Shown piece after piece: positions 1 through 64,000 of a stretch of 64,000 bases of DNA. The translations under genes were made by a program, and so were the position numbers. The notes under the pieces are model-generated. The model did no database searches, had not been told where the DNA came from, and saw only the letters and a program-made list of their open reading frames with translations. The stretch is from Candidatus Sulfopaludibacter sp. SbA3 (GTDB lineage: Bacteria; Acidobacteriota; Vicinamibacteria; Vicinamibacterales; UBA2999), in the NCBI GenBank assembly GCA_945903265.1, contig CAMDNQ010000001.1:124001-188000 (forward strand). Direction: 5' to 3'. The first letter of the stretch is position 1, and every line of letters starts with the position of its first letter.

Positions 1-473
1 ATACCAGCGCGCAGGTCATCGGCGACGTCCATGTCGGCGCTGAAAGCAGTATCTGGATGAACGTCGTGGTCCGGGGTGACGTGAACCACATCCGGATCGG
101 CGACCGTTCGAATATTCAGGACCTGACGTGCATCCACGTCATGCGGGAGACGCACCCGACGACGATCGGCAACGACGTGACGGTGGGGCACAGCGCGGTC
201 GTGCACGGCTGCACGATCGAGGATCGCTGTCTGATTGGCATGGGCGCCGTGCTGCTGAACGGCTGTCGCATCGGTACGGGGTCGATCGTGGCGGCAGGCG
301 CGGTGGTGCCCGAGGGCATGGTCATTCCGCCGGGGTCGATGGTCATGGGCGTTCCCGCGAAGGTGCGCCGCGCGCTGACCACCGAAGAAGAGGCGTCCAT
401 CAAGTGGTACGCCGACAACTACGTGCGTTATCGCCTGGACTTCGTGACCGAGTCCGCGCCGGCACTCGACTAG
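1..473 (+). CDS. Gamma carbonic anhydrase family protein (5' partial)
   Basis: The reading frame is open from the left edge (first full codon at base 3) and ends at TAG 471-473, so the N-terminus is missing. The protein is a left-handed beta-helix of hexapeptide repeats. It carries the family signature SSIWxNVVVRGDV, then NIQD, and the three zinc-ligand regions IHV, GHSAVVHGC and IGMGA. It ends with the usual helix after GVPAKVRR. Members hydrate CO2 or act as related acyltransferase-fold proteins; which one cannot be decided here. hisS follows after 7 bp, so the two are probably co-transcribed. An internal ATG at 57 exists, but the upstream residues already match the family, so it is not the start. 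Confidence 0.9.
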   Translation, partial: TSAQVIGDVHVGAESSIWMNVVVRGDVNHIRIGDRSNIQDLTCIHVMRETHPTTIGNDVTVGHSAVVHGCTIEDRCLIGMGAVLLNGCRIGTGSIVAAGAVVPEGMVIPPGSMVMGVPAKVRRALTTEEEASIKWYADNYVRYRLDFVTESAPALD

Positions 474-480
474 CGTTCAT

Positions 481-1797
481 ATGGCACGGACTGAACCGGC
501 GCGCGGGATGCGCGACTTCCTTCCGGAAGACGTGCGGCGGCGCGAACACGTCATCGTCGTCATCAAGCGCGTCTATGAGCGCTATGGCTTCGAGCCGCTC
601 GAGACGCCGGCGGTCGAGAATCTCGAGACCCTGCTCGGCAAGTACGGAGACGAGGGCAACCAGCTCATTTACAAGATCCTCAAGCGCGGCGAAGGTGAGG
701 CAAGTGGGGAAGCGGACCTCGCGCTGCGCTACGACCTCACGGTGCCGCTGGCGCGTGTCGTCGCGCATCACCACGCGAAGCTGCCGCGTCTGTTCAAGCG
801 GTATCAGATTCAGCCGGTCTGGCGCGCGGATCGCCCCGCGCGCGGGCGCTTCCGCGAGTTTTACCAGTGCGACGTGGACGCGCTGGGATCGACGTCGCCG
901 GTGATCGAAGCCGAACTCTGCGCGGCCGTCGCAGACGCCATGGTGGAGCTCGGATTCGCGGAGTTCTCGATCCGGCTCAATCATCGCCAGCTGCTGACGT
1001 CGATGCTGAATGCCTCTGGCATTACCGAAACGCTCCACGGTGCGGCCCTCGTCGCTCTGGATAAGGAAGACAAAATCGGCGTCGACGGCGTGCGGCAGGA
1101 GCTCGCGCAACGCGGCGTCTTGCCTGAGTCGGCGCGGAGCCTGTTCGCGGCGATCGGCGCGTTGCGGGATCGCGCGCCGGTCTCCGGACTCGACGAGACG
1201 GGCGTTGCGGCCCTGGCGAATCTCGACGCGATCGAGACGATGGCGAAGGGCACACAGGCGGAGGCGCGTCTCCGCCGCGATCCGAGCCTCGCGCGCGGGC
1301 TGTCGTACTACACGGGCGCGATCATGGAAGTGAACGTGGCCGACCTGGCGGGGAGCCTCGGCGGCGGCGGCCGGTACGACAACCTGGTCGGGATGTTCTC
1401 CGGCCAGCAGATCCCGGCCTGCGGCTTTTCGCTCGGCCTGGAGCGCATCCTGGTCGTGATGTCGGAGCGCGGCATGTTCCCGGCCTCGCTGGCCACCACG
1501 CCTGCCGATGTGATGGTCGCGGTGTTCGACGCCGCTGGGCTGCCACACGCGATGCGTGTCGCCGGCCAGATGCGCGAGGCTGGCCTGCGCGTCCTCGTGT
1601 ATCCAGACGCCGACAAGATCGGCAAGCAGATCAAGTACGCTGATGGACGCGGCATCCCCTTCGTGGCGCTCCTTGGAGCGGACGAAATTGCGAAGGGGGA
1701 CGTGACGGTCAAGAACCTGGCCGCCCAGTCCCAGCAGACCCATTCCCAGTCCGCCGCCGGCGCGGCGATTCTCGAGGCGTTGAAGAACCGTGGCTGA
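481..1797 (+). CDS. hisS: Histidine--tRNA ligase
   Basis: Class II aminoacyl-tRNA synthetase of 438 aa that charges tRNA-His in the cytoplasm. Visible signatures are RGMRDFLPED at the N-terminus, RYDLTVPLARV, the motif 2 region GRFREFYQCDVD, the histidine-binding stretch RGLSYYTGAIMEV, GGGGRYDNL and motif 3 (GFSLGLERIL). The anticodon-binding domain follows and includes KIGKQIKYAD. Length is normal for the short bacterial form. The start is ATG 481, 7 bp after the carbonic anhydrase stop. aspS overlaps the 3' end by 8 bp. Near the C-terminus (about residues 414-424) a Gln/Ser-rich insert is encoded by a degenerate 7-bp repeat, described separately. Confidence 0.96.
   Translation: MARTEPARGMRDFLPEDVRRREHVIVVIKRVYERYGFEPLETPAVENLETLLGKYGDEGNQLIYKILKRGEGEASGEADLALRYDLTVPLARVVAHHHAKLPRLFKRYQIQPVWRADRPARGRFREFYQCDVDALGSTSPVIEAELCAAVADAMVELGFAEFSIRLNHRQLLTSMLNASGITETLHGAALVALDKEDKIGVDGVRQELAQRGVLPESARSLFAAIGALRDRAPVSGLDETGVAALANLDAIETMAKGTQAEARLRRDPSLARGLSYYTGAIMEVNVADLAGSLGGGGRYDNLVGMFSGQQIPACGFSLGLERILVVMSERGMFPASLATTPADVMVAVFDAAGLPHAMRVAGQMREAGLRVLVYPDADKIGKQIKYADGRGIPFVALLGADEIAKGDVTVKNLAAQSQQTHSQSAAGAAILEALKNRG
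1724..1752 (+). repeat. Degenerate 7-bp tandem repeat inside hisS
   Basis: CCCAGTC at 1724-1730 and again at 1745-1751, with two diverged heptads (CCAGCAG, ACCCATT) between them in register. It encodes the Gln/Ser-rich segment just before the last helix of HisRS, a position where length varies. It resembles the heptad repeats found between genes elsewhere in this window, but only two of four units are exact. Confidence 0.5.
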
Positions 1798-3565
1798 GCA
1801 ACTTGGCGATCTGACCCGCACGCATACGTGTGGCGCGCTCCGCGTGGAGGACGTCGGCGCGGACGTCGTGCTGCTCGGCTGGGTCCATCGCGTCCGCGAT
1901 CTCGGCGGCCTGCTGTTCATCGACATCCGCGACCGCGGCGGCGTCACCCAGATCGTCTTCGACAAAGACGACGAGGCGCTGATGGCGAAGGGGAAGCGGC
2001 TGCGTTCCGAGTTCGTGATTGGCGTGACGGGCCGCGTCCAGCGGCGGTCGCCCGAGACGATCAATCCCAAGCTGCCGACAGGCGAGGTCGAAGTCGTCAT
2101 CCGGAAACTGACGCTCCTGAACGAGGCGAAGACGCCGCCGTTTTCGGTCGCCGACGAAGGCCAGGTCTCCGAAGACGTCCGGCTGAGATACCGGTATCTG
2201 GACCTGCGACGCCTGAAGCTGCAGGCGAACATTGGCCTGCGCCACCGCGTCACGGCTGTCATCCGGAAGTACTTCGATGCGAATGGCTTCTGGGAGATCG
2301 AGACGCCGATTCTCACCAAGTCGACGCCCGAAGGCGCCCGCGATTTCCTGGTGCCGAGCCGCGTCCATCCAGGCGAGTTCTACGCGCTGCCGCAGTCCCC
2401 GCAACTCTTCAAGCAGATTCTGATGATCGGCGGCGTCGATCGGTACATGCAGATCTGCCGCTGCTTCCGTGACGAGGACCAGCGCGCCGACCGGCAGCTC
2501 GAGTTCACGCAGGTGGACGTGGAGATGTCGTTCGCGCGGCCGGACACCATCTTCGGGATCATCGAGCCGCTCATGCGCGACATCTTCGCGGTGATCGGCG
2601 TGAATGTCACGACGCCGTTTCCGCGCATGGCGTACTCGGAGGCGATGGCGAAGTACGGATCGGACAAGCCGGACCTGCGCTGCGGCATGCCGATCCAGGA
2701 CATTGGCGAGATCTTCCGCGAGTCGCCGTTCCGCGTCTTCCGCGAGATCGTCGCGAGCGGCGGCACGGTTCGCGGGTTTGTGGTCCCGAACGCCGGCGGC
2801 TATTCCCGGAGCGAAGTGGACGGCATCGTCGACCAGGCCAAGGCCATGGGCGCGGCGGGGCTCATCTGGGCGCGGCAGGCGGAGGACGGCACCGTCACGA
2901 GCTCAGTCATGAAAGCGCTTGGCGAAGACGGCGTGAAGCAGATGCTGTCGGCAGCCGGTGCACGACCGGCGGAACTATTGCTCGTTGCGGCGGGCGAACC
3001 CGACGCGACCTCGAAGCTCCTGGGACAGTTGAGGTTGAACCTGGCGAACGCCAAGGGGATGCTCAACCCGGCTGAGTATGCCTTTACGTGGGTCGTGGAC
3101 TTTCCTTTGCTGGAATGGGACCCGGATGACAAGCGCTACGTATCGATGCACCACCCGTTCACGGCCCCGCACGACGAAGACCTCGGCCGTGTGGAGACAC
3201 AGCCCGGACAGGTGCGCGCGAAGGCGTACGACCTCGTGCTGAACGGCAGCGAGATCGGCGGCGGCAGCATCCGTATTCATGATGCGGCGCTCCAGTCGAA
3301 GATTTTCTCGCTCCTGAACATCAGCCAGGAGGAGGCGAAGCTCCGCTTCGGCTTCTTCCTCGAGGCGCTCGAGTACGGCACGCCGCCGCACGGCGGCATT
3401 GCCCTGGGCCTCGATCGCATCTGCACGATCCTGTCGGGCGAAGACTCGATTCGTGAAGTCATTGCGTTCCCGAAGACGGCCAGCGCCGTGGACCTGATGT
3501 CGTCCGCCCCGTCGCCCGTCGATGCCAAACAGCTCAGGGAGTTGCACATCTCCATAAAGAAATGA
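1790..3565 (+). CDS. aspS: Aspartate--tRNA ligase
   Basis: Bacterial-type AspRS of 591 aa. It has an N-terminal OB-fold anticodon domain (GWVHRVRDLGGLLFIDIRDR), the class II core with FLVPSRVHPGEFYALPQSPQ and motif 2 (CFRDEDQRADRQLEFTQ), the inserted GAD domain (about residues 310-410), and the C-terminal motif 3 (GGIALGLDRI). The residue after RD in the OB fold is Leu rather than His, which in characterised enzymes goes with the discriminating type specific for tRNA-Asp; that is inference from one position. The start is GTG 1790, overlapping the hisS stop by 8 bp, so translation is likely coupled. phoH begins in the ATGA overlap at the end. Confidence 0.96.
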   Translation: MAEQLGDLTRTHTCGALRVEDVGADVVLLGWVHRVRDLGGLLFIDIRDRGGVTQIVFDKDDEALMAKGKRLRSEFVIGVTGRVQRRSPETINPKLPTGEVEVVIRKLTLLNEAKTPPFSVADEGQVSEDVRLRYRYLDLRRLKLQANIGLRHRVTAVIRKYFDANGFWEIETPILTKSTPEGARDFLVPSRVHPGEFYALPQSPQLFKQILMIGGVDRYMQICRCFRDEDQRADRQLEFTQVDVEMSFARPDTIFGIIEPLMRDIFAVIGVNVTTPFPRMAYSEAMAKYGSDKPDLRCGMPIQDIGEIFRESPFRVFREIVASGGTVRGFVVPNAGGYSRSEVDGIVDQAKAMGAAGLIWARQAEDGTVTSSVMKALGEDGVKQMLSAAGARPAELLLVAAGEPDATSKLLGQLRLNLANAKGMLNPAEYAFTWVVDFPLLEWDPDDKRYVSMHHPFTAPHDEDLGRVETQPGQVRAKAYDLVLNGSEIGGGSIRIHDAALQSKIFSLLNISQEEAKLRFGFFLEALEYGTPPHGGIALGLDRICTILSGEDSIREVIAFPKTASAVDLMSSAPSPVDAKQLRELHISIKK

Positions 3566-4524
3566 AGAAGATTGCCCTGCCCGAAGACGGCATCGAGACG
3601 CTGTACGGCGCCCACGATGCGAACCTCAAGCACATCGAGTCCATCCTGAACGTCGACATCCGCACGCAGGGATCCGAGATCACCGTCGAAGGGAATCCGG
3701 ACGGCGAGCGCCGCGCCCAGCGCATTTTCGACGGGCTCAGGACGTTGATGGACTCGGGCTACACGCTCGCGGACGGCGACGTGAAGACCGCCGCCGATCT
3801 CGTGGCCGACAACGCGGATGTCGACCTCCGCGATTTCTTCGCGAAGGGCGGTGCGCAGCGGCAGCTCACCAAGCGCCGCATCAATCCGAAGAGCGTCAAT
3901 CAGCGGAAGTATCTCGACGCGATCGAGCAGTTTGATATCGTCGTCGGCGTCGGCCCCGCCGGCACCGGTAAGACCTATCTGGCGATGGCGCAGGCGGTCC
4001 AGTATCTGGTCGCCAAGAAAGTCAGCCGCATTGTCCTGGCGCGGCCGGCGGTCGAAGCGGGGGAGAAGCTCGGATTCCTGCCGGGCGATCTCCAGGAGAA
4101 AGTCAATCCGTACCTGCGTCCGCTCTATGACGCGCTGTTCGACATGATGGACCAGGAGAAGGCGACGCGGCTCATCGAGCGCGGCGTGATCGAGGTCGCG
4201 CCGCTGGCCTTCATGCGCGGACGCACGCTGAACGATGCCTTCGTGATTCTTGACGAGGCGCAGAACACCACGTCGGAGCAGATGAAGATGTTCCTGACAC
4301 GCCTCGGCTTCGGATCGAAGGCGGTGGTCACCGGAGACATCACCCAGATCGACCTTCCCAACCCGAAGGTGTCGGGACTCGTGGAGGCGCTGAAGGTCAT
4401 CGCGAACGTCGAGGGGATCGGCATCGTCCACTTCGACGACAAGGACGTCGTGCGCCACAAACTGGTCCAGTCGATCGTCAAGGCGTACGAGGCATTCGCG
4501 AGCGGCTCGCGCTCGAATGGCTGA
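3562..4524 (+). CDS. PhoH family ATPase (YbeZ-type)
   Basis: PhoH-like P-loop protein of 320 aa. The N-terminal ~75 residues are a KH-like domain (NLKHIESILNVDIRTQGSEI). The Walker A motif GPAGTGKTYLAM begins near residue 131, and Walker B is in DAFVILDEAQNTT. GDITQIDLP is the family C-terminal ATPase motif. In many bacteria this gene precedes ybeY and a CorC/CNNM gene (E. coli ybeZ-ybeY-ybeX), and the same order is seen here. It is thought to assist YbeY in rRNA metabolism. The start is ATG 3562, sharing ATGA with the aspS stop; its own end overlaps ybeY by 8 bp. Confidence 0.93.
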   Translation: MKKIALPEDGIETLYGAHDANLKHIESILNVDIRTQGSEITVEGNPDGERRAQRIFDGLRTLMDSGYTLADGDVKTAADLVADNADVDLRDFFAKGGAQRQLTKRRINPKSVNQRKYLDAIEQFDIVVGVGPAGTGKTYLAMAQAVQYLVAKKVSRIVLARPAVEAGEKLGFLPGDLQEKVNPYLRPLYDALFDMMDQEKATRLIERGVIEVAPLAFMRGRTLNDAFVILDEAQNTTSEQMKMFLTRLGFGSKAVVTGDITQIDLPNPKVSGLVEALKVIANVEGIGIVHFDDKDVVRHKLVQSIVKAYEAFASGSRSNG

Positions 4525-4951
4525 CCCCTCCTTAGACGTCGAGGTTGTCACATCACGCGGGGTGAGGGCTCCTGGCCTGGGCCGGTGGCTCGCGGGGATC
4601 GCTCCAGCGAAGGCCCGGGGCAGCGTGACAATCGCTCTCGTTCCAGACCAGCGCATTCGCGCGCTCAACAAACAGTTCCGGCGGAAGGATCGTCCGACGG
4701 ACGTCCTGTCGTTTCCCGCCGAAGAGCCGGGACGCCTGGGCGACATCGTCATCGGGCTCGGCGTGGCCCGCGCGCAGGCCGAGGAGGCGGGGCACTCGCT
4801 TGGCGCCGAGCTTCGCGTCCTCGCGCTTCACGGCCTGCTGCACCTCCTTGGCTATGATCACGAGCGCGACGCCGGACGGATGGCCCGCGTCGAGGCCCGC
4901 CTGCGCGCCCGCGGCGGACTGTCGTCCGGGTTGATCGAGAGGCACCGCTGA
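4517..4951 (+). CDS. ybeY: Endoribonuclease YbeY (16S rRNA maturation)
   Basis: Metal-dependent RNase of the UPF0054 family, 144 aa, acting in 16S rRNA 3'-end maturation and ribosome quality control. The zinc-binding motif H-x3-H-x5-H is present as HGLLHLLGYDHE (about residues 107-118). The substrate-side motif RPTDVLSFP lies near residue 61. The start is ATG 4517, inside the phoH 3' end. The stop TGA (4949-4951) overlaps the proposed CTG start of the next gene at 4948. The C-terminal tail after the zinc motif is slightly longer than usual. Confidence 0.94.
   Translation: MADPSLDVEVVTSRGVRAPGLGRWLAGIAPAKARGSVTIALVPDQRIRALNKQFRRKDRPTDVLSFPAEEPGRLGDIVIGLGVARAQAEEAGHSLGAELRVLALHGLLHLLGYDHERDAGRMARVEARLRARGGLSSGLIERHR
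4937..4942 (+). promoter_or_regulatory. Shine-Dalgarno GAGAGG supporting a CTG start
   Basis: GAGAGG lies 5 nt before CTG 4948. It is the best ribosome-binding site near the 5' end of the CNNM gene. The in-frame GTG at 4987 would discard most of the first membrane helix. This site is the main reason for choosing CTG. Confidence 0.5.
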
Positions 4952-6183
4952 CTCCGCTCGCCCTCTTCCTGCTCGCCTGCGCGACCGTGTTTCTGGGATC
5001 GGTGCAGGCCGCCTTCAGCTCGCTGATGCGGCTGTCCCTGCGCCTGATGGCCGAACGAGGCGGCCGGAGCGACCGCCTCGGGCGCTATCTCGACGACCCG
5101 CTGAAGCTGTTCATTCCCGTTCGCATCCTGATCGGCCTGTGCACCGTGCTCGCGGGCGTGCTCATCGCGCAGATCAGCACGGTGAGCGACGCGCGGTCCG
5201 TCGCCGCCTTTTTTGTCGCGCTGGTGGCGTTCGTCGTGGTGTGCGAGCACCTGCTGCCGATGCTGGTCGCGCGGCAGGATCCGGAAAAGGTGCTCGACAT
5301 CCTGCTGCCGGCCTTCCAGCCGGTGGCCCGTCTGTTGCGGCCGGTCACCAGGTTGCTGATCGATATCGCCGGCGCGAGCACCGAGCGGGAAACGCCGGGC
5401 GAAGGCACGAATGACGCCTCGAACCCCTCCACCGCCAAAGAAGAACAGGCCGATGAAGCCAACATTTCGGAGGAGGAAGGCCGCGAGCTGCTCCAGTCAA
5501 TCGTCGATTTCACCGAGACTGTGGTCCGGGAAGTGATGACGCCTCGTCCCGATATCGTTGCCATTCGCGCTGACGCCACCTTGGACGAGCTCCGCTCGCT
5601 CTTTCGCGAGGAGCAGTATTCGCGAATTCCGGTCTATCGGAAGGATCTGGACAACATTCTCGGCATCCTGTTCGTGAAGGACCTGGTGGGACTTCCGCCC
5701 GGCGCCGAGCCGCCGATGACGACCCTGATGCGATCGGCGTTCATGGTGCCCGAGAGCAAGCGCGTGTCCGAGCTGCTGAAGGAAATGCAGCGGCGGCAGG
5801 CGCAGATGGCCGTCGTCGTGGACGAATACGGCGGCACCGCGGGCCTTGTCACGGTCGAAGACCTGCTCGAGGAGATCGTCGGAGAGATCCGGGACGAGTA
5901 CGACGTGGAGAGCGAAACAGTGGTCGATGAGGGCAGCGGGACGCTGGTCCTGAGCGGGAAGGTCGGCATCGACGAAGTGAAGGATCGCCTCGGCGTCGAG
6001 ATCGAGCGGGAGGGATTCGAGACGTTGGGCGGCTACCTCCTTTCGCACCTCGGCCGCATGCCGTACGTCGGCGAGACATTCGAGGTGGACGACCTTGCGG
6101 TCGAGGTGCTCGAAGTCGAACGCCGGCGGATTACCAAGGTGCGTGCGCGGCGTCGTGCCGGTGCGCCGGTCGAGGCCGAATGA
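4948..6183 (+). CDS. CNNM/CorC (HlyC) family transporter, CBS domains
   Basis: Inner-membrane protein of the CNNM/HlyC-CorC family (411 aa from CTG 4948), linked in other bacteria to magnesium and cobalt homeostasis. Order of domains: an N-terminal hydrophobic DUF21/CNNM region (about residues 1-145), a charged linker, a CBS pair (REVMTPRPDIVAIRADATLD, then VVVDEYGGTAGLVTVEDLLE), and a C-terminal transporter-associated CorC_HlyC domain. No ATG, GTG or TTG lies in frame upstream of GTG 4987, and that codon falls inside the first helix. CTG 4948 overlaps the ybeY stop and has a GAGAGG site, so it is preferred. The place after phoH-ybeY matches ybeX/corC. The 3' end overlaps the VOC gene by 4 bp. 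Confidence 0.88.
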   Translation: MTPLALFLLACATVFLGSVQAAFSSLMRLSLRLMAERGGRSDRLGRYLDDPLKLFIPVRILIGLCTVLAGVLIAQISTVSDARSVAAFFVALVAFVVVCEHLLPMLVARQDPEKVLDILLPAFQPVARLLRPVTRLLIDIAGASTERETPGEGTNDASNPSTAKEEQADEANISEEEGRELLQSIVDFTETVVREVMTPRPDIVAIRADATLDELRSLFREEQYSRIPVYRKDLDNILGILFVKDLVGLPPGAEPPMTTLMRSAFMVPESKRVSELLKEMQRRQAQMAVVVDEYGGTAGLVTVEDLLEEIVGEIRDEYDVESETVVDEGSGTLVLSGKVGIDEVKDRLGVEIEREGFETLGGYLLSHLGRMPYVGETFEVDDLAVEVLEVERRRITKVRARRRAGAPVEAE

Positions 6184-6698
6184 TTGACGCGCGGGTCCGG
6201 ATCGGTCACGTGCATCTCAAGGTGGCGGAACTCGACCGCGCCCTGCGGTTCTACTGCGACGTCCTGGGCCTCGAGCTGATGCAGCGAATGGGTTCGACGG
6301 CCGCCTTCGTGTCGGCGGGCGGTTATCACCACCACATCGGCCTGAACACCTGGGAGAGCCTCGGCGGTCAACCTCCATCGCCCGGAACAACGGGCCTGTA
6401 CCACCTGGCCATCCTGTATCCGACACGGGCCGACCTGGCCGATGGCCTCCGCCGCGTCATGCGGGCGGGTATTCCACTCGATGGAGCATCCGACCACGGT
6501 GTGAGTGAGGCCCTCTACTTGCGCGATCCTGACCAGAACGGCGTCGAACTCTATTGGGATCGTCCGGAGGCGGAGTGGCCGCGGACGTTTGACGGCAAGC
6601 TCCAGATGTTCACGCGGCGGCTGAATCTCGAGAGCCTTCTCGGCGAAGCGGAGCTGCGGCTCCAGCCACAGCCGGGTACGGGGCCGCGCGACTTATGA
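6180..6698 (+). CDS. VOC-fold (glyoxalase/extradiol dioxygenase-like) protein
   Basis: Protein of 172 aa with the vicinal-oxygen-chelate fold: RIGHVHLKVAELDRALRFY, then VLGLELM, then the second module GLYHLAILYPTRADLADGLR and LYLRDPDQNGVELYWDRP. Metal-ligand candidates are His in GHVHLKV, His in YHLAIL and Glu in NGVELYWD. This pattern is closest to CatE-type ring-cleaving dioxygenase relatives, but the substrate cannot be read from the sequence. It overlaps its neighbours by 4 bp at each end (ATGA junctions), inside an operon of ribosome-linked genes, which gives no clue to the substrate. Confidence 0.82.
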   Translation: MIDARVRIGHVHLKVAELDRALRFYCDVLGLELMQRMGSTAAFVSAGGYHHHIGLNTWESLGGQPPSPGTTGLYHLAILYPTRADLADGLRRVMRAGIPLDGASDHGVSEALYLRDPDQNGVELYWDRPEAEWPRTFDGKLQMFTRRLNLESLLGEAELRLQPQPGTGPRDL

Positions 6699-7594
6699 AG
6701 TCAGGTCTTGTGTCGTTCGTCGGCCGACCCAATGCGGGCAAATCCACGCTCATGAATCGCATCGTGGGCCACAAGCTCGCCATCGTGTCGGACAAGCCCC
6801 AGACGACGAGGACGCGGATCGTTGGGGTGAAGAATTACCCGGAGGGTCAGGTGGTCTTTGTCGACACGCCTGGCGTCCACAAGCCGACGCACCGGATGAA
6901 CGTCCGCATGGTCGATCTGGCCCTCGAGTCGATGCGGGAAGTCGACGTCGTGACGCTGGTCGTGGACGTGTCCGTCAAGGAAGGGCCGGGCGATCGCCGG
7001 ATGCTCGACATGATGAAGGAGCTGACGGCGCCCGTGATCCTGGTCCTCAACAAGGTCGACCTGATTAACAAGAACCGGCTGCTGCCGATTCTGGAGCACT
7101 ACCAGCAGGCGCACGCCTTTGTTGAATTCGTGCCGCTGTCAGCGCTCGACGGTACGAATGTGGACGTACTCGAGCGGCTGTTCCTCCAGCACCTGCCTGA
7201 GGGCGAGCCGCTGTATCCGCCGGATTACGTAACCGATCAGCCCGATCGATTCATGGCCGCCGAGATTATTCGCGAGCAGGTGCTGCAGTTGACCCGCGAC
7301 GAGTTGCCGCACTCGACCGCCGTCGTCATCGACCGCTTCGAGGAACCGGATGCCGGCGGCCTGATGACGCTGTACTCCACCATCCTTGTCGAGCGGGAGT
7401 CCCAGAAGCCGATCGTTGTCGGCCGCGGCGGCTCGATGATCAAGGAGATTGGGACGGAGGCACGGAAGGAGCTCGAGCGCTTCTTCGGTTCGCGCGTCTA
7501 TCTCGATCTGCACGTGAAGGTGAAGTCCGAATGGCGCGACGACGAGCGCGTGCTCGACGACCTTGGTCTTCAGCGCTCCGATAAACGCCGCTGA
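6695..7594 (+). CDS. era: GTPase Era
   Basis: Ribosome-assembly GTPase of 299 aa, standard length. The G domain has G1 GRPNAGKST, the conserved QTTRTRIVG switch I, G3 DTPGVHKP and G4 NKVD. The C-terminal KH domain contains VVGRGGSMIKEIGTEARKEL and binds the 3' end of 16S rRNA. It is the last gene of the left-hand operon, which also holds YbeY, another 16S 3'-end factor. It ends 16 bp before a convergent small gene. A GC-rich palindrome at 7609-7632 lies between them but has no T-run. Confidence 0.97.
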   Translation: MKSGLVSFVGRPNAGKSTLMNRIVGHKLAIVSDKPQTTRTRIVGVKNYPEGQVVFVDTPGVHKPTHRMNVRMVDLALESMREVDVVTLVVDVSVKEGPGDRRMLDMMKELTAPVILVLNKVDLINKNRLLPILEHYQQAHAFVEFVPLSALDGTNVDVLERLFLQHLPEGEPLYPPDYVTDQPDRFMAAEIIREQVLQLTRDELPHSTAVVIDRFEEPDAGGLMTLYSTILVERESQKPIVVGRGGSMIKEIGTEARKELERFFGSRVYLDLHVKVKSEWRDDERVLDDLGLQRSDKRR

Positions 7595-7610
7595 GTTCCC
7601 CGGAGCAGTG

Positions 7611-7907
7611 CTACCGGCCGGCCGGTGGCAGCATGTAGGAGAGCAGGCCGGCGATCGCTGCGAGCTGCCCGGCCCAGAACAGGAACGACCACTTGAGCAG
7701 CTCGACTCGTACGGTCGCGACCTCCTGCCGCAGGCCTGCGAACCCCTGATGCATCTCGAGGCGAAGCGCCCCAACCTCCTGGGTCAGGCGCCGCTCGAAC
7801 CGGTCAGTTGTGATCTGGTGATACAGGCTGAACATTTCGCTGAGCCCCTCGGACGCAGAGTCCCCAAGCTTGCTACTGAGCGGACCAGGCACCATCAACG
7901 TATCCAT
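7611..7907 (-). CDS. Small coiled-coil membrane protein, unknown
   Basis: A 98-aa protein I do not recognise as a named family. Residues about 30-70 are predicted to be a charged amphipathic coiled coil (RFERRLTQEVGALRLEMHQG and onward). Residues 72-93 form one hydrophobic helix and the C-terminus is PPAGR. This coil-plus-tail-anchor layout resembles DUF1640/CCDC90-like small proteins. The start is ATG 7907 because a good Shine-Dalgarno site (GGGGAG, 7913-7918 on this strand) lies 5 nt upstream; a longer frame to 7961 has no such site. It is divergent from mgtE and convergent with era. Confidence 0.62.
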   Translation of the reverse strand: MDTLMVPGPLSSKLGDSASEGLSEMFSLYHQITTDRFERRLTQEVGALRLEMHQGFAGLRQEVATVRVELLKWSFLFWAGQLAAIAGLLSYMLPPAGR

Positions 7908-7987
7908 ACATGCTCCCCATGGCGGCCTGACCTCGCACGACGACGATGCCATCGTCGCCAAATTGCTGTCAATGGGGAACTTGTGCG

Positions 7988-7996
7988 TGCTAGATT
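7988..7996 (+). promoter_or_regulatory. Extended -10 promoter for mgtE
   Basis: TGC-TAGATT (TGn plus a -10 hexamer matching 4 of 6) lies 34 bp before the mgtE ATG. No good -35 is visible, as expected for an extended -10 site. The same TGn-TAnnnT arrangement precedes several other units in this window. Confidence 0.42.
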
Positions 7997-8029
7997 TAGT
8001 TGTTTCACCGTGTCAGACGGACCTACATC

Positions 8030-9394
8030 ATGGCGGCGCAGCGAAGAATCGATCTCGCCCTCGACTCAGTCCGCCGACTGCAGCGCATCGGTGCGACCGC
8101 TAACCTGCTGAATCTGCTGCAGAAGCAGCACCCCGCCGACCTCGCCCAGATCTTCAGCGAGCTTCCCGATCGGGATCGGGAGGCCACATTCAGCCTCCTG
8201 GCGGAGCGAAACGGCCGGTTGGCGATGGAAGCCGTGTCCGAGCTCGGTCCGGAGGCCGGCGCCGGCCTGCTCGCCACGCGTCCGGCAGAAGAGATCGCCA
8301 AGCTTGCCCAGGAGATTCCCAGCGACGACGCGGCAGCGCTGATCGATTACCTGCCCGACGAGCTGTCCGCCGCCGTGCTCGACCTGATGCGCCCGAAGCA
8401 GTCGGGCGAGGTCGAGAACCTGCTCGAGTACGACGAGCAGACAGCGGGCCGCATCATGAACCCGCATGTCTTCGCCCTGAACGAGGACCTGACGGTCGGC
8501 GAGGCGATCACCGAGCTGCAGACGAACCGCGAAGTGGAGATGGTCTTCTATCTCTACGTCGTCGACGAGCGCACGCACCTCGTCGGCGTCACGTCGCTGC
8601 GCCGGCTGCTCCTCGTGTCGCCCGAGACGCCGCTCAAGCGGATCATGGCGACCGATCTGATCAGCGCGCGCGTCGACATGGACCAGGAAGAAGTGGCGCG
8701 GCAGGTAGCGTCGTACAACCTGCTCGCGATTCCTGTCGTCGACGAGGAAAACAAGCTGGTCGGCGTCATCACCGTCGACGACGTCATCGACGTCATCAAG
8801 GAAGAGGCGACCGAGGACATCTACCGGCTCGCGGGCGTGGCCGGTGACGAGCGGGCGTTTACGCCGGCGGGCGAGTCGCTCCGGAAGCGGCTGCCCTGGC
8901 TCGGAATCAATCTCGCCACCGCGTTCATGGCGGCGTCCGTTGTGGCGCTCTTCGAGGGGACGATTCAGCAGATCACGGCATTGGCGGTCTTCATGCCGAT
9001 CGTGGCCGGGATGGGCGGGAACGCGGCCACGCAGACCTTGACGGTCATCGTTCGCGGTATTGCCCTCGGCGAGCTGACCTGGAGCAACTCGCGAAAGGCG
9101 CTCATCAAGGAAGCGGCGGTCGGCGTCGGCAACGGCATCGTCCTGGGTATTGCGGCGGCGATTGTCGTCTGGGCCGCGCGCGGGAACCCCGTGCTCGGCC
9201 TTGTGCTCGGTGCGGCGATGCTCATCAATCTCATCGTGGCGGCGACCGCGGGAACGCTCGTGCCGTTGGGGCTTCGCGCGGCCAATATCGACCCAGCCCT
9301 CGCGTCGTCGGTCTTCATCACCACGCTGACCGACGTTTTTGGCTTCTTCTCCTTTCTGGGGCTTGCCACCGTCTTCATCAGGTTTCTCGCATAA
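8030..9394 (+). CDS. mgtE: Magnesium transporter MgtE
   Basis: Mg2+ channel of about 454 aa. The cytosolic N domain is a helical superhelix (LLQKQHPADLAQIFSELPDR, then DDAAALIDYLPDEL). The CBS pair contains TAGRIMNPHVFALNEDLTV and VVDEENKLVGVITVDDVIDV. A plug helix leads into five membrane helices (ITALAVFMPIVAGMGGNAAT is the conserved pore region). ATG 8030 is chosen over the in-frame TTG 8000 because it gives the usual N-terminus. It is one of three Mg2+-linked transport genes within 12 kb. I see no M-box-like leader in the 122 bp upstream. Confidence 0.94.
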   Translation: MAAQRRIDLALDSVRRLQRIGATANLLNLLQKQHPADLAQIFSELPDRDREATFSLLAERNGRLAMEAVSELGPEAGAGLLATRPAEEIAKLAQEIPSDDAAALIDYLPDELSAAVLDLMRPKQSGEVENLLEYDEQTAGRIMNPHVFALNEDLTVGEAITELQTNREVEMVFYLYVVDERTHLVGVTSLRRLLLVSPETPLKRIMATDLISARVDMDQEEVARQVASYNLLAIPVVDEENKLVGVITVDDVIDVIKEEATEDIYRLAGVAGDERAFTPAGESLRKRLPWLGINLATAFMAASVVALFEGTIQQITALAVFMPIVAGMGGNAATQTLTVIVRGIALGELTWSNSRKALIKEAAVGVGNGIVLGIAAAIVVWAARGNPVLGLVLGAAMLINLIVAATAGTLVPLGLRAANIDPALASSVFITTLTDVFGFFSFLGLATVFIRFLA

Positions 9395-9408
9395 AATAGA
9401 CGCGTTTC

Positions 9409-10056
9409 GTGCCCCTGTACACCGCCGACGCGCTCATCCTTCGCACGTACAAGCTGGGCGAGGCCGATCGCATCGTCGTCTTCCTGACGCGCGACCGGGG
9501 GAAGAAGCGCGGCGTGGCCAAGGGCGCGCGGCGTGCGCGGTCGCGGTTCGCCGGGGCGCTCGAACCGTTGACCGAAGTGCGGGTGGCGTACTTCGAAAAG
9601 GAGCGGCGCGAGCTTGTGGGCCTGAATTACGCGGAAACGGTACGTTCGCCCATGAGCGGGCCCGGCGAGGGGCTGGGACACGTAAGTTATTTCGCGGAGC
9701 TGCTCGACGAGTGGGCGCAGGAAGCCGATGCGGACGAACGGCTCTTCCGCCTGGGCACGTCGATGCTGGGCGCGCTGGCTGCCGGCGCGCCGGTGGAACC
9801 GCTCGCGCGGTATTTCGAGTACTGGCTGCTCAGGCTTCAGGGCGTATATCCGGAAGCGCGCGGCACGCTGTCGCTGAAGGCAGCTGAATTTCTGACGGCG
9901 TCACGCACCATCGCGCCGGACCGGTTGGCCGACGTCCCGGCCGATCGCCGGACGTTGAGAGAGCTGGAGCAGCTGCACCGCGGACTGATTACCATGCACC
10001 TGGAAAAGACACTGAAGTCCGATCGCGTTCTGCGCGACATTCGGCGCCTCGCCTAG
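9409..10056 (+). CDS. recO: DNA repair protein RecO
   Basis: RecF-pathway mediator of 215 aa that helps load RecA onto SSB-coated DNA. The N-terminal OB fold is clear: ADALILRTYKLGEADRIVVF, then GVAKGARRARSRFAGALEPL. The helical C-terminal part is short and no zinc-binding Cys cluster is seen. The start is GTG 9409, 14 bp after mgtE. A -10-like TAAAAT at 9392-9397 overlaps the mgtE stop and could add local transcription. glyQ follows after 18 bp. Confidence 0.9.
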   Translation: MPLYTADALILRTYKLGEADRIVVFLTRDRGKKRGVAKGARRARSRFAGALEPLTEVRVAYFEKERRELVGLNYAETVRSPMSGPGEGLGHVSYFAELLDEWAQEADADERLFRLGTSMLGALAAGAPVEPLARYFEYWLLRLQGVYPEARGTLSLKAAEFLTASRTIAPDRLADVPADRRTLRELEQLHRGLITMHLEKTLKSDRVLRDIRRLA

Positions 10057-10074
10057 CGTTTCCGCCCGACCCTT

Positions 10075-10971
10075 GTGACTTTCCAGGACCTCATTCTCAA
10101 GCTTTCCGCCTTCTGGGCGTCGAACGGCTGCCTGCTGCAGCAGCCGCTCGACCTCGAGGTCGGCGCGGGCACCTCACACCCGGAAACGCTCTTCCGCGTG
10201 CTCGGGCCGAAGCCCTGGAGCGTGGCGTACGTCCAGCCGTCGCGGCGGCCTGACGACGGCCGCTTCGGACAGAATCCGAACCGCCTGTTCAAGCATCACC
10301 AGTTCCAGGTGATTCTCAAGCCGTCTCCCGACGAAGTGCAGCGCATTTACCTCGACAGTCTCGAGGCGTGCGGCATCAATCCCCGGCAGCACGACATCCG
10401 GTTCGAGGAAGACAACTGGGAGTCGCCGACGCTTGGCGCCTGGGGTATCGGCTGGCAGGTGCTCCTCGACGGACTGGAAATCACGCAGTTCACGTACTTC
10501 CAGCAGGTCGGAGGCATGGACCTCTCGCCGATCTCGTGCGAGATCACGTATGGACTCGAGCGGATCGCGATGTTTCTCCAGCGCGTGGACAACGTGTTCG
10601 ACCTGGAATGGGGCGGCGGCGTGAAGTACGGCGAGGTGCGGCTGCAGGAAGAGATCGAGCAGTCGAAGTACGCGTTCGGCCAGGTCGATATGCCGGCGGA
10701 GGAATTCGCCGCCGTGCACCGTGACCTCTTCGATCGCAACTACAGCTTCGCGGAAAAGCTGCTCAAGTCCGGATTGATCCTGCCGGCGCTCGAGCACTGC
10801 CTGAAGTGCTCACACCTCTTCAATATTCTCGATTCGAGCGGCAGCATCGGTGTGACTGAGCGGACCGCTTACATCCTTCGCGTACGCCAGCTCTCCGTGC
10901 AGATTGCGCGCGGCCACGTTGCGCAGACGGACCCCGCCGCGGTTCCGGCGCCGGGTCCAGGGGCTCTGTAA
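10075..10971 (+). CDS. glyQ: Glycine--tRNA ligase alpha subunit
   Basis: Alpha subunit (298 aa) of the heterotetrameric bacterial glycyl-tRNA synthetase, which carries the catalytic site. Highly conserved blocks are present: [54 protein letters not shown] and [17 protein letters not shown]. The start is GTG 10075. The terminal TAATG makes a 1-bp overlap with glyS, so the subunits are coupled. Confidence 0.97.
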
Positions 10972-13187
10972 TGGACCGCGAGCTCCTGATCGAGATCGGC
11001 TCGGAGGAAATTCCCGCAGGCTGGCTGCCTGACCTGACGACGCAGCTCGCGCGCAATCTTGATGCGCTGCTGAAGGAGTTCCGGCTGGAGGCCGATGCGG
11101 CGACGGAGGGCTACAGCACGCCACGCCGCCTCACAGCCCGCGTCGCCAAGCTCGCGGAGCGGCAGGAGGATCTGGAGGAGCTCGTCACCGGGCCGCCGGT
11201 GTCCGCCGCCTTTGCGAAAACCGGTGAGCCGACGCCGGCCGCCGCCGGCTTCGCCAAGAAATACGCCGTCGAGGTGAGCGCGCTGGAACGGCACGAAACG
11301 CCCAAAGGCATCTATCTGGCGTACCGGGTGCGCCAGCGTGGCAAGGCGACTGTTGACGTCCTCGCCGACGTGCTCGGCCGGCTGCTGCGTGGAATGTCCT
11401 TTCCCAAGCAGATGCGCTGGGACGCGTTTCTGGACGACGGGAAGGGCGATCTCGTCTTTGCGCGGCCGATCCGGTGGCTCGTTCTGATGTACGGCGGCCG
11501 CGTCGTGCCGTTCATGATTCGCCGAAGCGAGCTGGCTGAAGGATCCAACGTCCAGGAGATTCGATCGGGCTCGCAGACCTATGGGCACCGCTTCCTGACC
11601 ACCAGCGGCCGCGCCGGCCGCGCGATCAAGATCAAGACATTCGAGGACTACCAGGCGCGCCTGCTCGAGAACTTCGTGATTCTCGATCGCAGCGAACGGG
11701 AATCCCGTATCAGGCGCGAGCTGGAAACGCATGCCCGGAAACTGGGCGGCCGGGTCAGCAGCATCGTGGCGGCGGAGTCGTCACTGCTGAAGGAAGTACC
11801 GGACCTCGTGGAATACCCGGCCGTTGTTGCGGGGCACTACTCGGTGGAGTTCCTCGAGCTTCCGCAGGAAGTGCTGACGACGACGATGATTCACCATCAG
11901 CACTTCTTCCCGGTCGTGGACGAGGAAGGCAAGCTGAAGCCCGCGTTCCTCACGGTCGTCAACATGCAGCCGGAGAAGCCGGAGGTCATCGCGCGCAATG
12001 CCGAGCGCGTGCTGGCCGCGCGGCTGCGCGATGCGCGGTTCTTCTGGGATGAAGACAGGAAGACGCCCCTGGCGTCGCGCATCGACCGCCTGTCGACGAT
12101 TCTGTTTCACAAGAAGCTCGGCACCTACCGCGAGAAGGCCGATCGGGTCGCTGCGCTGGCCCGCTGGATTGCCACCGAAGCATTGGGGCAGCCGCCGGCC
12201 GTGGCCGATCAGGCTGAACTGGCAGGCCGCCTCGCCAAAGCCGACCTCGGCACCGACATGGTTCGCGAGCTGACGGAGCTGCAGGGAACGATGGGCGGCA
12301 TTTACGCCCGCGAGGAAGGGCAGCCTGAGGCGGTCTGGAAGGCGATTTACTACCACTACCTGCCGGTCGGCGTCGAAGCTGACGCGGCGCCTTCGAAGCA
12401 GCAGCTCGGTTCGGCGGCCATCACGTGGACGGCGGTCGCGCTGGCTGACAAGCTGGATTCGATTGCCGGCATGTTCGCGGCAGGTGAGCGCCCCACCGGG
12501 TCGCGGGATCCCCTCGGCCTGCGCCGTCAGGCGCAGGGCGTCGTGAAGATTCTGGCCGACCTTCCGGAACTGGCTGGTCTCTCGATGCCGGTTCGGGTTG
12601 GTCCGATGCTGGCGCGCGCCGGCGAAGCATTCCCTGCCGCGGCCGGTACGACTGTGGACCGCGGGCCACTGCTGTCGTTCATGAGCGACCGGCTGGTCTA
12701 CCTGCTCGAACAGCGCGGGTACGATGTGCGCAGTGTGCGTGCCGTGGTCCACAGCGGCATCGAGCAGGTCAGTCCGCTGGAAGCGCGCATGAAGCTCGAG
12801 GCGCTGGCGCACATGAGCGGGTCGGAAGCGCTGCTCGGCGTGGCCGCGCTCCTGAAGCGCGTGAAGAACATCACCAAAGGTGTGACCAGCACTCCGGCGG
12901 AATGGGCGGGCGTCCAGGGGCGGATCGTCGAGCCGGCCGAACGGGCGCTGTGGGACCAGATGAATGCGCGTGCCGCCGGGATTCGCGATGCCGCCGCGAA
13001 GGGCGACTATCGCGAGGCGTTTGCCGGCATTGCGGCGCTGCAGCCCGCGGTCGCCAAGTTCTTTGATGATGTACTGGTGATGGCAGAAGATGAGGGGCTT
13101 CGACAGGCGAGGCTCGCGCTCGTGGCGGCGCTCCGCGATCTGATCATGGACATCGCGGATCTTTCAGAGATCGTAACGGAGAGTTAA
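10971..13187 (+). CDS. glyS: Glycine--tRNA ligase beta subunit
   Basis: Beta subunit of 738 aa, which binds tRNA-Gly. It opens with the typical ELLIEIGSEEIPAGWLP. Other marks are FPKQMRWD, GHRFL, the MIHHQHFFPVVDEEGKL block and RLRDARFFWDEDRKTPL, followed by an HD-like segment and a C-terminal anticodon-binding region (MKLEALAHMSGSEALLG). It overlaps glyQ by 1 bp and ends 6 bp before ppdK. Confidence 0.97.
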   Translation: MDRELLIEIGSEEIPAGWLPDLTTQLARNLDALLKEFRLEADAATEGYSTPRRLTARVAKLAERQEDLEELVTGPPVSAAFAKTGEPTPAAAGFAKKYAVEVSALERHETPKGIYLAYRVRQRGKATVDVLADVLGRLLRGMSFPKQMRWDAFLDDGKGDLVFARPIRWLVLMYGGRVVPFMIRRSELAEGSNVQEIRSGSQTYGHRFLTTSGRAGRAIKIKTFEDYQARLLENFVILDRSERESRIRRELETHARKLGGRVSSIVAAESSLLKEVPDLVEYPAVVAGHYSVEFLELPQEVLTTTMIHHQHFFPVVDEEGKLKPAFLTVVNMQPEKPEVIARNAERVLAARLRDARFFWDEDRKTPLASRIDRLSTILFHKKLGTYREKADRVAALARWIATEALGQPPAVADQAELAGRLAKADLGTDMVRELTELQGTMGGIYAREEGQPEAVWKAIYYHYLPVGVEADAAPSKQQLGSAAITWTAVALADKLDSIAGMFAAGERPTGSRDPLGLRRQAQGVVKILADLPELAGLSMPVRVGPMLARAGEAFPAAAGTTVDRGPLLSFMSDRLVYLLEQRGYDVRSVRAVVHSGIEQVSPLEARMKLEALAHMSGSEALLGVAALLKRVKNITKGVTSTPAEWAGVQGRIVEPAERALWDQMNARAAGIRDAAAKGDYREAFAGIAALQPAVAKFFDDVLVMAEDEGLRQARLALVAALRDLIMDIADLSEIVTES

Positions 13188-13193
13188 TTCGAG

Positions 13194-15992
13194 ATGGCGA
13201 AGAAGACGACGAAGAAGAAGACAAAGTCCGCGAAACCCGCCCCCAAGAAGAGCACGGCAAAGAAGGCCGCTCCGAAGAAGGGCGCGGCGAAGGGTGCAGG
13301 CAAGTACGTCTATCAGTTCGGCCGCAAGACCGACGGCAACGGCACGATGAAGCCGCTGCTTGGCGGCAAGGGCGCGAACCTCGCGGAGATGTGCCGGATC
13401 GGCCTGCCTGTCCCTCCTGGCTTCACCATCACGACCGAGGTCTGCACCTACTACTACGCCAACAAGCGCACGTATCCGCCGAGCCTGAAAGGGCAGATGC
13501 AGGCGGGGATCGCGTCGCTCGAGCAGCAGACGAAGAAGAAGTTCGGTGACCTGAAGAACCCGCTGCTCGTCTCGGTGCGCTCCGGCGCCCGCGATTCGAT
13601 GCCGGGGATGATGGACACCATCCTGAACCTGGGCCTGAATGATCAGACGGTCCAGGCGCTCGCTACCAAGACCGGCAACGCCCGGTTCGCGTGGGACTGT
13701 TACCGCCGCTTCGTCCAGATGTACGGCGACGTCGTGCTCGGCGTGCAGAAGCGTCCGGACGAGGACCACGAGCCGTTCGAGGTGGTCATCGAAGCGCTCA
13801 AGCACGAGCGCTATCACCAGGACATCGAAGACACGAAGCTCTCGGTTGAAGATCTGCAGGAGCTCGTCAGGCGCTTCAAGGCGCTCGTCAAGGAACGCGC
13901 CGGCAAGAACTTTCCGGCGTCGCCCTGGGATCAGCTGACCGGCGCCATCGGCGCCGTCTTCGGGTCCTGGATGAACGATCGCGCAATCGTGTATCGCCGC
14001 AAGTACAACATTCCCACTGAGTGGGGGACTGCGGTCAACGTCCAGGCGATGGTCTACGGGAACACCGGCGAGGAGTCGGGGTCCGGCGTGGCGTTTACCC
14101 GCAATCCGGCGAACGGCAACAAGGAGTTCTACGGAGAGTTCCTCATCAACGCACAGGGCGAAGACGTCGTGGCTGGTGTGCGCACGCCGGAGCCGGTGGC
14201 GGAACTGAAGAAGCAGATGCCGCGCGCCTACAACGAGCTGGAGCGCATCCGCCAGACCCTCGAGAAGCATTTCAAGGACGTCCAGGACTTCGAGTTCACC
14301 ATCGAGGACGGCGTCGTCTACATGCTCCAGACCCGCAACGGCAAGCGCACCGCGATGGCAGCGCTGAAGTTCTCGGTGGATATGTTCAAGGAGAAGCTGA
14401 TCGACTGGAAGACGGCCGTCATGCGGAATCCGGCCGACCAGCTCGAACAGCTGCTCGCGCCCGTGTTCGACATTACCGAACTGGGGAAGACGTCCGTGAT
14501 TGCGACGGGCCTGCCGGCAGGCCCCGGCGCGGCGTCCGGGCGGATCTATCTCAACGCCGACCGCGCGGTCACCGCTGCTGAAAAGGGCGAGCCCGTGCTG
14601 CTCGTGCGCGTCGAGACGTCTCCTGAAGATCTGCGCGGCATGATTGCCGCCGAAGGCATCCTGACGGCGCGCGGCGGCGTCTCCTCGCACGCAGCGCTCG
14701 TCGCGCGGCAGATGGGGAAGGTCTGCGTCTGCGGCGCGGCGGCGGTCGACGTCGACTACCAGGCGCGCTCGGTGAAGGTGAGCGGCCAGACGTTCAAGGA
14801 AGGCGACTGGATGTCGATCGACGGCACCGCCGGCAAGGTGTACGCCGGCAAGGTGAAGACGGCGCCGTCGGAGATTGTCGCGGGGCTGATTGAAGGCGAC
14901 ACCGCCGCACGGCAGACCGAGAAATTCAGGAACTTTCAGCAGCTGATGAAGTGGTGCGATCAGGCGACCCGCATGAGCGTCCGCACCAACGCCGATACGC
15001 CCGAGCAGACCACCCAGGCACTCGCCTTCGGCGCGGTCGGGATCGGGCTGTGCCGCACCGAGCACATGTTCTTCGAAGGCGATCGCATCGACGCGATGCG
15101 CGAGATGATCCTCGCGGAGACACTGGAGCAGCGGAAAGCAGCACTCGACAAGCTCCTGCCGTACCAGCGCGACGATTTCGCGGGCATCTTCCGCGCGCTC
15201 AACGGGTACCCGGCGACGATCCGCTTCCTGGACCCGCCGCTCCACGAGTTCCTGCCGCATGCCGCGGAGCAGCAGGCCGACCTCGCGAAGAAAATCAACG
15301 TCCCCGTGGAACGGATCAAGTCGCGCGTCCAGCAACTGCACGAGTTCAACCCCATGCTGGGATTCCGCGGCTGCCGTCTCGGCATCGGGTACCCGGAGAT
15401 TTCCGCCATGCAGGCGCGTGCGGTGTTTGAAGCCGCCGCGATCGTGCAGAAGGAAGGCGTCAAGGTGCGGCCGGAGGTCATGATTCCGCTGGTCGCATTC
15501 AGGAAAGAGCTCGATCTCCAGATTGAGGTGGTCCATCAGGCGGCCCGCGACGTGCAGGCCGAGCAGAAGGTGAAGCTCACGTACATGGTGGGCACCATGA
15601 TCGAGGTGCCGCGTGGCGCGCTGACTGCCGACGAGATCGCCCTGTCCGCGGAGTTCTTCAGTTTCGGCACCAACGACCTCACGCAGATGGGCCTCGGCAT
15701 GTCGCGCGACGACTCAGGCTCGTTCCTGCCGCAATACGCCGAGCTCGAAATCGTCAAGAACAACCCGTTCGCGACGATCGACCAGACGGGCGTCGGGCAG
15801 CTGGTCGACATCGCGGTGTCAAAAGGCCGAGCGGCCCGTCCGGGCATCAAGCTCGGGATTTGCGGCGAACATGGCGGCGACCCGGCGTCGATCGCGTTTT
15901 TCGAGAAGGTGAAACTCGACTACGTGAGCTGCTCGCCATTCCGCGTCCCGGTGGCGCGGCTTGCGGCAGCGCAGGCGGCGTTGAAGGGCTAA
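13194..15992 (+). CDS. ppdK: Pyruvate, phosphate dikinase
   Basis: PPDK of 932 aa interconverting pyruvate + ATP + Pi and PEP + AMP + PPi. The ATP-grasp domain begins with [20 protein letters not shown]. The swivelling phosphohistidine domain has [16 protein letters not shown], where His is the phosphocarrier and Ser stands where plant enzymes have the regulated Thr. The C-terminal TIM barrel has [16 protein letters not shown] and the catalytic Cys in [10 protein letters not shown]. The first ~38 residues are an extra Lys/Ala/Pro-rich tail ([12 protein letters not shown]) like histone H1-type proteins, not part of the usual enzyme. The start is ATG 13194. corA follows after 5 bp. Confidence 0.96.
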
Positions 15993-15997
15993 CCCCC

Positions 15998-16963
15998 GTG
16001 GTTAGCATTTACGTCCACCAGAACGGCGAGACGACACGGGCGTCGGCGATCGACCCGGGGTGGCTGGATCCGGCCTCCAAGGTCACGCTGTGGGTGGACG
16101 TCGTCACTCCTGAAGACGACGCGCGCCGCCTGCTCGGCGACGTCTTCCACTTCCACCCGCTCGCGGTTGAGGACGCGCTCACCGCCATTCACCATCCGAA
16201 GATCGAGCCGTACGGTGGCTACCTGTACCTGATTCTTCACGGCATCGACTTCCAGCAGGACGAGCACTGGTTCGCCACGCGTGATGTCGATTTCTTTCTC
16301 GGCCGGAACTACCTCGTCACGGTGCATGACGGCCACTCGCGCAGCATCGATACCCTGAAGCAGATGTGCGAGCAGCACGGCCGCCTTCTGGACGAAGGTC
16401 CCGTCGCCGTGATGCACCGGATCGTCGATTCGATGGTCGACAACTACCGGCCGGAGATCGAGGGGCTCGAGGACGACATCGACCGGATGGAGGACGAGGC
16501 CATCCTGGGCCGGAACGAGAATCTGATTCGCGACATCCTGGCGCTCAAGCGCGATCTCGCGTCGCTGCGCCGCGTGGTCATCCCGCAGCGCGACGCCGTC
16601 GGACGCCTGGCGCGCCGAGAGTTTCCGCAGATCACCGACGAGATGGCATTCCGGTTTCGCGACGTCTACGACCATCTCGTGCGGCTGTCGGACGAGTCGA
16701 TCCTCCTGCACGATCGCGTCACCGGGATTCTGGAGGCGCATCTCTCGACCGTGTCCAACCGGCTCAATCGCGTCATGAAGGTCCTGACCGTCATGTCGAC
16801 CATTTTCCTGCCGCTCACGGTCCTCACCGGCATGTGGGGCATGAACATTCCGCTGCCGCACTTTCCTGGCGGCGACGACGTCCAGTTCTGGTGGGTGGCG
16901 GGCTGCATGGCGGCGATCAGCGGCGTGATGCTTGCGCTGTTCCGCCGCAACGACTGGATTTGA
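15998..16963 (+). CDS. corA: CorA family magnesium/cobalt transporter
   Basis: Pentameric Mg2+/Co2+ channel, 321 aa from GTG 15998. A longer open frame extends back into ppdK but has no family similarity there. The N-terminal alpha/beta domain (LWVDVVTPEDDARRLLGDVF) leads into the long stalk helix and two C-terminal membrane helices. The pore signature is present as TGMWGMNIPLP (GMN). A short cytoplasmic end (FRRNDWI) follows TM2. mutL begins 1 bp after the stop. Confidence 0.93.
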   Translation: MVSIYVHQNGETTRASAIDPGWLDPASKVTLWVDVVTPEDDARRLLGDVFHFHPLAVEDALTAIHHPKIEPYGGYLYLILHGIDFQQDEHWFATRDVDFFLGRNYLVTVHDGHSRSIDTLKQMCEQHGRLLDEGPVAVMHRIVDSMVDNYRPEIEGLEDDIDRMEDEAILGRNENLIRDILALKRDLASLRRVVIPQRDAVGRLARREFPQITDEMAFRFRDVYDHLVRLSDESILLHDRVTGILEAHLSTVSNRLNRVMKVLTVMSTIFLPLTVLTGMWGMNIPLPHFPGGDDVQFWWVAGCMAAISGVMLALFRRNDWI

Positions 16964-16964
16964 C

Positions 16965-18734
16965 GTGGCCGTCATCCATCTGCTGCCGACTGACCTCGCC
17001 AATCAGATCGCGGCCGGCGAGGTGGTGGAGCGTCCCGCCTCGGTCATCAAGGAGCTCGTCGAAAACTCCATAGACGCCGGCGCCCGCCGCATCGCCGTCA
17101 CCGTGGAGATGGGTGGAAAGAAGCTGATTCGCGTCGAGGACGACGGCTCCGGCATGGTGCCTGACGACGCGCGGCTGGCGATCGAGCGCCACGCGACGAG
17201 CAAGATCGGCCGGTCCGAGGATCTCGAAGGCATCGCCACTCTCGGTTTCCGCGGCGAAGCGCTGCCGAGTATCGCCTCCGTATCTCATTTCGTTCTGCGG
17301 AGCCGCGCGCGCGGAAGCGAATCCGGCACCGAAGTGCGCGTCAACGGCGGGGCAGTGACGGCGGTGACCGAGGTAGGCATGGCGGAAGGCACCTGCGTCG
17401 AGGTCGCCGATCTCTTCTACAACCTGCCCGCGCGCCGTAAGTTCCTCAAGTCGGACGGCGCCGAGTCCGGCCAGATCTCGCGGATCGTCACGCAGCTCGC
17501 ACTCTGCTATCCCGAAATCGGCTTTACGCTGACGAGCGCCGGCCGCAAGGTCATTCAGTGCCCGCCTGTCTCCTCCCTGCGCGACCGGCTGTATCAGCTC
17601 TACGGGGACCGTGCCGACCTCGTGGAAGTCCGCCGCGACGGCGACATCAAGGTCCTGGGTTACGTCGCAGCGCTCGCCGAGCAGGGCCCGACACGCGGAC
17701 CCCAGAACGTCTTCGTCAATCGCCGCATCGTCAAGGACCGGACGATCGCCCACGCGATCATCGACGCCTACAGCGTCGCGTCGATCAAGGAGCGCAGCCC
17801 GGAGGTCCACCTGTTCATTTCGATGCCGCACACGGCGGTCGACGTGAACGTGCATCCGACGAAGGCGGAGGTCCGGTTCCGCGATCAGTCGCACGTCCAC
17901 GAAGTGATCCGCCGGACGCTCGGAGACGCGCTCGGCCGCGGCCCCGCGCCGCAGCTGCAGCTCGAGCCGCCGAGACCGTACGATGCGCCCGCGACGACAC
18001 TGCCGTTGCCGGCTGGCTATGCGACCACATATCCCAGCCGTTGGACCTCGGAGCCATCGGGCACCCCCGCACCGCCGCACCCCTTCGCACCTTCGCACGA
18101 AGCCTTCGCACCCTCGCCCGATCGCACCCTCGCGCCTTCCGAGGCCGCTCCCGTCATCCGTCCAATGATCGCGTTAGGGCAGTTCCGCGACACGTTCATC
18201 ATCGCCGTCGACGATGAAGGCATCGCGATCGTCGATCAGCATGTGGCGCACGAGCGTGTGCTGTTCGAGCGGATTCTGGAGCGGTTGACGACGGGACGGA
18301 TGGAGAGCCAGCGGCTGCTGGAGCCGATGCTCATCGACGTATCGGCGGCGGCGCGGCAGACGCTGATCGCTCACGCCGCGGATTTCGAGCGCCTGGGATT
18401 CGAGCTGGAGGAGTTCGGCGGTGGCGCCGTGCGCATTGCGGCGTTCCCGGCGCTCCTGACACGCGAGGATTGCGAGGCGGCGGTACGTGCGATGGCACAG
18501 GACCTCGAGGGGCTGGATCGCGGGTCGCGGGTCGAGGACGCGATCAAGCGTATCGCCGCGACGATGGCGTGCCACGCGGCTGTGAAGGCGAACTATCCGC
18601 TCACAGGAGAGAAGATGAGCCACATCCTCGACGAGCTGCGGCGCACCGCGTACTCGACAATCTGCCCCCACGGCCGGCCGGTTATGCTGCGCCTGACCCG
18701 CCGCGAGGTCGAAAAGAACTTCCAGCGGATTTGA
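16965..18734 (+). CDS. mutL: DNA mismatch repair protein MutL
   Basis: GHKL ATPase of about 589 aa from GTG 16965. The N-terminal domain has IAAGEVVERPASVIKELVEN, DDGSGM, RHATSKI and GFRGEALPSIASV. The C-terminal domain keeps the endonuclease motif as DQHVAHERVLFE (Ala to Val at one position), ACHAAVKAN and CPHGRP, so this looks like a nicking-competent MutL rather than the E. coli type. The Pro-rich linker (about residues 345-395) contains an 8-aa repeat made by a DNA octamer repeat, noted separately. A longer frame to TTG 16932 lies in corA and is not used. Confidence 0.95.
   Translation: MAVIHLLPTDLANQIAAGEVVERPASVIKELVENSIDAGARRIAVTVEMGGKKLIRVEDDGSGMVPDDARLAIERHATSKIGRSEDLEGIATLGFRGEALPSIASVSHFVLRSRARGSESGTEVRVNGGAVTAVTEVGMAEGTCVEVADLFYNLPARRKFLKSDGAESGQISRIVTQLALCYPEIGFTLTSAGRKVIQCPPVSSLRDRLYQLYGDRADLVEVRRDGDIKVLGYVAALAEQGPTRGPQNVFVNRRIVKDRTIAHAIIDAYSVASIKERSPEVHLFISMPHTAVDVNVHPTKAEVRFRDQSHVHEVIRRTLGDALGRGPAPQLQLEPPRPYDAPATTLPLPAGYATTYPSRWTSEPSGTPAPPHPFAPSHEAFAPSPDRTLAPSEAAPVIRPMIALGQFRDTFIIAVDDEGIAIVDQHVAHERVLFERILERLTTGRMESQRLLEPMLIDVSAAARQTLIAHAADFERLGFELEEFGGGAVRIAAFPALLTREDCEAAVRAMAQDLEGLDRGSRVEDAIKRIAATMACHAAVKANYPLTGEKMSHILDELRRTAYSTICPHGRPVMLRLTRREVEKNFQRI
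18082..18140 (+). repeat. Octamer tandem repeat (CTTCGCAC) inside mutL
   Basis: Period-8 repeat built on CTTCGCAC/CCTCGCAC with some broken units. It lies in the MutL linker (about residues 373-392) and encodes an 8-residue period, with FAPS or LAPS recurring. The reverse complement of the same octamer occurs in rsmB at 45531-45590. Confidence 0.7.
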
Positions 18735-18759
18735 CACCGGACTGAGCCGCTGTTAGATT
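18731..18759 (+). promoter_or_regulatory. Strong sigma70-type promoter
   Basis: TTGACA at 18731-18736, a 17-bp spacer, then TAGATT at 18754-18759 with TG one base upstream (extended -10). The -35 overlaps the mutL stop codon. Expected transcription start is near 18766, upstream of the protease-like gene. This is the best consensus promoter in the window. Confidence 0.65.
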
Positions 18760-18853
18760 GACGTTGCTCGCAATTCACTGACAACTAAGCGTTTAGCTCA
18801 TCCGCGTGCGGGATACCCGTGTGCGCGATGACGGCAGAGTTTGGAGACTCGCA

Positions 18854-19783
18854 TTGCAGTTGCCCGTCCGCCGACTCATCCTTTACGCCGCTCTCACCCT
18901 GTCGTTGTCGACGCTCGCCTTCAGCCTGGGCAGCTGGACCGCCCAGCAGCGCATGGCGCTGCAGCTGGCGGAAAACGACGTGCGCATCGATGCGCTTCAG
19001 GATGATGTCGCTCGGAGCATTCTTCGCCGGCGCGAGGACGCGGTCGTGCCCTCAGGCACCGACGGACATCGGCAGCCGGACGTGGTGTCGGCCGACGGTT
19101 CCGCACACAGCGCGATTGTGGATGAGGTGAAGCGCCAGCTGCAGGCGGAGATGGGGCTGCTGCCCGTGCAGCTGCTCCGGGAGCGTCGTGAGAGCTTCGT
19201 CGAGCTGAACGCGGTCGATAACTTCGGCAAGACCAGTTACGGCACCGCGGGATATCTGGGTAACGGCTATTTCATTACCGTGAAGCACGGGGTTATTGCG
19301 CTGGATGACACGCAGGAAGGCCGCGAAGCACGCCGCATCGTGTCGGTGACCGTCCGCTACCGGAACCGCGACCTGCCGGTTCAGATCATCGACAGTGGCG
19401 ATGCGAACGTCGAGGTCCACAAGGGGGACTGGGCGATCGTTCGTGCGCGCGGCGAGATCACCCTGCCGCCGCTCACCGTCGACACGTCGTACGGCTTTGA
19501 CTTCGCCGAGCCGATCTTCCGCCTCGGGAACGACTACTCCAAGGGCATCATTCTCAGCACCGGCTACGTGGGCCAGCACATGACCAACGGGCTCGTGACC
19601 TGTCTGACAGACGGGCATCCGGGTGTGTCCGGCGGCGGAGTGCTGGGACAGAGCGGCGAACTGGTGGGGATTCCGATCGGACGGATGCAGGGCGATTACC
19701 GGTTCTCGTTCATCCTGCCGGTCCGCGACGAGATGTTCCGCAAGGTTCCAGGACTGCGGGTCGCCTCGGATGAGGCCGACTGA
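18854..19783 (+). CDS. Membrane-anchored trypsin-like serine protease
   Basis: About 309 aa. After a short basic start comes one hydrophobic anchor (LILYAALTLSLSTLAFSLG), then a coiled-coil/linker region, then a chymotrypsin-fold domain. Candidate triad residues are His in ITVKHGV, Asp in KGDWAIVRA and Ser in HPGVSGGGVLG (GxSGG pattern). This suggests a periplasmic protease like S1C enzymes, but there is no PDZ domain. TTG 18854 is chosen because GGAG sits 7 nt upstream; GTG 18806 (325 aa) is possible but lacks a ribosome site. It has its own consensus promoter and is convergent with rarA, whose stop is adjacent. Confidence 0.68.
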   Translation: MQLPVRRLILYAALTLSLSTLAFSLGSWTAQQRMALQLAENDVRIDALQDDVARSILRRREDAVVPSGTDGHRQPDVVSADGSAHSAIVDEVKRQLQAEMGLLPVQLLRERRESFVELNAVDNFGKTSYGTAGYLGNGYFITVKHGVIALDDTQEGREARRIVSVTVRYRNRDLPVQIIDSGDANVEVHKGDWAIVRARGEITLPPLTVDTSYGFDFAEPIFRLGNDYSKGIILSTGYVGQHMTNGLVTCLTDGHPGVSGGGVLGQSGELVGIPIGRMQGDYRFSFILPVRDEMFRKVPGLRVASDEAD

Positions 19784-21145
19784 TTACCCGTCGCGGCGCT
19801 TCTTCTTGAGCGCCTCCCACCCATCGAGGCGCCGTTTAATTTCCTTTTCAAACCCCCGCTCCGTCGGCGTGTAGTACTTCCGGCCCGCGAGCGAATCCGG
19901 CAGGCAGGACATGTCGGCGACCGCATCCGGTGCGTCGTGCGCGTATTGGTAGCCCTTCCCGTATTCCAGCTGTTTCATGAGCCTGGTCGGCGCGTTCCGC
20001 AGGTGGAGCGGCACCGGATCCGCCGCCTGCTGGTGTGCGTCGGCTGACGCCGCGCCATACGCGGTGTAGACGGCGTTGCTCTTCGGTGCGGTGGCGAGAT
20101 AGATGGCCGCCTGCGCGAGCGCGTTATTGCCCTCGGGCATCCCGATGAAATGGGCTGCATCCTTCGCGGCGATGGCCACCGTCAGCGCCTGCGGATCGGC
20201 GTTGCCGACGTCCTCCGACGCGAATCGGACAAGCCGGCGCGCGACATACATCGGGTCCTCGCCGGCCTCCAGCATCCGCGCCAGCCAGTACACCGCCGCG
20301 TCCGGATCGCTGTTGCGCATCGACTTGTGCAGCGCCGAAATGAGGTTGTAATGCTCCTCGCCGCCCTTGTCGTACAGGAGGGCGCGCCGCTTGATCATCT
20401 CCTCGAGCTGCTGGAGTCCGAGTTGACGCGTCCCGCGCTCGTCAAACGGGGCGGACCCCGCCGAGAACTCGAGCAGGTTGATGGCCGATCGCGCATCGCC
20501 ATTTGCAAAGCTTGCGATCGCGGTGATCGCCTCATCGGCGACGACCAGCGGTTCGTCGCCCAGTCCATGCTCACGGTCGGTCACCGCCCGGCGCAGGATG
20601 GTCTCGATGTCTGCGGAGCTCAGCGGCTGGAGGACGAATACCTTCGATCGGGAGAGCAGAGCCGCGTTGACTTCGAACGACGGGTTCTCGGTCGTGGCGC
20701 CAATCAGGACGATGTCGCCGGCCTCCACGCGGGGGAGGAACGCGTCCTGCTGCGCCTTGTTGAAGCGATGGATTTCGTCCACGAACAGGATGGTGCGCCG
20801 GCCGGAGCGCCGCCGCCGCATTTCGGCAGCCGCCATCACTTCGCGAATCTCCTTGATGCTCGACAGGACGGCGCTGAACTGGACGAAATGCGCGCGCGTC
20901 ATGTCGGCAATCAGGCGGGCGAGCGTGGTTTTCCCGGTGCCGGGCGGACCCCAGAAGATGATGGACTGGACCAGGTCACGTTCGATCGCTTCCCGCAGAG
21001 GCTTGCCCGGCGCCAAAATGTGCGCCTGGCCCACGACGTCGTCCAGCGTGCGCGGCCGCATGCGTTCGGCGAGCGGGGTCCCGCTGGATGGCGAGTGGCC
21101 CGGCTCCCCGCCAAGCTCGTCATCGTCGAAGAGCGAATCTGTCAC
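19784..21145 (-). CDS. rarA: Replication-associated recombination protein A (AAA+ ATPase)
   Basis: MgsA/RarA/WRNIP1-family AAA+ ATPase of 453 aa, active at stalled replication forks. The opening PLAERMRPRTLDDVVGQAHI is typical. Walker A is GPPGTGKTTLAR, Walker B/sensor is FVDEIHRFNKAQQDAFLP, and GATTENPSFEVNAALLSRS contains sensor 1 and the Arg finger region. The C-terminal tetramerisation domain includes RRALLYDKGGEEHYNLISA. The start is GTG 21145, sharing GTGA with the stop of the upstream methyltransferase gene, so the pair forms an operon. Confidence 0.95.
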   Translation of the reverse strand: MTDSLFDDDELGGEPGHSPSSGTPLAERMRPRTLDDVVGQAHILAPGKPLREAIERDLVQSIIFWGPPGTGKTTLARLIADMTRAHFVQFSAVLSSIKEIREVMAAAEMRRRRSGRRTILFVDEIHRFNKAQQDAFLPRVEAGDIVLIGATTENPSFEVNAALLSRSKVFVLQPLSSADIETILRRAVTDREHGLGDEPLVVADEAITAIASFANGDARSAINLLEFSAGSAPFDERGTRQLGLQQLEEMIKRRALLYDKGGEEHYNLISALHKSMRNSDPDAAVYWLARMLEAGEDPMYVARRLVRFASEDVGNADPQALTVAIAAKDAAHFIGMPEGNNALAQAAIYLATAPKSNAVYTAYGAASADAHQQAADPVPLHLRNAPTRLMKQLEYGKGYQYAHDAPDAVADMSCLPDSLAGRKYYTPTERGFEKEIKRRLDGWEALKKKRRDG

Positions 21146-21939
21146 AGGCGCTGCCGCCGTGCAGCGTAAATGAGCACGGCTCCGGCCACCGCGACATTCA
21201 GCGACTCCACGGGCGGCGCCATGGGAATCGTGACAGTCGCGTCAACGTCAGACAGGGTTGCGTCGCTCAGCCCGGCACCCTCACCTCCGAGGAGCAGCAG
21301 CACGCGGCCCCGCCAGTCCACGCTGTCGGGCGATGATCCGCCGCGCGGCGCCGTCGCGACAATCCGCCCGCCGGCCCGGCGCATGGCGGCGATCGCGGTG
21401 TCAGCCGTGAGGCCGTGCGCCACGGGAAGGCGCAGGAGGCTGCCCATGCTGCCGCGCGCTGTTTTCCACGAGAACGCGCTCGCCGATGCGCCGCAGACAA
21501 GCATGCCCGTCGCGCCTCCCGCTTCAGCGGCCCGAATCAGCGATCCAAGGTTTCCGGGATCCTGCACGCCGGCGGCCGCCACGACAAACGCATCAGGCGT
21601 GCGGCAAATCTCGTCGGCCGTCGCCGGCGCCAGGCGGACAATGGCCGCGATGCCGGATGGGGTGCGGACGGGGCTGATGGCACCGAACGCCTGATCACCC
21701 ACGATTGCGACATCGACGCCGACGGCTCGAAGCGACCCGGCGACGCGCGCCTCTTCGGTGTCGCGCTCGCTGTGCGACGAGGTGATCGCGGCGGCTTCGA
21801 ATTCAGCGCCGGCCGCCAGCGCGTCGCGCACCAGATGCGCGCCGTCGAGCAGGAGCCGTGTCCCGTCGGCTGACGGCGCGTTCGCGAGGTCACGGAACGC
21901 CTTGACGAGCGGATGCTGCCGGCTCGAAATCAATGTCAT
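21142..21939 (-). CDS. TrmH/SpoU-family RNA 2'-O-methyltransferase
   Basis: SPOUT methyltransferase of 265 aa. The N-terminal substrate-binding domain (SSRQHPLVKAFRDLA, then LLLDGAHLVRDALAAG) precedes the knotted catalytic domain with motif 1 VQDPGNLGSLIRAAEAGG, GEGAGLSDATL and motif 3 IPMAPPVESLNVAVAGAVLI. It probably methylates 23S rRNA or tRNA; the site cannot be told. ATG 21939 is chosen; the frame upstream to 21957 runs into the ACCACCA repeat, which is intergenic. It is translationally coupled to rarA. Confidence 0.88.
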   Translation of the reverse strand: MTLISSRQHPLVKAFRDLANAPSADGTRLLLDGAHLVRDALAAGAEFEAAAITSSHSERDTEEARVAGSLRAVGVDVAIVGDQAFGAISPVRTPSGIAAIVRLAPATADEICRTPDAFVVAAAGVQDPGNLGSLIRAAEAGGATGMLVCGASASAFSWKTARGSMGSLLRLPVAHGLTADTAIAAMRRAGGRIVATAPRGGSSPDSVDWRGRVLLLLGGEGAGLSDATLSDVDATVTIPMAPPVESLNVAVAGAVLIYAARRQRL

Positions 21940-21942
21940 CGG

Positions 21943-21977
21943 ACCACCAACCACCAACTATCAACCACAAACCATAT
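21943..21977. repeat. Intergenic 7-bp tandem repeat (ACCACCA), copy 1
   Basis: Two exact ACCACCA heptads followed by diverged units (ACTATCA, ACCACAA, ACCATAT) in the 56-bp gap between the divergent methyltransferase and greA starts. The same heptad occurs at 24705-24725 and 49520-49554. Confidence 0.75.
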
Positions 21978-21995
21978 GCTAAAGTCAGTTTTCCG

Positions 21996-22463
21996 ATGAA
22001 GGAACGCATCCTCAAGCGTTTTTACGACGAGATTGCGGGGCTCGAGCGCGAGCTGAAGGTCGATCTTCCCAGGGAGATCCAGCGCGCTCGGGAGCTGGGC
22101 GATCTCCGTGAGAACGCCGAGTACAAGGCAGCCAAGGACCGGCAGACGATCGTGAACTCGCAGATCGCGATGTTGAAGAAGCGCGTCGGCGAGATCTCGA
22201 TGATCAACCTGGATCGCATCCCGCACGATCGCGCGGGGTTCGGTTCGACGGTTCACCTGCACGACGAGCATGGCGACACGGTTGTGTATCAGCTCGTGAT
22301 GCCCGAGGATGCCGACGCCGACAAGGGCATGATCTCCACCTCGTCTCCGATCGGCCGCGCCATCCTCAACAAAGAGGTCGGCGACGAGGTCAAGGTCGTC
22401 ACCCCGAACGGTCCGCGCCGCTTCGAGCTCATCAAGGTCATCACCATCCACGATCTCGAGTAG
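21996..22463 (+). CDS. greA: Transcription elongation factor GreA
   Basis: Transcript-cleavage factor of 155 aa. The N-terminal coiled coil that enters the RNA polymerase secondary channel carries the acidic tip in GDLRENAEYKAAKDRQ. The C-terminal FKBP-like domain includes STSSPIGRAILNKEVGDEV. ATG 21996 gives the normal length; the frame upstream is the heptad repeat. It is followed after 2 bp by the patatin-like gene, so they are probably co-transcribed. Confidence 0.95.
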   Translation: MKERILKRFYDEIAGLERELKVDLPREIQRARELGDLRENAEYKAAKDRQTIVNSQIAMLKKRVGEISMINLDRIPHDRAGFGSTVHLHDEHGDTVVYQLVMPEDADADKGMISTSSPIGRAILNKEVGDEVKVVTPNGPRRFELIKVITIHDLE

Positions 22464-22465
22464 GC

Positions 22466-23602
22466 GTGCAGCCCTATTCTCCTGAGCGTCGAACCGCGCT
22501 GGTGTTCTGCGGCACCGGCGCGCATGGCGCCTATCACGCAGGTGTGCTCCGCGCTCTGCAGGAAGCGGGCGTCAAGATCGACATCGTGGCCGGGCATGGC
22601 GCCGGCGCGGCGGCGGCGGCACTCGCCGCTATCGACGGCGGCGCGCAGCTCTGGGACGACAACGGCATCTGGCGGGCCGCCGGCGTGCGCCAGTTCTACC
22701 GCTGGAGATGGCCGTGGCCGGCCGGAACAGCGGGACGCCGGCGCGCCAGCGGATCGGGTCTCTGGCGACTGCTCGGCGCACCCATTGATGCCACTCGCGT
22801 TCGCGCGGCCTTCGAGGCGGCGCTCTGGAAGCTGCTGCGTGGAGGGGATCCGGCGGCGCTGTCCACGAGCGCCGCTCTGGGCCGGCGGTACGCCGAAGTG
22901 CTGTCGGAGAGTCTGGGACAGCCCGGATTCCGGGAGCTGATGATTGTCGCCACCGACCTCGACTCGCATCGCGACGTGGTGGGCGCGTTGCTGCGCGAAC
23001 CGTATCGCCGCGAGTTTTGCGCCGCGCGGCCAGGAACTGAGCGGCGGTCGGAAGCGCTGGATCTCGCCGGCGCCGGGGCCGAGCACACGTTCGATCTCGT
23101 GGGCGCCGCGCTGACACCGCCGCTCGTCTGCGATCCGTATCCGCTGTCGTTCAGCATCGAGAGCTACTGGCGGGGGGAAACGCATCGTCTGTGCGATCGC
23201 CCTGGCGCCTCCATTCGTCTGCTCGAAGAGCTGGCCGCGGCCGGCGTCTCGCAGGCCATTCTCGTCAGCGGCGTCGCGGCGCCGCAGGTGCCGCATCGAC
23301 TCCGCGCCCTGAGGCTCGAGCTGCGGCATCGGCTGGGCGATTTTCTCGCCGCGGCCGAATCGGCATCGCTGCGCGATGCGGCCGAGATGTCTCGCCTGCG
23401 GTTCGATTCGGTCTATCTGATTTCGCCCTCCCATAACCCGGTAGGCCCGTTCGATTTCGACGGCGCCTATGACGAGGCGTCCGACCGGCGTCAGGATCTC
23501 GGCGAGGTCATGAGCCGGGCCTATGAGGATGCGTATCACCAGTTCATCGAGCCGGTTGTGGGCGCCAGCGGTGAGCGCCTGGCGCAGGTACAGGACCTCT
23601 GA
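22466..23602 (+). CDS. Patatin-like protein, catalytic serine missing
   Basis: 378 aa with the start of a patatin/RssA-like fold: an oxyanion-loop region FCGTGAHGAYHAGVLRALQE, then the nucleophile elbow. The elbow reads GHGAG (residues 43-47) instead of GxSxG, so the Ser is Gly (codon GGC, one base from AGC). The region that should hold the DG[GA] catalytic Asp reads CDRPGAS. The C-terminal part has a conserved-looking SHNPVGPFDFDGAYDEASDR block. I infer a non-hydrolytic relative, possibly a regulatory or lipid-binding protein. GTG start. Its stop overlaps the next gene by 1 bp. Confidence 0.75.
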   Translation: MQPYSPERRTALVFCGTGAHGAYHAGVLRALQEAGVKIDIVAGHGAGAAAAALAAIDGGAQLWDDNGIWRAAGVRQFYRWRWPWPAGTAGRRRASGSGLWRLLGAPIDATRVRAAFEAALWKLLRGGDPAALSTSAALGRRYAEVLSESLGQPGFRELMIVATDLDSHRDVVGALLREPYRREFCAARPGTERRSEALDLAGAGAEHTFDLVGAALTPPLVCDPYPLSFSIESYWRGETHRLCDRPGASIRLLEELAAAGVSQAILVSGVAAPQVPHRLRALRLELRHRLGDFLAAAESASLRDAAEMSRLRFDSVYLISPSHNPVGPFDFDGAYDEASDRRQDLGEVMSRAYEDAYHQFIEPVVGASGERLAQVQDL

Positions 23603-24705
23603 TGCATCGCGACACCGAGATCGTCCATGCCGGCTTCCGGAAAAACACGGAAGCCGGAAGCTTTCTGGCCGGCCCCCAGTTTTCATCGACCTACACGACG
23701 CCAGGCCAGCCTGCGGAGCACGAGCTGACGTACGGACGCTTTCACAATCCCACCTGGACCGCGTGGGAGTCGGCGCTCGGGCTGCTCGAGGGCGGGCATG
23801 CCGTGGCCTACGCGTCCGGGATGGCTGCCGTTGCCGCGGTGCTTGGCGTGACAGTAAAACCCGGCGAGACCGTTGTCCTGCCCGCCGATTCGTACTACGC
23901 GGTGCGCCGGCTTGCCTCCACATGGCTGGAGCCGATGGGCATCACGATCCGCCTGGCGCCAACACGCGACAGCGCCGCGCTGGGCGCACTCGATGGCGCC
24001 AAGATGGTGTGGCTGGAAACGCCGAGCAATCCGCTGCTGGACGTGTGCGACATTCGCGCGATTGCCGACGCCGCCTGCGCAAAGGGCGTTCTCGTCGTCG
24101 TCGACAACACCACGGCGACTCCGTATCTGCAGCAGCCGCTCGCCCTCGGCGCGACGTACGTCGTCGCGTCGGACACGAAAGCCATCAGCGGCCACAGCGA
24201 CGTGATCCTCGGCCATGTGGCTACGGCAGACGCCGAGCGGGCAGAGGCGTTGCGGGCGTGGCGGACGCATCACGGGGCGATTCCCGGGCCGATGGAGGTG
24301 TGGCTTGCACACCGGTCGTTGCCGACGCTCCCGGTGCGGCTCACGCGGCAGTGTGCGACAGCGGGCAGCCTCGCGGCGGCGCTTGCGGCCAATCGAACGG
24401 TGTCCGCGGTCCACTATCCCGGGCTGGCCACGCACCCCGGGCACGCGATCGCGAAAAAGCAGATGACGGGCTTTGGCAGCCTCGTCAGCTTCGACCTCGG
24501 CACCCGCGAGCGTGCTGACACGTTCCTCGGCGCGCTCTCCCTCGTCAGGCAGGCGACGAGCTTCGGCGGCGTGCATTCGATGGCGGAGCGGCGCGCGCGG
24601 TGGGGCAGTGACGCGGTGGGCGAGGGGTTTATCCGCTTCAGCGTCGGCTGCGAAGCCTCAGAGGACATCCTCGCGGACGTCGAAGCCGGTTTAGGACGGC
24701 TTTAA
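23602..24705 (+). CDS. Trans-sulfuration family PLP-dependent enzyme
   Basis: Fold-type I PLP enzyme of 367 aa of the Cys/Met metabolism family (cystathionine gamma-synthase/beta-lyase/gamma-lyase). Marks are YGRFHNPTWTAWESALGLLE, the ring-stacking region YASGMAAVAAVL, WLETPSNPLLDVCDI, VVDNTTATP and the PLP lysine in SDTKAISGHSDV. The C-terminus has FGGVHSMAERRARWG and FIRFSVGCE. It is a little shorter than typical members (about 380-400 aa). Which sulfur reaction it performs is unclear. ATG 23602 overlaps the previous stop. It ends at the ACCACCA repeat. Confidence 0.88.
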   Translation: MHRDTEIVHAGFRKNTEAGSFLAGPQFSSTYTTPGQPAEHELTYGRFHNPTWTAWESALGLLEGGHAVAYASGMAAVAAVLGVTVKPGETVVLPADSYYAVRRLASTWLEPMGITIRLAPTRDSAALGALDGAKMVWLETPSNPLLDVCDIRAIADAACAKGVLVVVDNTTATPYLQQPLALGATYVVASDTKAISGHSDVILGHVATADAERAEALRAWRTHHGAIPGPMEVWLAHRSLPTLPVRLTRQCATAGSLAAALAANRTVSAVHYPGLATHPGHAIAKKQMTGFGSLVSFDLGTRERADTFLGALSLVRQATSFGGVHSMAERRARWGSDAVGEGFIRFSVGCEASEDILADVEAGLGRL

Positions 24706-24725
24706 CTACCAACCACCAACCACCA
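24705..24725. repeat. Intergenic 7-bp tandem repeat (ACCACCA), copy 2
   Basis: ACTACCA followed by two exact ACCACCA heptads, filling most of the 25-bp gap between two convergent genes. The first heptad touches the stop codon of the PLP-enzyme gene. Confidence 0.7.
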
Positions 24726-24730
24726 GCCGA

Positions 24731-26158
24731 TCAGGCTTTTACGAGCTTCTTCTCGTGCGGCTGGTGCTCGTGGAGGAATTCGAGCGCCATGGCGAGGACG
24801 CGGTCCGTAAAGCCGTCGGCGTCGACGTTGCCGTACTTCTCGCGGAATGCCCGCAGCGGCACCACCGCCTTGGCCATCGCGCGATGGCCGCCGGCGCTCC
24901 CGATATCCGCGAAGTACTTCCGGACGAATTCGCCGGCGTTGCGTGAGTAGCCGAGGTTCCGGACCGACACGATCAGCGTGTCGTTGACGATCCCCGACAC
25001 GATCGTCCATTTCACGTTTTCCAGCTGCAGGTAGAAATCCGCGACGTACGGGATGAAGTCTTCCCGCGGCGTCGTGCCGAGGAATGCGCAGAAGACCTGC
25101 TCGACCATGCGGCCGTGCTGCTGGGCCTTGAGCACGTATTCAAGGCGCTCCATCGTGATTTCAGCGCCCTCCATCTTGCGGATCAGCGCGGCGTCCGCCA
25201 GCGGATACAGGTAGGAGAACGCGTCGATGTCGACCCGATTCGCCTGCCGGTTGAAGAACAGCGTGTCGGACTTGATCGCATAGAGCAGTGCGGTGGCGGT
25301 GCGCTCGGAGATATTGGCGTCGACTGCGCGCAGGTGCTCCGTCAGGATCGTCGACGTCGAGCCGTAGTCGGGGCGGATGTCCTTGAAGACGGCGCTGTAC
25401 CCGGACTGCTCAGGGTGATGATCGATGACGAGGTCCACCTTGTCGATGACGCCGCCGAAATAGTGCGGCTGCACGTCGACCATGGCGACCCGGTCGAAGT
25501 TTCCGACCTGTTGGGCCGTGACCGGCTCGACATGAATGTCGAGCAGATTCACCATGCGCACGTTTTCCGGCCGCGAGACTCCCTGCAGCGCACCGATGAT
25601 CGCCGTCTGCCTGGTGCGGCGCAGGACGTTGCGCAACGCCAGACCGCTCGCCAGCGCGTCCGGATCGGGTTCGTTGTGCAGGAGGATCAGGATGCGATCG
25701 GCGTCGGCGAGAAAACGCTGGTACTGCTGGACCTTGAGGCGCGTGATGGACCGGCTGAACTCGGTGAGCAGCGGATTGCCGAAGAGCTCCGAGAGCGCCA
25801 GGTAGTTCAGCTCGGGAAACTGCGACTTGAGCTCCTCTTCGCGCTTCCGAAAATCCGAGATCCCGACGCCGAGGACGTAGATGAGGGTGCCGCCGGCGTC
25901 GCGAATCGCCTCCACGGTCTTGCGGAGGCTCTTGCGTCCGTTGTCCTCGACGATGACGCAGGTGCCGGGAGTGACGTCGGCTTTGAGATAGGTATCGGTG
26001 CGGCGCGGGTCGGCGCCGGTGACGTTGAACCCTGCTTCGTGAAGGCGGCGGGCGACCGGCTTGCTCTCGACGAGGTATTCAACTTCGAAGCTGGGCAGCA
26101 GAATCTCGTCGAGCATTCTGATGACCAGCTCGGTCTGACAGACCGCCAGACACCTCAT
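24731..26158 (-). CDS. DHH-DHHA1 phosphoesterase with N-terminal Rossmann-like domain
   Basis: 475 aa. Residues 1-125 look like a TrkA-N/RCK-type Rossmann domain (MRCLAVCQTELVIRML, FEVEYLVESKPVARRL, CVIVEDNGRKSLRK). The DHH domain follows: HNEPDPDALASG (161-172), MVDVQPH (227-233) and the signature VIDHHPEQ (244-251). The DHHA1 domain contains GSAGGHRAMAKA (420-431). This suggests a manganese phosphodiesterase of the NrnA/GdpP type acting on short oligonucleotides or cyclic dinucleotides. The Rossmann fusion recalls archaeal DHH proteins with TrkA-N domains. Substrate unknown. It is monocistronic and convergent with the PLP gene. Confidence 0.85.
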   Translation of the reverse strand: MRCLAVCQTELVIRMLDEILLPSFEVEYLVESKPVARRLHEAGFNVTGADPRRTDTYLKADVTPGTCVIVEDNGRKSLRKTVEAIRDAGGTLIYVLGVGISDFRKREEELKSQFPELNYLALSELFGNPLLTEFSRSITRLKVQQYQRFLADADRILILLHNEPDPDALASGLALRNVLRRTRQTAIIGALQGVSRPENVRMVNLLDIHVEPVTAQQVGNFDRVAMVDVQPHYFGGVIDKVDLVIDHHPEQSGYSAVFKDIRPDYGSTSTILTEHLRAVDANISERTATALLYAIKSDTLFFNRQANRVDIDAFSYLYPLADAALIRKMEGAEITMERLEYVLKAQQHGRMVEQVFCAFLGTTPREDFIPYVADFYLQLENVKWTIVSGIVNDTLIVSVRNLGYSRNAGEFVRKYFADIGSAGGHRAMAKAVVPLRAFREKYGNVDADGFTDRVLAMALEFLHEHQPHEKKLVKA

Positions 26159-26210
26159 ATGTGAGCCACGACCGCCTGTGAATCGTTCTGTCCCATGGCG
26201 CGAAACGCCA

Positions 26211-26216
26211 ATTATA
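26211..26216 (-). promoter_or_regulatory. -10 box (TATAAT) for the DHH gene
   Basis: A perfect TATAAT on the minus strand, about 53 bp before the ATG of the DHH phosphoesterase gene. No convincing -35 lies 16-18 bp upstream. Confidence 0.42.
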
Positions 26217-26271
26217 CGCCCGGCGTTCGCATGAGCGTCGTGTCCCCGGTGTAGGATCGATGGAATTCCTC

Positions 26272-27189
26272 ATGTTCCCGCGCTGTTTTCTCTGTCTGGC
26301 GATCGTCACGGCGCTCTTCGCCGGTCCGGCACCGGTGCGGGGTCAGCAGGCCACCTTCCGGGCCGGGATCGATCTCGTCCAGATGGGCGTGACCGTGACC
26401 GATCGGAAGGGCGAGTTCATCGGCGACCTCACGCGCGAGGATTTCGAGGTGCTCGAGGACGGCAGGAAGCAGACGCTGACCTATTTCGCGAGCGGCGTCG
26501 ACGACACGATTCCGCTCCGCGTCGGCCTGCTCTTCGACACGAGCGGCAGCATGGGCGAGGACATCAACCTCTCGCGGTCGGCGGCGATCCGATTCCTCAA
26601 TACCCTGAGCCAGGCCGAGGACATGACGCTCGTCGATTTCGACACCGAGGTCCGCGTCACGACATACGGGCAGCGCGACTTCCCCCGGATGGTCGAACGC
26701 ATCCGCTCCCGGAAGCCGGACGGGTACACGGCGATGCACGACGCGCTCGGCGTGTTTCTCGACGGCGCCGCCGAGAATGAAGGGCGCACGATCCTGGTCA
26801 TCTACACCGACGGCGGCGATACGCGCAGCACGCTCGGCTTCAGCGATGCGCTCACGCTGATTCGCGCGTCGGACGTGACCATCCACTCGGTCGGCTTTCT
26901 TTCGAACCAGCCGGGGAGCGTCCGCACGAACCAGCGGATGCGGCTGACCCAGATCGCCGAGACTACCGGCGGCCGGGCCTTCTTTCCGTCGGCCATGAAG
27001 GACGTCGAAGAGGCGTACGACACGATCGTCGCGCAGATCCGCAGCCAGTACACGCTCGGCTACGTCTCGACCAACACCGCGCAGGACGGCAAATGGCGGC
27101 GCGTCCAGATTCGCGCGGTCCGCCCTGGCCTCAGGGACTTCCGCCTCCAGTCGCGCCAGGGTTACTTCGCGCTCTACAAGGAACAGTAG
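26272..27189 (+). CDS. Secreted VWFA-domain protein (acidobacterial type)
   Basis: About 305 aa. A signal peptide ([17 protein letters not shown], cleavage near VRGQQ) is followed by the short beta-domain common in acidobacterial VWFA proteins ([30 protein letters not shown]). Then comes a von Willebrand A domain with the MIDAS motif DTSGSMG (about residue 88), TYGQRDF and YTDGGDTRS. The C-terminus has the usual SQYTLGYVS and KWRRVQIRA. Probably periplasmic or surface adhesion; ligand unknown. ATG 26272 is preferred over ATG 26260 because a -10-like TAGGAT at 26252-26257 would start the mRNA between them. uvrB follows directly. Confidence 0.85.
27178..27183 (+). promoter_or_regulatory. Shine-Dalgarno AAGGAA supporting the uvrB CTG start
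   Basis: AAGGAA ends 7 nt before CTG 27191. There is no ATG, GTG or TTG in frame between the upstream gene and the conserved UvrB N-terminus, so this site decides the start. Confidence 0.6.
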
Positions 27190-27190
27190 C

Positions 27191-29197
<2,007 letters not shown>

Positions 29198-29200
29198 CAC

Positions 29201-29968
29201 GTGGCTCTGGAGCAGCGAATCAAGGCGGCGGTGCTGGAGGTGCAGGAATACACGCACCTGACGTGGGCCACCGTACGAGCCGTCTTCTCGCGGCCGTTTT
29301 ACTTCCGCGACGTCGTCGAGCAGTTCGAGACGATCGGCATCGGGTCGCTGACCGTGGTGCTGCTCACCGGATTCTTCACGGGTGCCGCGCTGGCGCTTCA
29401 GAGCGGGATGACGCTCGATCAGTTCGGCGCCCGGTCGCTGGTAGGCCGGCTCGTCAGCGCGTCGATGATCAAGGAGCTGGGTCCTGTGCTGACGGGGCTG
29501 ATGCTGGCGGGACGCGTCGGCTCGGGCATCGCGGCGGAGCTCGGATCGATGATGGTGACCGATCAGATCAACGCGCTGCGGGCGCTCGGGACGGACCCGG
29601 TCCGCAAGCTGGTCGTGCCGCGGGTGCTCGCGTGCTTTCTGATGGCGCCGGTCCTGACGGTCATGTCCGATGCCTCCGGGCTCATCGGCGGATGGGTCAT
29701 CGCGGTGGTGAATCTGAATATCGCCTCCGGGATCTACTGGCAGTCGGTGACCGACGCGTTGTACCTCGGAGATGCGTGGATGGGGATCATCAAGCCCTTC
29801 TTTCTCGGCCTGGTCATCGGGACGATCGGGTGCCACGTAGGTCTTCGGACGCGCGGCGGCACGCAGGGCGTCGGGCGCGCGACGACCAACGCGGTGGTCG
29901 CCGCGTCGGTCGGCGTGATTGCGGTTGATTTCTTCGTGACGCCGCTGCTCATCGAGTTGCTGTACTGA
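29201..29968 (+). CDS. mlaE: Mla-type ABC transporter permease
   Basis: MlaE/YrbE family inner-membrane permease of 255 aa for phospholipid transport between membranes. An amphipathic N-terminal helix is followed by about five membrane helices. Conserved parts are the QFGA motif, LGPVLTGLMLAGRVGSGIAAELGSM (read in two halves), the EQINALRALGTDP-like loop (DQINALRALG) and FFGLVIG-like FFLGLVIGTIGCHVGL. The start is GTG 29201, 3 bp after uvrB. It overlaps mlaF by 1 bp. Confidence 0.92.
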   Translation: MALEQRIKAAVLEVQEYTHLTWATVRAVFSRPFYFRDVVEQFETIGIGSLTVVLLTGFFTGAALALQSGMTLDQFGARSLVGRLVSASMIKELGPVLTGLMLAGRVGSGIAAELGSMMVTDQINALRALGTDPVRKLVVPRVLACFLMAPVLTVMSDASGLIGGWVIAVVNLNIASGIYWQSVTDALYLGDAWMGIIKPFFLGLVIGTIGCHVGLRTRGGTQGVGRATTNAVVAASVGVIAVDFFVTPLLIELLY

Positions 29969-30828
29969 TGGCACTGCAGGCGAACGATCGGCCGGCGGCG
30001 GTAGACGAGGCGCTCGGGCCTGGCGCGCCCATCGTCGTCTTCGACAAGGTGTCGCTGGCGTTCGACGAGAAGGTCGTGCTCCGCGAGGTGAGCTTCACCC
30101 TGATCACCGGTCATACGAAGATCTTTCTGGGCGCGAGCGGCTCTGGGAAGTCGACGATCCTGAAGCTGATCGTCGGCCTGTTGAAGCCCGATAGCGGTGT
30201 GATCTGGGTCAACGGCGAGCGCGTCGATTCGATGACCGAAGTCGAGATGATGAAGGTGCGCGACGACCTCGGGATGGTCTTCCAGGAGGGCGCGCTGTTC
30301 GACTCGCTGACGGTGGCGGAGAACGTCGGCTACAAGCTCTACGAAGAGACGGACATGCCGCTGCCCGAGGTGCGCGCCCGGGTAGAGGAAGTGCTCGGGT
30401 TCATCGGCCTGGCGGAATTCATCGATCGGATGCCGTCGGACCTCTCGGGCGGCCAGCGGCGCCGGGTGGCGATCGCGCGCGCGATGGCGTTCAAGCCGCG
30501 GATTTTGCTCTACGACGAGGCGACCACCGGTCTGGATCCGATCACAGCCGATACCGTCGATGATGAGATCATCAAGCTGCGCGATCTGGAGAACGTGAGC
30601 TCGATTGTCGTGACGCACCAGCTGCGCGACGCGTTTCGCGTGGCGACGCACGAGGCGGTCCGCGCCGCCGACGGCGTCCAGATCGTCCTGGCCGATCCCG
30701 AGAAGGCGGAAGAGGCCGAGTTCATCATGTTGAAGGACGGGCGGATTGCGTTCGAAGGACACGCCGCCGAGATTCGCGAAGCGGCCAGGAGCGACGCGTA
30801 TATCCGGGCGTTTCTGTCGTCGCACTAG
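29968..30828 (+). CDS. mlaF: Mla-type ABC transporter ATP-binding protein
   Basis: MlaF-like ATPase of 286 aa. Walker A is GASGSGKSTI, the Q-loop is MVFQEGALFDSLTV, the ABC signature is LSGGQRRRVAIARA and Walker B is ILLYDEATTGLDP; the H-loop is VVTHQ. The C-terminus (FIMLKDGRIAFEGHAAEI) resembles MlaF. The stop codon is immediately followed by a 7-bp repeat tract that separates it from mlaD. Confidence 0.93.
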   Translation: MALQANDRPAAVDEALGPGAPIVVFDKVSLAFDEKVVLREVSFTLITGHTKIFLGASGSGKSTILKLIVGLLKPDSGVIWVNGERVDSMTEVEMMKVRDDLGMVFQEGALFDSLTVAENVGYKLYEETDMPLPEVRARVEEVLGFIGLAEFIDRMPSDLSGGQRRRVAIARAMAFKPRILLYDEATTGLDPITADTVDDEIIKLRDLENVSSIVVTHQLRDAFRVATHEAVRAADGVQIVLADPEKAEEAEFIMLKDGRIAFEGHAAEIREAARSDAYIRAFLSSH

Positions 30829-30858
30829 AGACTCAGGACTAGAGACCAAGGATTACAT
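30824..30858. repeat. 7-bp tandem repeat (ACTAGAG type) between mlaF and mlaD
   Basis: Five heptads in register: ACTAGAG, ACTCAGG, ACTAGAG, ACCAAGG, ATTACAT. The mlaF stop TAG lies in the first unit and the tract ends just before the mlaD ATG. It resembles the heptameric short repeats known from filamentous cyanobacteria in form and placement. Confidence 0.6.
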
Positions 30859-30860
30859 CA

Positions 30861-31901
30861 ATGCCGCGTACTCGATCACTTGCGTGGGCCGAGCTCAAGA
30901 TCGGCCTCATCTCCATCGCCGCGCTTGCGCTGGCGGCGGTGCTCATCTTCGCCCTGAGCGGCGCCGGCGGATTTTCGTGGGAGCGCTATGCGCTCAAGAC
31001 CGTCTTTGCGAACACCGCGGGCCTCAACGAAGGGTCGCAGGTGCGCATTGCCGGCGTCCCCGTCGGAACGGTGACGGAGATCGCGTTTGTCGGCGATCGC
31101 CTCGAAGTCACCTTCGAGATCTCCGAGGAGATGCGGCCGCGCGTGACCACGGGTTCCACCGCGGCGCTCGGGTCGGTGTCGCTCCTCGGCGAGGCGGCAG
31201 TGGACATCACGCCCTCGACCGCCGGCACGCCGATTCCTGAGTGGGGCTATGTCCCGTCGGGTGTCGCGGTCGGGTCGCTGGCCGAAGTGACCACCCAGGC
31301 AACGCAGGGGATCGAGCAGATCAGCGCGCTGCTCCGTGATATCCGCGCGGGCCGCGGCACCGTGGGGCAGCTCTTCACGAATGACGCGCTGTATCAGGAA
31401 ATGAACGCGCTGGTGGCGTCGGCCGAGGACGTCGTGCGTAACGTCAGCGCGGGCCGCGGCACCCTGGGCCGCCTCGCGAACGACCCGGCGGCCGCGGAGG
31501 CGCTCGAACGGTCGATGCAGAACTTCGAGATGATTACCGCGCGCGTCCGGGCGGGTGAGGGGAGTCTCGGTAAGTTTCTGACGGACGATGCGTTCGCGAA
31601 GTCCCTGTCCAGTACGACGGCAAACATGGACGCGATTACCGGACGGATCAGCCGCGGTGAAGGCACCGCGGGCGCGCTGATCAGCGACCGCGAGCTTTAT
31701 AACCGTCTGAACTCGATGTCCGACCGGCTGGATAAGGTGATGGGCGGGCTGGAGCAGGGCGACGGCACGGCGGGCCAGCTCCTGAAGGACAAACAGCTGT
31801 ACGAAAACATGAACGGCGCCGTCGGGGAGCTGCGCGCCCTGGTGCGCGACATCCGCGCGGACCCGCGCAAGTTCCTCAATGTCCGCGTAAGCTTGTTTTA
31901 G
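30861..31901 (+). CDS. mlaD: MCE-domain lipid-transport protein (MlaD-like)
   Basis: 346 aa. One N-terminal membrane helix (SIAALALAAVLIFALSGAGG) anchors the MCE domain (about residues 40-120: FANTAGLNEGSQVRIAGVPV, GSTAALGSVSLLGEAAVDI). The long C-terminal part is helical and built of repeats of about 40 residues, each with a G-x-GT-x-G-x-L motif and often a following D-x-LY (GRGTVGQLFTNDALY, GEGTAGALISDRELY, GDGTAGQLLKDKQLY). It would work with MlaE/MlaF as the periplasmic lipid-binding part. Longer than E. coli MlaD (183 aa). It is followed by a small membrane protein with a 1-bp overlap. Confidence 0.9.
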   Translation: MPRTRSLAWAELKIGLISIAALALAAVLIFALSGAGGFSWERYALKTVFANTAGLNEGSQVRIAGVPVGTVTEIAFVGDRLEVTFEISEEMRPRVTTGSTAALGSVSLLGEAAVDITPSTAGTPIPEWGYVPSGVAVGSLAEVTTQATQGIEQISALLRDIRAGRGTVGQLFTNDALYQEMNALVASAEDVVRNVSAGRGTLGRLANDPAAAEALERSMQNFEMITARVRAGEGSLGKFLTDDAFAKSLSSTTANMDAITGRISRGEGTAGALISDRELYNRLNSMSDRLDKVMGGLEQGDGTAGQLLKDKQLYENMNGAVGELRALVRDIRADPRKFLNVRVSLF

Positions 31902-32194
31902 TGGCGGACCTCTTTCTCGGTGTGATCGCCGTGTCTGTCCTGGTGATGGCGGTCATCCAGGTGGCGGCCATCGTCATGGCCCTGCGCGTGGCGCGGCGCG
32001 TGAATCGCGTCGCCGGCCAGGTGGAGGAGGGCGTCGAGAGGGTCCAGGCGGGCCTGCGCGGGCTCACCGAAGACGCGGCGCGCGCCGCATCGGTGTTCAG
32101 CGGGATCCTGGGCATGTTCCGGAAGTCGCGGACGCCAGACGGCAAAGAGCAGAAGGCGGCGGGCGATCCCGACGACCCGATGTTCATCGGATAG
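31901..32194 (+). CDS. Small membrane protein with coiled coil (DUF948-like)
   Basis: 97 aa, GTG start overlapping the mlaD stop by 1 bp. Residues 3-28 form a hydrophobic helix, followed by an amphipathic coiled coil (about 30-68) and a charged disordered tail. The layout resembles DUF948-type single-pass proteins; no catalytic motif is visible. Its place as the last gene of the mla block suggests a part in, or tuning of, the lipid transporter, but that is inference. Confidence 0.7.
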   Translation: MADLFLGVIAVSVLVMAVIQVAAIVMALRVARRVNRVAGQVEEGVERVQAGLRGLTEDAARAASVFSGILGMFRKSRTPDGKEQKAAGDPDDPMFIG

Positions 32195-32202
32195 ACACTC
32201 GA

Positions 32203-32231
32203 TTGACGGCCGGTTCGTCCGGTGATACAAG
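32203..32231 (+). promoter_or_regulatory. Promoter for the secreted protein gene
   Basis: TTGACG at 32203-32208, a 17-bp spacer, and TACAAG at 32226-32231 preceded by TGA (extended -10). Expected start near 32238, about 33 bp before the ATG. Confidence 0.5.
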
Positions 32232-32270
32232 TCGCGCCAAGAACCTATTTATCTTCAAGGGGTATTTCCG

Positions 32271-32813
32271 ATGTTGCACCACCTGACTCGCCTTCGCTGC
32301 CTCGCCGCCGTATGTGTGCTCGCGCTCGTTCCGGCGCTCGCGTCGGCGCAGGACTCCAAGTCCACGCAGCTCGCGGGCGAACTCAAGAAGCTGCTCGACG
32401 CCCGGAAGCTCGATAGCGCAGCCGCGAAGCTGGGCACGGACCAGTTCATCGGCGCACTGTATTTCCCCGGGAGCCAGCTGCTCGTGGTGAAAGCCCGCTA
32501 CACGGCGTACGAGCGGATGGACGAGAACATCGCGAAGAAGGCCTATCGCGACGTCTACATCGACTTGAACAGCGCCTCGGTCCCCCAGTCGAAGGTCCTG
32601 ATTTCGGACGGCGGTGCGGACGGACTCTTTGCCCGGCGCCGGCAGAATCAGCTCGATACCGCGGAGATCCAGGGCAAGGGCTATTCGTTCGACGGCGACT
32701 GGCGGAAGGCCAAGATCTCCGAGCAGGACTACATGAAGGCGTTTCAGGCGAGCGACGCGGAGTACGTGTCGATACTCGAAGCGCTCGTCGCGGAGCTCAA
32801 GAAGACCTCGTAG
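32271..32813 (+). CDS. Secreted protein of unknown function
   Basis: 180 aa with a clear signal peptide (LRCLAAVCVLALVPALASAQ, cleavage after ASA). The mature part is a small soluble domain I do not recognise: LLDARKLDSAAAKLG, GALYFPGSQLLVVKARYTAY, AYRDVYIDLNSASVPQSKV, SDGGADGLFARR. No Cys and no metal motif. The start is ATG 32271 with AAGGGG 8 nt upstream. It has its own promoter and a strong terminator, so it is a monocistronic exported protein. Confidence 0.8.
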   Translation: MLHHLTRLRCLAAVCVLALVPALASAQDSKSTQLAGELKKLLDARKLDSAAAKLGTDQFIGALYFPGSQLLVVKARYTAYERMDENIAKKAYRDVYIDLNSASVPQSKVLISDGGADGLFARRRQNQLDTAEIQGKGYSFDGDWRKAKISEQDYMKAFQASDAEYVSILEALVAELKKTS

Positions 32814-32840
32814 CAGGCGCCAGTCGCCAATGCCGCGAGG

Positions 32841-32882
32841 CACAAAGAGGGCAGTCCTTCTCGAAGGATTGCCCTCTTTGTG
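32841..32882. terminator. Strong intrinsic terminator hairpin
   Basis: Inverted repeat with a 19-bp stem and 4-nt loop; one wobble pair (GT) is the only flaw. The right arm ends in CTCTTTG and the left arm begins CACAAAGAG, so both strands end in a T-rich stretch. It can stop transcription from the secreted-protein gene and protects the opposing tRNA-Val gene. Confidence 0.8.
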
Positions 32883-32889
32883 TATGTGG

Positions 32890-32966
32890 TGGTGGACGCG
32901 GCAGGACTCGAACCTGCGACCTCGCGCGTGTGAAGCGCGCGCTCTAACCAACTGAGCTACGCGTCC
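32890..32966 (-). tRNA. tRNA-Val (anticodon CAC)
   Basis: Full cloverleaf of 77 nt on the minus strand with an encoded CCA. The acceptor stem GGACGCG pairs with CGCGTCC, the D stem is GCTC/GAGC, the anticodon arm is CGCGC-TTCACAC-GCGCG giving CAC, and the T arm is GCAGG-TTCGAGT-CCTGC. It reads the valine codon GUG. Confidence 0.97.
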
Positions 32967-32981
32967 GGTAATCTCAGTCTA

Positions 32982-33023
32982 ACTTATTCCGTTCCAACTA
33001 TTCGGTTCCGACTATTCGGTTCC
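32982..33023. repeat. 14-bp tandem repeat over the upp stop codon
   Basis: Three adjacent 14-bp units of the form (A/G)ACTATTCGGTTCC, the first one diverged. The upp stop codon lies in the third unit and the others repeat its last codons plus stop beyond the gene end, giving spare in-frame-like stop copies. Confidence 0.65.
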
Positions 33024-33635
33024 ATAGAGGCGATCGCCGAAGTCCCCGAGTCCGGGCACGATGTACTTGTGCGCGTTCAGGTGGTCGTCGACGACCGGCG
33101 TATAGACCGGAACGTCCGGGTGGTGACGCTCGACGAGGGCGATGCCGTCGGGCGCCGCGACGATGCAGATCATGCGAATCAGCTTCGCGCCGGCGGCCTT
33201 GATCATGTCGATCGCCGCGACCGCGCTGCCGCCGGTGGCCAGCATAGGGTCAATCATCAGCACATAGCTCTGACTCAGGTCCGCGGGGAGCTTCGAGTAG
33301 TACTTCGACGCAATGGCGGTCGCTTCGTCGCGCTGGAGGCCGATGTGGCCCACGCGCGCGGCCGGCAGCAGTTCGAGCACGGCGTCGAGCATGCCCAGGC
33401 CGGCACGCAGCACCGGTACGACGACGACGTCGCCCTTGACCACCACGCCGCCGGCCGGCCCGAGCGGGGTCGTGACCGTGCCCCGCGTTGACGGGACGTC
33501 GCGAAGCGCTTCGGCCGCCAGGAGCACGCTGATTCGATTGGCCGCACGACGGAACGCCGGCGGGTCCGTGCGAACGTCCCGGAGCTCCATGAGCGCATCC
33601 TGCACGAGCGGGTGGGTCACGATGTGGGTGGGCAC
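33012..33635 (-). CDS. upp: Uracil phosphoribosyltransferase
   Basis: UPRTase of 207 aa making UMP from uracil and PRPP. Marks are the N-terminal HPLVQDALMELRDVRT, VVVPVLRAGLGMLDAVLELL, the PRPP loop IDPMLATGGSA and the uracil-binding C-terminus YIVPGLGDFGDRLYGTE. The start is GTG 33635. It is divergent from the amidohydrolase gene, with overlapping -10 boxes between them. It belongs to a local group of nucleobase and pentose salvage genes. Confidence 0.96.
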   Translation of the reverse strand: MPTHIVTHPLVQDALMELRDVRTDPPAFRRAANRISVLLAAEALRDVPSTRGTVTTPLGPAGGVVVKGDVVVVPVLRAGLGMLDAVLELLPAARVGHIGLQRDEATAIASKYYSKLPADLSQSYVLMIDPMLATGGSAVAAIDMIKAAGAKLIRMICIVAAPDGIALVERHHPDVPVYTPVVDDHLNAHKYIVPGLGDFGDRLYGTE

Positions 33636-33642
33636 GACGGAC

Positions 33643-33649
33643 TATTCTA
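33643..33649. promoter_or_regulatory. Overlapping divergent -10 boxes
   Basis: TATTCT (33643-33648, plus strand, toward the amidohydrolase) and TAGAAT (33644-33649 read on the minus strand, toward upp) share five bases. Each is 7-8 nt from its start codon, so mRNAs would be nearly leaderless and the two could not fire at once. Confidence 0.38.
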
Positions 33650-33655
33650 GTGCCC

Positions 33656-35068
33656 ATGAATCGCCGATTCACCCTGGTCGCCGGCTTCCTGGTTCTCGTC
33701 GTCGCCTTCGCCGTCATGTCGACACAGACGTCGACGCAGACGAACCAGCGCAATGTCTCACTGATCGTGGCCAACGGCACAGTCGTCACCATGGATGCCG
33801 GCCGGCGGGTGATTGCGAACGGCAGCGTCGCGATTGACGGCACGGATATCGCGGCGGTCGATACCGCGGATGCCATCGGCCGGGACTTCCGCAGCGCGAC
33901 CACCGTCGACGCCTCAGGGCAGGTGGTCTTACCGGGTCTGATCAACACCCACACCCACGCGCCGATGGTGCTGTACCGGGGACTGGCCGACGATCTGGCG
34001 CTGATGGAATGGCTGACGAAATACATTTTTCCGGCTGAGGCGAAGACGGTGTCGCCGGACATGGTCCGCGCGGGCACCCGCCTGGCGCTCCTGGAAATGA
34101 TCCAGTCCGGCACGACGACCTACGCCGACATGTATTACTTCGAAGAGGAGATTGCGAAGGAGACGAAGGCTGCCGGGCTGCGCGGCGTCCTGGGACAAAC
34201 CGTGATCCAGTTCCCGGTCGCCGATGCAAAAACGCCGGGCGAGGCGCTGATCCGTGCGGAAGCCTTCATCAAGGCCTTCAAAGGGGATCCCCTCATTACG
34301 CCGGCTGTGGCGCCCCACGCGATGTATACGCTGGACGGCCCCACCCTTACCGCGGCGCGCGATCTGGCGCGGCGTTACGGCGTTCCGACACTGATTCATC
34401 TGGCGGAAACGCAGGATGAGGCAAAGACATCACAGGAGCGATTCCAGACATCGCCGATCCAGTATCTGGACCGTCTCGGGTTTCTGGGGCCGTCGGTCCT
34501 TGCGGCGCATGGCGTCTGGGCGTCCCAGTCGGAGGTGGAGCTGCTGCGCGCGCGGGGCGTCGGGATTGCCCACAATCCCGAGAGCAACATGAAGCTCGCG
34601 AGCGGCGTCGCGCCTGTGCCGGCGTATCTGGCTGCCGGCGTCGCCGTTGGCCTCGGCACCGACGGCGCCGCCAGCAACAACGACCTGGATATGTTCGAGG
34701 CGATGAGGCTTGCGTCGCTGCTGCACAAGGTGCACACCGGCGATCCTCGCGTGGTCAGTGCCGTCCAGGCGCTCGAAATGGCCACGATCGGCGGCGCGCG
34801 TGCGCTCGGCATGGACCGCGCGATCGGGTCGCTCGAGCCGGGCAAGCGCGCCGACGTGATCGTCGTGAGTATGGCGTCCGCACGCCAGACCCCGATGTAC
34901 GACCCGGTCTCGCATCTCGTCTACACGACCCGCGGCGACGACGTGAGGACGACGATCGTGAACGGGAAGGTGCTGATGCGGGATCGAAAGATGGCGACGC
35001 TGAACGAATCCGCTATCCTCGCGGAGGCGAGGCAGTGGGCCGTGAAAGTGCGCGCGGCGGTGAACTAA
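33656..35068 (+). CDS. Amidohydrolase (adenosine/SAH-deaminase-like), probably exported
   Basis: 470 aa metal-dependent hydrolase of the MtaD/SAH-deaminase/guanine-deaminase group. The N-terminus (RFTLVAGFLVLVVAFAVMS) is hydrophobic and looks like a signal peptide or anchor, unusual for cytosolic deaminases. Metal ligands are visible in GLINTHTHAPMVLYRGLADD, LIHLAETQDE, VLAAHGVWAS and GLGTDGAASNNDLDMFE. A typical C-terminal GSLEPGKRADVIVV closes the barrel. Substrate is probably an adenosine-type nucleoside, but this is family inference. ATG 33656 is used; GTG 33650 is also in frame. It sits between upp and hpt. Confidence 0.85.
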   Translation: MNRRFTLVAGFLVLVVAFAVMSTQTSTQTNQRNVSLIVANGTVVTMDAGRRVIANGSVAIDGTDIAAVDTADAIGRDFRSATTVDASGQVVLPGLINTHTHAPMVLYRGLADDLALMEWLTKYIFPAEAKTVSPDMVRAGTRLALLEMIQSGTTTYADMYYFEEEIAKETKAAGLRGVLGQTVIQFPVADAKTPGEALIRAEAFIKAFKGDPLITPAVAPHAMYTLDGPTLTAARDLARRYGVPTLIHLAETQDEAKTSQERFQTSPIQYLDRLGFLGPSVLAAHGVWASQSEVELLRARGVGIAHNPESNMKLASGVAPVPAYLAAGVAVGLGTDGAASNNDLDMFEAMRLASLLHKVHTGDPRVVSAVQALEMATIGGARALGMDRAIGSLEPGKRADVIVVSMASARQTPMYDPVSHLVYTTRGDDVRTTIVNGKVLMRDRKMATLNESAILAEARQWAVKVRAAVN

Positions 35069-35080
35069 CTCGCCGCTTTC

Positions 35081-35593
35081 CTACAAAGGCGGGTCGATCA
35101 CCGCTATGTGCGGCAGATTACGGTACCGCTCGGCGTAGTCGAGGCCGTATCCCACCACGAACTTGTCTTCGATCTCGAAGCCGATGTAATCAACCGGCAC
35201 GTCCACCTTGCGCCGTGATGGCTTGCTCAGGAGGCATGCGGTCCGCAGGCGCCGCGGCGACCGCGCCTGCAGGATCTGCTGCATGTAGGCCAGCGTGAGG
35301 CCTGTATCCACGATGTCCTCGACGATGATCACGTCGCGCCCTTCGAGGCCGCTCTCGAGATCCTTCAGCAACTGCACCTGGCCGGAGGACTTGGTGCTCG
35401 AGCCGTAACTGGAGACGGCCATGAAGTCGAGGGAACACGATCCGGGAATGGCACGCGCGAGGTCCGAGAGGAAGACGAAGGCGCCCTTGAGGACCGCGAT
35501 CAGGTGGACACCGTCGGGATGGTCGCGATGGATCTCGGCGGCGAGTTCGCGCACGCGCGCCTGGATCTGTTCAGCCGATATGAGTACCTGCAT
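35081..35593 (-). CDS. hpt: Hypoxanthine phosphoribosyltransferase
   Basis: Type I PRTase of about 170 aa converting hypoxanthine (and often guanine) to the nucleotide. The PRPP motif is VIIVEDIVDTGLTLAYM. The flexible loop region is SSYGSSTKSSGQVQL and the base-specificity loop includes DYIGFEIEDKFVVGYGLDYAE. ATG 35593 is used; GTG 35602 would add three residues and neither has a clear ribosome site. Convergent with the amidohydrolase gene and divergent from the rpiB-like gene. Confidence 0.95.
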   Translation of the reverse strand: MQVLISAEQIQARVRELAAEIHRDHPDGVHLIAVLKGAFVFLSDLARAIPGSCSLDFMAVSSYGSSTKSSGQVQLLKDLESGLEGRDVIIVEDIVDTGLTLAYMQQILQARSPRRLRTACLLSKPSRRKVDVPVDYIGFEIEDKFVVGYGLDYAERYRNLPHIAVIDPPL

Positions 35594-35620
35594 GGGAGCC
35601 ACGACGAAGGCGAATCACAG

Positions 35621-35627
35621 TAACATA
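35621..35627. promoter_or_regulatory. Overlapping divergent -10 boxes (rpiB-like / hpt)
   Basis: TAACAT (35621-35626, plus strand) and TATGTT (minus strand, 35622-35627) overlap. The plus-strand box is 9 nt from the rpiB-like ATG, consistent with a nearly leaderless mRNA; the minus-strand box is 28 nt from hpt. No -35 is obvious for either. Confidence 0.35.
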
Positions 35628-35635
35628 CGTCGTCG

Positions 35636-36268
35636 ATGAAGCGGTTTCAGATGGTCACCGAGGCGGACGCGCGATCGCTCGAGTACGGAAGCACGATCGT
35701 GCTGGTCGCCGGGGGACATGTGACGCCGCTCGCGCACGACACCTTGAAGGCGCGTCGCATTGCGATCGTTCGCGATACGCCCGACGTCGACCTTGCCGCG
35801 CTTGCGCCTCCCTCCGACATTCGCACCGTCGCGATTGCCGGCGATCACACCTCCGTCGCGCTCAAGGCCGCGATTCGGCAGCACCTGCGCGGGCGGGGGA
35901 TTGCCGTCCACGATCTCGGGACTGATACCAGCGAGCCTGTCGACTACCCCGACACGGCCGCACTCGTGGCCGTGCAGGTGGCGCGCGGCGAGGCGGACGC
36001 AGGCATCGTGCTCGACGGCGCGGGGCTGGGATCGACGATTGCGGCGAACAAGGTGGACGGCATCCGCGCCGCGATGTGCGTCACCCAGACGCTGGCGCGA
36101 TACGCCCGCGAGCACAACGGCGCCAACGTGCTGGCGCTCGGATCCACGCTCCTGACGCCTGAGGAGGCGCTCGCCATCGTCGATACATTCCTGGCGACCC
36201 CCATGCGCGAAGCCAGGTATATGCGCCGGCTGGCCAAGATCCGCGATCTTGAAACCAGACGGCCCTGA
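35636..36268 (+). CDS. RpiB/LacAB-family sugar-phosphate isomerase with EutQ/EutT-like N-terminus
   Basis: 210 aa. The C-terminal domain (about residues 62-205) is RpiB-like: [43 protein letters not shown] and [15 protein letters not shown] with His160. The catalytic Cys of E. coli RpiB (CGTG) is replaced: here DGAG with Asp127. The first ~48 residues are an added segment, [13 protein letters not shown] to [17 protein letters not shown], resembling the N-termini of EutQ and EutT, proteins of the ethanolamine microcompartment. deoC follows after 13 bp. I infer a role in pentose-phosphate metabolism linked to microcompartment-type enzymes; activity is uncertain because of the changed active site. 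Confidence 0.8.
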
Positions 36269-36281
36269 GCGCTCGAGTCGG

Positions 36282-37157
36282 ATGCAGCCCGCCGATATTC
36301 ATCGCCTGATTCAGATCGTGGTTGAGGAACTCGCCGCCGCGCAGGGCGGCCCGGTTCCCGAGCGGTGCGGGTGCCACTCGCTCCTCTACGAATGCTGTCC
36401 GGATCGGCTGAAGGACATTCTCGAAGCCGGCGCGACGAGGCTCGGCCTCCACGCCACCGGGGGATCGGCCGGCACCGTGGCCGCGATGATCGATCACACG
36501 CTCCTCAAGCCGGACGCCACCCGGGCCGAGATCGAGACGATCTGCCGCGAGGCGGCCCAGTATGAATTCGCCAGCGTGTGCGTCAACCCGACCTGGGTGT
36601 CGCTCTGCGCCTCGTTGCTGAAGGGGAGCCGCGTCAAGGTCTGCTCGGTGGTCGGGTTTCCACTGGGTGCGACGACCGCTGACGTCAAGCACTTCGAGAC
36701 ACGGCGCGCGATTTTCGACGGGGCGTGTGAAATCGACATGGTCATCAACGTCGGCGCGCTGAAGTCAGGCGATCTCCGCGTGGTCGAGCGCGACATCGAT
36801 GCGGTGGCGGCTCCGTGCCGGGAAGCGGGTGCGGTCAGCAAGGTGATCATCGAGGCCGCCCTGCTGACCGACGAGGAAAAGATCACGGCCTGTACGCTGG
36901 CGAAGGCCGCCGGCGCCGACTTCGTGAAAACCTCCACCGGGTTCGGCCCTGGCGGCGCTACGGCCCACGACGTGGCCCTCATGCGGCGCGTGGTCGGCGA
37001 AGAGATGGGCGTGAAGGCGGCCGGCGGCGTGCGCGATCTCGAGGGCCTGAAGGCAATGGTCGCGGCAGGCGCGACCCGCATCGGCGCGAGCGCGGGCGTC
37101 AGGATCGTACAGGAGTCGCGCGGCCAGCAGCCGACCGCGACCGCCAAAGGCTACTGA
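36282..37157 (+). CDS. deoC: Deoxyribose-phosphate aldolase with N-terminal extension
   Basis: 291 aa, longer than standard DeoC (about 220-260). The core (from about residue 66) has [57 protein letters not shown] and the Schiff-base Lys in [16 protein letters not shown], so it should cleave 2-deoxyribose-5-phosphate to glyceraldehyde-3-phosphate and acetaldehyde. The extension starts with an amphipathic helix ([18 protein letters not shown]) like microcompartment encapsulation peptides, then a Cys cluster (Cys29, 31, 38, 39). ATG 36282 is chosen; the frame reaches TTG 36249 inside the rpiB-like gene. The next gene starts 4 bp later. Confidence 0.92.
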
Positions 37158-37161
37158 CGCG

Positions 37162-37854
37162 ATGCCCGTCGGCGTGTATCTGATTGGGCTTGCCGCCATC
37201 GTCCTCGTTCCAACCATGGCGTTGGCACAGGAGCCCGGACCGCCGGGACCGTACGTCGTCGATCTGCACGTGGCCATGGCAGGTCTTCCGAAGGATCCCA
37301 GCTTCTTCCCGCCCCTGCCGTCAGGCACGCTCGTCCCCACGCGTAGTCTCGGGCTGGACGTCGGCGGCCATGTCTATCCGTTGCGGATTGGTCCGGCGCG
37401 GCTCGGCATTGGCGCGAGTCTCTCCCGCACAGCCGGGCGAGCGTCCCCCGCGCAACCCAGCACCAGCAGCACGTCGTCGCCCCCTCCGCGACAGACAAGC
37501 CCCGACGTGGACAGCGCGATGACGACTCTGGCGCCGCAGCTGTCACTCAATTTCGGATCGTCTACTGGTTGGAGCTATTTCAGCGCTGGAGTGGGGCAGA
37601 TGCGCATCAGGGCGACGGCGTCGCCGTACGCGTCGGGAAGCAGCAGCTCGGCGTCGACGGTGGAGGAGAAGGTGCTCGAACTGCAGCGCCTCCAGGCGAT
37701 CAACGTCGGTGGCGGCGCCCGCTGGTTCATGAGCACGCACGTCGCGTTTTCGTTCGACGTCCGCCTGCACATGGTTGCCGCGAGGGTGACGGACGAGGCG
37801 AGCACGCCGAAGACGAATACTATCGTCGCCGGCGCGGGCCTTTCGTTCCGGTAG
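37162..37854 (+). CDS. Exported outer-membrane-like beta protein, unknown
   Basis: 230 aa with a signal peptide (YLIGLAAIVLVPTMALAQE). The mature protein alternates short hydrophobic strands with Gly/Ser-rich turns, has a disordered Ser/Pro/Thr stretch (about residues 90-115) and ends in VAGAGLSFR, an aromatic-Arg end like outer-membrane barrels. No named family recognised. It follows deoC by 4 bp, so it may share its mRNA, but a functional link is not evident. tRNA-Gly lies 35 bp downstream. Confidence 0.7.
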   Translation: MPVGVYLIGLAAIVLVPTMALAQEPGPPGPYVVDLHVAMAGLPKDPSFFPPLPSGTLVPTRSLGLDVGGHVYPLRIGPARLGIGASLSRTAGRASPAQPSTSSTSSPPPRQTSPDVDSAMTTLAPQLSLNFGSSTGWSYFSAGVGQMRIRATASPYASGSSSSASTVEEKVLELQRLQAINVGGGARWFMSTHVAFSFDVRLHMVAARVTDEASTPKTNTIVAGAGLSFR

Positions 37855-37861
37855 AAGAGGA

Positions 37862-37870
37862 TGAGATAAT
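37862..37870 (+). promoter_or_regulatory. Extended -10 promoter for tRNA-Gly
   Basis: TGA-GATAAT lies 19 bp before the 5' end of the tRNA-Gly gene, the expected distance for a start a few bases upstream of the mature end. A weak TTCGTT sits about 17 bp further upstream. Confidence 0.48.
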
Positions 37871-37889
37871 GCCTGAGCGTCAGGGACGA

Positions 37890-37963
37890 GCGGGCGTCTT
37901 CTAGTGGCAAGAAAGTGGCTTCCCAAGCCACGAACACGGGTTCGATTCCCGTCGCCCGCTCCA
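37890..37963 (+). tRNA. tRNA-Gly (anticodon CCC)
   Basis: Cloverleaf of 74 nt with encoded CCA. Acceptor GCGGGCG/CGCCCGC, D arm TTCT/AGAA, anticodon arm GTGGC-TTCCCAA-GCCAC giving CCC, T arm ACGGG-TTCGATT-CCCGT. It reads the glycine codon GGG. Confidence 0.97.
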
Positions 37964-37976
37964 ATACGTCCCGAGC

Positions 37977-39332
37977 CTAGCCCCGGATAATTTCCAGTAT
38001 CTCGTCTCGCTTTTTCTCCATCATCGCCGGCGAGGCCGCTTCGAGATTCAGGCGGAGCAGCGGCTCGGTGTTCGACGGCCGCACGTTGAAGTGCCAGTCG
38101 GGATAGTCCACCGAGATGCCGTCCAGCTTTTCGATCTCGGCATCCTTGTAGCGCGCCTCGATGGCCTCGAGCTTCTTCGGCACCTCGCGCATCGACGGCA
38201 GCTTCGTGTTGATCTCCCCGGAAATGAAATAGCGTTCGCGATAGGGCCGTAGCAGGTCGCGGAGCGGCTGTCCCTTCCTGGACATCAGCTCGAGGATGAG
38301 GAGCGCCGGGATGAACCCGTTGTCCGCGTAATAGAAATCGCGGAAGTAGTAGTGCCCTGTGACCTCGCCGCCGAAGATGGCGTCTTCCTCGCGCATCCGC
38401 CGCTTGATGAAGGCGTGCCCGACACGATTCTTCAGGGCGCGCCCGCCGTATTTCGCCGCGGTATCCCTGACGGCGTGGCTCGCGCGGAGGTCGTACACGA
38501 TTGTCGACCCCGGATGCTTCAGCAGGAACGCCTCTGCCAGGAGCGCGGTGATGAAATCGCCGGAAATAAACTCGCCGCTCCCGTCGATGAAGAAGCAGCG
38601 ATCCGCATCGCCGTCCCAGGCGATACCGGCGTCGGCCTTCTGCCGGATCACTTCGGCGGTGATGTCGGCCCGGTTCTCCTCGATGAGCGGATTGGCCTCA
38701 TGGTTCGGAAATGTCCCGTCGATGTCGAAACAGAGGCGCGTCGTGCGGCAGGGAAGGCGGTCGAAGAGCAGGGGCGCCACAAGGCCGCCCATGCCGCTCC
38801 CCGCATCGAGCACGACGTTGAACGGCGTGATGACCGCGGGGTCGATGAAGGACATCACCTTCTCGACGTATTGATCGACCACCGAGCGAGTGGCGAGGCT
38901 GCCGGGCGTCTTCGCCGGCGGGGGCAGCCTGTCGCCGGCGATCATGTCGCGGATGTCGCCGATGCCGGCGTCGCCGCTGAGGGGCAGCGCCTCCGCCCGC
39001 ACCATCTTGATGCCGTTGTACTGTCCGGGATTGTGGGACGCCGTGATCTGCGCGCCGCCGCCGAGGCGGTCGTGGGCGACCGCGAAATACATCATGTCGG
39101 TGCCGAGCATCCCGTAGTCGACGACGTCGACGCCCTGCTCGCGCACGCCCTGGATGAACGCCGCCGCAATGGCGGGGGAGGAGACCCGCATGTCCCGCGA
39201 GACGGCTACTTTGGGTACATCGAGGTAGGCGGCAAATCCGCGGCCGATGAGCCGCGCGACCTGCTCGTTGACCTCGCCCGGGTAGAGGCCGCGAATGTCG
39301 TATGCCTTGAAGATGTCGGGGTTGATGGTCAT
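37977..39332 (-). CDS. Phosphomannomutase/phosphoglucomutase
   Basis: Alpha-D-phosphohexomutase of 451 aa interconverting hexose-6- and hexose-1-phosphates. It has the AYDIRGLYPGEVNEQVARLI start, the phosphoserine loop TASHNPGQYNGIKMV, the Mg2+ loop WDGDADRCFFID, the sugar loop GGEVTGHYYFRDFYYADNG (split here for length) and the phosphate-binding C-terminus RPSNTEPLLRLNLEA. It lies 6 bp downstream of the nucleotidyltransferase gene on the same strand, so together they would make GDP-mannose or a related sugar nucleotide for envelope glycans. Confidence 0.93.
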   Translation of the reverse strand: MTINPDIFKAYDIRGLYPGEVNEQVARLIGRGFAAYLDVPKVAVSRDMRVSSPAIAAAFIQGVREQGVDVVDYGMLGTDMMYFAVAHDRLGGGAQITASHNPGQYNGIKMVRAEALPLSGDAGIGDIRDMIAGDRLPPPAKTPGSLATRSVVDQYVEKVMSFIDPAVITPFNVVLDAGSGMGGLVAPLLFDRLPCRTTRLCFDIDGTFPNHEANPLIEENRADITAEVIRQKADAGIAWDGDADRCFFIDGSGEFISGDFITALLAEAFLLKHPGSTIVYDLRASHAVRDTAAKYGGRALKNRVGHAFIKRRMREEDAIFGGEVTGHYYFRDFYYADNGFIPALLILELMSRKGQPLRDLLRPYRERYFISGEINTKLPSMREVPKKLEAIEARYKDAEIEKLDGISVDYPDWHFNVRPSNTEPLLRLNLEAASPAMMEKKRDEILEIIRG

Positions 39333-39338
39333 TCCTAC

Positions 39339-40427
39339 TTAAACCTGGGTGTAATCGGTCAGCGTCGTGTCGTCGCCGAGCACGGCGGCGTCTGTGACGG
39401 AGACGCCTGTGACGGAGACGCTGTTGCCGAGGTGACAGCGATGGCCGAGGATGGCGTGACGCACGGAAGCGCCGCCATCCAGCCGGCACCCGGGCCACAG
39501 GATCGCGTCTGCCACAGCCGCCCCCTCGCCAATCTGCGCGCCGCGGCCGATCACGGCATACGGACCGACGTGCGCGCCGGCGGCAATGACCGCACCGGCG
39601 CCGATAAAGCAGGGCCCTTCAATGGTCGCGCCAGGGGCAACATCCGCATCCGGCGCCGTCACGATCCGCGACGATGGCGCCACGTTTACGTCAAGGGCGT
39701 CGAATGGCGCCGTCGCGAAGCGGCCGTCCATGATGTCGCGGTGCACCTGCGTGTACTTCTCCGGCGTCCCGATGTCGATCCAGTAGCCCTCGTAGACATA
39801 CGCCACGAACGTTTCGTCCCGCTCGACGAGGGACGGGAAATACTTCCGCTCAATCGACCAGGGCACGCCGTCGGGAATCCGGTCGAACGTCTCCGGCTCG
39901 AGCACGTACATGCCCGCGTTGATGTGGTTCGTCGTGATCTCGTCAGGCTTCGGCTTCTCGAGGAACCGCTTCACGCGGCCGTCCGCGTGCGTCTCGACGA
40001 GTCCGTAGGCCGTCGGGTTGTCGACCGGCGTCAGTACGATCGTGGCCCTGGCCCGGCGCGTCTGGTGGAGTGCGATGACGGCGGCGAGATCGATCCGGGT
40101 CAGGACATCGCCGTTGAAGACGACCACGGAGTCCGTGACACCGCGGGCGGCATACTTGATGGCGCCGCCGGTCCCGAGCGGCTCCGGTTCGACGACGTAC
40201 CGGATCTTCACGCCGAGGGAGGAGCCGTCGCCGAACACCTCTTCGATGCGGCCAGGCTGATAGTTCAGGCTGAGGATGACTTCATCAATCGCGGGAATCT
40301 GGCGTACGAGATCGATCTGGTACTGGAGGAATGGCCGATCGAAGATCGGCACGATGGGCTTGGGCGTATGCAGCGTGAGGGGCCGCAAGCGCGTGCCCTG
40401 CCCCCCAGCCAGAAGAATCGCCTTCAT
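39339..40427 (-). CDS. Mannose-1-phosphate guanylyltransferase-like nucleotidyltransferase
   Basis: Sugar-nucleotide pyrophosphorylase of 362 aa. The nucleotide-binding start is MKAILLAGGQGTRLRPLT with the PKP motif (HTPKPIVPIFDRP). VVFNGDVLT holds the catalytic Asp, and FLEKPKPDEI and YEGYWIDIGTPEKY line the sugar site. The C-terminal third is a left-handed beta-helix (VAPGATIEGPCFIGAGAVIA). GDP-mannose formation is the most likely reaction given the phosphomannomutase next to it, but glucose-1-phosphate transferases look similar. The last residues are encoded by a 15-bp near-duplication (VTGVSVT). Confidence 0.87.
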   Translation of the reverse strand: MKAILLAGGQGTRLRPLTLHTPKPIVPIFDRPFLQYQIDLVRQIPAIDEVILSLNYQPGRIEEVFGDGSSLGVKIRYVVEPEPLGTGGAIKYAARGVTDSVVVFNGDVLTRIDLAAVIALHQTRRARATIVLTPVDNPTAYGLVETHADGRVKRFLEKPKPDEITTNHINAGMYVLEPETFDRIPDGVPWSIERKYFPSLVERDETFVAYVYEGYWIDIGTPEKYTQVHRDIMDGRFATAPFDALDVNVAPSSRIVTAPDADVAPGATIEGPCFIGAGAVIAAGAHVGPYAVIGRGAQIGEGAAVADAILWPGCRLDGGASVRHAILGHRCHLGNSVSVTGVSVTDAAVLGDDTTLTDYTQV

Positions 40428-40456
40428 GACGACCTTCGATCATACCCGATGGGCGG

Positions 40457-40465
40457 TGGTAGAAT
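40457..40465 (+). promoter_or_regulatory. Extended -10 promoter for pgsA, near-leaderless
   Basis: TGG-TAGAAT (5 of 6 match to the consensus hexamer) ends 9 bp before the pgsA ATG. The expected transcript start is within about 3 nt of the ATG, leaving no room for a Shine-Dalgarno site. No good -35. Confidence 0.5.
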
Positions 40466-40474
40466 GGCCCGCCG

Positions 40475-41092
40475 ATGAACCTGCCAACCGCACTGACGCT
40501 TGTGCGCATCGTCCTGGTGCCGCTGCTCGTCGTGGTGTTGTTGACCGAGTTCGAAGGGCGCCGGATTGCCGGCGTGCCGAAGGATCTGTTTGGCGCGGGC
40601 ATATTCGGGCTGGCGTCGTTCACCGACTGGCTCGACGGTTACCTGGCGCGCCGGCGCCGCCAGGTCACCTGGCTGGGCCAGATTCTCGACCCCATCGCCG
40701 ACAAGCTCCTCACATCCGCGGCGTTCATCTCGCTGGTCCAGCTCGATGCGGCCCCCGCCTGGATGGTGGCCCTGATCATCGGGCGCGAGTTCGCCATCAC
40801 CGGGCTGCGCAGCCTGGCCCATACCCGGGGCTTTACGATGCCGGCCTCGCCGCTGGGCAAGCTCAAGATGTCGCTGCAGGTCGCGACCATTCTGCTGCTG
40901 ATTGTCGGATGGGGGTCGTTGCCCGTGCTCCGGCCTGTCGGGTACGGGATGCTGTGGATTGTGCTGGTGGTCGCGGTGGTGTCGGCGGCCGACTACTATC
41001 TGAAGTTCCAGCGCCTGCTCAGCGCCCGCGTCACCGACGTCAACATCGTTCGCGAACAGCGCCGCCGCACCGAAGACCGCCGCGCAGGGTGA
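40475..41092 (+). CDS. pgsA: CDP-diacylglycerol--glycerol-3-phosphate 3-phosphatidyltransferase
   Basis: Inner-membrane enzyme of 205 aa making phosphatidylglycerol phosphate. The CDP-alcohol phosphotransferase motif D-G-x2-A-R-x8-G-x3-D-x3-D is present across TDWLDGYLARRR and LGQILDPIADKLL. Several membrane helices follow, and the C-terminus is basic and cytosolic. The start is ATG 40475. It is divergent from the GDP-mannose genes and convergent with the 41154 gene, with a palindromic element between. Confidence 0.93.
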   Translation: MNLPTALTLVRIVLVPLLVVVLLTEFEGRRIAGVPKDLFGAGIFGLASFTDWLDGYLARRRRQVTWLGQILDPIADKLLTSAAFISLVQLDAAPAWMVALIIGREFAITGLRSLAHTRGFTMPASPLGKLKMSLQVATILLLIVGWGSLPVLRPVGYGMLWIVLVVAVVSAADYYLKFQRLLSARVTDVNIVREQRRRTEDRRAG

Positions 41093-41093
41093 C

Positions 41094-41155
41094 CGCGCAG
41101 GCTGAAGCCTGCGCTCTACGTTCTGATGTAGCGCGCACCCTTCAGGGTGCGCGTC
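41094..41155. repeat. Bipartite palindromic (REP-like) element
   Basis: Two GC hairpins in tandem: CGCAGGCT-ga-AGCCTGCG, then CGCGCACCCT-tc-AGGGTGCGCG, with CTAC and GTAG placed to pair between them. It fills the gap between two convergent genes and could act as a two-way terminator. A related single hairpin lies at 58993-59032. Confidence 0.75.
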
Positions 41156-41909
41156 ATTTCCGCAACGCGACGTAATCGCCGACCGTCACGCCGTCGATGG
41201 CGCGCGTGATACGGAGGGTGGTCGTTTCGGGCCGCACATCCACCGCCATTCCGTCGGCCAGCTCGAACAGGAAGTTGCCGGCTTCGAGCTTGTCGCGAAA
41301 CACCACGAACTGCGCGCCGAGCGCCACGCCGTGATCGCTGCCGCGATCGACCATCACGTACTCGCCCGTTCCGAACGTCGCACGGTTGTCGGCCCCGGAC
41401 AGCACGCGTCCGTAGTTGCTGCGTTGCGCGGGCGGACGTCCGGGCAGGGCTGACGGAACGGCCGGCAGCGCAAACGGTTCCAGGTAGTCATTGAGCTGCA
41501 CGGCGTCGCACGCGTGTTCGATTGTCGCGAGCGACATCCGATCGTCGACGGCATAGATACGAATCCAGCCGGCCGTGTGCAGGATGAGCGGATTGTCGCG
41601 TCCGGCCTCGCCCCGGGTCAGGCGTATCGGGCGGCGGGCGAAGTATCGCTGACCGACCTCGATGCCGTTGTCGGTGCCCGCATTGATGGTGATCAGGTCG
41701 CCCGGCGCCATGGTCACGCGGACCGCGGCTTCCTGGCTCCCGGTCACGCGCAGCGGAGCCGGCGGCGCCTCGTAGGCGAGCGCCGGGGCACAGGCCTGCG
41801 ACAGCACGTCGGGCGGAAGGTTCACGGGGCCGCGCCCCGGAGCGCGCTGCGCCAGGGCAGGGGCGGCGCAGGCGAGGAGTGCAACGACGGGCAAAAGGTG
41901 GAATCTCAT
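41154..41909 (-). CDS. Exported protein with two repeated beta modules, unknown
   Basis: About 251 aa with a signal peptide (FHLLPVVALLACAAPALAQ). Two similar segments, GDLITINAGTDNGIEVGQRY and EYVMVDRGSDHGVALGAQF, recall the small C-terminal beta module of FlgT-like proteins. The family is otherwise unknown to me. It is the last gene of the long minus-strand operon, 7 bp after bamD, so an envelope role is likely. The start is ATG 41909; the in-frame TTG two codons upstream is less likely. Confidence 0.72.
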   Translation of the reverse strand: MRFHLLPVVALLACAAPALAQRAPGRGPVNLPPDVLSQACAPALAYEAPPAPLRVTGSQEAAVRVTMAPGDLITINAGTDNGIEVGQRYFARRPIRLTRGEAGRDNPLILHTAGWIRIYAVDDRMSLATIEHACDAVQLNDYLEPFALPAVPSALPGRPPAQRSNYGRVLSGADNRATFGTGEYVMVDRGSDHGVALGAQFVVFRDKLEAGNFLFELADGMAVDVRPETTTLRITRAIDGVTVGDYVALRK

Positions 41910-41916
41910 GGGCAAG

Positions 41917-42693
41917 TCATTGATTCTTCAGCTGTTGCAGCCGTTCTTTCGTGTCCTCGAGAAACTCGCTCATGTCGAATTCACTGAGGAGCCGCTCGAA
42001 ATACGGAATGGCCTCGGCTGTCTTATCGGTCCTTGCCAGTGACTCCGCCAGATAGAAGTAGACGGCGTCCCGTCCGGTGTATCCGGGGTCGTCCTTGAGC
42101 ACCTCCCTGAAGCGTTCGATGGCGCCCGGGTCCCAGCGCAGGCGGTAATAGGTCAGGCCGACGCGGTAGGACGACTCGCTCAGGCGGTCGCGCGCGATGC
42201 GCCAGTTCTGCTTCACCTCCGGTATGAGCGGGCTGTTTGGAAACTTCAGGAAGAAGACGTCGAACTCGGTCAGTGCCGCCTTGGTTTCCGTCTGATCGCG
42301 GTCGGCAGCCTTCATCTGGACGAAATGCGTCATCGCCAGCTTGTACTGCGCGTAATCGGCGCGCTGACTGGTGGGATAGAAGCTCAGAAACTCGCGGAAC
42401 TCGTTGGCCGCCGAGACCAGCGACTCGGGCGTGTTCTCGCCGAGGTACGCGTCGCCCAGGCCGAGCTTCGCATCCGGACGGACGGGACTCTGCGGGTATC
42501 CGTCCACGATCTGCTGGAAGTACGTGCGGGCGTTCGCCCACCCTTCTTCCTTCAGGGCCGCGTTTCCGCGCTCGAACAGAAAACGGTCGGGCTGGGCGGT
42601 GTTGGCGGGCAGCGTCTCTTGGCGCGCGCCGCACCCCGACGCGAGCGCCAGCGCCACCAGCACCGGGAACAACCGCAGGCTATTTCGCATCAA
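41917..42693 (-). CDS. bamD: Outer-membrane assembly lipoprotein BamD
   Basis: Lipoprotein of 258 aa in the BAM complex that inserts beta-barrel proteins. The signal ends in a lipobox (ALALASGCGAR) with the acylated Cys at about residue 21. TPR-like helices follow (RGNAALKEEGWANARTYFQQ, DAKLGLGDAYL, FLSFYPTSQRADYAQYKLAM), typical of BamD/ComL. The gene start overlaps the epimerase 3' end by 14 bp. Its presence is good evidence for an outer membrane. Confidence 0.88.
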   Translation of the reverse strand: MMRNSLRLFPVLVALALASGCGARQETLPANTAQPDRFLFERGNAALKEEGWANARTYFQQIVDGYPQSPVRPDAKLGLGDAYLGENTPESLVSAANEFREFLSFYPTSQRADYAQYKLAMTHFVQMKAADRDQTETKAALTEFDVFFLKFPNSPLIPEVKQNWRIARDRLSESSYRVGLTYYRLRWDPGAIERFREVLKDDPGYTGRDAVYFYLAESLARTDKTAEAIPYFERLLSEFDMSEFLEDTKERLQQLKNQ

Positions 42694-43624
42694 TACTTGT
42701 GATCCATTCGTACTGCGCCCGGAGCCCCTGTTCGAGGGTCACGGTCGGCGCGAACCCCAGGTCCGCCCGGGCATGCGTCGTATCGGCGTAGGTATCGCGC
42801 ATGTCGCCCCGCTGGGCGTCGAGCCGCTCAATCTTGAGCGGGCGGCCGGTCACCAGTCTGATCAGCTCGAACACATCGAGCAGCTCGACCCGCGACCCCC
42901 CCCCGATATTGTAGACACCACCCGGCTTGCCGCGCGTTGCCGCATGCACCGTGGCGGACACCGCGTCGGCCACAAACGTGAAGTCGCGTGTCTGCCGCCC
43001 ATCGCCAAACATGGTGATCGGTTCGTCGCGGAGCACGGCGGCGAAGAAACGGCTGAACCCCATGTCCGGGCGTTGCCGCGGGCCGTACACCGTGAAGTAG
43101 CGCAGCGACACCGTCGGCACGCTGTGATTGACGTGGTAGAGGTAGCACAGCTGCTCGGCCGCCAGTTTCGTGACGCCATACGGTGAGACGGGCTGTGGCC
43201 GTGCGTCCTCCCGCATCGGCATCGCCACTTCGTCGCCATACACCGACGAACTGGACGCGTAGACGAAGCGTTCGATTGGCTTGCCCACGCAGGCCTCGAG
43301 CAGTATCTGGCTGGCCTCCACGTTGTTGACTGTATAGACGCCGAAGTCCCGTCCCCAGCTCTTTCGTACCCCGGCCTGTGCGGCCAGGTGGAATACGTGC
43401 GTCACGCCATGGAGGAGGTCATCCAGGTTTGCCTTGGCGAGCGCCTGTTCGACAAATGTGAAGCCGCGAGCCTTACGCAGGCCCGCCAGATTGCGTTCCT
43501 TGAGAGGACGAGGGTAATAGTCCGTAAAACAATCGATCCCCGTGACTTCCGCACCGGATTCGATGAGGCGACCGCAGAGCGTCGAACCGATAAAGCCGGC
43601 GGCGCCGGTGACGAGGGCCTTCAC
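42680..43624 (-). CDS. NAD-dependent sugar-nucleotide epimerase
   Basis: Extended short-chain dehydrogenase of about 314 aa, UDP-glucose/UDP-glucuronate 4-epimerase-like. The NAD motif is VTGAAGFIGSTL, the catalytic residues are Ser in YASSSSVYGD and Tyr/Lys in SPYGVTKLAAEQ, and RYFTVYGPRQRPDM follows. FTYFKAI-type UDP-sugar contacts are partly visible (FTFVADAVSA). GTG 43624 is chosen because it shares GTGA with the upstream thioesterase stop; a longer frame to 43660 lacks similarity. Substrate not determined. Confidence 0.87.
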   Translation of the reverse strand: MKALVTGAAGFIGSTLCGRLIESGAEVTGIDCFTDYYPRPLKERNLAGLRKARGFTFVEQALAKANLDDLLHGVTHVFHLAAQAGVRKSWGRDFGVYTVNNVEASQILLEACVGKPIERFVYASSSSVYGDEVAMPMREDARPQPVSPYGVTKLAAEQLCYLYHVNHSVPTVSLRYFTVYGPRQRPDMGFSRFFAAVLRDEPITMFGDGRQTRDFTFVADAVSATVHAATRGKPGGVYNIGGGSRVELLDVFELIRLVTGRPLKIERLDAQRGDMRDTYADTTHARADLGFAPTVTLEQGLRAQYEWITSIDAK

Positions 43625-44028
43625 GCGAGCAGCTCTCTCACTCGTACGGGAAGGCGGCACGGCTTGCCCGCGGCGTCCACAGCCGCATGAACCGTGTGGC
43701 CCTGCGCCGACAGGGTGCCGTCACCTGCCCGGGTGACCTCGTACTCGAATCGAATTCTCACCGGTGTCACCAGGACCGCCCTCGTCGCAATCACCACCTC
43801 GTCGTCATACCTGAGCGGCTGCCTGTACTCGCAGTGCGCCTCGATCACCGGCAGCGCCACCCCATCTTCCTCCATCTCGCGGTAGCTCCACCCGGTCTGG
43901 CGCAGCCACTCCGTCCGTCCGACCTCGAACCACACCAGGTAGTTCGCGTAGTAGACGACCCCCATCTGGTCGGTGTCGGCGTAGCGGACGCGGAGGCGGG
44001 TGGTTCGAGTCGCGGCGTCCGGCGTCAT
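43621..44028 (-). CDS. YbgC/4HBT-family acyl-CoA thioesterase
   Basis: Hot-dog-fold thioesterase of 135 aa. The catalytic Asp region is VRYADTDQMGVVYYANYLVW, followed by EVGRTEWLRQTG on the long helix. It is YbgC-like, where known members hydrolyse short acyl-CoA or acyl-ACP and can associate with envelope functions (tol-pal). It overlaps rpe and the epimerase by 4 bp each. Confidence 0.88.
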   Translation of the reverse strand: MTPDAATRTTRLRVRYADTDQMGVVYYANYLVWFEVGRTEWLRQTGWSYREMEEDGVALPVIEAHCEYRQPLRYDDEVVIATRAVLVTPVRIRFEYEVTRAGDGTLSAQGHTVHAAVDAAGKPCRLPVRVRELLA

Positions 44029-44708
44029 GCACGCGAGCCGGCGGCGGAACCGCAGGCCGCCCGCAGCGCCCGCGTCGCGGCTTCGGCGTCCGGCGTCCCG
44101 AAGATGGCGTTGCCCGCCACCAGGATCGAGGCACCGGCGGCCACGACGTCGGCGGCATTCGTCGCGTCGATGCCGCCGTCGATCTCAATCGGCGCCGACG
44201 AGCCGGCACGGGACAGCACCTCCCGCACGCGCCGCAGCTTCTCCAGACTCTGCGGGATGAAGACCTGGCCGCCAAAGCCCGGGTTGACCGACATCACGAG
44301 CACGAAGTCGAGGTCTCCGGCGATCTCCTCGAGCGCGGTCGCGGGCGTGGACGGATTGAGCACCGCGCCCGCCTTGATGCCGCGGCTCTTGATGTGGGCG
44401 ATCGTGCGATGCAGGTGCCGCGCGGCTTCGACGTGCACCGACAGCATCGCCGCGCCCGCATCGACGAAGTCGTCCACGTACCGCTCCGGCTGATCGATCA
44501 TCAGGTGGACATCGAGCGGTCTGGTCGCCACTTTCCTGATGGCACGCACGACCGGAGGTCCGATCGTGATGTTCGGCACGAAGTGGCCATCCATCACGTC
44601 GACGTGAATCAGATCCGCGCCGCCGCGCTCCACGGCGGCGATGTCCTCGCCCAGCTTCGCGAAGTTGGCCGACAGAATCGACGGCGCGATCTGGATCCCG
44701 CGGTTCAT
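44025..44708 (-). CDS. rpe: Ribulose-phosphate 3-epimerase
   Basis: TIM-barrel epimerase of 227 aa interconverting ribulose-5-phosphate and xylulose-5-phosphate. Metal and catalytic regions are visible: IAPSILSANFAKLGEDI, HVDVMDGHFVPNITIGP, LDVHLMIDQPERY, LVMSVNPGFGGQVFIP and EIDGGIDATNA. The extreme C-terminus (GSAAGSRA) is low complexity. Coupled to neighbours by ATGA/GTGA-type overlaps. Confidence 0.95.
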   Translation of the reverse strand: MNRGIQIAPSILSANFAKLGEDIAAVERGGADLIHVDVMDGHFVPNITIGPPVVRAIRKVATRPLDVHLMIDQPERYVDDFVDAGAAMLSVHVEAARHLHRTIAHIKSRGIKAGAVLNPSTPATALEEIAGDLDFVLVMSVNPGFGGQVFIPQSLEKLRRVREVLSRAGSSAPIEIDGGIDATNAADVVAAGASILVAGNAIFGTPDAEAATRALRAACGSAAGSRA

Positions 44709-45430
44709 CGGCTGACCTCGAGGGAAATGGAATCAGACGGTCCCACGCGGAAGCCGCCGGCGGGCTGCTGGCGGACGACAGTGCCGGCCGGGACTCCCGG
44801 GTAGGGCTGCGAACCGACGATCGTCACGCGGAAGCCGCGGGCGCGCAGCGCTTCGGCGGCGCGTTCGCCGGTGGTGCCAATCAGGTCTGGCATCACGTAG
44901 GTCGCCGCCTCTTCGCCGCGATTCAGCAGCAGCGAGACCTGCGGCGCGCGCGCATCGGGCGCCGGGTCCTGGGCGACGATCGCGTCGGCGGGATAGTCGG
45001 GGGATCGGAACTCCGAGACGCCGGCGATCTCGAGGCCATCCTCGCCCAGCCGCATCCGTGCGGTGCGCTCGCTCTGGCCCACCAGTGCAGGGACGGTCGT
45101 CGCACGCGGCCCCGCGCTGACCCACGCACGGATTGTCCGCTGCCGCCGCGCCTGCACGCCGGCCACGGGGTCCTGCTGAACGATCGTTCCGGCGGCAACC
45201 TTGTCGTCGGGTCGCGGATTGGGATCGAGGCGCAGGCTCAGGCCGGCGTCGGCGAGCCGCTGTGTTGCCGCATCGACCTTCACGCCCACAAGGTTCGGCA
45301 CCTGCACCTCGTTGGCGCGCAGGGCCGCCCGCATCCCAATCAGAGCGAACAGCACGTAGGTGGCCGCAAGCGCGCACACCAGCAGCACGATCTTGCCGGC
45401 GGTCCACACGCGTGCCCTCAGGGGCGTCAT
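44705..45430 (-). CDS. Membrane protein with three PASTA domains, no kinase
   Basis: 241 aa. One membrane helix near the N-terminus (KIVLLVCALAATYVLFALIG) and three PASTA modules of about 65 residues each (VPNLVGVKVDAATQRLADAG, VPALVGQSERTARMRLGEDG, MPDLIGTTGERAAEALRARG), ending DSISLEVSR. PASTA domains usually bind muropeptides or beta-lactams on kinases or PBPs; this stand-alone form lacks both. It lies 1 bp after rsmB and overlaps rpe by 4 bp. Confidence 0.9.
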   Translation of the reverse strand: MTPLRARVWTAGKIVLLVCALAATYVLFALIGMRAALRANEVQVPNLVGVKVDAATQRLADAGLSLRLDPNPRPDDKVAAGTIVQQDPVAGVQARRQRTIRAWVSAGPRATTVPALVGQSERTARMRLGEDGLEIAGVSEFRSPDYPADAIVAQDPAPDARAPQVSLLLNRGEEAATYVMPDLIGTTGERAAEALRARGFRVTIVGSQPYPGVPAGTVVRQQPAGGFRVGPSDSISLEVSR

Positions 45431-46816
45431 CTATGTTGAGATCGTACCACGCACGATCGCGGCGGCAAAGAACGCCTCGAGGCCGTGGGCGAAGGGGAGT
45501 GTTCGAAACATACCGCGGGAGTCGAGGAGCGGTGCGAGGGTGCGAGAGTGTGAAGGTGCGAGGATGCCTGGTTCGGAGGTGCGAAGGTCAAATAGCGTGA
45601 AGTCGTTCCGGGCGGCCAGGAAGGCATCGACGACGGCTTCGTTCTCTTCTGGCTCACTGGAGCAGGTCGAGTAGACGAGCCGTCCACCAGGCCGCACCAG
45701 GTCCGCGGCGCGATGCAGCAGCGCGATCTGATGTGCGGCCAGGCTTGCCAGATCTCCCTCGCGTCGCCGCCACCGGATGTCGGGATCGCGGCGGATGGTG
45801 CCCAGGCCGGAGCAGGGCGCGTCGATCAGGATGCGGTCAAAGGCGGGTCGAAACGGCAGCGGTCCCGACGAAGGAATGTGGACCACGCGGATGGATTGGG
45901 CGCCGGAGGCGGCGACGGTGGCGCGCAGGAGCTTCATGCGGCGCGCACGGATGTCCGACGCGACGACCATGCCGGTGTCCTGCATGGCGCCCGCAAGCGT
46001 GACCGTCTTGCCGCCCGGTGACGCACACAGGTCGAGGATGCATTCCCCCGGCCGTGCGCTCATCGCCAGCGTCACGAGCTGCGAGGCCTCATCCTGCACG
46101 AAAAACGATCCGTCCTTCACGAGGCGCATGGGATTGCCGGACGACACGAGGAGACCGTCGGGGGCGTGGGGCGTCGGATCGGTCTCGATCCCGTCGGCAC
46201 GCAGCGCGGCGGCCAGGGCATCCCGATCCGTCTTCAGCGTGTTGGTCCTGAGCGTGAGCGCCGGCACCTCGTTGTTGAAACGAACCCAGCGTTCGGTCGC
46301 GTCGAACCCGTAGCGATCCAGCCACCGGCTCACCAGCCATTCGGGATGTGAGTGCGTGATGCCAAGGTAGCTGAGCGCCGCAGCGCGATCGGCGTCGGCA
46401 GGCGGGCGCGGAGGCAGCGGCAGCCGGTGCCGCTCGCGGAGCAGCGACCGCAGTACCGCGTTCACGAATCCAGAGGCATGTGACTGTCGCGCGAATCGCG
46501 CCAGGTCCACCGCATCGTCCACGACTGCCGACGCCGGCACGCGGTCGAGATGCATCAGCTGATAGACGCTGAGGCGGAGGATCTCCATGACGTCCAGGTC
46601 GATCTTGTCCGCCGGACGCCCGGCGAAATGGACGATCAGGTGATCGGCCGTCCGCCGCCACCGCAGGGTCCCGGTGACGATGTCGCCGGCCAGCGCGCGA
46701 TCGCGCTCGTCCTGCAGCGGATCGCGGCTCGCCGCCAGTGCAGCGGGCAGGTCGGCGCGGCCAGTGGCAATGGCCCGCAGCGCCTGGAACGCCGCGATTC
46801 TGGCCGGCGCAGGCAT
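45431..46816 (-). CDS. rsmB: 16S rRNA m5C methyltransferase RsmB
   Basis: 461 aa. An N-terminal NusB-like RNA-binding domain (AAFQALRAIATGRADLPAAL, LRLSVYQLMHLDRVP) precedes the SAM domain: LDLCASPGGKT, IDAPCSGLGTIRRDPDIRW with the first catalytic Cys and YSTCSSEPEENEAVV with the second. It would methylate C967 of 16S rRNA (E. coli number). Before the C-terminal RTLPF...FFAA segment lies an insert with LAPSHSRTLAP, encoded by the octamer repeat. It overlaps fmt by 1 bp. Confidence 0.93.
   Translation of the reverse strand: MPAPARIAAFQALRAIATGRADLPAALAASRDPLQDERDRALAGDIVTGTLRWRRTADHLIVHFAGRPADKIDLDVMEILRLSVYQLMHLDRVPASAVVDDAVDLARFARQSHASGFVNAVLRSLLRERHRLPLPPRPPADADRAAALSYLGITHSHPEWLVSRWLDRYGFDATERWVRFNNEVPALTLRTNTLKTDRDALAAALRADGIETDPTPHAPDGLLVSSGNPMRLVKDGSFFVQDEASQLVTLAMSARPGECILDLCASPGGKTVTLAGAMQDTGMVVASDIRARRMKLLRATVAASGAQSIRVVHIPSSGPLPFRPAFDRILIDAPCSGLGTIRRDPDIRWRRREGDLASLAAHQIALLHRAADLVRPGGRLVYSTCSSEPEENEAVVDAFLAARNDFTLFDLRTSEPGILAPSHSRTLAPLLDSRGMFRTLPFAHGLEAFFAAAIVRGTIST
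45531..45590. repeat. Octamer tandem repeat (GGTGCGAG) inside rsmB
   Basis: Units of 8 bp on the plus strand: two exact GGTGCGAG, then AGTGTGAA, GGTGCGAG, GATGCCTG, a 7-bp unit and GGTGCGAA. The reverse complement (CTCGCACC/TTCGCACC) is the octamer seen in mutL. In RsmB it covers residues about 409-429. Confidence 0.7.
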
Positions 46817-47766
46817 CAGGCGTTCAAGAATGCCGCGCCTGATCGCACCGGATGCCCTGCGAGGAACTCGCGGACCGTCAACGGACGGCCACCTTCGAGC
46901 TGCACACGCTGGACGGCGAGGCGCCCCTGATGCCCGGTCGCCACCTGAACCGCGTCGCGCGCGACGTCGACGATGGTCCCCGGTGGAGCGTCAGCCGCGT
47001 CGCCTTCGACGCGGGTCGCGAGCACGATGATGCGCGTGCCTTCGAGGTAGGTGTACGCATGCGGCCAGGGATAGAGCCCGCGGACGCGATTGTGAATGGA
47101 CAACGCGGGAAGCGCCCAGTCGATGAGCCCTTCCTCTTTCGTCAGCTTCGGCGCGTAGCTGGAGAGCGTCGCGTCCTGCAACTCCTCCTGCACGGTGCCG
47201 GCGGCAATCTGCTCGACGACCTCCACCAGCAGCGCGGCGCCAAGTCGGGCGAGATCCGGTTCGACGACGTCGCTGGTGTCGTCGGGGCCAATCGGCCGCG
47301 TCGCCTTCGCGAGCATCGGTCCGGCATCGAGCATCTTCTCGACCCGCATGATCGTGACGCCGGTCACCGCCTCGCCGTCGATGACGGCGCGGTGAATCGG
47401 CGCCGCCCCGCGATACTTCGGCAGGAGCGATGCGTGGACGTTGATCATGCCGTGTCGAGGCAGCGTCAGCACGGCGTCTGGAATCAATTTGCCGTAGGCC
47501 GCGACGACGCCGAGGTCGGGCTGCCAGGCACGGAGCGTCTCGAGCATCCCCGGGTCCCGGAGCCGATCCGGCTGGATGACGGTGAGGCCCGCAGCGATAG
47601 CGGCGGCTTTGACAGGGGAGTCAGACACTCGCTTGCCACGTCCGCGCGGCCGATCCGGCTGCGTGACGACGCCGGCCACCGGGTGGCGCGACGCCAGCAG
47701 CGCCTCCAGCGTGGGCACCGCAAAGGCGGGCGTCCCGAAGAAGACGATGCGCAGCGGATCTACCAT
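46816..47766 (-). CDS. fmt: Methionyl-tRNA formyltransferase
   Basis: 316 aa enzyme formylating initiator Met-tRNA. It has RIVFFGTPAFAVPTLEALL, the catalytic signature LLPKYRGAAPIHRAVIDGE with the Asn/His region before it (MINVHASLLP), and VTIMRVEKMLDAGPML. The C-terminal OB-fold tRNA-binding domain includes VRGLYPWPHAYTYLEG. It overlaps def by 7 bp, the common def-fmt pairing. Confidence 0.96.
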   Translation of the reverse strand: MVDPLRIVFFGTPAFAVPTLEALLASRHPVAGVVTQPDRPRGRGKRVSDSPVKAAAIAAGLTVIQPDRLRDPGMLETLRAWQPDLGVVAAYGKLIPDAVLTLPRHGMINVHASLLPKYRGAAPIHRAVIDGEAVTGVTIMRVEKMLDAGPMLAKATRPIGPDDTSDVVEPDLARLGAALLVEVVEQIAAGTVQEELQDATLSSYAPKLTKEEGLIDWALPALSIHNRVRGLYPWPHAYTYLEGTRIIVLATRVEGDAADAPPGTIVDVARDAVQVATGHQGRLAVQRVQLEGGRPLTVREFLAGHPVRSGAAFLNA

Positions 47767-48269
47767 TTGCCGTCGCGTGAGAGTTTCTTGATCCTCCGGA
47801 CAATCAAATCGCGTTGCAGTCCTCGCAGGTGGTCGACGAACAGGCGGCCGTCGAGATGGTCCATCTCGTGGTCGAAGCAGCGGGCCAGGAGCCCCGTCGC
47901 TTCAATCGTCTGTTCGGAGCCGTCGCGGGCGAGTCCCTTGAGGACGACGCGTGTCGGCCGCGTCACCGTGGCGTTGAAGCCGGGGACGCTGAGGCACCCT
48001 TCTTCCTCGCGCTGGGTGCCGGTGCGCTCGATGAGTTCTGGATTGATGAAGGCGAGCAGGTCGGCCGCATTGCGGCCCGACGAGATGTCGGCGACGAACA
48101 CGCGCAGCGGGACGCCGACCTGCGGCGCGGCCAGCCCGATGCCAGGCGCCGCGTACATCGTTTCGATCATGTCGTCGATCAGCTGCTCGATCTCGGCGGT
48201 GATGTCGGCCACCGGCGCCGCCGGATCGTGAAGTGGGGAGTCCCCGTACCGGAGAATCGGGCGAATCAT
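47760..48269 (-). CDS. def: Peptide deformylase
   Basis: Fe2+/Zn2+ hydrolase of 169 aa removing the N-formyl group from new proteins. All three motifs are intact: GIGLAAPQVG, EEGCLSVPG and the metal motif HEMDHLDGRLF. ATG start overlapping the aroC stop by 4 bp. Confidence 0.97.
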   Translation of the reverse strand: MIRPILRYGDSPLHDPAAPVADITAEIEQLIDDMIETMYAAPGIGLAAPQVGVPLRVFVADISSGRNAADLLAFINPELIERTGTQREEEGCLSVPGFNATVTRPTRVVLKGLARDGSEQTIEATGLLARCFDHEMDHLDGRLFVDHLRGLQRDLIVRRIKKLSRDGKW

Positions 48270-49495
48270 GCGGGCGTGCCGCGCGTCGTGAAACGGCGGC
48301 GCACCTGCTCGGCGGTGACATCGTAATGGCGCTGAATCTCGTCCACCGAATCACAGCCGAATTTTTCCAGGAAGGCATCCGCGAGCACGAAGGCCACCAT
48401 CGCTTCACCGACGACCGCGGCGGCCGGCACCGCACAGACGTCACTGCGCTCGATGGCGGCCGGCGATTCCGTCATCGTCGCCAGGTCAACGGATCGCAGC
48501 GGCTTCATCAGCGTCGAAATCGGTTTCATGAACCCGAAGACGCGGACATCCTCGCCGTTGGTGACGCCGCCCTCGAGGCCCCCGGCGTTGTTCGTCGGAC
48601 GGACGGGCAGGCCACTTTCGGAGTCGCTGTCGGAACTGGGATGGCGCGGCGGGAGGATTTCGTCATGTACACGGGATCCCGGACGGATGGCCGCCTCCGG
48701 ACCTATGCCGATGCCCACCGCCTTGATGGCGTGGATGCACATCAAGGCCTGGCCCAGCCGTCCGTCCAGCTTGCGATCCCACTGCACGTAGGATCCGAGG
48801 CCGGGCGGAATGCCGGTTGCGATCACCTCGAACGCGCCGCCGAGCGTGTCGCCGGCGTCGCGCGCGCGATCAATCGCGGCGATCATCCGTTGCTGCACGT
48901 CGGTGTCGATGCAGCGAAGCGGGGCGTCGTCGGGGATAGCCTCGGCTTCCGCGTGTGAGACCGCGCGGTCCGCGGGAATCATGACGTCGCCGATGACCGA
49001 CACGTGGCTCGCGATCCGGATGCCGAACTGGCCGAGCAGCTGCCGCGCCAGGCTGCCGGCCGCGACCCGGGCGGCCGTCTCGCGGGCGCTGGCGCGCTCG
49101 AGGACGTCGCGCACATCCTCATGCCCGTACTTGATGACACCCGCCAGGTCGGCGTGACCGGGGCGCGGGCGCGTCACGTCGGCGCGCTTCGCGCCGGTCG
49201 CCCCTTCGGGCATCTCGGCCTCGACGTACATCGTCTGCTGCCAGTTGACCCAGTCGCGGTTCCGGATGAGGAGCGCAATGGGCGCGCCGGTGGTCCGGCC
49301 ATGGCGGACACCCGCCAGCACCTCGGCGCGGTCACTTTCGATGGCCATGCGCCGGCCGCGCCCGTAGCCGCCCTGGCGGCGGCGCAGCTGCGCGTTCAGC
49401 GCGTCTATATCGAGCTGCAGGCCGGCGGGCATGCCGTCGACGGTGACGACAAGGGCCTGCCCGTGCGATTCGCCGGCCGTGAGAAACCGCAACAT
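48266..49495 (-). CDS. aroC: Chorismate synthase
   Basis: FMN-dependent enzyme of about 409 aa making chorismate from EPSP. Conserved blocks: MLRFLTAGESHGQALVV, RRMAIESDRAEVLAGVRHGR, RPRPGHADLAGVIKYG with ERASARETAARVAAG, and GGLEGGVTNGEDVRV. ATG 49495 is used; the frame extends to 49534 but that part is intergenic. It is the first gene of the operon running to 41154. The ACCACCA repeat lies just upstream. Confidence 0.96.
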   Translation of the reverse strand: MLRFLTAGESHGQALVVTVDGMPAGLQLDIDALNAQLRRRQGGYGRGRRMAIESDRAEVLAGVRHGRTTGAPIALLIRNRDWVNWQQTMYVEAEMPEGATGAKRADVTRPRPGHADLAGVIKYGHEDVRDVLERASARETAARVAAGSLARQLLGQFGIRIASHVSVIGDVMIPADRAVSHAEAEAIPDDAPLRCIDTDVQQRMIAAIDRARDAGDTLGGAFEVIATGIPPGLGSYVQWDRKLDGRLGQALMCIHAIKAVGIGIGPEAAIRPGSRVHDEILPPRHPSSDSDSESGLPVRPTNNAGGLEGGVTNGEDVRVFGFMKPISTLMKPLRSVDLATMTESPAAIERSDVCAVPAAAVVGEAMVAFVLADAFLEKFGCDSVDEIQRHYDVTAEQVRRRFTTRGTPA

Positions 49496-49511
49496 GTGTC
49501 GCCATTTTACC

Positions 49512-49554
49512 GGTTGGTGACCACCAACCACCAACCATCAACCACCAACCACCG
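49512..49554. repeat. Intergenic 7-bp tandem repeat (ACCACCA), copy 3
   Basis: Five heptads at 49520-49554 (ACCACCA twice, ACCATCA, ACCACCA, ACCACCG), preceded by GGTTGGTG, which is complementary and makes an 8-bp inverted repeat (49512-49529). It lies in the 82-bp gap between the divergent aroC and DUF4399 genes. Confidence 0.8.
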
Positions 49555-49559
49555 GCCGG

Positions 49560-49568
49560 TGTTACACT
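49560..49568 (+). promoter_or_regulatory. Extended -10 promoter for the DUF4399 gene, near-leaderless
   Basis: TGT-TACACT ends 9 bp before the ATG at 49578. The hexamer matches 4 of 6. The region where a -35 would lie is the heptad repeat. Confidence 0.45.
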
Positions 49569-49577
49569 CTCGCCACT

Positions 49578-50027
49578 ATGCGGACAGCGATGATCTTACG
49601 TACGGCGTGTCTGGTCGTCTTCCCGGTGGCACTTTTCGGCGCGGCGTGCGGGGGCAACGCACCGGCACCGGAACCGGAAGGGCCCCGCGTGTTCTTTGTC
49701 CAGCCGCAGGACGGCGCGACGGTGAAGAGTCCGGTCAGTCTCGAGTTCGGGGCCGAGGACTTTCAGATTGCCGCCGTGCCGGCTGGAACAGTGGCCGAAT
49801 CGCGACCCAATCTCGGGCATCATCATGTCGGCATCGATACCGACTGCCTCCCGCCAGGAACCGCCATTCCGCGCGCGGCGCCCTGGGTGCACTTTGGCGA
49901 CGGGAAGAACGTGATCGACATGCAGCTGCCGACAGGAAGCCATCGCCTGACGCTGCAGATCGGCGACGACCTCCATCGCACGATCGAAGGGCTCTGCCAG
50001 ACGATCACCGTCAACGTGAACGAATAA
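49578..50027 (+). CDS. Lipoprotein with DUF4399 domain
   Basis: 149 aa. Signal peptide with lipobox FGAAC (Cys near residue 24), then a short linker and one beta-sandwich domain: RVFFVQPQDGATVKSPVSLE, the His cluster NLGHHHVGID, WVHFGDGKNVID and GSHRLTLQIGDD. These match DUF4399, whose GHHH motif may bind a metal; function is unknown. It is monocistronic, with a hairpin 47 bp after the stop. Confidence 0.85.
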   Translation: MRTAMILRTACLVVFPVALFGAACGGNAPAPEPEGPRVFFVQPQDGATVKSPVSLEFGAEDFQIAAVPAGTVAESRPNLGHHHVGIDTDCLPPGTAIPRAAPWVHFGDGKNVIDMQLPTGSHRLTLQIGDDLHRTIEGLCQTITVNVNE

Positions 50028-50073
50028 TTCGCCGCACTCAGCGGGAATCGACTCAGCAAAAATTCCACACCAT

Positions 50074-50111
50074 GCGCACGGATCGGCCTGTTTTGGGCCG
50101 ATTCGCGTGCG
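50074..50111. terminator. Hairpin between the DUF4399 gene and the sigma54 regulator
   Basis: ATCGGCC-tgttttg-GGCCGAT with further pairing GCACG/CGTGC outside a small bulge. On the plus strand no T-run follows, so its strength as a terminator is doubtful; on the minus strand an AT-rich tract follows after about 10 nt. It could also be a leader structure of the regulator mRNA. Confidence 0.4.
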
Positions 50112-50138
50112 TCCGCCCGCTTGCAGCCTGCCCCGTCC

Positions 50139-53006
50139 ATGGCAAGGCTCCTTTACGACCGATTCGTGGCGTATGACGACCGGCACGGTGCTGACCTGGT
50201 CACGGGCGATTCCGTCCGGATCGACGCGTTGCCTCCGCCCGTCTGCGAGCCGGCGATTCCCGGGCTGGTCGAGGTCTTCGACGATGCCAGCGAAGGCAGT
50301 CCGCGATGGGTTGTCGCCGATGCGGCCAACGCAGGTCAGGCCGCGGTCACGGCTCGAGGGGCGGCGTCCGCAGCGCGGGCGCGCGGCTTCGTGCCAATAC
50401 AGGTGCCGTTGTACGAGCGGTTGCGAGCCACGCTGGCCGATGATCTTGCAGACCGCACGCTGTTTCTGATCGGCAGCTTTTCCAGGGCCGTCGGCCCCGC
50501 CCAGGATGCGCTGCTGGACGCCGCCTCCCGCTCTCCCCGGCCGCACGTCCTCCTGACGTTCAGGCTCGCCGACGGCGTCGCGTCGGCCGGTGTGGTTCGC
50601 GAGGCTCGAACCGCCTACGGCGCAGCGGCGATCACGACCGCGGTCACGACCGCGCACGCACCGCGGTGTTCGGGCGATCCGGACATCGCCCGGCATCTGG
50701 ACCGGGCGTCGCGCGCTTCTGAGTTCCAGCGAAGCGGCCGGCACGCCGCGGCCGAACGGCTTCTGCGTGACGTGGCTGCCGCGCTGACTCGGCGGTCGGC
50801 TCATGCCGCTGCCGCGGCGATTCTGATTCGACTCGGACGATTGCATCTCGAACGCGGCCGCGCAGGCGCCGCGGACAAAGCGTTTGGGGAAGCGGCGGCT
50901 TTCGCCGCGACCGGGACTCAGGAGCTCGTCGGCCTCGACGCGCGTATCTGGCAGGCGCTCGCGCGAACGGATGGCGGCAGGCTCACGGAAGCCGAGTCGC
51001 TGTGCCGGGCCGTGCTGCTCACGAAATCGCTGACGCCGGGGCAGCAGGCGTGGGCGCAGGCGGCGCTCGCCCGGATTCTGTGCCTGCAGCGACGGAACGA
51101 CGAGGCGGTGCGGATGGCCATTGGCGAGCACGAAGGCGTGATGGTCGACCTCGATCCCGTGATTGCCGCCAGCACGGAGGCGACCGCCATCCGGACGCTT
51201 GTCGCCACCGGCGATGTCTTCAGCGCGGGCCTCAGGGCGCGCGCGCTGATGGCGAGAGTGGGTGTGGCCGATCCCCTGGTGACGCTAATCGCTGCCACCG
51301 CCCACCTGCGCGTGCTCGCGGCCGCGGGCGACCTGCATCTGGCGGACGAGCGGTGCCGCGAGATTGCCCGCATGTCGCGTGAGGCGCGGGCGCCGTTTCG
51401 GGCGCTCAGGGCGCGCCTCATCTGGCACGACGCTCTGAGGCGCGGTGGACGGACCGTGGAAGCGCGGCGCGAGCTGTCCGGACTGGTGCGGATGCAGCGT
51501 GCAGCGCCGTTGATGCTTCGGCGGGAAATCGAGGAACGGCTTCACCCGGTCGAGCGGCGCACACAGCGGGAACAACCTGCACGATCCCAGCGCCTCGCGA
51601 TTCACCTCATCGGCTCCGCGCACGACGACGAGGACGACGCGTCCGCCGTGAAGGGCATGCTGGCGCGCGTCGCAACGGAGTTGTCGCCGACGCGGATCGA
51701 CGTGGTCACTTCACTTGCGGGACCGGCGAGCACCCTTCTCACCGTCGGATCCGGACTCGAGACACGCGTCGGCCAGCGCGTGCTCGAGGCCGGCATCCCG
51801 ATCGCGGCGGCGGAGCAGGGTGGCCGTGAACTGTCGGTCCCGGTGCGGCTGCGAGGCCGGATGCTTGCCGCCCTGGCCGCGCGCTGGCCGCTCGATCGTG
51901 CCCCCGCACCGGACGCACTGGACGTGCTTGCCCTCGTCGCCGCCGTCGCGGCTCCGCGGCTGGAGGCGCTGCTGGCTCGCGCCGAAGAGCAATCGGCTGC
52001 GTCTGTCTCGATTCCCGAGCTCGTGGGCGTCAGCGCCGCCATGGACGACGTGCGACGTGCGATCGAGCGGGCCGCTCGCGCCCCCTTCAGTGTCGTGCTC
52101 GAAGGCGAGAGCGGGGTGGGGAAGGAGCTGGCCGCACGCGCGATTCATAGTCTGAGCCCACGCCGGGATCGGCGGTTCTGCGACGTCAACTGCGCAGCCT
52201 TGCCGGACGAGCTCCTGGAATCGGAACTGTTTGGCCATGCGAAAGGGGCGTTTACCGGCGCGATCGCGGAGAAGCCGGGACTCTTCGAGGAAGCCGATGG
52301 AGGCACACTGTTTCTCGACGAAGTGGCGGACCTGTCGCTCCGCGGCCAGGCCAAGCTGCTTCGCGTGCTCCAGCAACACGAAGTGCGGCGCGTGGGTGAG
52401 ACCTTTGTCAGGAAAGTGGACGTCAGGCTCGTCGCCGCCGCCAACCGCGACATGCGCGCCGAAGTTGCAGCGGGACGGTTCCGCGCCGATCTGCTGTTCC
52501 GTCTCGACGTGATCCATCTCCGCATCCCGCCCCTGCGCGAACGTCCCGAAGACATCCCGCTGCTGGCGCAGCACTGCTGGCGAACCGCGGCGGAGCGGGT
52601 TGGCTCGCGCGCCACGCTGACCCATGGCGTCCTTGCGGCGCTCGCCGGACATCCGTGGCCTGGCAACGTGCGCGAGCTGCAGAACGTCGTGGCGGCTCTC
52701 GCCGTCGCCGCGCCGTCGCATGGATACGTGCGACGTTCGCTCCTGCCGGCCGCCTTCACAACCGCCGCATACGCCCGGTCCGGATCGCTGGCGGACGCGC
52801 GCCTCGAATTCGAGCGGCGCTTCGTGCAGATGGCGCTGTCTCGGGCGGGCGGCCGCCGGAGCCGCGCGGCCGCGGATCTGGGTCTGTCGCGTCAGGGGCT
52901 CCTGAAGACGATGGCGAGGCTTGGGATCGGACCGTTGCGAACCGAACGCCCGGCGGAAGCGGCGGAGGCGGCGGAGGACGCTATGGATGCGACTGGATGT
53001 AGTTGA
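50139..53006 (+). CDS. Sigma54-dependent transcriptional activator with long N-terminal sensor region
   Basis: About 955 aa. Residues 1-180 are of unknown type; about 190-480 are Ala/Arg-rich helical, TPR-like (HLERGRAGAADKAFGEAAAF); about 490-620 look like a degenerate GAF domain. The AAA+ domain has Walker A GESGVGKELAARAIH (near 655), the sigma54-contact loop GAFTGA (near 703), Walker B GGTLFLDEVADLS and RFRADLLFRLDVIHLRIPPL. A Fis-type HTH ends the protein (SRAAADLGLSRQGLLKTMA). There is no response-regulator domain, so it senses a ligand or protein. ATG 50139 is used (TTG 50121 also in frame). Its 3' end overlaps the opposing phosphatase gene by 26 bp. Confidence 0.9.
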   Translation: MARLLYDRFVAYDDRHGADLVTGDSVRIDALPPPVCEPAIPGLVEVFDDASEGSPRWVVADAANAGQAAVTARGAASAARARGFVPIQVPLYERLRATLADDLADRTLFLIGSFSRAVGPAQDALLDAASRSPRPHVLLTFRLADGVASAGVVREARTAYGAAAITTAVTTAHAPRCSGDPDIARHLDRASRASEFQRSGRHAAAERLLRDVAAALTRRSAHAAAAAILIRLGRLHLERGRAGAADKAFGEAAAFAATGTQELVGLDARIWQALARTDGGRLTEAESLCRAVLLTKSLTPGQQAWAQAALARILCLQRRNDEAVRMAIGEHEGVMVDLDPVIAASTEATAIRTLVATGDVFSAGLRARALMARVGVADPLVTLIAATAHLRVLAAAGDLHLADERCREIARMSREARAPFRALRARLIWHDALRRGGRTVEARRELSGLVRMQRAAPLMLRREIEERLHPVERRTQREQPARSQRLAIHLIGSAHDDEDDASAVKGMLARVATELSPTRIDVVTSLAGPASTLLTVGSGLETRVGQRVLEAGIPIAAAEQGGRELSVPVRLRGRMLAALAARWPLDRAPAPDALDVLALVAAVAAPRLEALLARAEEQSAASVSIPELVGVSAAMDDVRRAIERAARAPFSVVLEGESGVGKELAARAIHSLSPRRDRRFCDVNCAALPDELLESELFGHAKGAFTGAIAEKPGLFEEADGGTLFLDEVADLSLRGQAKLLRVLQQHEVRRVGETFVRKVDVRLVAAANRDMRAEVAAGRFRADLLFRLDVIHLRIPPLRERPEDIPLLAQHCWRTAAERVGSRATLTHGVLAALAGHPWPGNVRELQNVVAALAVAAPSHGYVRRSLLPAAFTTAAYARSGSLADARLEFERRFVQMALSRAGGRRSRAAADLGLSRQGLLKTMARLGIGPLRTERPAEAAEAAEDAMDATGCS

Positions 53007-53508
53007 GCGCGAACGGGCGCATGCGATCGTTGAGGCCGAGGGCATTGGCCTCGGTCAGCGCGCGCTCCACCGTCCAGCCGTCCACCTTCACGCGTTTGAT
53101 CATCCAGAGGGCCGCCGCGCGGCCGCCCGCTGCGCAGTGCACATACGTCGGCGTATTGGCGGGCCCGCTGACCGCGGCAATGAAGTTGTCCACCAGTTTC
53201 GGATCCGGCGACTGGATATTGAACGGAAGGTGCACGTATTTCATGCCGGCGGCCCGGACGACCGCGCCTTCTTCGTCGACGCGCGCGCCCTCTTCACTCG
53301 CCAGCCGCAGGTTCACGACCGACTTGAATCCCATCCTGCCGATTTCGCGGATGGCCTCGGGCGTGGTCGTTCCGCCGCAGGCGATAGTGGACTCGACCTG
53401 CGCGAATGTGGAGATGCCGGAAATGTCTCTCCGGGTGACCTGCTGCGCGAAGGCGGTCGTGCCTGCGAGTACTGCCGCGAGCGTGAGAGAGGCGATTCGC
53501 CGGTTCAT
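52981..53508 (-). CDS. Secreted tyrosine-phosphatase-like protein (DUF442/BLH type)
   Basis: 175 aa. A signal peptide (MNRRIASLTLAAVLAGTTAF) precedes a dual-specificity-phosphatase-like domain: STIACGGTTTPEAIREIGRM, GFKSVVNLRLASEEG and the P-loop YVHCAAGGRAAALW, where the spacing Cys-x4-Arg fits the beta-lactamase-hydrolase-associated phosphatase family. So the target is periplasmic or extracellular. It follows the PilX-like gene by 11 bp on the same strand and overlaps the sigma54 regulator gene tail to tail by 26 bp. Confidence 0.78.
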   Translation of the reverse strand: MNRRIASLTLAAVLAGTTAFAQQVTRRDISGISTFAQVESTIACGGTTTPEAIREIGRMGFKSVVNLRLASEEGARVDEEGAVVRAAGMKYVHLPFNIQSPDPKLVDNFIAAVSGPANTPTYVHCAAGGRAAALWMIKRVKVDGWTVERALTEANALGLNDRMRPFALNYIQSHP

Positions 53509-53519
53509 GATCGAGTCCT

Positions 53520-54980
53520 CTATCTGACTTCGCGCCAGCCGCTGACGCTGAAAATCGTGTTGCCGACGTCCCCGGTATACGAGAGCACCAGTCCCTGGAT
53601 GGAATTGGCCGTCACGAGATCGTCCGCGTCATCGGCATCCTCGGCGACGATCTGCCCCAGGATCACGCACGCGCTTGAATTGATGCGCACCTGTTCACGG
53701 ACCAGGATCTGGCCTTCCGCGAGCGGCATGTTGAAATTGCCTGTGATCTGCAGGTCGCCATCGGTGACGAAGAGCAGTTCAGTGCTGTCAGGCGTCAGGT
53801 TCGCGGCGCCGCTGATGTCGATGGAGCCTTCGGCAAAGAGGGTGAGGTTGATCGGATCGATGGCGCTGCCGGGGCTGCCGCTGATGCTCGCTGCACCCTC
53901 GACGTAGAACGTGCCATCGGGATGCGTGGGGCTGTTGAGATTCAGGTTCCAGCTCAGATCGCCGTCGTCATACACCCATCCGAAACGCGCGCGGCACTGG
54001 TTGTGGGGGTTCGAGGTGGCGTCGCAAATCGTCGCGTTCGTGGCCCATGACACGGTCGTGGCGATCAGGCCGAGCGGACCCGAATAGGTCGTGAACGAGC
54101 ACCCGGCGGCCTTGGCGCAGATCAAATCGCCATCGGCCTCGAGGATGTAATCGGCCCACTGCCGGTAGAAGCTGGCGTCAACTTTCGGCAGCGGCTTGAT
54201 CGCGTACCCGCCGCCATCGTCGCCCGTGGTGATCGTCCCAATGCCGGAGGTGTACGTCCCTGAGGATGTCGCGGTGCCGTTCGCGAGGCCGCCCACGAGA
54301 TCCAGCGGGTCGTCGGGGTTGATGCCGGTCACCACGCTCGTGTTCGACATCGACAGATTGCCGTTCGAGTGCACCCCGCCGTTCACGCCGGCAATGATGT
54401 CCACGCTTCCAGAGACGGTGAGATTGCCGCCGGTAATGATGGCCGGAAGCTTCAGCGGCGTGATGATGCCTTCAAGCGTCACCGTGGCGTTGTTTGGAGC
54501 CCGGCCGACCGCGCGCAGGACGACATTGAGGTTGTCGTCATGGCCGGCGTCGCCATCTTCGTTGTTCGTCGCGTCGCCGTCGGTGGTCAGCGACGTCTGC
54601 GCGGAGCCGCGCGATGGGTCGTCTTCGTCCACGAGCGACACTTCGTACTGGACGGCTTCAGTGGCCCCGGCAATGCTCGCAGCCGTGCCGAAGTCGAAGC
54701 CCACGATATCGGGGTTATCAAGCAGCGCGTTTACCGCCGCATCCCCGTTGGCGTACGTATTCGGCCAGAGCGCCAGCCATTCGATGGTCTGCTGTGCGGC
54801 GTAGTTCAGGCCCGCTTCGGCGGCCGCGCGCGCCTGGGCCGCTGTCTGATGGTTGCGGACGACCAGCGTCTCCGTATGCCCGCTGACGGCGAAAGCGGCG
54901 GTAAGCGCCGACATCATCATCAGTAGCAGAAGGACGCTGATCAGTGCCGAGCCCCGTTCAGAGGGGCGAGAGAGGCTCAT
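53520..54980 (-). CDS. PilX-like pilus assembly protein
   Basis: 486 aa. The N-terminus (ERGSALISVLLLLMMMSALT) is a type IV pilin/PilX-type hydrophobic helix after a short basic leader. The helix continues into AAQARAAAEAGLNYAAQQTI, the usual PilX N-domain. The rest is a large Asn/Ser/Asp-rich exported region with many short beta repeats (ISGSVDIIAGVNGGVHSNGN style). No other pilus gene lies in the window. It precedes the phosphatase gene by 11 bp, so the pair may be one operon. The start is ATG 54980 with AGGTGA 5 nt upstream. Confidence 0.78.
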   Translation of the reverse strand: MSLSRPSERGSALISVLLLLMMMSALTAAFAVSGHTETLVVRNHQTAAQARAAAEAGLNYAAQQTIEWLALWPNTYANGDAAVNALLDNPDIVGFDFGTAASIAGATEAVQYEVSLVDEDDPSRGSAQTSLTTDGDATNNEDGDAGHDDNLNVVLRAVGRAPNNATVTLEGIITPLKLPAIITGGNLTVSGSVDIIAGVNGGVHSNGNLSMSNTSVVTGINPDDPLDLVGGLANGTATSSGTYTSGIGTITTGDDGGGYAIKPLPKVDASFYRQWADYILEADGDLICAKAAGCSFTTYSGPLGLIATTVSWATNATICDATSNPHNQCRARFGWVYDDGDLSWNLNLNSPTHPDGTFYVEGAASISGSPGSAIDPINLTLFAEGSIDISGAANLTPDSTELLFVTDGDLQITGNFNMPLAEGQILVREQVRINSSACVILGQIVAEDADDADDLVTANSIQGLVLSYTGDVGNTIFSVSGWREVR

Positions 54981-55057
54981 ATAGTCACCTGGGGTCGGTC
55001 TGTGCCCTCACATGGTAGCCCACAGCTCGACAGGACGCCATGTGCCAGATGCGCACG

Positions 55058-55063
55058 TATAAT
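55058..55063 (+). promoter_or_regulatory. -10 box (TATAAT) for the PQQ dehydrogenase gene
   Basis: A perfect TATAAT, 36 bp before ATG 55100. It lies inside the longest open frame (from 55040), which argues against that frame's early start codons. No good -35 is seen. Confidence 0.45.
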
Positions 55064-55099
55064 TCACCTGTTTTCATGGAATTACGCTTGGAGAAGACG

Positions 55100-57286
55100 A
55101 TGACCACGCGACCTGGCGAGGCTGACAAGGCTCGCCCCACGAGAAGGCGTTCATTGCCGTTCGCTGCGTGCGGTGCCGTCGTCCTCGCGCTCGTGACGGC
55201 GCTTGTGACGGCGGCCTCCCAGCAGCCGCCACCGGCTGGCGTCTTCTCAGCGGCTCAGGCCGCGGCCGGCCAGCAGACATATCTCACGGGCTGTGCGAGC
55301 TGCCATCAGGCCAGCCTGGGTGGCGGTAACGAGGCACCGCCGCTCGCGGGCGTCAATTTCATGAACGTCTGGCGCGACCGGCCGGTGGCGCAGCTCGCCG
55401 AGCTCATTCAGACGACGATGCCGCCCGGTGGACCGCGGCTGTCGGCGGAGCAGACGCTCGCCGTGACTGCATTCATCCTGCAGTCGAACGGGGCGCCGCC
55501 AGGCGCGCAGGTTCTTGGAGCCGGAGCCACAGTGCCGATCGGAACCGTGGCGACGGGGCAGCGGCCGGTGGTGGCGTCCCAGGCCATTCTCGCGGCGTCC
55601 GTCGGACCGCGCATTCCCACCAGCTGGCCGCCCGGGCGCGGCCTGACGGTGGAAGGCGAAGTGCCCAACTTCACGCCGGTCACCGACGCGATGCTGCGCA
55701 ACCCGCCGGCCGGCGACTGGCTGATGATCCGCCGCAACTATCAGGCCTGGAGCCATAGCCCGCTGACGGAAGTAAACGCCGGCAACGTCCCGCGACTCAA
55801 GCTTGCGTGGATGTGGGCGATGAAGGAAGGCGGCGCCAGCGAGCCGACGCCCATCGTCCACAACGGAATCATCTATCTGTACAACACCGGCAATGTGGTC
55901 CAGGCGCTCGACGGGGCCTCGGGCAATCTGATCTGGGAGCACAGCGTCGGGCCGGAGGCGATCATCGGTCAGGGTGCGATGCGCAGCATGGCGCTGTACC
56001 AGGACAAGCTCTTCGTCGCGACGACCGACGCGCGGCTGGTCGCGCTCAGTGCCCGGACGGGCGCACACGTCTGGACGACGGCCGTGGCCGATCGCGACAA
56101 GGGATTCACGAACACCAGTGGCCCGATCATCATCAAGGGGAAGGTCATTCAAGGCCTGTCGCGCTGCGAGAGCTTCGGGCCCGAGCGCTGCTACATCAGC
56201 GCGTATGACGCGGAGACGGGCGCGCTCTCATGGAAGTTCCACACCGTGGCGCAGAGCGGCGAACCGGGCGGCGACACGTGGGCCGGCCGGCCGAACGAAT
56301 TCCGCAAGGGCGGCGAAACATGGATCACGGGCAGCTACGATCCGGACCTCGATCTGACGTTCTGGGGCATCGCGCAGGCCAAACCGTGGGTGGCCGCGAG
56401 CCGCAACATGAAGGCGACCGACCGTGCGCTCCACACGAGCACGACCGTCGCCCTGCGTCCGGATACGGGCCGGCTCGAGTGGTACTACCAGCATGCGCCG
56501 GGCGAATCGCTCGACCTTGACGAAGTCTACGAGCGCGTGCTCGTCGACGTCGGCGTGCGCAAGTTTGTGTTCACCATCGGCAAGCCTGGAATCCTGTGGA
56601 GGCTCGATCGTGCGAGCGGCGAGTTCGCGGGATACAAGGAGACGGTGTACCAGAACATCTTCGACCGCATCGATCCGGAGTCGGGCGTGCCACGGTATCG
56701 GGCGGAAATCATGTCGGCGCAGGTGGGCGAGTGGGTGCAGGCATGCCCGAGCACAGAAGGCGGACATAACTGGCACGCCACGAGCTACCACCCCGAGACG
56801 CAACTCCTGATCATTCCGCTCGCGCAGTCGTGCATGGAGATGTCGGGCCGGAAGGTGGAGTTCGTCGAAGGATCGGGCGGCACCGCCGGCGACCGCAAAT
56901 TCTCCGAGATGCCAGGCACCAACGGCAACATCGGGAAGCTCGCGGCGTACGATGTGAACACGATGCGCGAGGTCTGGAAGGTCGAGCAGCGCGCGCCGTT
57001 CCTCACGGCGGCGCTGTCCACCGGCGGCGGACTCGTGTTCGCCGGCGATATCGACCGCTACTTCAGGGCGTATGACGTGCGGAGCGGCAAAGTGCTGTGG
57101 CAGTCGCGGCTGGGCACGTCCGTCCAGGGCTTTCCTGTGTCATTCACGGCGGGCGGCAAGCAGTACATCGCGGTGACAACCGGGCTGGGCGGCGGCAGCC
57201 CGCGAAATGTCCCGCGCGCGATCGCGCCCGACATCCGTCATCCTGAAACCGGCAACGCGCTGTACGTCTTCGCGCTCGATAACTAG
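55100..57286 (+). CDS. Cytochrome c-PQQ beta-propeller dehydrogenase
   Basis: 728 aa periplasmic quinoprotein. After a signal/anchor (about residues 18-40) comes an N-terminal cytochrome c domain with the haem site GCASCHQ. An eight-bladed PQQ propeller follows: [76 protein letters not shown] and [18 protein letters not shown]. Alcohol or aldose dehydrogenases of this type pass electrons to the fused haem; here the haem domain is N-terminal rather than C-terminal. Substrate unknown. ATG 55100 is chosen for its GGAGA site; ATG 55076 is an alternative. dppB-like gene starts 3 bp downstream. Confidence 0.88.
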
Positions 57287-57289
57287 CGC

Positions 57290-58210
57290 GTGCTTCGTTA
57301 CCTCACCCGCCGGCTCGCGCTTACGATTCCGGTCCTCCTCGGCGTCGCGACGCTGGTCTTCGCGCTCATTCATCTCATTCCGGGCGACCCCGCCCAGGCG
57401 ATGCTCGGCGAAGAGGCATCAGAGGAGGACGTCCAGGCGTTGCGCGTGCGCCTCGGCCTCGACCAGCCGCTGCTCCAGCAGTACGGCGGCTTTCTTCGCG
57501 GAGCCGTTCGTGGGGATCTCGGCCGATCGCTCCGGACCGACGAGCCCGTGACGCAGGCGATTCTCGACCGTCTGCCGGCGACGCTGGAGCTCGCGGCGGC
57601 GGCGATGATCGTGTCAATCGGCGTCGCGCTGCCGCTCGGCATCATCGCGGCAGTCGGGCGCGGGACGTTCGTGGATCACGCGGCGACGACGCTGGCGCTC
57701 ACCGGCGTGTCGATCCCGAACTTCTGGCTCGGTCCGCTCCTGGCGCTGGTCTTCGCCGTGGAGCTCGGGTGGCTTCCCGTGTCGGGGCGCGGGACGGTGG
57801 GGCACCTGATCCTCCCGGCCATTTCCCTCGGCGCCGCGCTCGCGGCGATCCTCGCGCGCATGACGCGCGCCTCGCTGCTCGAGGAGCTGCGTGAGCCGTA
57901 CGTGCAGGCCGCGCGCGCACGCGGCGTGTCGCGCACGAGAGCCGTGCTCCGCCACGCGTTCCGCAACAGCCTCATCCCGGTCGTCACGCTCATCGGACTG
58001 CAGTTCGGGGCGGTGCTCACGGGGGCGGTCATTACCGAAACGATTTTCGCGTGGCCCGGCATCGGCCGCCTGCTCATTCAGTCCATCGGGTTTCGCGACT
58101 ATCCACTCGTGCAGGGCTGCATCCTGTTCATCGCGGTGACCTACGTCGGCATGAACCTGCTCACCGACCTGGTCTACGGTGTGCTCGATCCCCGCATCCG
58201 CTATGAGTAA
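57290..58210 (+). CDS. DppB/OppB-type ABC transporter permease
   Basis: 306 aa inner-membrane permease of the peptide/nickel family. It begins YLTRRLALTIPVLLGVATLV and LIHLIPGDPAQAMLG, has six membrane helices, and carries the EAA loop (ARARGVSRTRAVLRHAFRNS). GTG start. It overlaps the DppC-type gene by 8 bp. No substrate-binding protein or ATPase gene is adjacent, so its partners must be elsewhere, and the substrate (peptide, nickel or sugar) is open. Confidence 0.9.
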   Translation: MLRYLTRRLALTIPVLLGVATLVFALIHLIPGDPAQAMLGEEASEEDVQALRVRLGLDQPLLQQYGGFLRGAVRGDLGRSLRTDEPVTQAILDRLPATLELAAAAMIVSIGVALPLGIIAAVGRGTFVDHAATTLALTGVSIPNFWLGPLLALVFAVELGWLPVSGRGTVGHLILPAISLGAALAAILARMTRASLLEELREPYVQAARARGVSRTRAVLRHAFRNSLIPVVTLIGLQFGAVLTGAVITETIFAWPGIGRLLIQSIGFRDYPLVQGCILFIAVTYVGMNLLTDLVYGVLDPRIRYE

Positions 58211-59006
58211 AGTCGGCGCGGCCATCGTGCTCGTGACGGTCGTCGCGGCAGTGTTCGGGCCGTGGCTGTCGCCGTTCGACCCGGCCGCTCAGGAGTTGGC
58301 GCTTCGGCTCGAGGGGCCGACGGGGGCGCACTGGTTTGGCCTGGATGAACTGGGCCGCGACATCTTTGCGCGCGTCCTCTCCGGCGCCCGCATCTCGCTG
58401 CTCGTCGGCATCGTCGTGGTCAGCGTGTCGTCGGTCATCGGAATCCTGCTCGGCTCCATTGCCGGCTACTTCGGCGGCCGCGTCGACGAAGCCATCAGCC
58501 GCGTCGTCGACATCCTGCTGGCGTTCCCAGGACTCCTGCTGGCGATTGCGCTTGTTGCGGTGCTGGGCCCGAGCCTGACGAACGTCGTGCTGGCGCTGTC
58601 GGTGATCGGGTGGGTCGGCTACGCGCGTCTCGTCCGCGGACAGGTGCTGCGGTCGCGCGAGCTGGAGTTCGTGCAGGCGGCGCGAGCGCTCGGCGCGTCG
58701 ACGCCGCGCATTCTTCTCCGTCACGTCATTCCGACGACGCTGCCGGCCGTCACGGTGCAGGCGACGCTCGGGATGGGCGGGGCGATTCTGGCGGAGGCGG
58801 CTCTCAGCTTCCTGGGGTTAGGCGTGCAGCCGCCCACGCCGAGCTGGGGAACGATGCTGAACTACGGACGCGGACACCTGCTGGATGCTCCGCATCTCAC
58901 CGTGTTCCCGGGCATGGCGATCGCGATCCTGGTGCTTGGATTCAATTTTCTTGGAGATGGCCTGCGGGATGCGCTGGATCCCGCGACGAAAGGCCGCGCA
59001 GGCTAA
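58203..59006 (+). CDS. DppC/OppC-type ABC transporter permease
   Basis: 267 aa second permease of the pair. It has HWFGLDELGRDIFARVLSGA (the family periplasmic motif), about six membrane helices, the EAA loop (AARALGASTPRILLRHVIPT) and LGVQPPTPSWGTML. ATG 58203 is used rather than ATG 58179 because it sits in the overlap with the upstream stop. The last codons (GRAG) and the stop TAA come from a palindromic repeat element. Confidence 0.9.
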   Translation: MSKVGAAIVLVTVVAAVFGPWLSPFDPAAQELALRLEGPTGAHWFGLDELGRDIFARVLSGARISLLVGIVVVSVSSVIGILLGSIAGYFGGRVDEAISRVVDILLAFPGLLLAIALVAVLGPSLTNVVLALSVIGWVGYARLVRGQVLRSRELEFVQAARALGASTPRILLRHVIPTTLPAVTVQATLGMGGAILAEAALSFLGLGVQPPTPSWGTMLNYGRGHLLDAPHLTVFPGMAIAILVLGFNFLGDGLRDALDPATKGRAG

Positions 59007-59032
59007 GGCCTGCGCGCTACAGCCTGCGCTGC
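58993..59032. repeat. Palindromic (REP-like) element, second copy
   Basis: CGCAGGC-TAAG-GCCTGCG followed by GCTACAGCCTGCG. The dppC-type stop codon is in the loop, and the stop of the convergent TPR gene (CTA at 59017 on the plus strand) lies in the right part. Related to the element at 41094-41155. Confidence 0.7.
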
Positions 59033-60201
59033 AGGCGCTCGATCCGCTCGGTCACGGCCGGATCGAGATCCTCGCTTCGAACCAGCGCAGCGTAACGAAG
59101 CAGGGCGTCTCGAGCGGCACCGGCATGGCCGGCCCGTTCTGCCGCATCCGCTAGATAGCGGAATGCCATCGGATCGACCGGCGTCTGCGCGGTGGCATCC
59201 GCCAGCACGCGTTCGGCAGCAGCCGCGTCCCCTGACAGGAACATCGCCCGGCCGTACAGCGTGAGCGTTTCGCTGGAGGCGCCTTGTGCGATGGCCCGGG
59301 GCTGCAGGGCTTCGAGTGCCTTGCCCAGCGCCACACGGTCGTTGCGCTGTTCGGCGGCGGTGAGCCAGACGCGGCCGAGCGCCGTATAGACCGCCACGTT
59401 GTCGGAAAACCGTTCGGCGGCGCGGCCGAGCGTCAGAATCGCGGTGTCGATTCGTCCCCAGCGCGCGTACTCCAATCCCACGGCAATGAGCCGCTCCGGA
59501 CGCGTGGGCTCGAGTGCGGCAAGGGCCTCGAGTTGTTCGATGGCCTCGCGCTGGCGTCCTGCGTGCGCATGCAGCGCGGCGAGTTCCTCCCGCGCCGGAA
59601 CGAATGCGGCGTCGAGCTCCACCGCGCGCGCCAGCGAACGGTACGCGCCTTCATCATCAGGCCGTTCGCGGAGGCACATCGCAAGCAGGTAGTGCGCCTC
59701 GACGAACCTCGGGTCGAGTGCGACCGCAGATTCGAGCGGCGTGATGGCTTCGCCAGACTGCCCGTTCCGGTAATAGGCGAGCGCGAGCTTGTAGAGGACT
59801 CTCGGGGATCGATCATCGAGCTGTATGAAGCCGCGATACAACTCGGCGGCGTGATCGTGTCGGCCCATCGCGGCGCTGACATCGCCCAGGAGCTCGACGG
59901 GACGCGGGGCCGCCGGGTCGAGCGCGGCGGCCTCCCGAAGGTCTCGAAGCGCCGCCGTCAGTTCTCCACGGCGCCGGTAGGCATCGCCACGCTTCAGATA
60001 GGCGAGCATGGAGTCGTTGCGCAACGCCAGGGCGCCGCTGAACGCCTCAATCGCGCCGTAGGTCTCGTCCTGCGCGAGCGCCGCGTCGCCGGCGGCAATC
60101 AGCCGCTGGAACTCGCCGTCCTGACGGGCGCTGTACCACGCGATGACGATGCCGACCGTGAGGGCGATGAGCCCCACAGAAACGACAAGAAGGCGCTTCA
60201 T
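59017..60201 (-). CDS. TPR-repeat protein with N-terminal membrane anchor
   Basis: About 394 aa. One membrane helix (LLVVSVGLIALTVGIVIAWY) followed by roughly ten tetratricopeptide-like repeats (AYLKRGDAYRRRGELTAALR, RVLYKLALAYYRNGQSGEAI, AHYLLAMCLRERPDDEGAYR). Such proteins scaffold complexes; no partner can be named. ATG 60201 is chosen for a GGGGA site 5 nt upstream; ATG 60213 is also possible. It is divergent from the ECF sigma gene and convergent with the permeases. Confidence 0.82.
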   Translation of the reverse strand: MKRLLVVSVGLIALTVGIVIAWYSARQDGEFQRLIAAGDAALAQDETYGAIEAFSGALALRNDSMLAYLKRGDAYRRRGELTAALRDLREAAALDPAAPRPVELLGDVSAAMGRHDHAAELYRGFIQLDDRSPRVLYKLALAYYRNGQSGEAITPLESAVALDPRFVEAHYLLAMCLRERPDDEGAYRSLARAVELDAAFVPAREELAALHAHAGRQREAIEQLEALAALEPTRPERLIAVGLEYARWGRIDTAILTLGRAAERFSDNVAVYTALGRVWLTAAEQRNDRVALGKALEALQPRAIAQGASSETLTLYGRAMFLSGDAAAAERVLADATAQTPVDPMAFRYLADAAERAGHAGAARDALLRYAALVRSEDLDPAVTERIERLQRRL

Positions 60202-60266
60202 GGATGTCCCCATCCTAGCAGAGCCATCGGGAGGGAACTTCGCCGCGGAAACGGCGTCTAAACCGA

Positions 60267-60275
60267 TGGTAGACT
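60267..60275 (+). promoter_or_regulatory. Extended -10 promoter for the sigma/anti-sigma pair
   Basis: TGG-TAGACT (4 of 6). The expected start near 60282 is downstream of GTG 60279, which supports the sigma factor starting at GTG 60309. Confidence 0.45.
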
Positions 60276-60308
60276 CCCGTGAAGACACCTTCTTCTTCCG
60301 GAGAATTC

Positions 60309-60911
60309 GTGAAGAACGCCCCCGCCATCAGCTGGTCGGATGTCGACAGCGGTGAAGCCGCGCTGATTGCGCGCTGCGCCGCCGGGGACGAGACTGCGTG
60401 CGCGGAGCTCGTCACCATCCATCAGCGCATGGTGTACGCCCTCGGGTTTACCCTTCTGGGGAACCACGACGACGCGCTCGATCTCTCGCAGGAAGTCTTC
60501 CTCCGGGTCTTCCGGACCCTCGGCCGTTTCCGCGGTCAGTCAGCCCTCCGCACCTGGATCTATCGCATCGTCGTGAATCAGGCGCGCAATCGCCAGCGCT
60601 GGTGGCGCCGGCGTCGCCGCGCGGAACAGATCTCCCTCGACGAGTACGTGGAGAAGTTCGGCGACCTGGAATCCCGCCACGAAGTGCTGCCGGACCGGCT
60701 GCTGGCCAGCAAGGAGACCGCCGCAAAGATCTGGCAGGCGCTCGATCGCCTGCCGTTCGACCAGCGGACGGCGCTGATCCTCCGAGAAGTCGAGGGCTTG
60801 CGCTATGAGGAGATCGCGTACTCGCTGGACGTCGCTCTTGGGACGGTCAAGTCGCGATTGACGCGCGCGCGCCAGGCGCTGCGCGAGGAACTGCTGGGGC
60901 TTCGGCCATGA
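60309..60911 (+). CDS. ECF RNA polymerase sigma factor (RpoE-like)
   Basis: About 200 aa. Region 2: LIARCAAGDETACAELVTIH, LGNHDDALDLSQEVFLRVFR and ALRTWIYRIVVNQARNR. Region 4: LDRLPFDQRTALILREVEGL, YEEIAYSLDVALGTVKSRLT. A basic stretch (RRRRRAEQ) and acidic linker separate them. GTG 60309 is chosen because GGAG lies 5 nt upstream and the -10 box would place the transcript start after the longer alternative GTG 60279. The stop overlaps the anti-sigma gene by 4 bp, the usual coupling for such pairs. Confidence 0.92.
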   Translation: MKNAPAISWSDVDSGEAALIARCAAGDETACAELVTIHQRMVYALGFTLLGNHDDALDLSQEVFLRVFRTLGRFRGQSALRTWIYRIVVNQARNRQRWWRRRRRAEQISLDEYVEKFGDLESRHEVLPDRLLASKETAAKIWQALDRLPFDQRTALILREVEGLRYEEIAYSLDVALGTVKSRLTRARQALREELLGLRP

Positions 60912-61714
60912 TTCCGTACCTGCCGTGCGACCGCGCCTGGGCTCTGCTCGAGCCGTTCGTGGACGACGAGCTGCCGATGTCGGATCAGGTGCTGCTCGAG
61001 GCGCACCTGCGATGGTGCGACACGTGTCGCGCGCGTGTCGACGACATGCGCCTGATCGCGGCCGCCGTCAGGGCCGCCTCGCCGCCGACCGAACCGCACG
61101 TCAATACGTCGCTTGCGGCGATGCGCCGCGACGTGTTGGCACGTCTCGGCGCAGAGCACGACCAGTCGCTGAGCGTCCGCTGCCGTGCGCTGGTGACGGA
61201 CGTGCGCTATCTGTGGCCGGCGATGGGTGCCACGATTGCGCTCATCCTGTGCGTGTACGCCGCCACGTCCGTGAGCCGCATTGCCCGGGCCGTCAGTCCG
61301 AATTCGATGGCCGCCTTGATTACCATTCTGGCGAGCCCTGGGTCTGATGAGAATCCGCTTTATCTGGACGCGGACATGCTCGCGCCGCGTGGACTGTTCG
61401 TAGGCGAAGCGCTTGCGGGGATTCCGGAGGAAGAGGCCGCGTTCACCGTGTCGGCGACGGTCACGCGGGGCGGGCGCGTCTCGAGTTACGAGGTACTGCC
61501 TTCGTCCGACCTCTCGTCGCACACCACGGCCGTGCGCGACATGGTGGTGCACTCGCGGTTCGAGCCTGCCCAGACGCACGACGGCGCCGTGGCGGTGAAT
61601 GTGGTGTGGCTGCTGACGCGGACGACGGTGAAAGGGTCGGCGAAGGCCGAGGACGCCGAGATCGCCCCTACGGGCGTGCTGGAGCGGCCGGTGCTTCGCC
61701 CCGCGCGCTCGTAA
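60908..61714 (+). CDS. Anti-sigma factor with zinc-finger domain
   Basis: 268 aa. The N-terminus is a zf-HC2 anti-sigma domain: LLEPFVDDELPMSDQVLLEA then HLRWCDTCRARVDD, with the H-x3-C-x2-C zinc site. A membrane helix (PAMGATIALILCVYAATSVS) leads to a periplasmic domain whose end (VTRGGRVSSYEVLPSSD, VHSRFEPAQTHDGAVAVNVV) resembles the TonB C-terminal fold. It should hold the ECF sigma factor at the membrane until an envelope signal arrives. The 3' end overlaps the opposing propeller gene by 47 bp. Confidence 0.88.
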   Translation: MIPYLPCDRAWALLEPFVDDELPMSDQVLLEAHLRWCDTCRARVDDMRLIAAAVRAASPPTEPHVNTSLAAMRRDVLARLGAEHDQSLSVRCRALVTDVRYLWPAMGATIALILCVYAATSVSRIARAVSPNSMAALITILASPGSDENPLYLDADMLAPRGLFVGEALAGIPEEEAAFTVSATVTRGGRVSSYEVLPSSDLSSHTTAVRDMVVHSRFEPAQTHDGAVAVNVVWLLTRTTVKGSAKAEDAEIAPTGVLERPVLRPARS

Positions 61715-63896
61715 CGTTGTTCAGCGAGTCGGTCGCGCGGATGATGACGCCGCGCGCCGCGTCCCCCTCGAGCGGCAGGTCGAACTGCTCGAAGCGCGAA
61801 TCCGCGATTCCATCTTTCGGATAGACGGTCTGCCAGCGGTCGCCGTCGACCGAATATTCCACCTTCTGCACGGCCGAATCGGTGTCGCGGACCTCGAACC
61901 CGAGAATCGCGCGCGCACCCTCACGCCGCGCACCCGTCACCGTGACCGTGGGCGGCGTGTTGTCGACTTCGAAGGTCGTGCTCTCCATCGATCCGGCAAG
62001 CGCCGCGTCGGGAGCATTGGTGGGGAGGTCGGACGCAACCACCTGGACGACGTAGCGTCCATTCGGCACCGAGGTCGTATCCCAGACGAAGATCGCGTCG
62101 CGCAGGCCGCGGCGCAGCACCTTCCAGTCGGTCTCGCCTTCCCGGCGGTACTGCACGTCGTAGACGAGATCGTCACGGTTGTCGTCTTCGGCGCGCCAGA
62201 CGAAGGTCAGGAGCCCCTTCTGATACGCGCGCCGGCCGAGCGCGGGGCCTGCGTTGGTGTTTGCGGCGTTTGCCGTCTGGACGGCCGCCCGGCGGTCCGG
62301 CGTCTCGCCCTCGAAGCCGGCAAGCTCCGGCTCGCCGGTCGGGAAGGGGCGCTGGAATACCGTTCCCGGCGGATGAATGGTGATGGTCGACACACGGGGC
62401 CGTGAGTTCCGCGGGAGATAGGCCGCGATCACCGAATTGAGCACCGGCGCCTGATCGCGGGCGCCCGTCAGGACGGCTCGCCACTGCAGATACCGCGCGC
62501 GCGGACTCACGATCGGGCTGCCGTTGGGATCTGGATAGGGCGCGCTCCAGTCGCTCCAGGTTTCATCGGCTGTCCGGGTATTGCCGGATCGCGTCGATAC
62601 CTGCAGGGTCGTGCCCGCGGGAACCGCGCCCTGCCACTTGACCGCGCCCCACGTGGCCACAGACTGGGCATCCCGGATATCCGAGAGATACGTGCCCCGT
62701 TGCGCGCGCTCGGCAGACAGCCGGAACACTTTTCCCGGATTCGAGGTCGCGAACAGCATCCGGCCGGCCCGGTCGGGCAGAAGCGCCGTCACCTGCTGCA
62801 CCGACGCGCGGGTCACGAGCGTCGGCTGCATCGGATCGCCGGCCAGGCGATAAATCTTGCCTTCGTTGCCCGTCGCCACCAGGACGGCGTTCTCGCCGTC
62901 GAACGCGATGTCGTAGGGCACATCTTCGCGAAGCTGCCATACGAGGTCGGAGACGCCGTCCGGCATGATGCGATAGAGCGCGCCGGTGCCGAGCCCCTGT
63001 GTGCCGCGAGGAGCGGGCGCCGGAGTCGCCGTGCCCGCAGACGCGTCCCCGGCAATCGTGATCGAGAGCACTTCCGTGGAGACGGAGGCGATCGGTTGGG
63101 GCGTTGCAGGTTCCGGTGCCGCGGCCGGTGAAGGCGACGCAGTCCCGCGTCCCGTGACCGCCGCCGCGTAGATGTTGCCGCGAGGGTCAACCCGGATCGC
63201 GTGGATTTCGTTGTAGGGCGAGTCGAGGAGGACGAACGGCTTGCCTGCGGCGTCGAGCTGGAAGACGCGCCCCGGCGATTCGGTGCCCGCGAGGAGCCGG
63301 CGGTCGCGGTCGAATGCCAGCGTCATCACGTGCGTCGCCCGGGTGTTGTAGAAAGGCGTCCCCGTCCCGTTCGGCGCGATCTTGTAGATCATGCCTTTGT
63401 CGCCCGTGCCCGCGAAGACGTTGCCGGCCGTGTCGACAACCAGGCTCCAGATGTACTTGTCCGGCGGATCGTAGAAGACCGCGCTCTTGCCGGCCGCGTC
63501 GATGCGGTAAATCTTTCCGTCGGGGGACGTGGCCGCGTAGATACCGCCGCCCGGCGCCAGCGCGATGGCGTGTACCTCGAGCTCATCGGCGTCGAAGAAG
63601 AGCGTGCTCGCGCCGGCGGGGTCCACGCGGTGGACCTGCCCTTCGTTGCCGCTTCCCACGAAGAGCGATCCATCCGGTGCCCCGATAAGGGTCCACAGAA
63701 ATGGGGCGCTCGATTCGTGAACCACGCTGCTCGCGGGGCCGAGCGTCAGCCGTCCATATGCATCGATGGACAGGTTCTCGACTTCGCCCTGGAGGAACTC
63801 GTTTTCATTTGAGACCTGCCAGAACGTCGGCAGGGAGGCATAGCCGGAGACGGCGGCAAGGCAGACGAAAACCGCCGCGGCAAGAGTTCTTCTCAT
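61668..63896 (-). CDS. Secreted beta-propeller protein
   Basis: 742 aa with a signal peptide (MRRTLAAAVFVCLAAVSGYA). The N-terminal half has many propeller blades of an NHL/SMP-30-like kind (LFVGSGNEGQVHRVDPAG, IYAATSPDGKIYRIDAAG, VFAGTGDKGMIYKIAPNG). A Pro/Ala/Thr linker (about 240-290) follows, then more blades, and the C-terminal third has fibronectin-like strands (VDNTPPTVTVTGARREG). No enzyme motif. The 3' end overlaps the anti-sigma gene by 47 bp tail to tail. A partial gene lies 9 bp upstream on the same strand. Confidence 0.82.
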   Translation of the reverse strand: MRRTLAAAVFVCLAAVSGYASLPTFWQVSNENEFLQGEVENLSIDAYGRLTLGPASSVVHESSAPFLWTLIGAPDGSLFVGSGNEGQVHRVDPAGASTLFFDADELEVHAIALAPGGGIYAATSPDGKIYRIDAAGKSAVFYDPPDKYIWSLVVDTAGNVFAGTGDKGMIYKIAPNGTGTPFYNTRATHVMTLAFDRDRRLLAGTESPGRVFQLDAAGKPFVLLDSPYNEIHAIRVDPRGNIYAAAVTGRGTASPSPAAAPEPATPQPIASVSTEVLSITIAGDASAGTATPAPAPRGTQGLGTGALYRIMPDGVSDLVWQLREDVPYDIAFDGENAVLVATGNEGKIYRLAGDPMQPTLVTRASVQQVTALLPDRAGRMLFATSNPGKVFRLSAERAQRGTYLSDIRDAQSVATWGAVKWQGAVPAGTTLQVSTRSGNTRTADETWSDWSAPYPDPNGSPIVSPRARYLQWRAVLTGARDQAPVLNSVIAAYLPRNSRPRVSTITIHPPGTVFQRPFPTGEPELAGFEGETPDRRAAVQTANAANTNAGPALGRRAYQKGLLTFVWRAEDDNRDDLVYDVQYRREGETDWKVLRRGLRDAIFVWDTTSVPNGRYVVQVVASDLPTNAPDAALAGSMESTTFEVDNTPPTVTVTGARREGARAILGFEVRDTDSAVQKVEYSVDGDRWQTVYPKDGIADSRFEQFDLPLEGDAARGVIIRATDSLNNVTSARGEAPAAPARP

Positions 63897-63905
63897 AAGC
63901 AGAAA

Positions 63906-64000
63906 TTATTCGTCGATCCGCAGCGTGAGCGTGCGCGTGCCGTTGATTGCGTGCTCGGTGGTGACTTCCCACTCTCCGAGCACGGCGTTCTGGAGCGCGC
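63906..64000 (-). CDS. C-terminal end of an unidentified protein (partial)
   Basis: The frame is open from the right edge and stops at TAA (63906-63908 on the plus strand), giving the last 30 residues (NAVLGEWEVTTEHAINGTRT, then LTLRIDE). It ends 9 bp before the propeller gene on the same strand, so they are probably co-transcribed. Too short to assign. Confidence 0.6.
   Translation of the reverse strand, partial: ALQNAVLGEWEVTTEHAINGTRTLTLRIDE

What the first reader, a model, noticed from the sequence alone, without database searches (positions are those of the whole stretch)
45531..45590. The same octamer family sits inside rsmB and encodes the same peptide
The reverse complement of the mutL octamer appears in rsmB and gives LAPSHSRTLAP, close to the mutL peptide (FAPSPDRTLAPS). 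Two unrelated genes share one repeat in frame, which points to a dispersed element able to insert into coding sequence at loop positions without breaking the protein.
Basis: seen in the sequence. Interest (0 to 1): 0.55.

Follow-up and report, generated by a model that had tools for sequence, protein, structure and literature searches.

The report
Dispersed octamer repeat tolerated inside genes
A short 8-letter DNA repeat scattered through a group of uncultured acidobacteria, mostly between genes, has also ended up inside several housekeeping genes, where its length and sequence let it add a peptide without breaking the reading frame.

Summary
Window 45531-45585 is a degenerate array of the octamer GGTGCGAN inside rsmB (minus strand); the same octamer lies in mutL (18061-18137). 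The window holds 11 two-unit matches against 1.95 expected. The octamer is dispersed: 14 clusters in this genome; 14 of 43 family genomes, 301 hits against 1 for the reversed pattern; 16 of 193 class genomes. Of 143 arrays inspected, 114 lie between genes. Others sit inside mutL, rsmB, nuoL, dnaX, glgE and more, with the C-rich strand as sense in 16 of 18 internal cases. RsmB carries 8 residues (24 bp, three octamers) that relatives lack. The shared peptide is not independent evidence: every reading frame of an octamer array gives the same octapeptide. Between genes the G-rich strand points from the gene edge into the spacer (28 to 0 in facing pairs), matching strand rules published for G-rich heptamer repeats of Xanthomonas and Nostoc. 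It is a new octamer variant of a known kind. How it spreads is not established; the RVT_1 search found no reverse transcriptase in this genome.

The parts
45531..45589 (+). degenerate octamer array GGTGCGAN (about 7 units) inside rsmB; the C-rich strand is sense
45431..46816 (-). rsmB, 16S rRNA m5C methyltransferase (NusB domain + RsmB/F domain) that carries the array; 8 residues longer there than close relatives
18061..18137 (-). degenerate octamer array in the mutL linker (G-rich strand is minus; C-rich strand is sense)
16965..18734 (+). mutL; the array lies between the DNA_mis_repair and MutL_C domains
49520..49553 (.). heptamer array (AACCACC/GGTGGTT)n between divergent genes: another short-repeat family of the same class
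21943..21974 (.). heptamer array of the AACCACC family between genes
24704..24725 (.). heptamer array of the AACCACC family at a gene end

Best explanation
It is one copy of a lineage-specific dispersed short tandem repeat, unit GGTGCGAN, resident mainly in spacers of one family of acidobacteria (Vicinamibacterales by the titles of related records). Copies grow and shrink in steps of 8 bp and occasionally arise or land inside genes. Inside a gene three features let a copy survive. First, the unit has no stop codon in any frame of either strand (six unit versions tested). Second, a net change of 24 bp (three units) keeps the frame. Third, in the C-rich sense orientation every frame encodes the same hydrophilic, Pro/Ala/Ser/His-rich octapeptide, which linkers tolerate. 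Selection therefore leaves arrays mostly in permissive places (MutL and DnaX linkers, the NuoL loop, a C-terminal stretch of RsmB) and mostly in that orientation. In this genome the family looks degenerate, and in-gene copies are 6 of the 11 arrays that passed the census threshold. Shown: dispersal, in-gene positions, absence in the relatives examined, orientation bias, stop-free unit. Inferred: tolerance as the reason for the positions, and spread by copying of short tracts during repair or replication followed by slippage (my probability for that spreading step is about 0.4).
For: Dispersal: 20 paired matches in 14 clusters, control 2; 301 hits in 14 of 43 family genomes, by my sum; reversed control 1 hit; 16 of 193 class genomes; control 2 hits, both in one genome. 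In-gene: searches list MutL, RsmB, NuoL, GlgE, a flippase and DnaX in the own genome; relatives have DnaX (G003, G011, G015), MutL (G009, G015), the second NuoL loop (G003, G009, G011), a radical SAM/TRAM protein and a nucleotidyltransferase (G002) and, with the G-rich strand as sense, an MFS transporter (G011). Absence in relatives: none of the other 41 RsmB loci aligned has the insert (one is cut off before it, four look like a second copy of a genome already counted). The three genomes with octamer DNA in MutL (G000, G009, G015) are not a clade in the tree, and each has a nearest neighbour without it (support of those pairs: not given, 99, 46). Orientation: C-rich sense 16, G-rich sense 2, among 18 arrays at least 20 codons from either gene end. 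Frame identity. In-gene share 6 of 11 here against 17 of 132 in relatives (Fisher p 0.0025).
Against: No empty site was recovered at DNA level: the nearest held relatives are of other genera (RsmB at most 70% identical), so boundaries and target duplications could not be read. RsmB's array starts and ends on codons seen in relatives, which also fits local expansion. The RsmB model gives a confident helix at 421-430 (block pLDDT 91), on array-coded residues, which is not a plain loop. The NuoL loop is hypervariable also in relatives without the octamer. The intergenic polarity rule is not predicted by tolerance alone.
Confidence: 0.72

Rival explanations
1. Local slippage only: each array grew in place from native codons that happen to resemble the octamer (CTT CGC for Leu-Arg, CTC GCN CC for Leu-Ala-Pro), with no transfer between sites.
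For: RsmB relatives carry CTT CGC at DLR (G003, G004, G011) or Leu-Ala-Pro codons (G014, G015, G022) at the two ends of the array. Period-7 arrays of many different units are abundant in this genome, which a slippage bias would give.
Against: One octamer recurs in 14 clusters of this genome, in spacers and in genes; GGTGCGA as such is not enriched, so there is no excess of seeds; the same unit recurs across genera while the reversed pattern hardly occurs.
Confidence: 0.2
2. Selected nucleic-acid structure: spacer arrays are maintained as RNA or DNA hairpins acting on transcript ends or translation starts, and the in-gene copies are by-products.
For: Strict polarity: of 31 neighbouring arrays within 300 bp, 28 are G-rich then C-rich, 3 run the same way, 0 the reverse. 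Six of six facing pairs tested fold better than all 200 shuffles (picked because they contain facing arms). Some spacers carry arrays in several genera (10 of 120 array groups, in-gene ones included, are shared).
Against: Arms match their own partner no better than another spacer's arm in G011, G015 and G009, where selected pairing would do so; G051 is an exception (own 32.8, cross 24.4, sd 5.5). No T-run terminator is evident by eye in the spacers (no scan was run).
Confidence: 0.25
3. Selection for the peptide: LAPSHPRT-like linkers are functional and the DNA repeat is incidental.
For: The same peptide type recurs in MutL, DnaX and NuoL of several genera.
Against: Other genera fill the same places with different repeats: 24-bp repeats in MutL of G004 and G013, heptamer-coded runs in DnaX of G000, G011, G013 and in NuoL of G000, a 9-mer and a palindrome in MutL of G014, or none. 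Most arrays (114 of 143) lie outside genes.
Confidence: 0.05

Closest known systems
GGGNATC-type G-rich heptamer repeats of Xanthomonas and Nostoc (Rehm et al. 2015, PMC4692102; abstract, intergenic-repeat section and discussion read)
   Same: Dispersed G-rich short tandem arrays biased to spacers; near starts on the non-coding strand and near stops on the coding strand; under-represented on the coding strand inside ORFs.
   Different: Unit is 8, not 7; a three-tetrad G4 motif is found in only 4 of 143 arrays; no peak at four units; placement inside conserved genes is prominent here.
TAACTGA heptamer repeats of Beggiatoaceae, Cyanobacteria and Bacteroidetes (2015, PMC4679880; passages read)
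   Same: Scattered phylogenetic spread, mostly intergenic; the paper discusses the translation product of the repeat as a likely control on where it can sit.
   Different: TAACTGA gives stop codons when translated forward and lies mainly just upstream of starts; the octamer has no stop in the versions tested.
Octamer-dimer satellite family of Mesorhizobium ciceri, (AGGGGAGT)2, and heptamer families of Chloroflexus (PMC6749651; passages and one section read)
   Same: A genome-specific dispersed short repeat built on an octamer.
   Different: Other unit, other phylum; in-gene use not described in the parts read.
Rickettsia palindromic elements (Ogata 2000, through passages of the review PMC2229807)
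   Same: Small repeats in frame inside conserved protein genes and tolerated.
   Different: RPEs are 105-146 bp palindromes with terminal inverted repeats; here 8-bp units without a fixed length or conserved core.
Cyanobacterial STRR heptamers (recalled; the term was only searched)
   Same: Degenerate short tandem repeats dispersed through a genome.
   Different: Heptamers, other phylum.

Membership tests
Dispersed G-rich heptamer repeats (Rehm et al.) | unit length 7 | tested here: not met
   252 of 432 spacings between exact cores are 8; 19 are 7
Dispersed G-rich heptamer repeats (Rehm et al.) | over-represented in non-coding DNA | tested here: met
   114 of 143 arrays between genes in stretches that are 89% coding; the relatives' stretches were chosen because they hold arrays
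Dispersed G-rich heptamer repeats (Rehm et al.) | G-rich on coding strand after stops, on non-coding strand before starts | tested here: met
   tandem spacers: near stop 36 to 11, near start 36 to 2; convergent 14 to 1; divergent weaker, 9 to 5
Dispersed G-rich heptamer repeats (Rehm et al.) | four G-tracts able to form a G-quadruplex; preference for four units | tested here: not met
   three-tetrad motif in 4 of 143 arrays (two-tetrad motif in 103); 16 arrays have 4 exact cores, 40 have 2
Rickettsia palindromic elements | in-frame copies inside conserved protein genes | tested here: met
Rickettsia palindromic elements | palindromic element of 105-146 bp with terminal inverted repeats | tested here: not met
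   in-gene copies are single arrays but for one doubtful facing pair (L240); facing pairs have cores of 2 to 166 bp
MITE | conserved core between terminal inverted repeats | tested here: not met
   cores of the 28 facing pairs differ in length and, read by eye, in sequence; two G011 copies share a core
MITE | target-site duplication | not tested
   no empty site from a close strain available
DNA uptake sequence | single copies enriched genome-wide | tested here: not met
   84 observed, 79 expected in 464 kb of the own genome; 75 of the 84 isolated
RT-made tandem repeats (DRT10/telomerase-like, PMC12632851, passages read) | a reverse transcriptase in the genome | tested here: not met
   RVT_1: none in G000 (98.9% complete); matches in 8 of 13 octamer-bearing and 5 of 30 other family genomes, one of the 5 below the cut-off (octamer status)

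The most novel reading that the evidence does not exclude
The arrays are scars of directional repeat addition: 3' ends at chromosome breaks were extended with GGTGCGAN units, much as telomere repeats are added, and then rejoined. That would give the observed facing arms (G-rich strand pointing inward from both sides), arms of unequal length drawn from a common unit instead of from each other, single arms where one end was extended, and in-frame scars inside genes.
Probability: 0.06. Interest if true: 0.85.

Novelty: new variant of a known kind. Interest (0 to 1): 0.45.

Why it matters
It gives a natural set of copies across genera in which a short DNA repeat recurs in the same protein linkers, so the rules by which repeats become protein sequence can be tested. 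It also extends to another phylum and an 8-bp unit the strand rules known from Xanthomonas and Nostoc, and the 28-to-0 polarity of facing arrays makes the unknown spreading mechanism of such repeats testable.

Tried and rejected
Reverse transcriptase as driver: RVT_1 co-occurs loosely (8 of 13 against 5 of 30) but is absent from the own genome and from G002, G017, G022 and G051. In the 16 RT loci 6 hold a single octamer core and none an array; my motif found no RT frame in 4 of the 16. From reading them, most look like group II intron RTs; no family search was made. Absence now does not exclude a past or very divergent RT.

Uptake sequence: rejected for this genome. MITE with terminal repeats: not supported. 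Three-tetrad G-quadruplex: not supported. Arms copied from one another by hairpin-templated inversion: not supported in three of the four genomes with at least four pairs.

Heptamer-type arrays (period 7 and 14) of the own genome do not share the octamer's inward polarity (intergenic 4 inward, 11 outward; gene-edge 5 and 4), so the polarity is family-specific or my G-richness label does not suit them.

GlgE: of 15 other genomes searched with a 289-residue piece, one (G013) gave a near full-length match and one (G035) a 24-residue match; the loop of G013 is also Pro/Ser-rich, so GlgE says little. DnaX of the own genome has only two octamer cores and is a weak case. The nitroreductase-like genes L240 and L323 are less certain than the rest; L323's coding score is low, L240 holds a facing pair. 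In NuoL the own-genome array (L016) and those of G009 and G011 are in different paralogues.

Dropped or uncertain rows: L044 is cut by a contig end; L261 and L256 gave no loop motif; L381 and L382 no start motif; 12 own loci were given to and 11 arrays passed. The census covers the own genome and 10 relatives; G053, G014, G028, G101 and G144 also have the octamer but were not fetched for it, and for G011 only part of the hits was. P-values treat arrays as independent although some are shared between genomes. NuoL was missing for five genomes in the tree (one search list). The gene calls come from a simple codon-usage caller written here.

Full report
Observation. The + strand at 45531-45589 is a run of about seven degenerate octamers, GGTGCGAN. 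It lies inside rsmB, which runs on the minus strand (Pfam NusB and RsmB/F domains). The same octamer is in the linker of mutL at 18061-18137. In the window the two-unit pattern with up to two mismatches occurs 11 times, 9 of them in these two arrays, against 1.95 expected; none of 100 shuffles reached 11.

The same peptide. It is a consequence of the octamer: because 8 and 3 have no common factor, 24 bp of any octamer array pass through all three frames, and each frame gives the same cyclic octapeptide (LRTFAPSH or PRTLAPSH for the C-rich strand; VRRCEGAK type for the G-rich strand). None of the six unit versions translated there has a stop in any frame. What remains informative is the DNA, the orientation and the position.

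Dispersal. In the own genome (3.52 Mb, 45 contigs) two exact cores 1 to 40 bp apart occur 20 times in 14 clusters, with 2 control hits. Within the family, three-unit arrays with up to two mismatches occur in 14 of 43 genomes, 301 hits by my sum of the rows, and once for the reversed pattern; one of the 14 (G045) has a single poor hit. With one mismatch allowed, 16 of 193 genomes of the class have it, 13 of them in this family; the control gave 2 hits, both in one genome. Titles of related contigs are mostly Acidobacteria among the best matches, with one named Vicinamibacterales and one Vicinamibacteraceae. G011 is richest, with many exact three-unit arrays; the own genome has none.

Inside genes. 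In the own genome the array is in MutL, RsmB, NuoL, GlgE, a polysaccharide flippase and, weakly, DnaX. RsmB is 8 residues longer than its close relatives at this point (9 against one of them). None of the other 41 aligned loci has the insert, though one is cut off before it and four look like a second copy of a genome already counted. An AlphaFold model of RsmB (mean pLDDT 95.8) has its lowest internal block, 77, at residues 411-420. The next block, 421-430, is a predicted helix with pLDDT 91 and covers most of LAPSHSRTLAP (419-429), so the array-coded residues are not simply a disordered loop; surface exposure was not measured. The best solved-structure match ends at residue 415, but others run through to 454.

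Recurrence in the same places. MutL linkers of G009 and G015 carry the same octamer DNA. G002, G004 and G013 carry 24-bp spaced repeats there, G014 a 9-mer and a palindrome, G022 and others none. A tree of RsmB, MutL and NuoL columns does not group G000, G009 and G015; each has a nearest neighbour without the MutL octamer, though some nodes are weak. The second NuoL loop holds octamers in G003, G009 and G011, an inverted pair of GATCCC-type heptamers in G000, and 21-24-bp repeats in G004, G013 and G015. DnaX linkers hold octamers in G003, G011 and G015, and AACTCCC-type heptamers in G000, G011 and G013, less clearly in G022. These places look like sinks for whatever short repeat a lineage has.

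Census. 143 arrays, 11 from the own genome and 132 from 10 relatives, were classified with a gene caller written here: 114 between genes, 6 across gene edges, 23 inside. Of 18 in-gene arrays at least 20 codons from either end, 16 have the C-rich strand as sense. Six of 11 own arrays are in genes against 17 of 132 in relatives (Fisher p 0.0025), as if spacer copies had decayed first here.

Polarity. In tandem spacers the G-rich strand is sense near stops (36 to 11) and antisense near starts (36 to 2); in convergent spacers it is sense to the nearest gene (14 to 1); in divergent ones the trend is weak (9 antisense, 5 sense). Neighbouring arrays within 300 bp are G-rich then C-rich in 28 cases, same direction in 3, the reverse in none. 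Single arrays follow less cleanly: near stops 15 to 8, near starts 16 to 1, convergent 12 to 1, divergent 5 to 5. Arms match their own partner no better than other arms in three of four genomes tested; G051 is the exception. Rehm et al. report the same strand rules for heptamers in Xanthomonas and Nostoc (PMC4692102).

Wider class. Tandem Repeats Finder on the window plus 400 kb of the own genome gives 25 non-overlapping period-7 arrays: 7 in genes, 7 at gene edges, 11 between, in DNA that is 92.7% coding. Periods 9 (26 arrays) and 12 (52) are commoner in all, but 20 and 46 of them lie in genes. The octamer is thus one of several short-repeat families of this genome.

Mechanism. Shown: dispersal, stop-free unit, frame neutrality, in-gene positions, orientation bias, polarity. 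Inferred: tolerance explains the in-gene set; the unit spreads by copying of short tracts and grows by slippage. The polarity is not explained by tolerance. Selected hairpins and directional end addition are the alternatives kept open. RVT_1 found no reverse transcriptase in the own genome.

Novelty. Short dispersed tandem repeats, their translation as a limit on where they sit, and in-frame repeats in conserved genes are each in print (PMC4692102, PMC4679880, PMC6749651, PMC2229807). Searches for the octamer core with 'tandem repeat' (66 papers, 20 listed), for Acidobacteria with tandem repeats, heptamer, octamer and intergenic (4 papers), for Vicinamibacter with repeat terms (10 of 6,557 listed) and for octanucleotide repeats (9 papers) listed no title that describes this family. 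Only titles and abstract starts of those listings were seen, bar the papers named above, and the library holds open-licence papers only.

Noticed in passing
window 21943-21974, 24704-24725, 49520-49553; L205:3204, L207:10004, L210:3130, L219:18593: A second dispersed family, heptamer GGTNGTT/AACNACC, at gene edges and in spacers of the same genome.
   Followed up: partly
L209:11104-11214 and the second NuoL of the own genome (L267): GATCCC-type heptamers as inverted pairs inside called genes; in NuoL in frame.
   Followed up: partly
L214:17242, L215:7062: GTCTCTA heptamer arrays just after a gene end and before a terminator-like hairpin with a T-run; a related palindrome is in the mutL linker of G014.
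   Followed up: no
L255 (G015), L264 (G013), L266 (G004): 21-24-bp in-frame repeats built around TCGCACC and GTGCGA in the NuoL loop, seemingly a related higher-order family.
   Followed up: no
G011 contig C13: Unusually dense octamer arrays, often with the variant unit GGTGCGTCCGAC.
   Followed up: no
window 32985-33024 and 30824-30852: 14-bp tandem repeats at gene edges.
   Followed up: no
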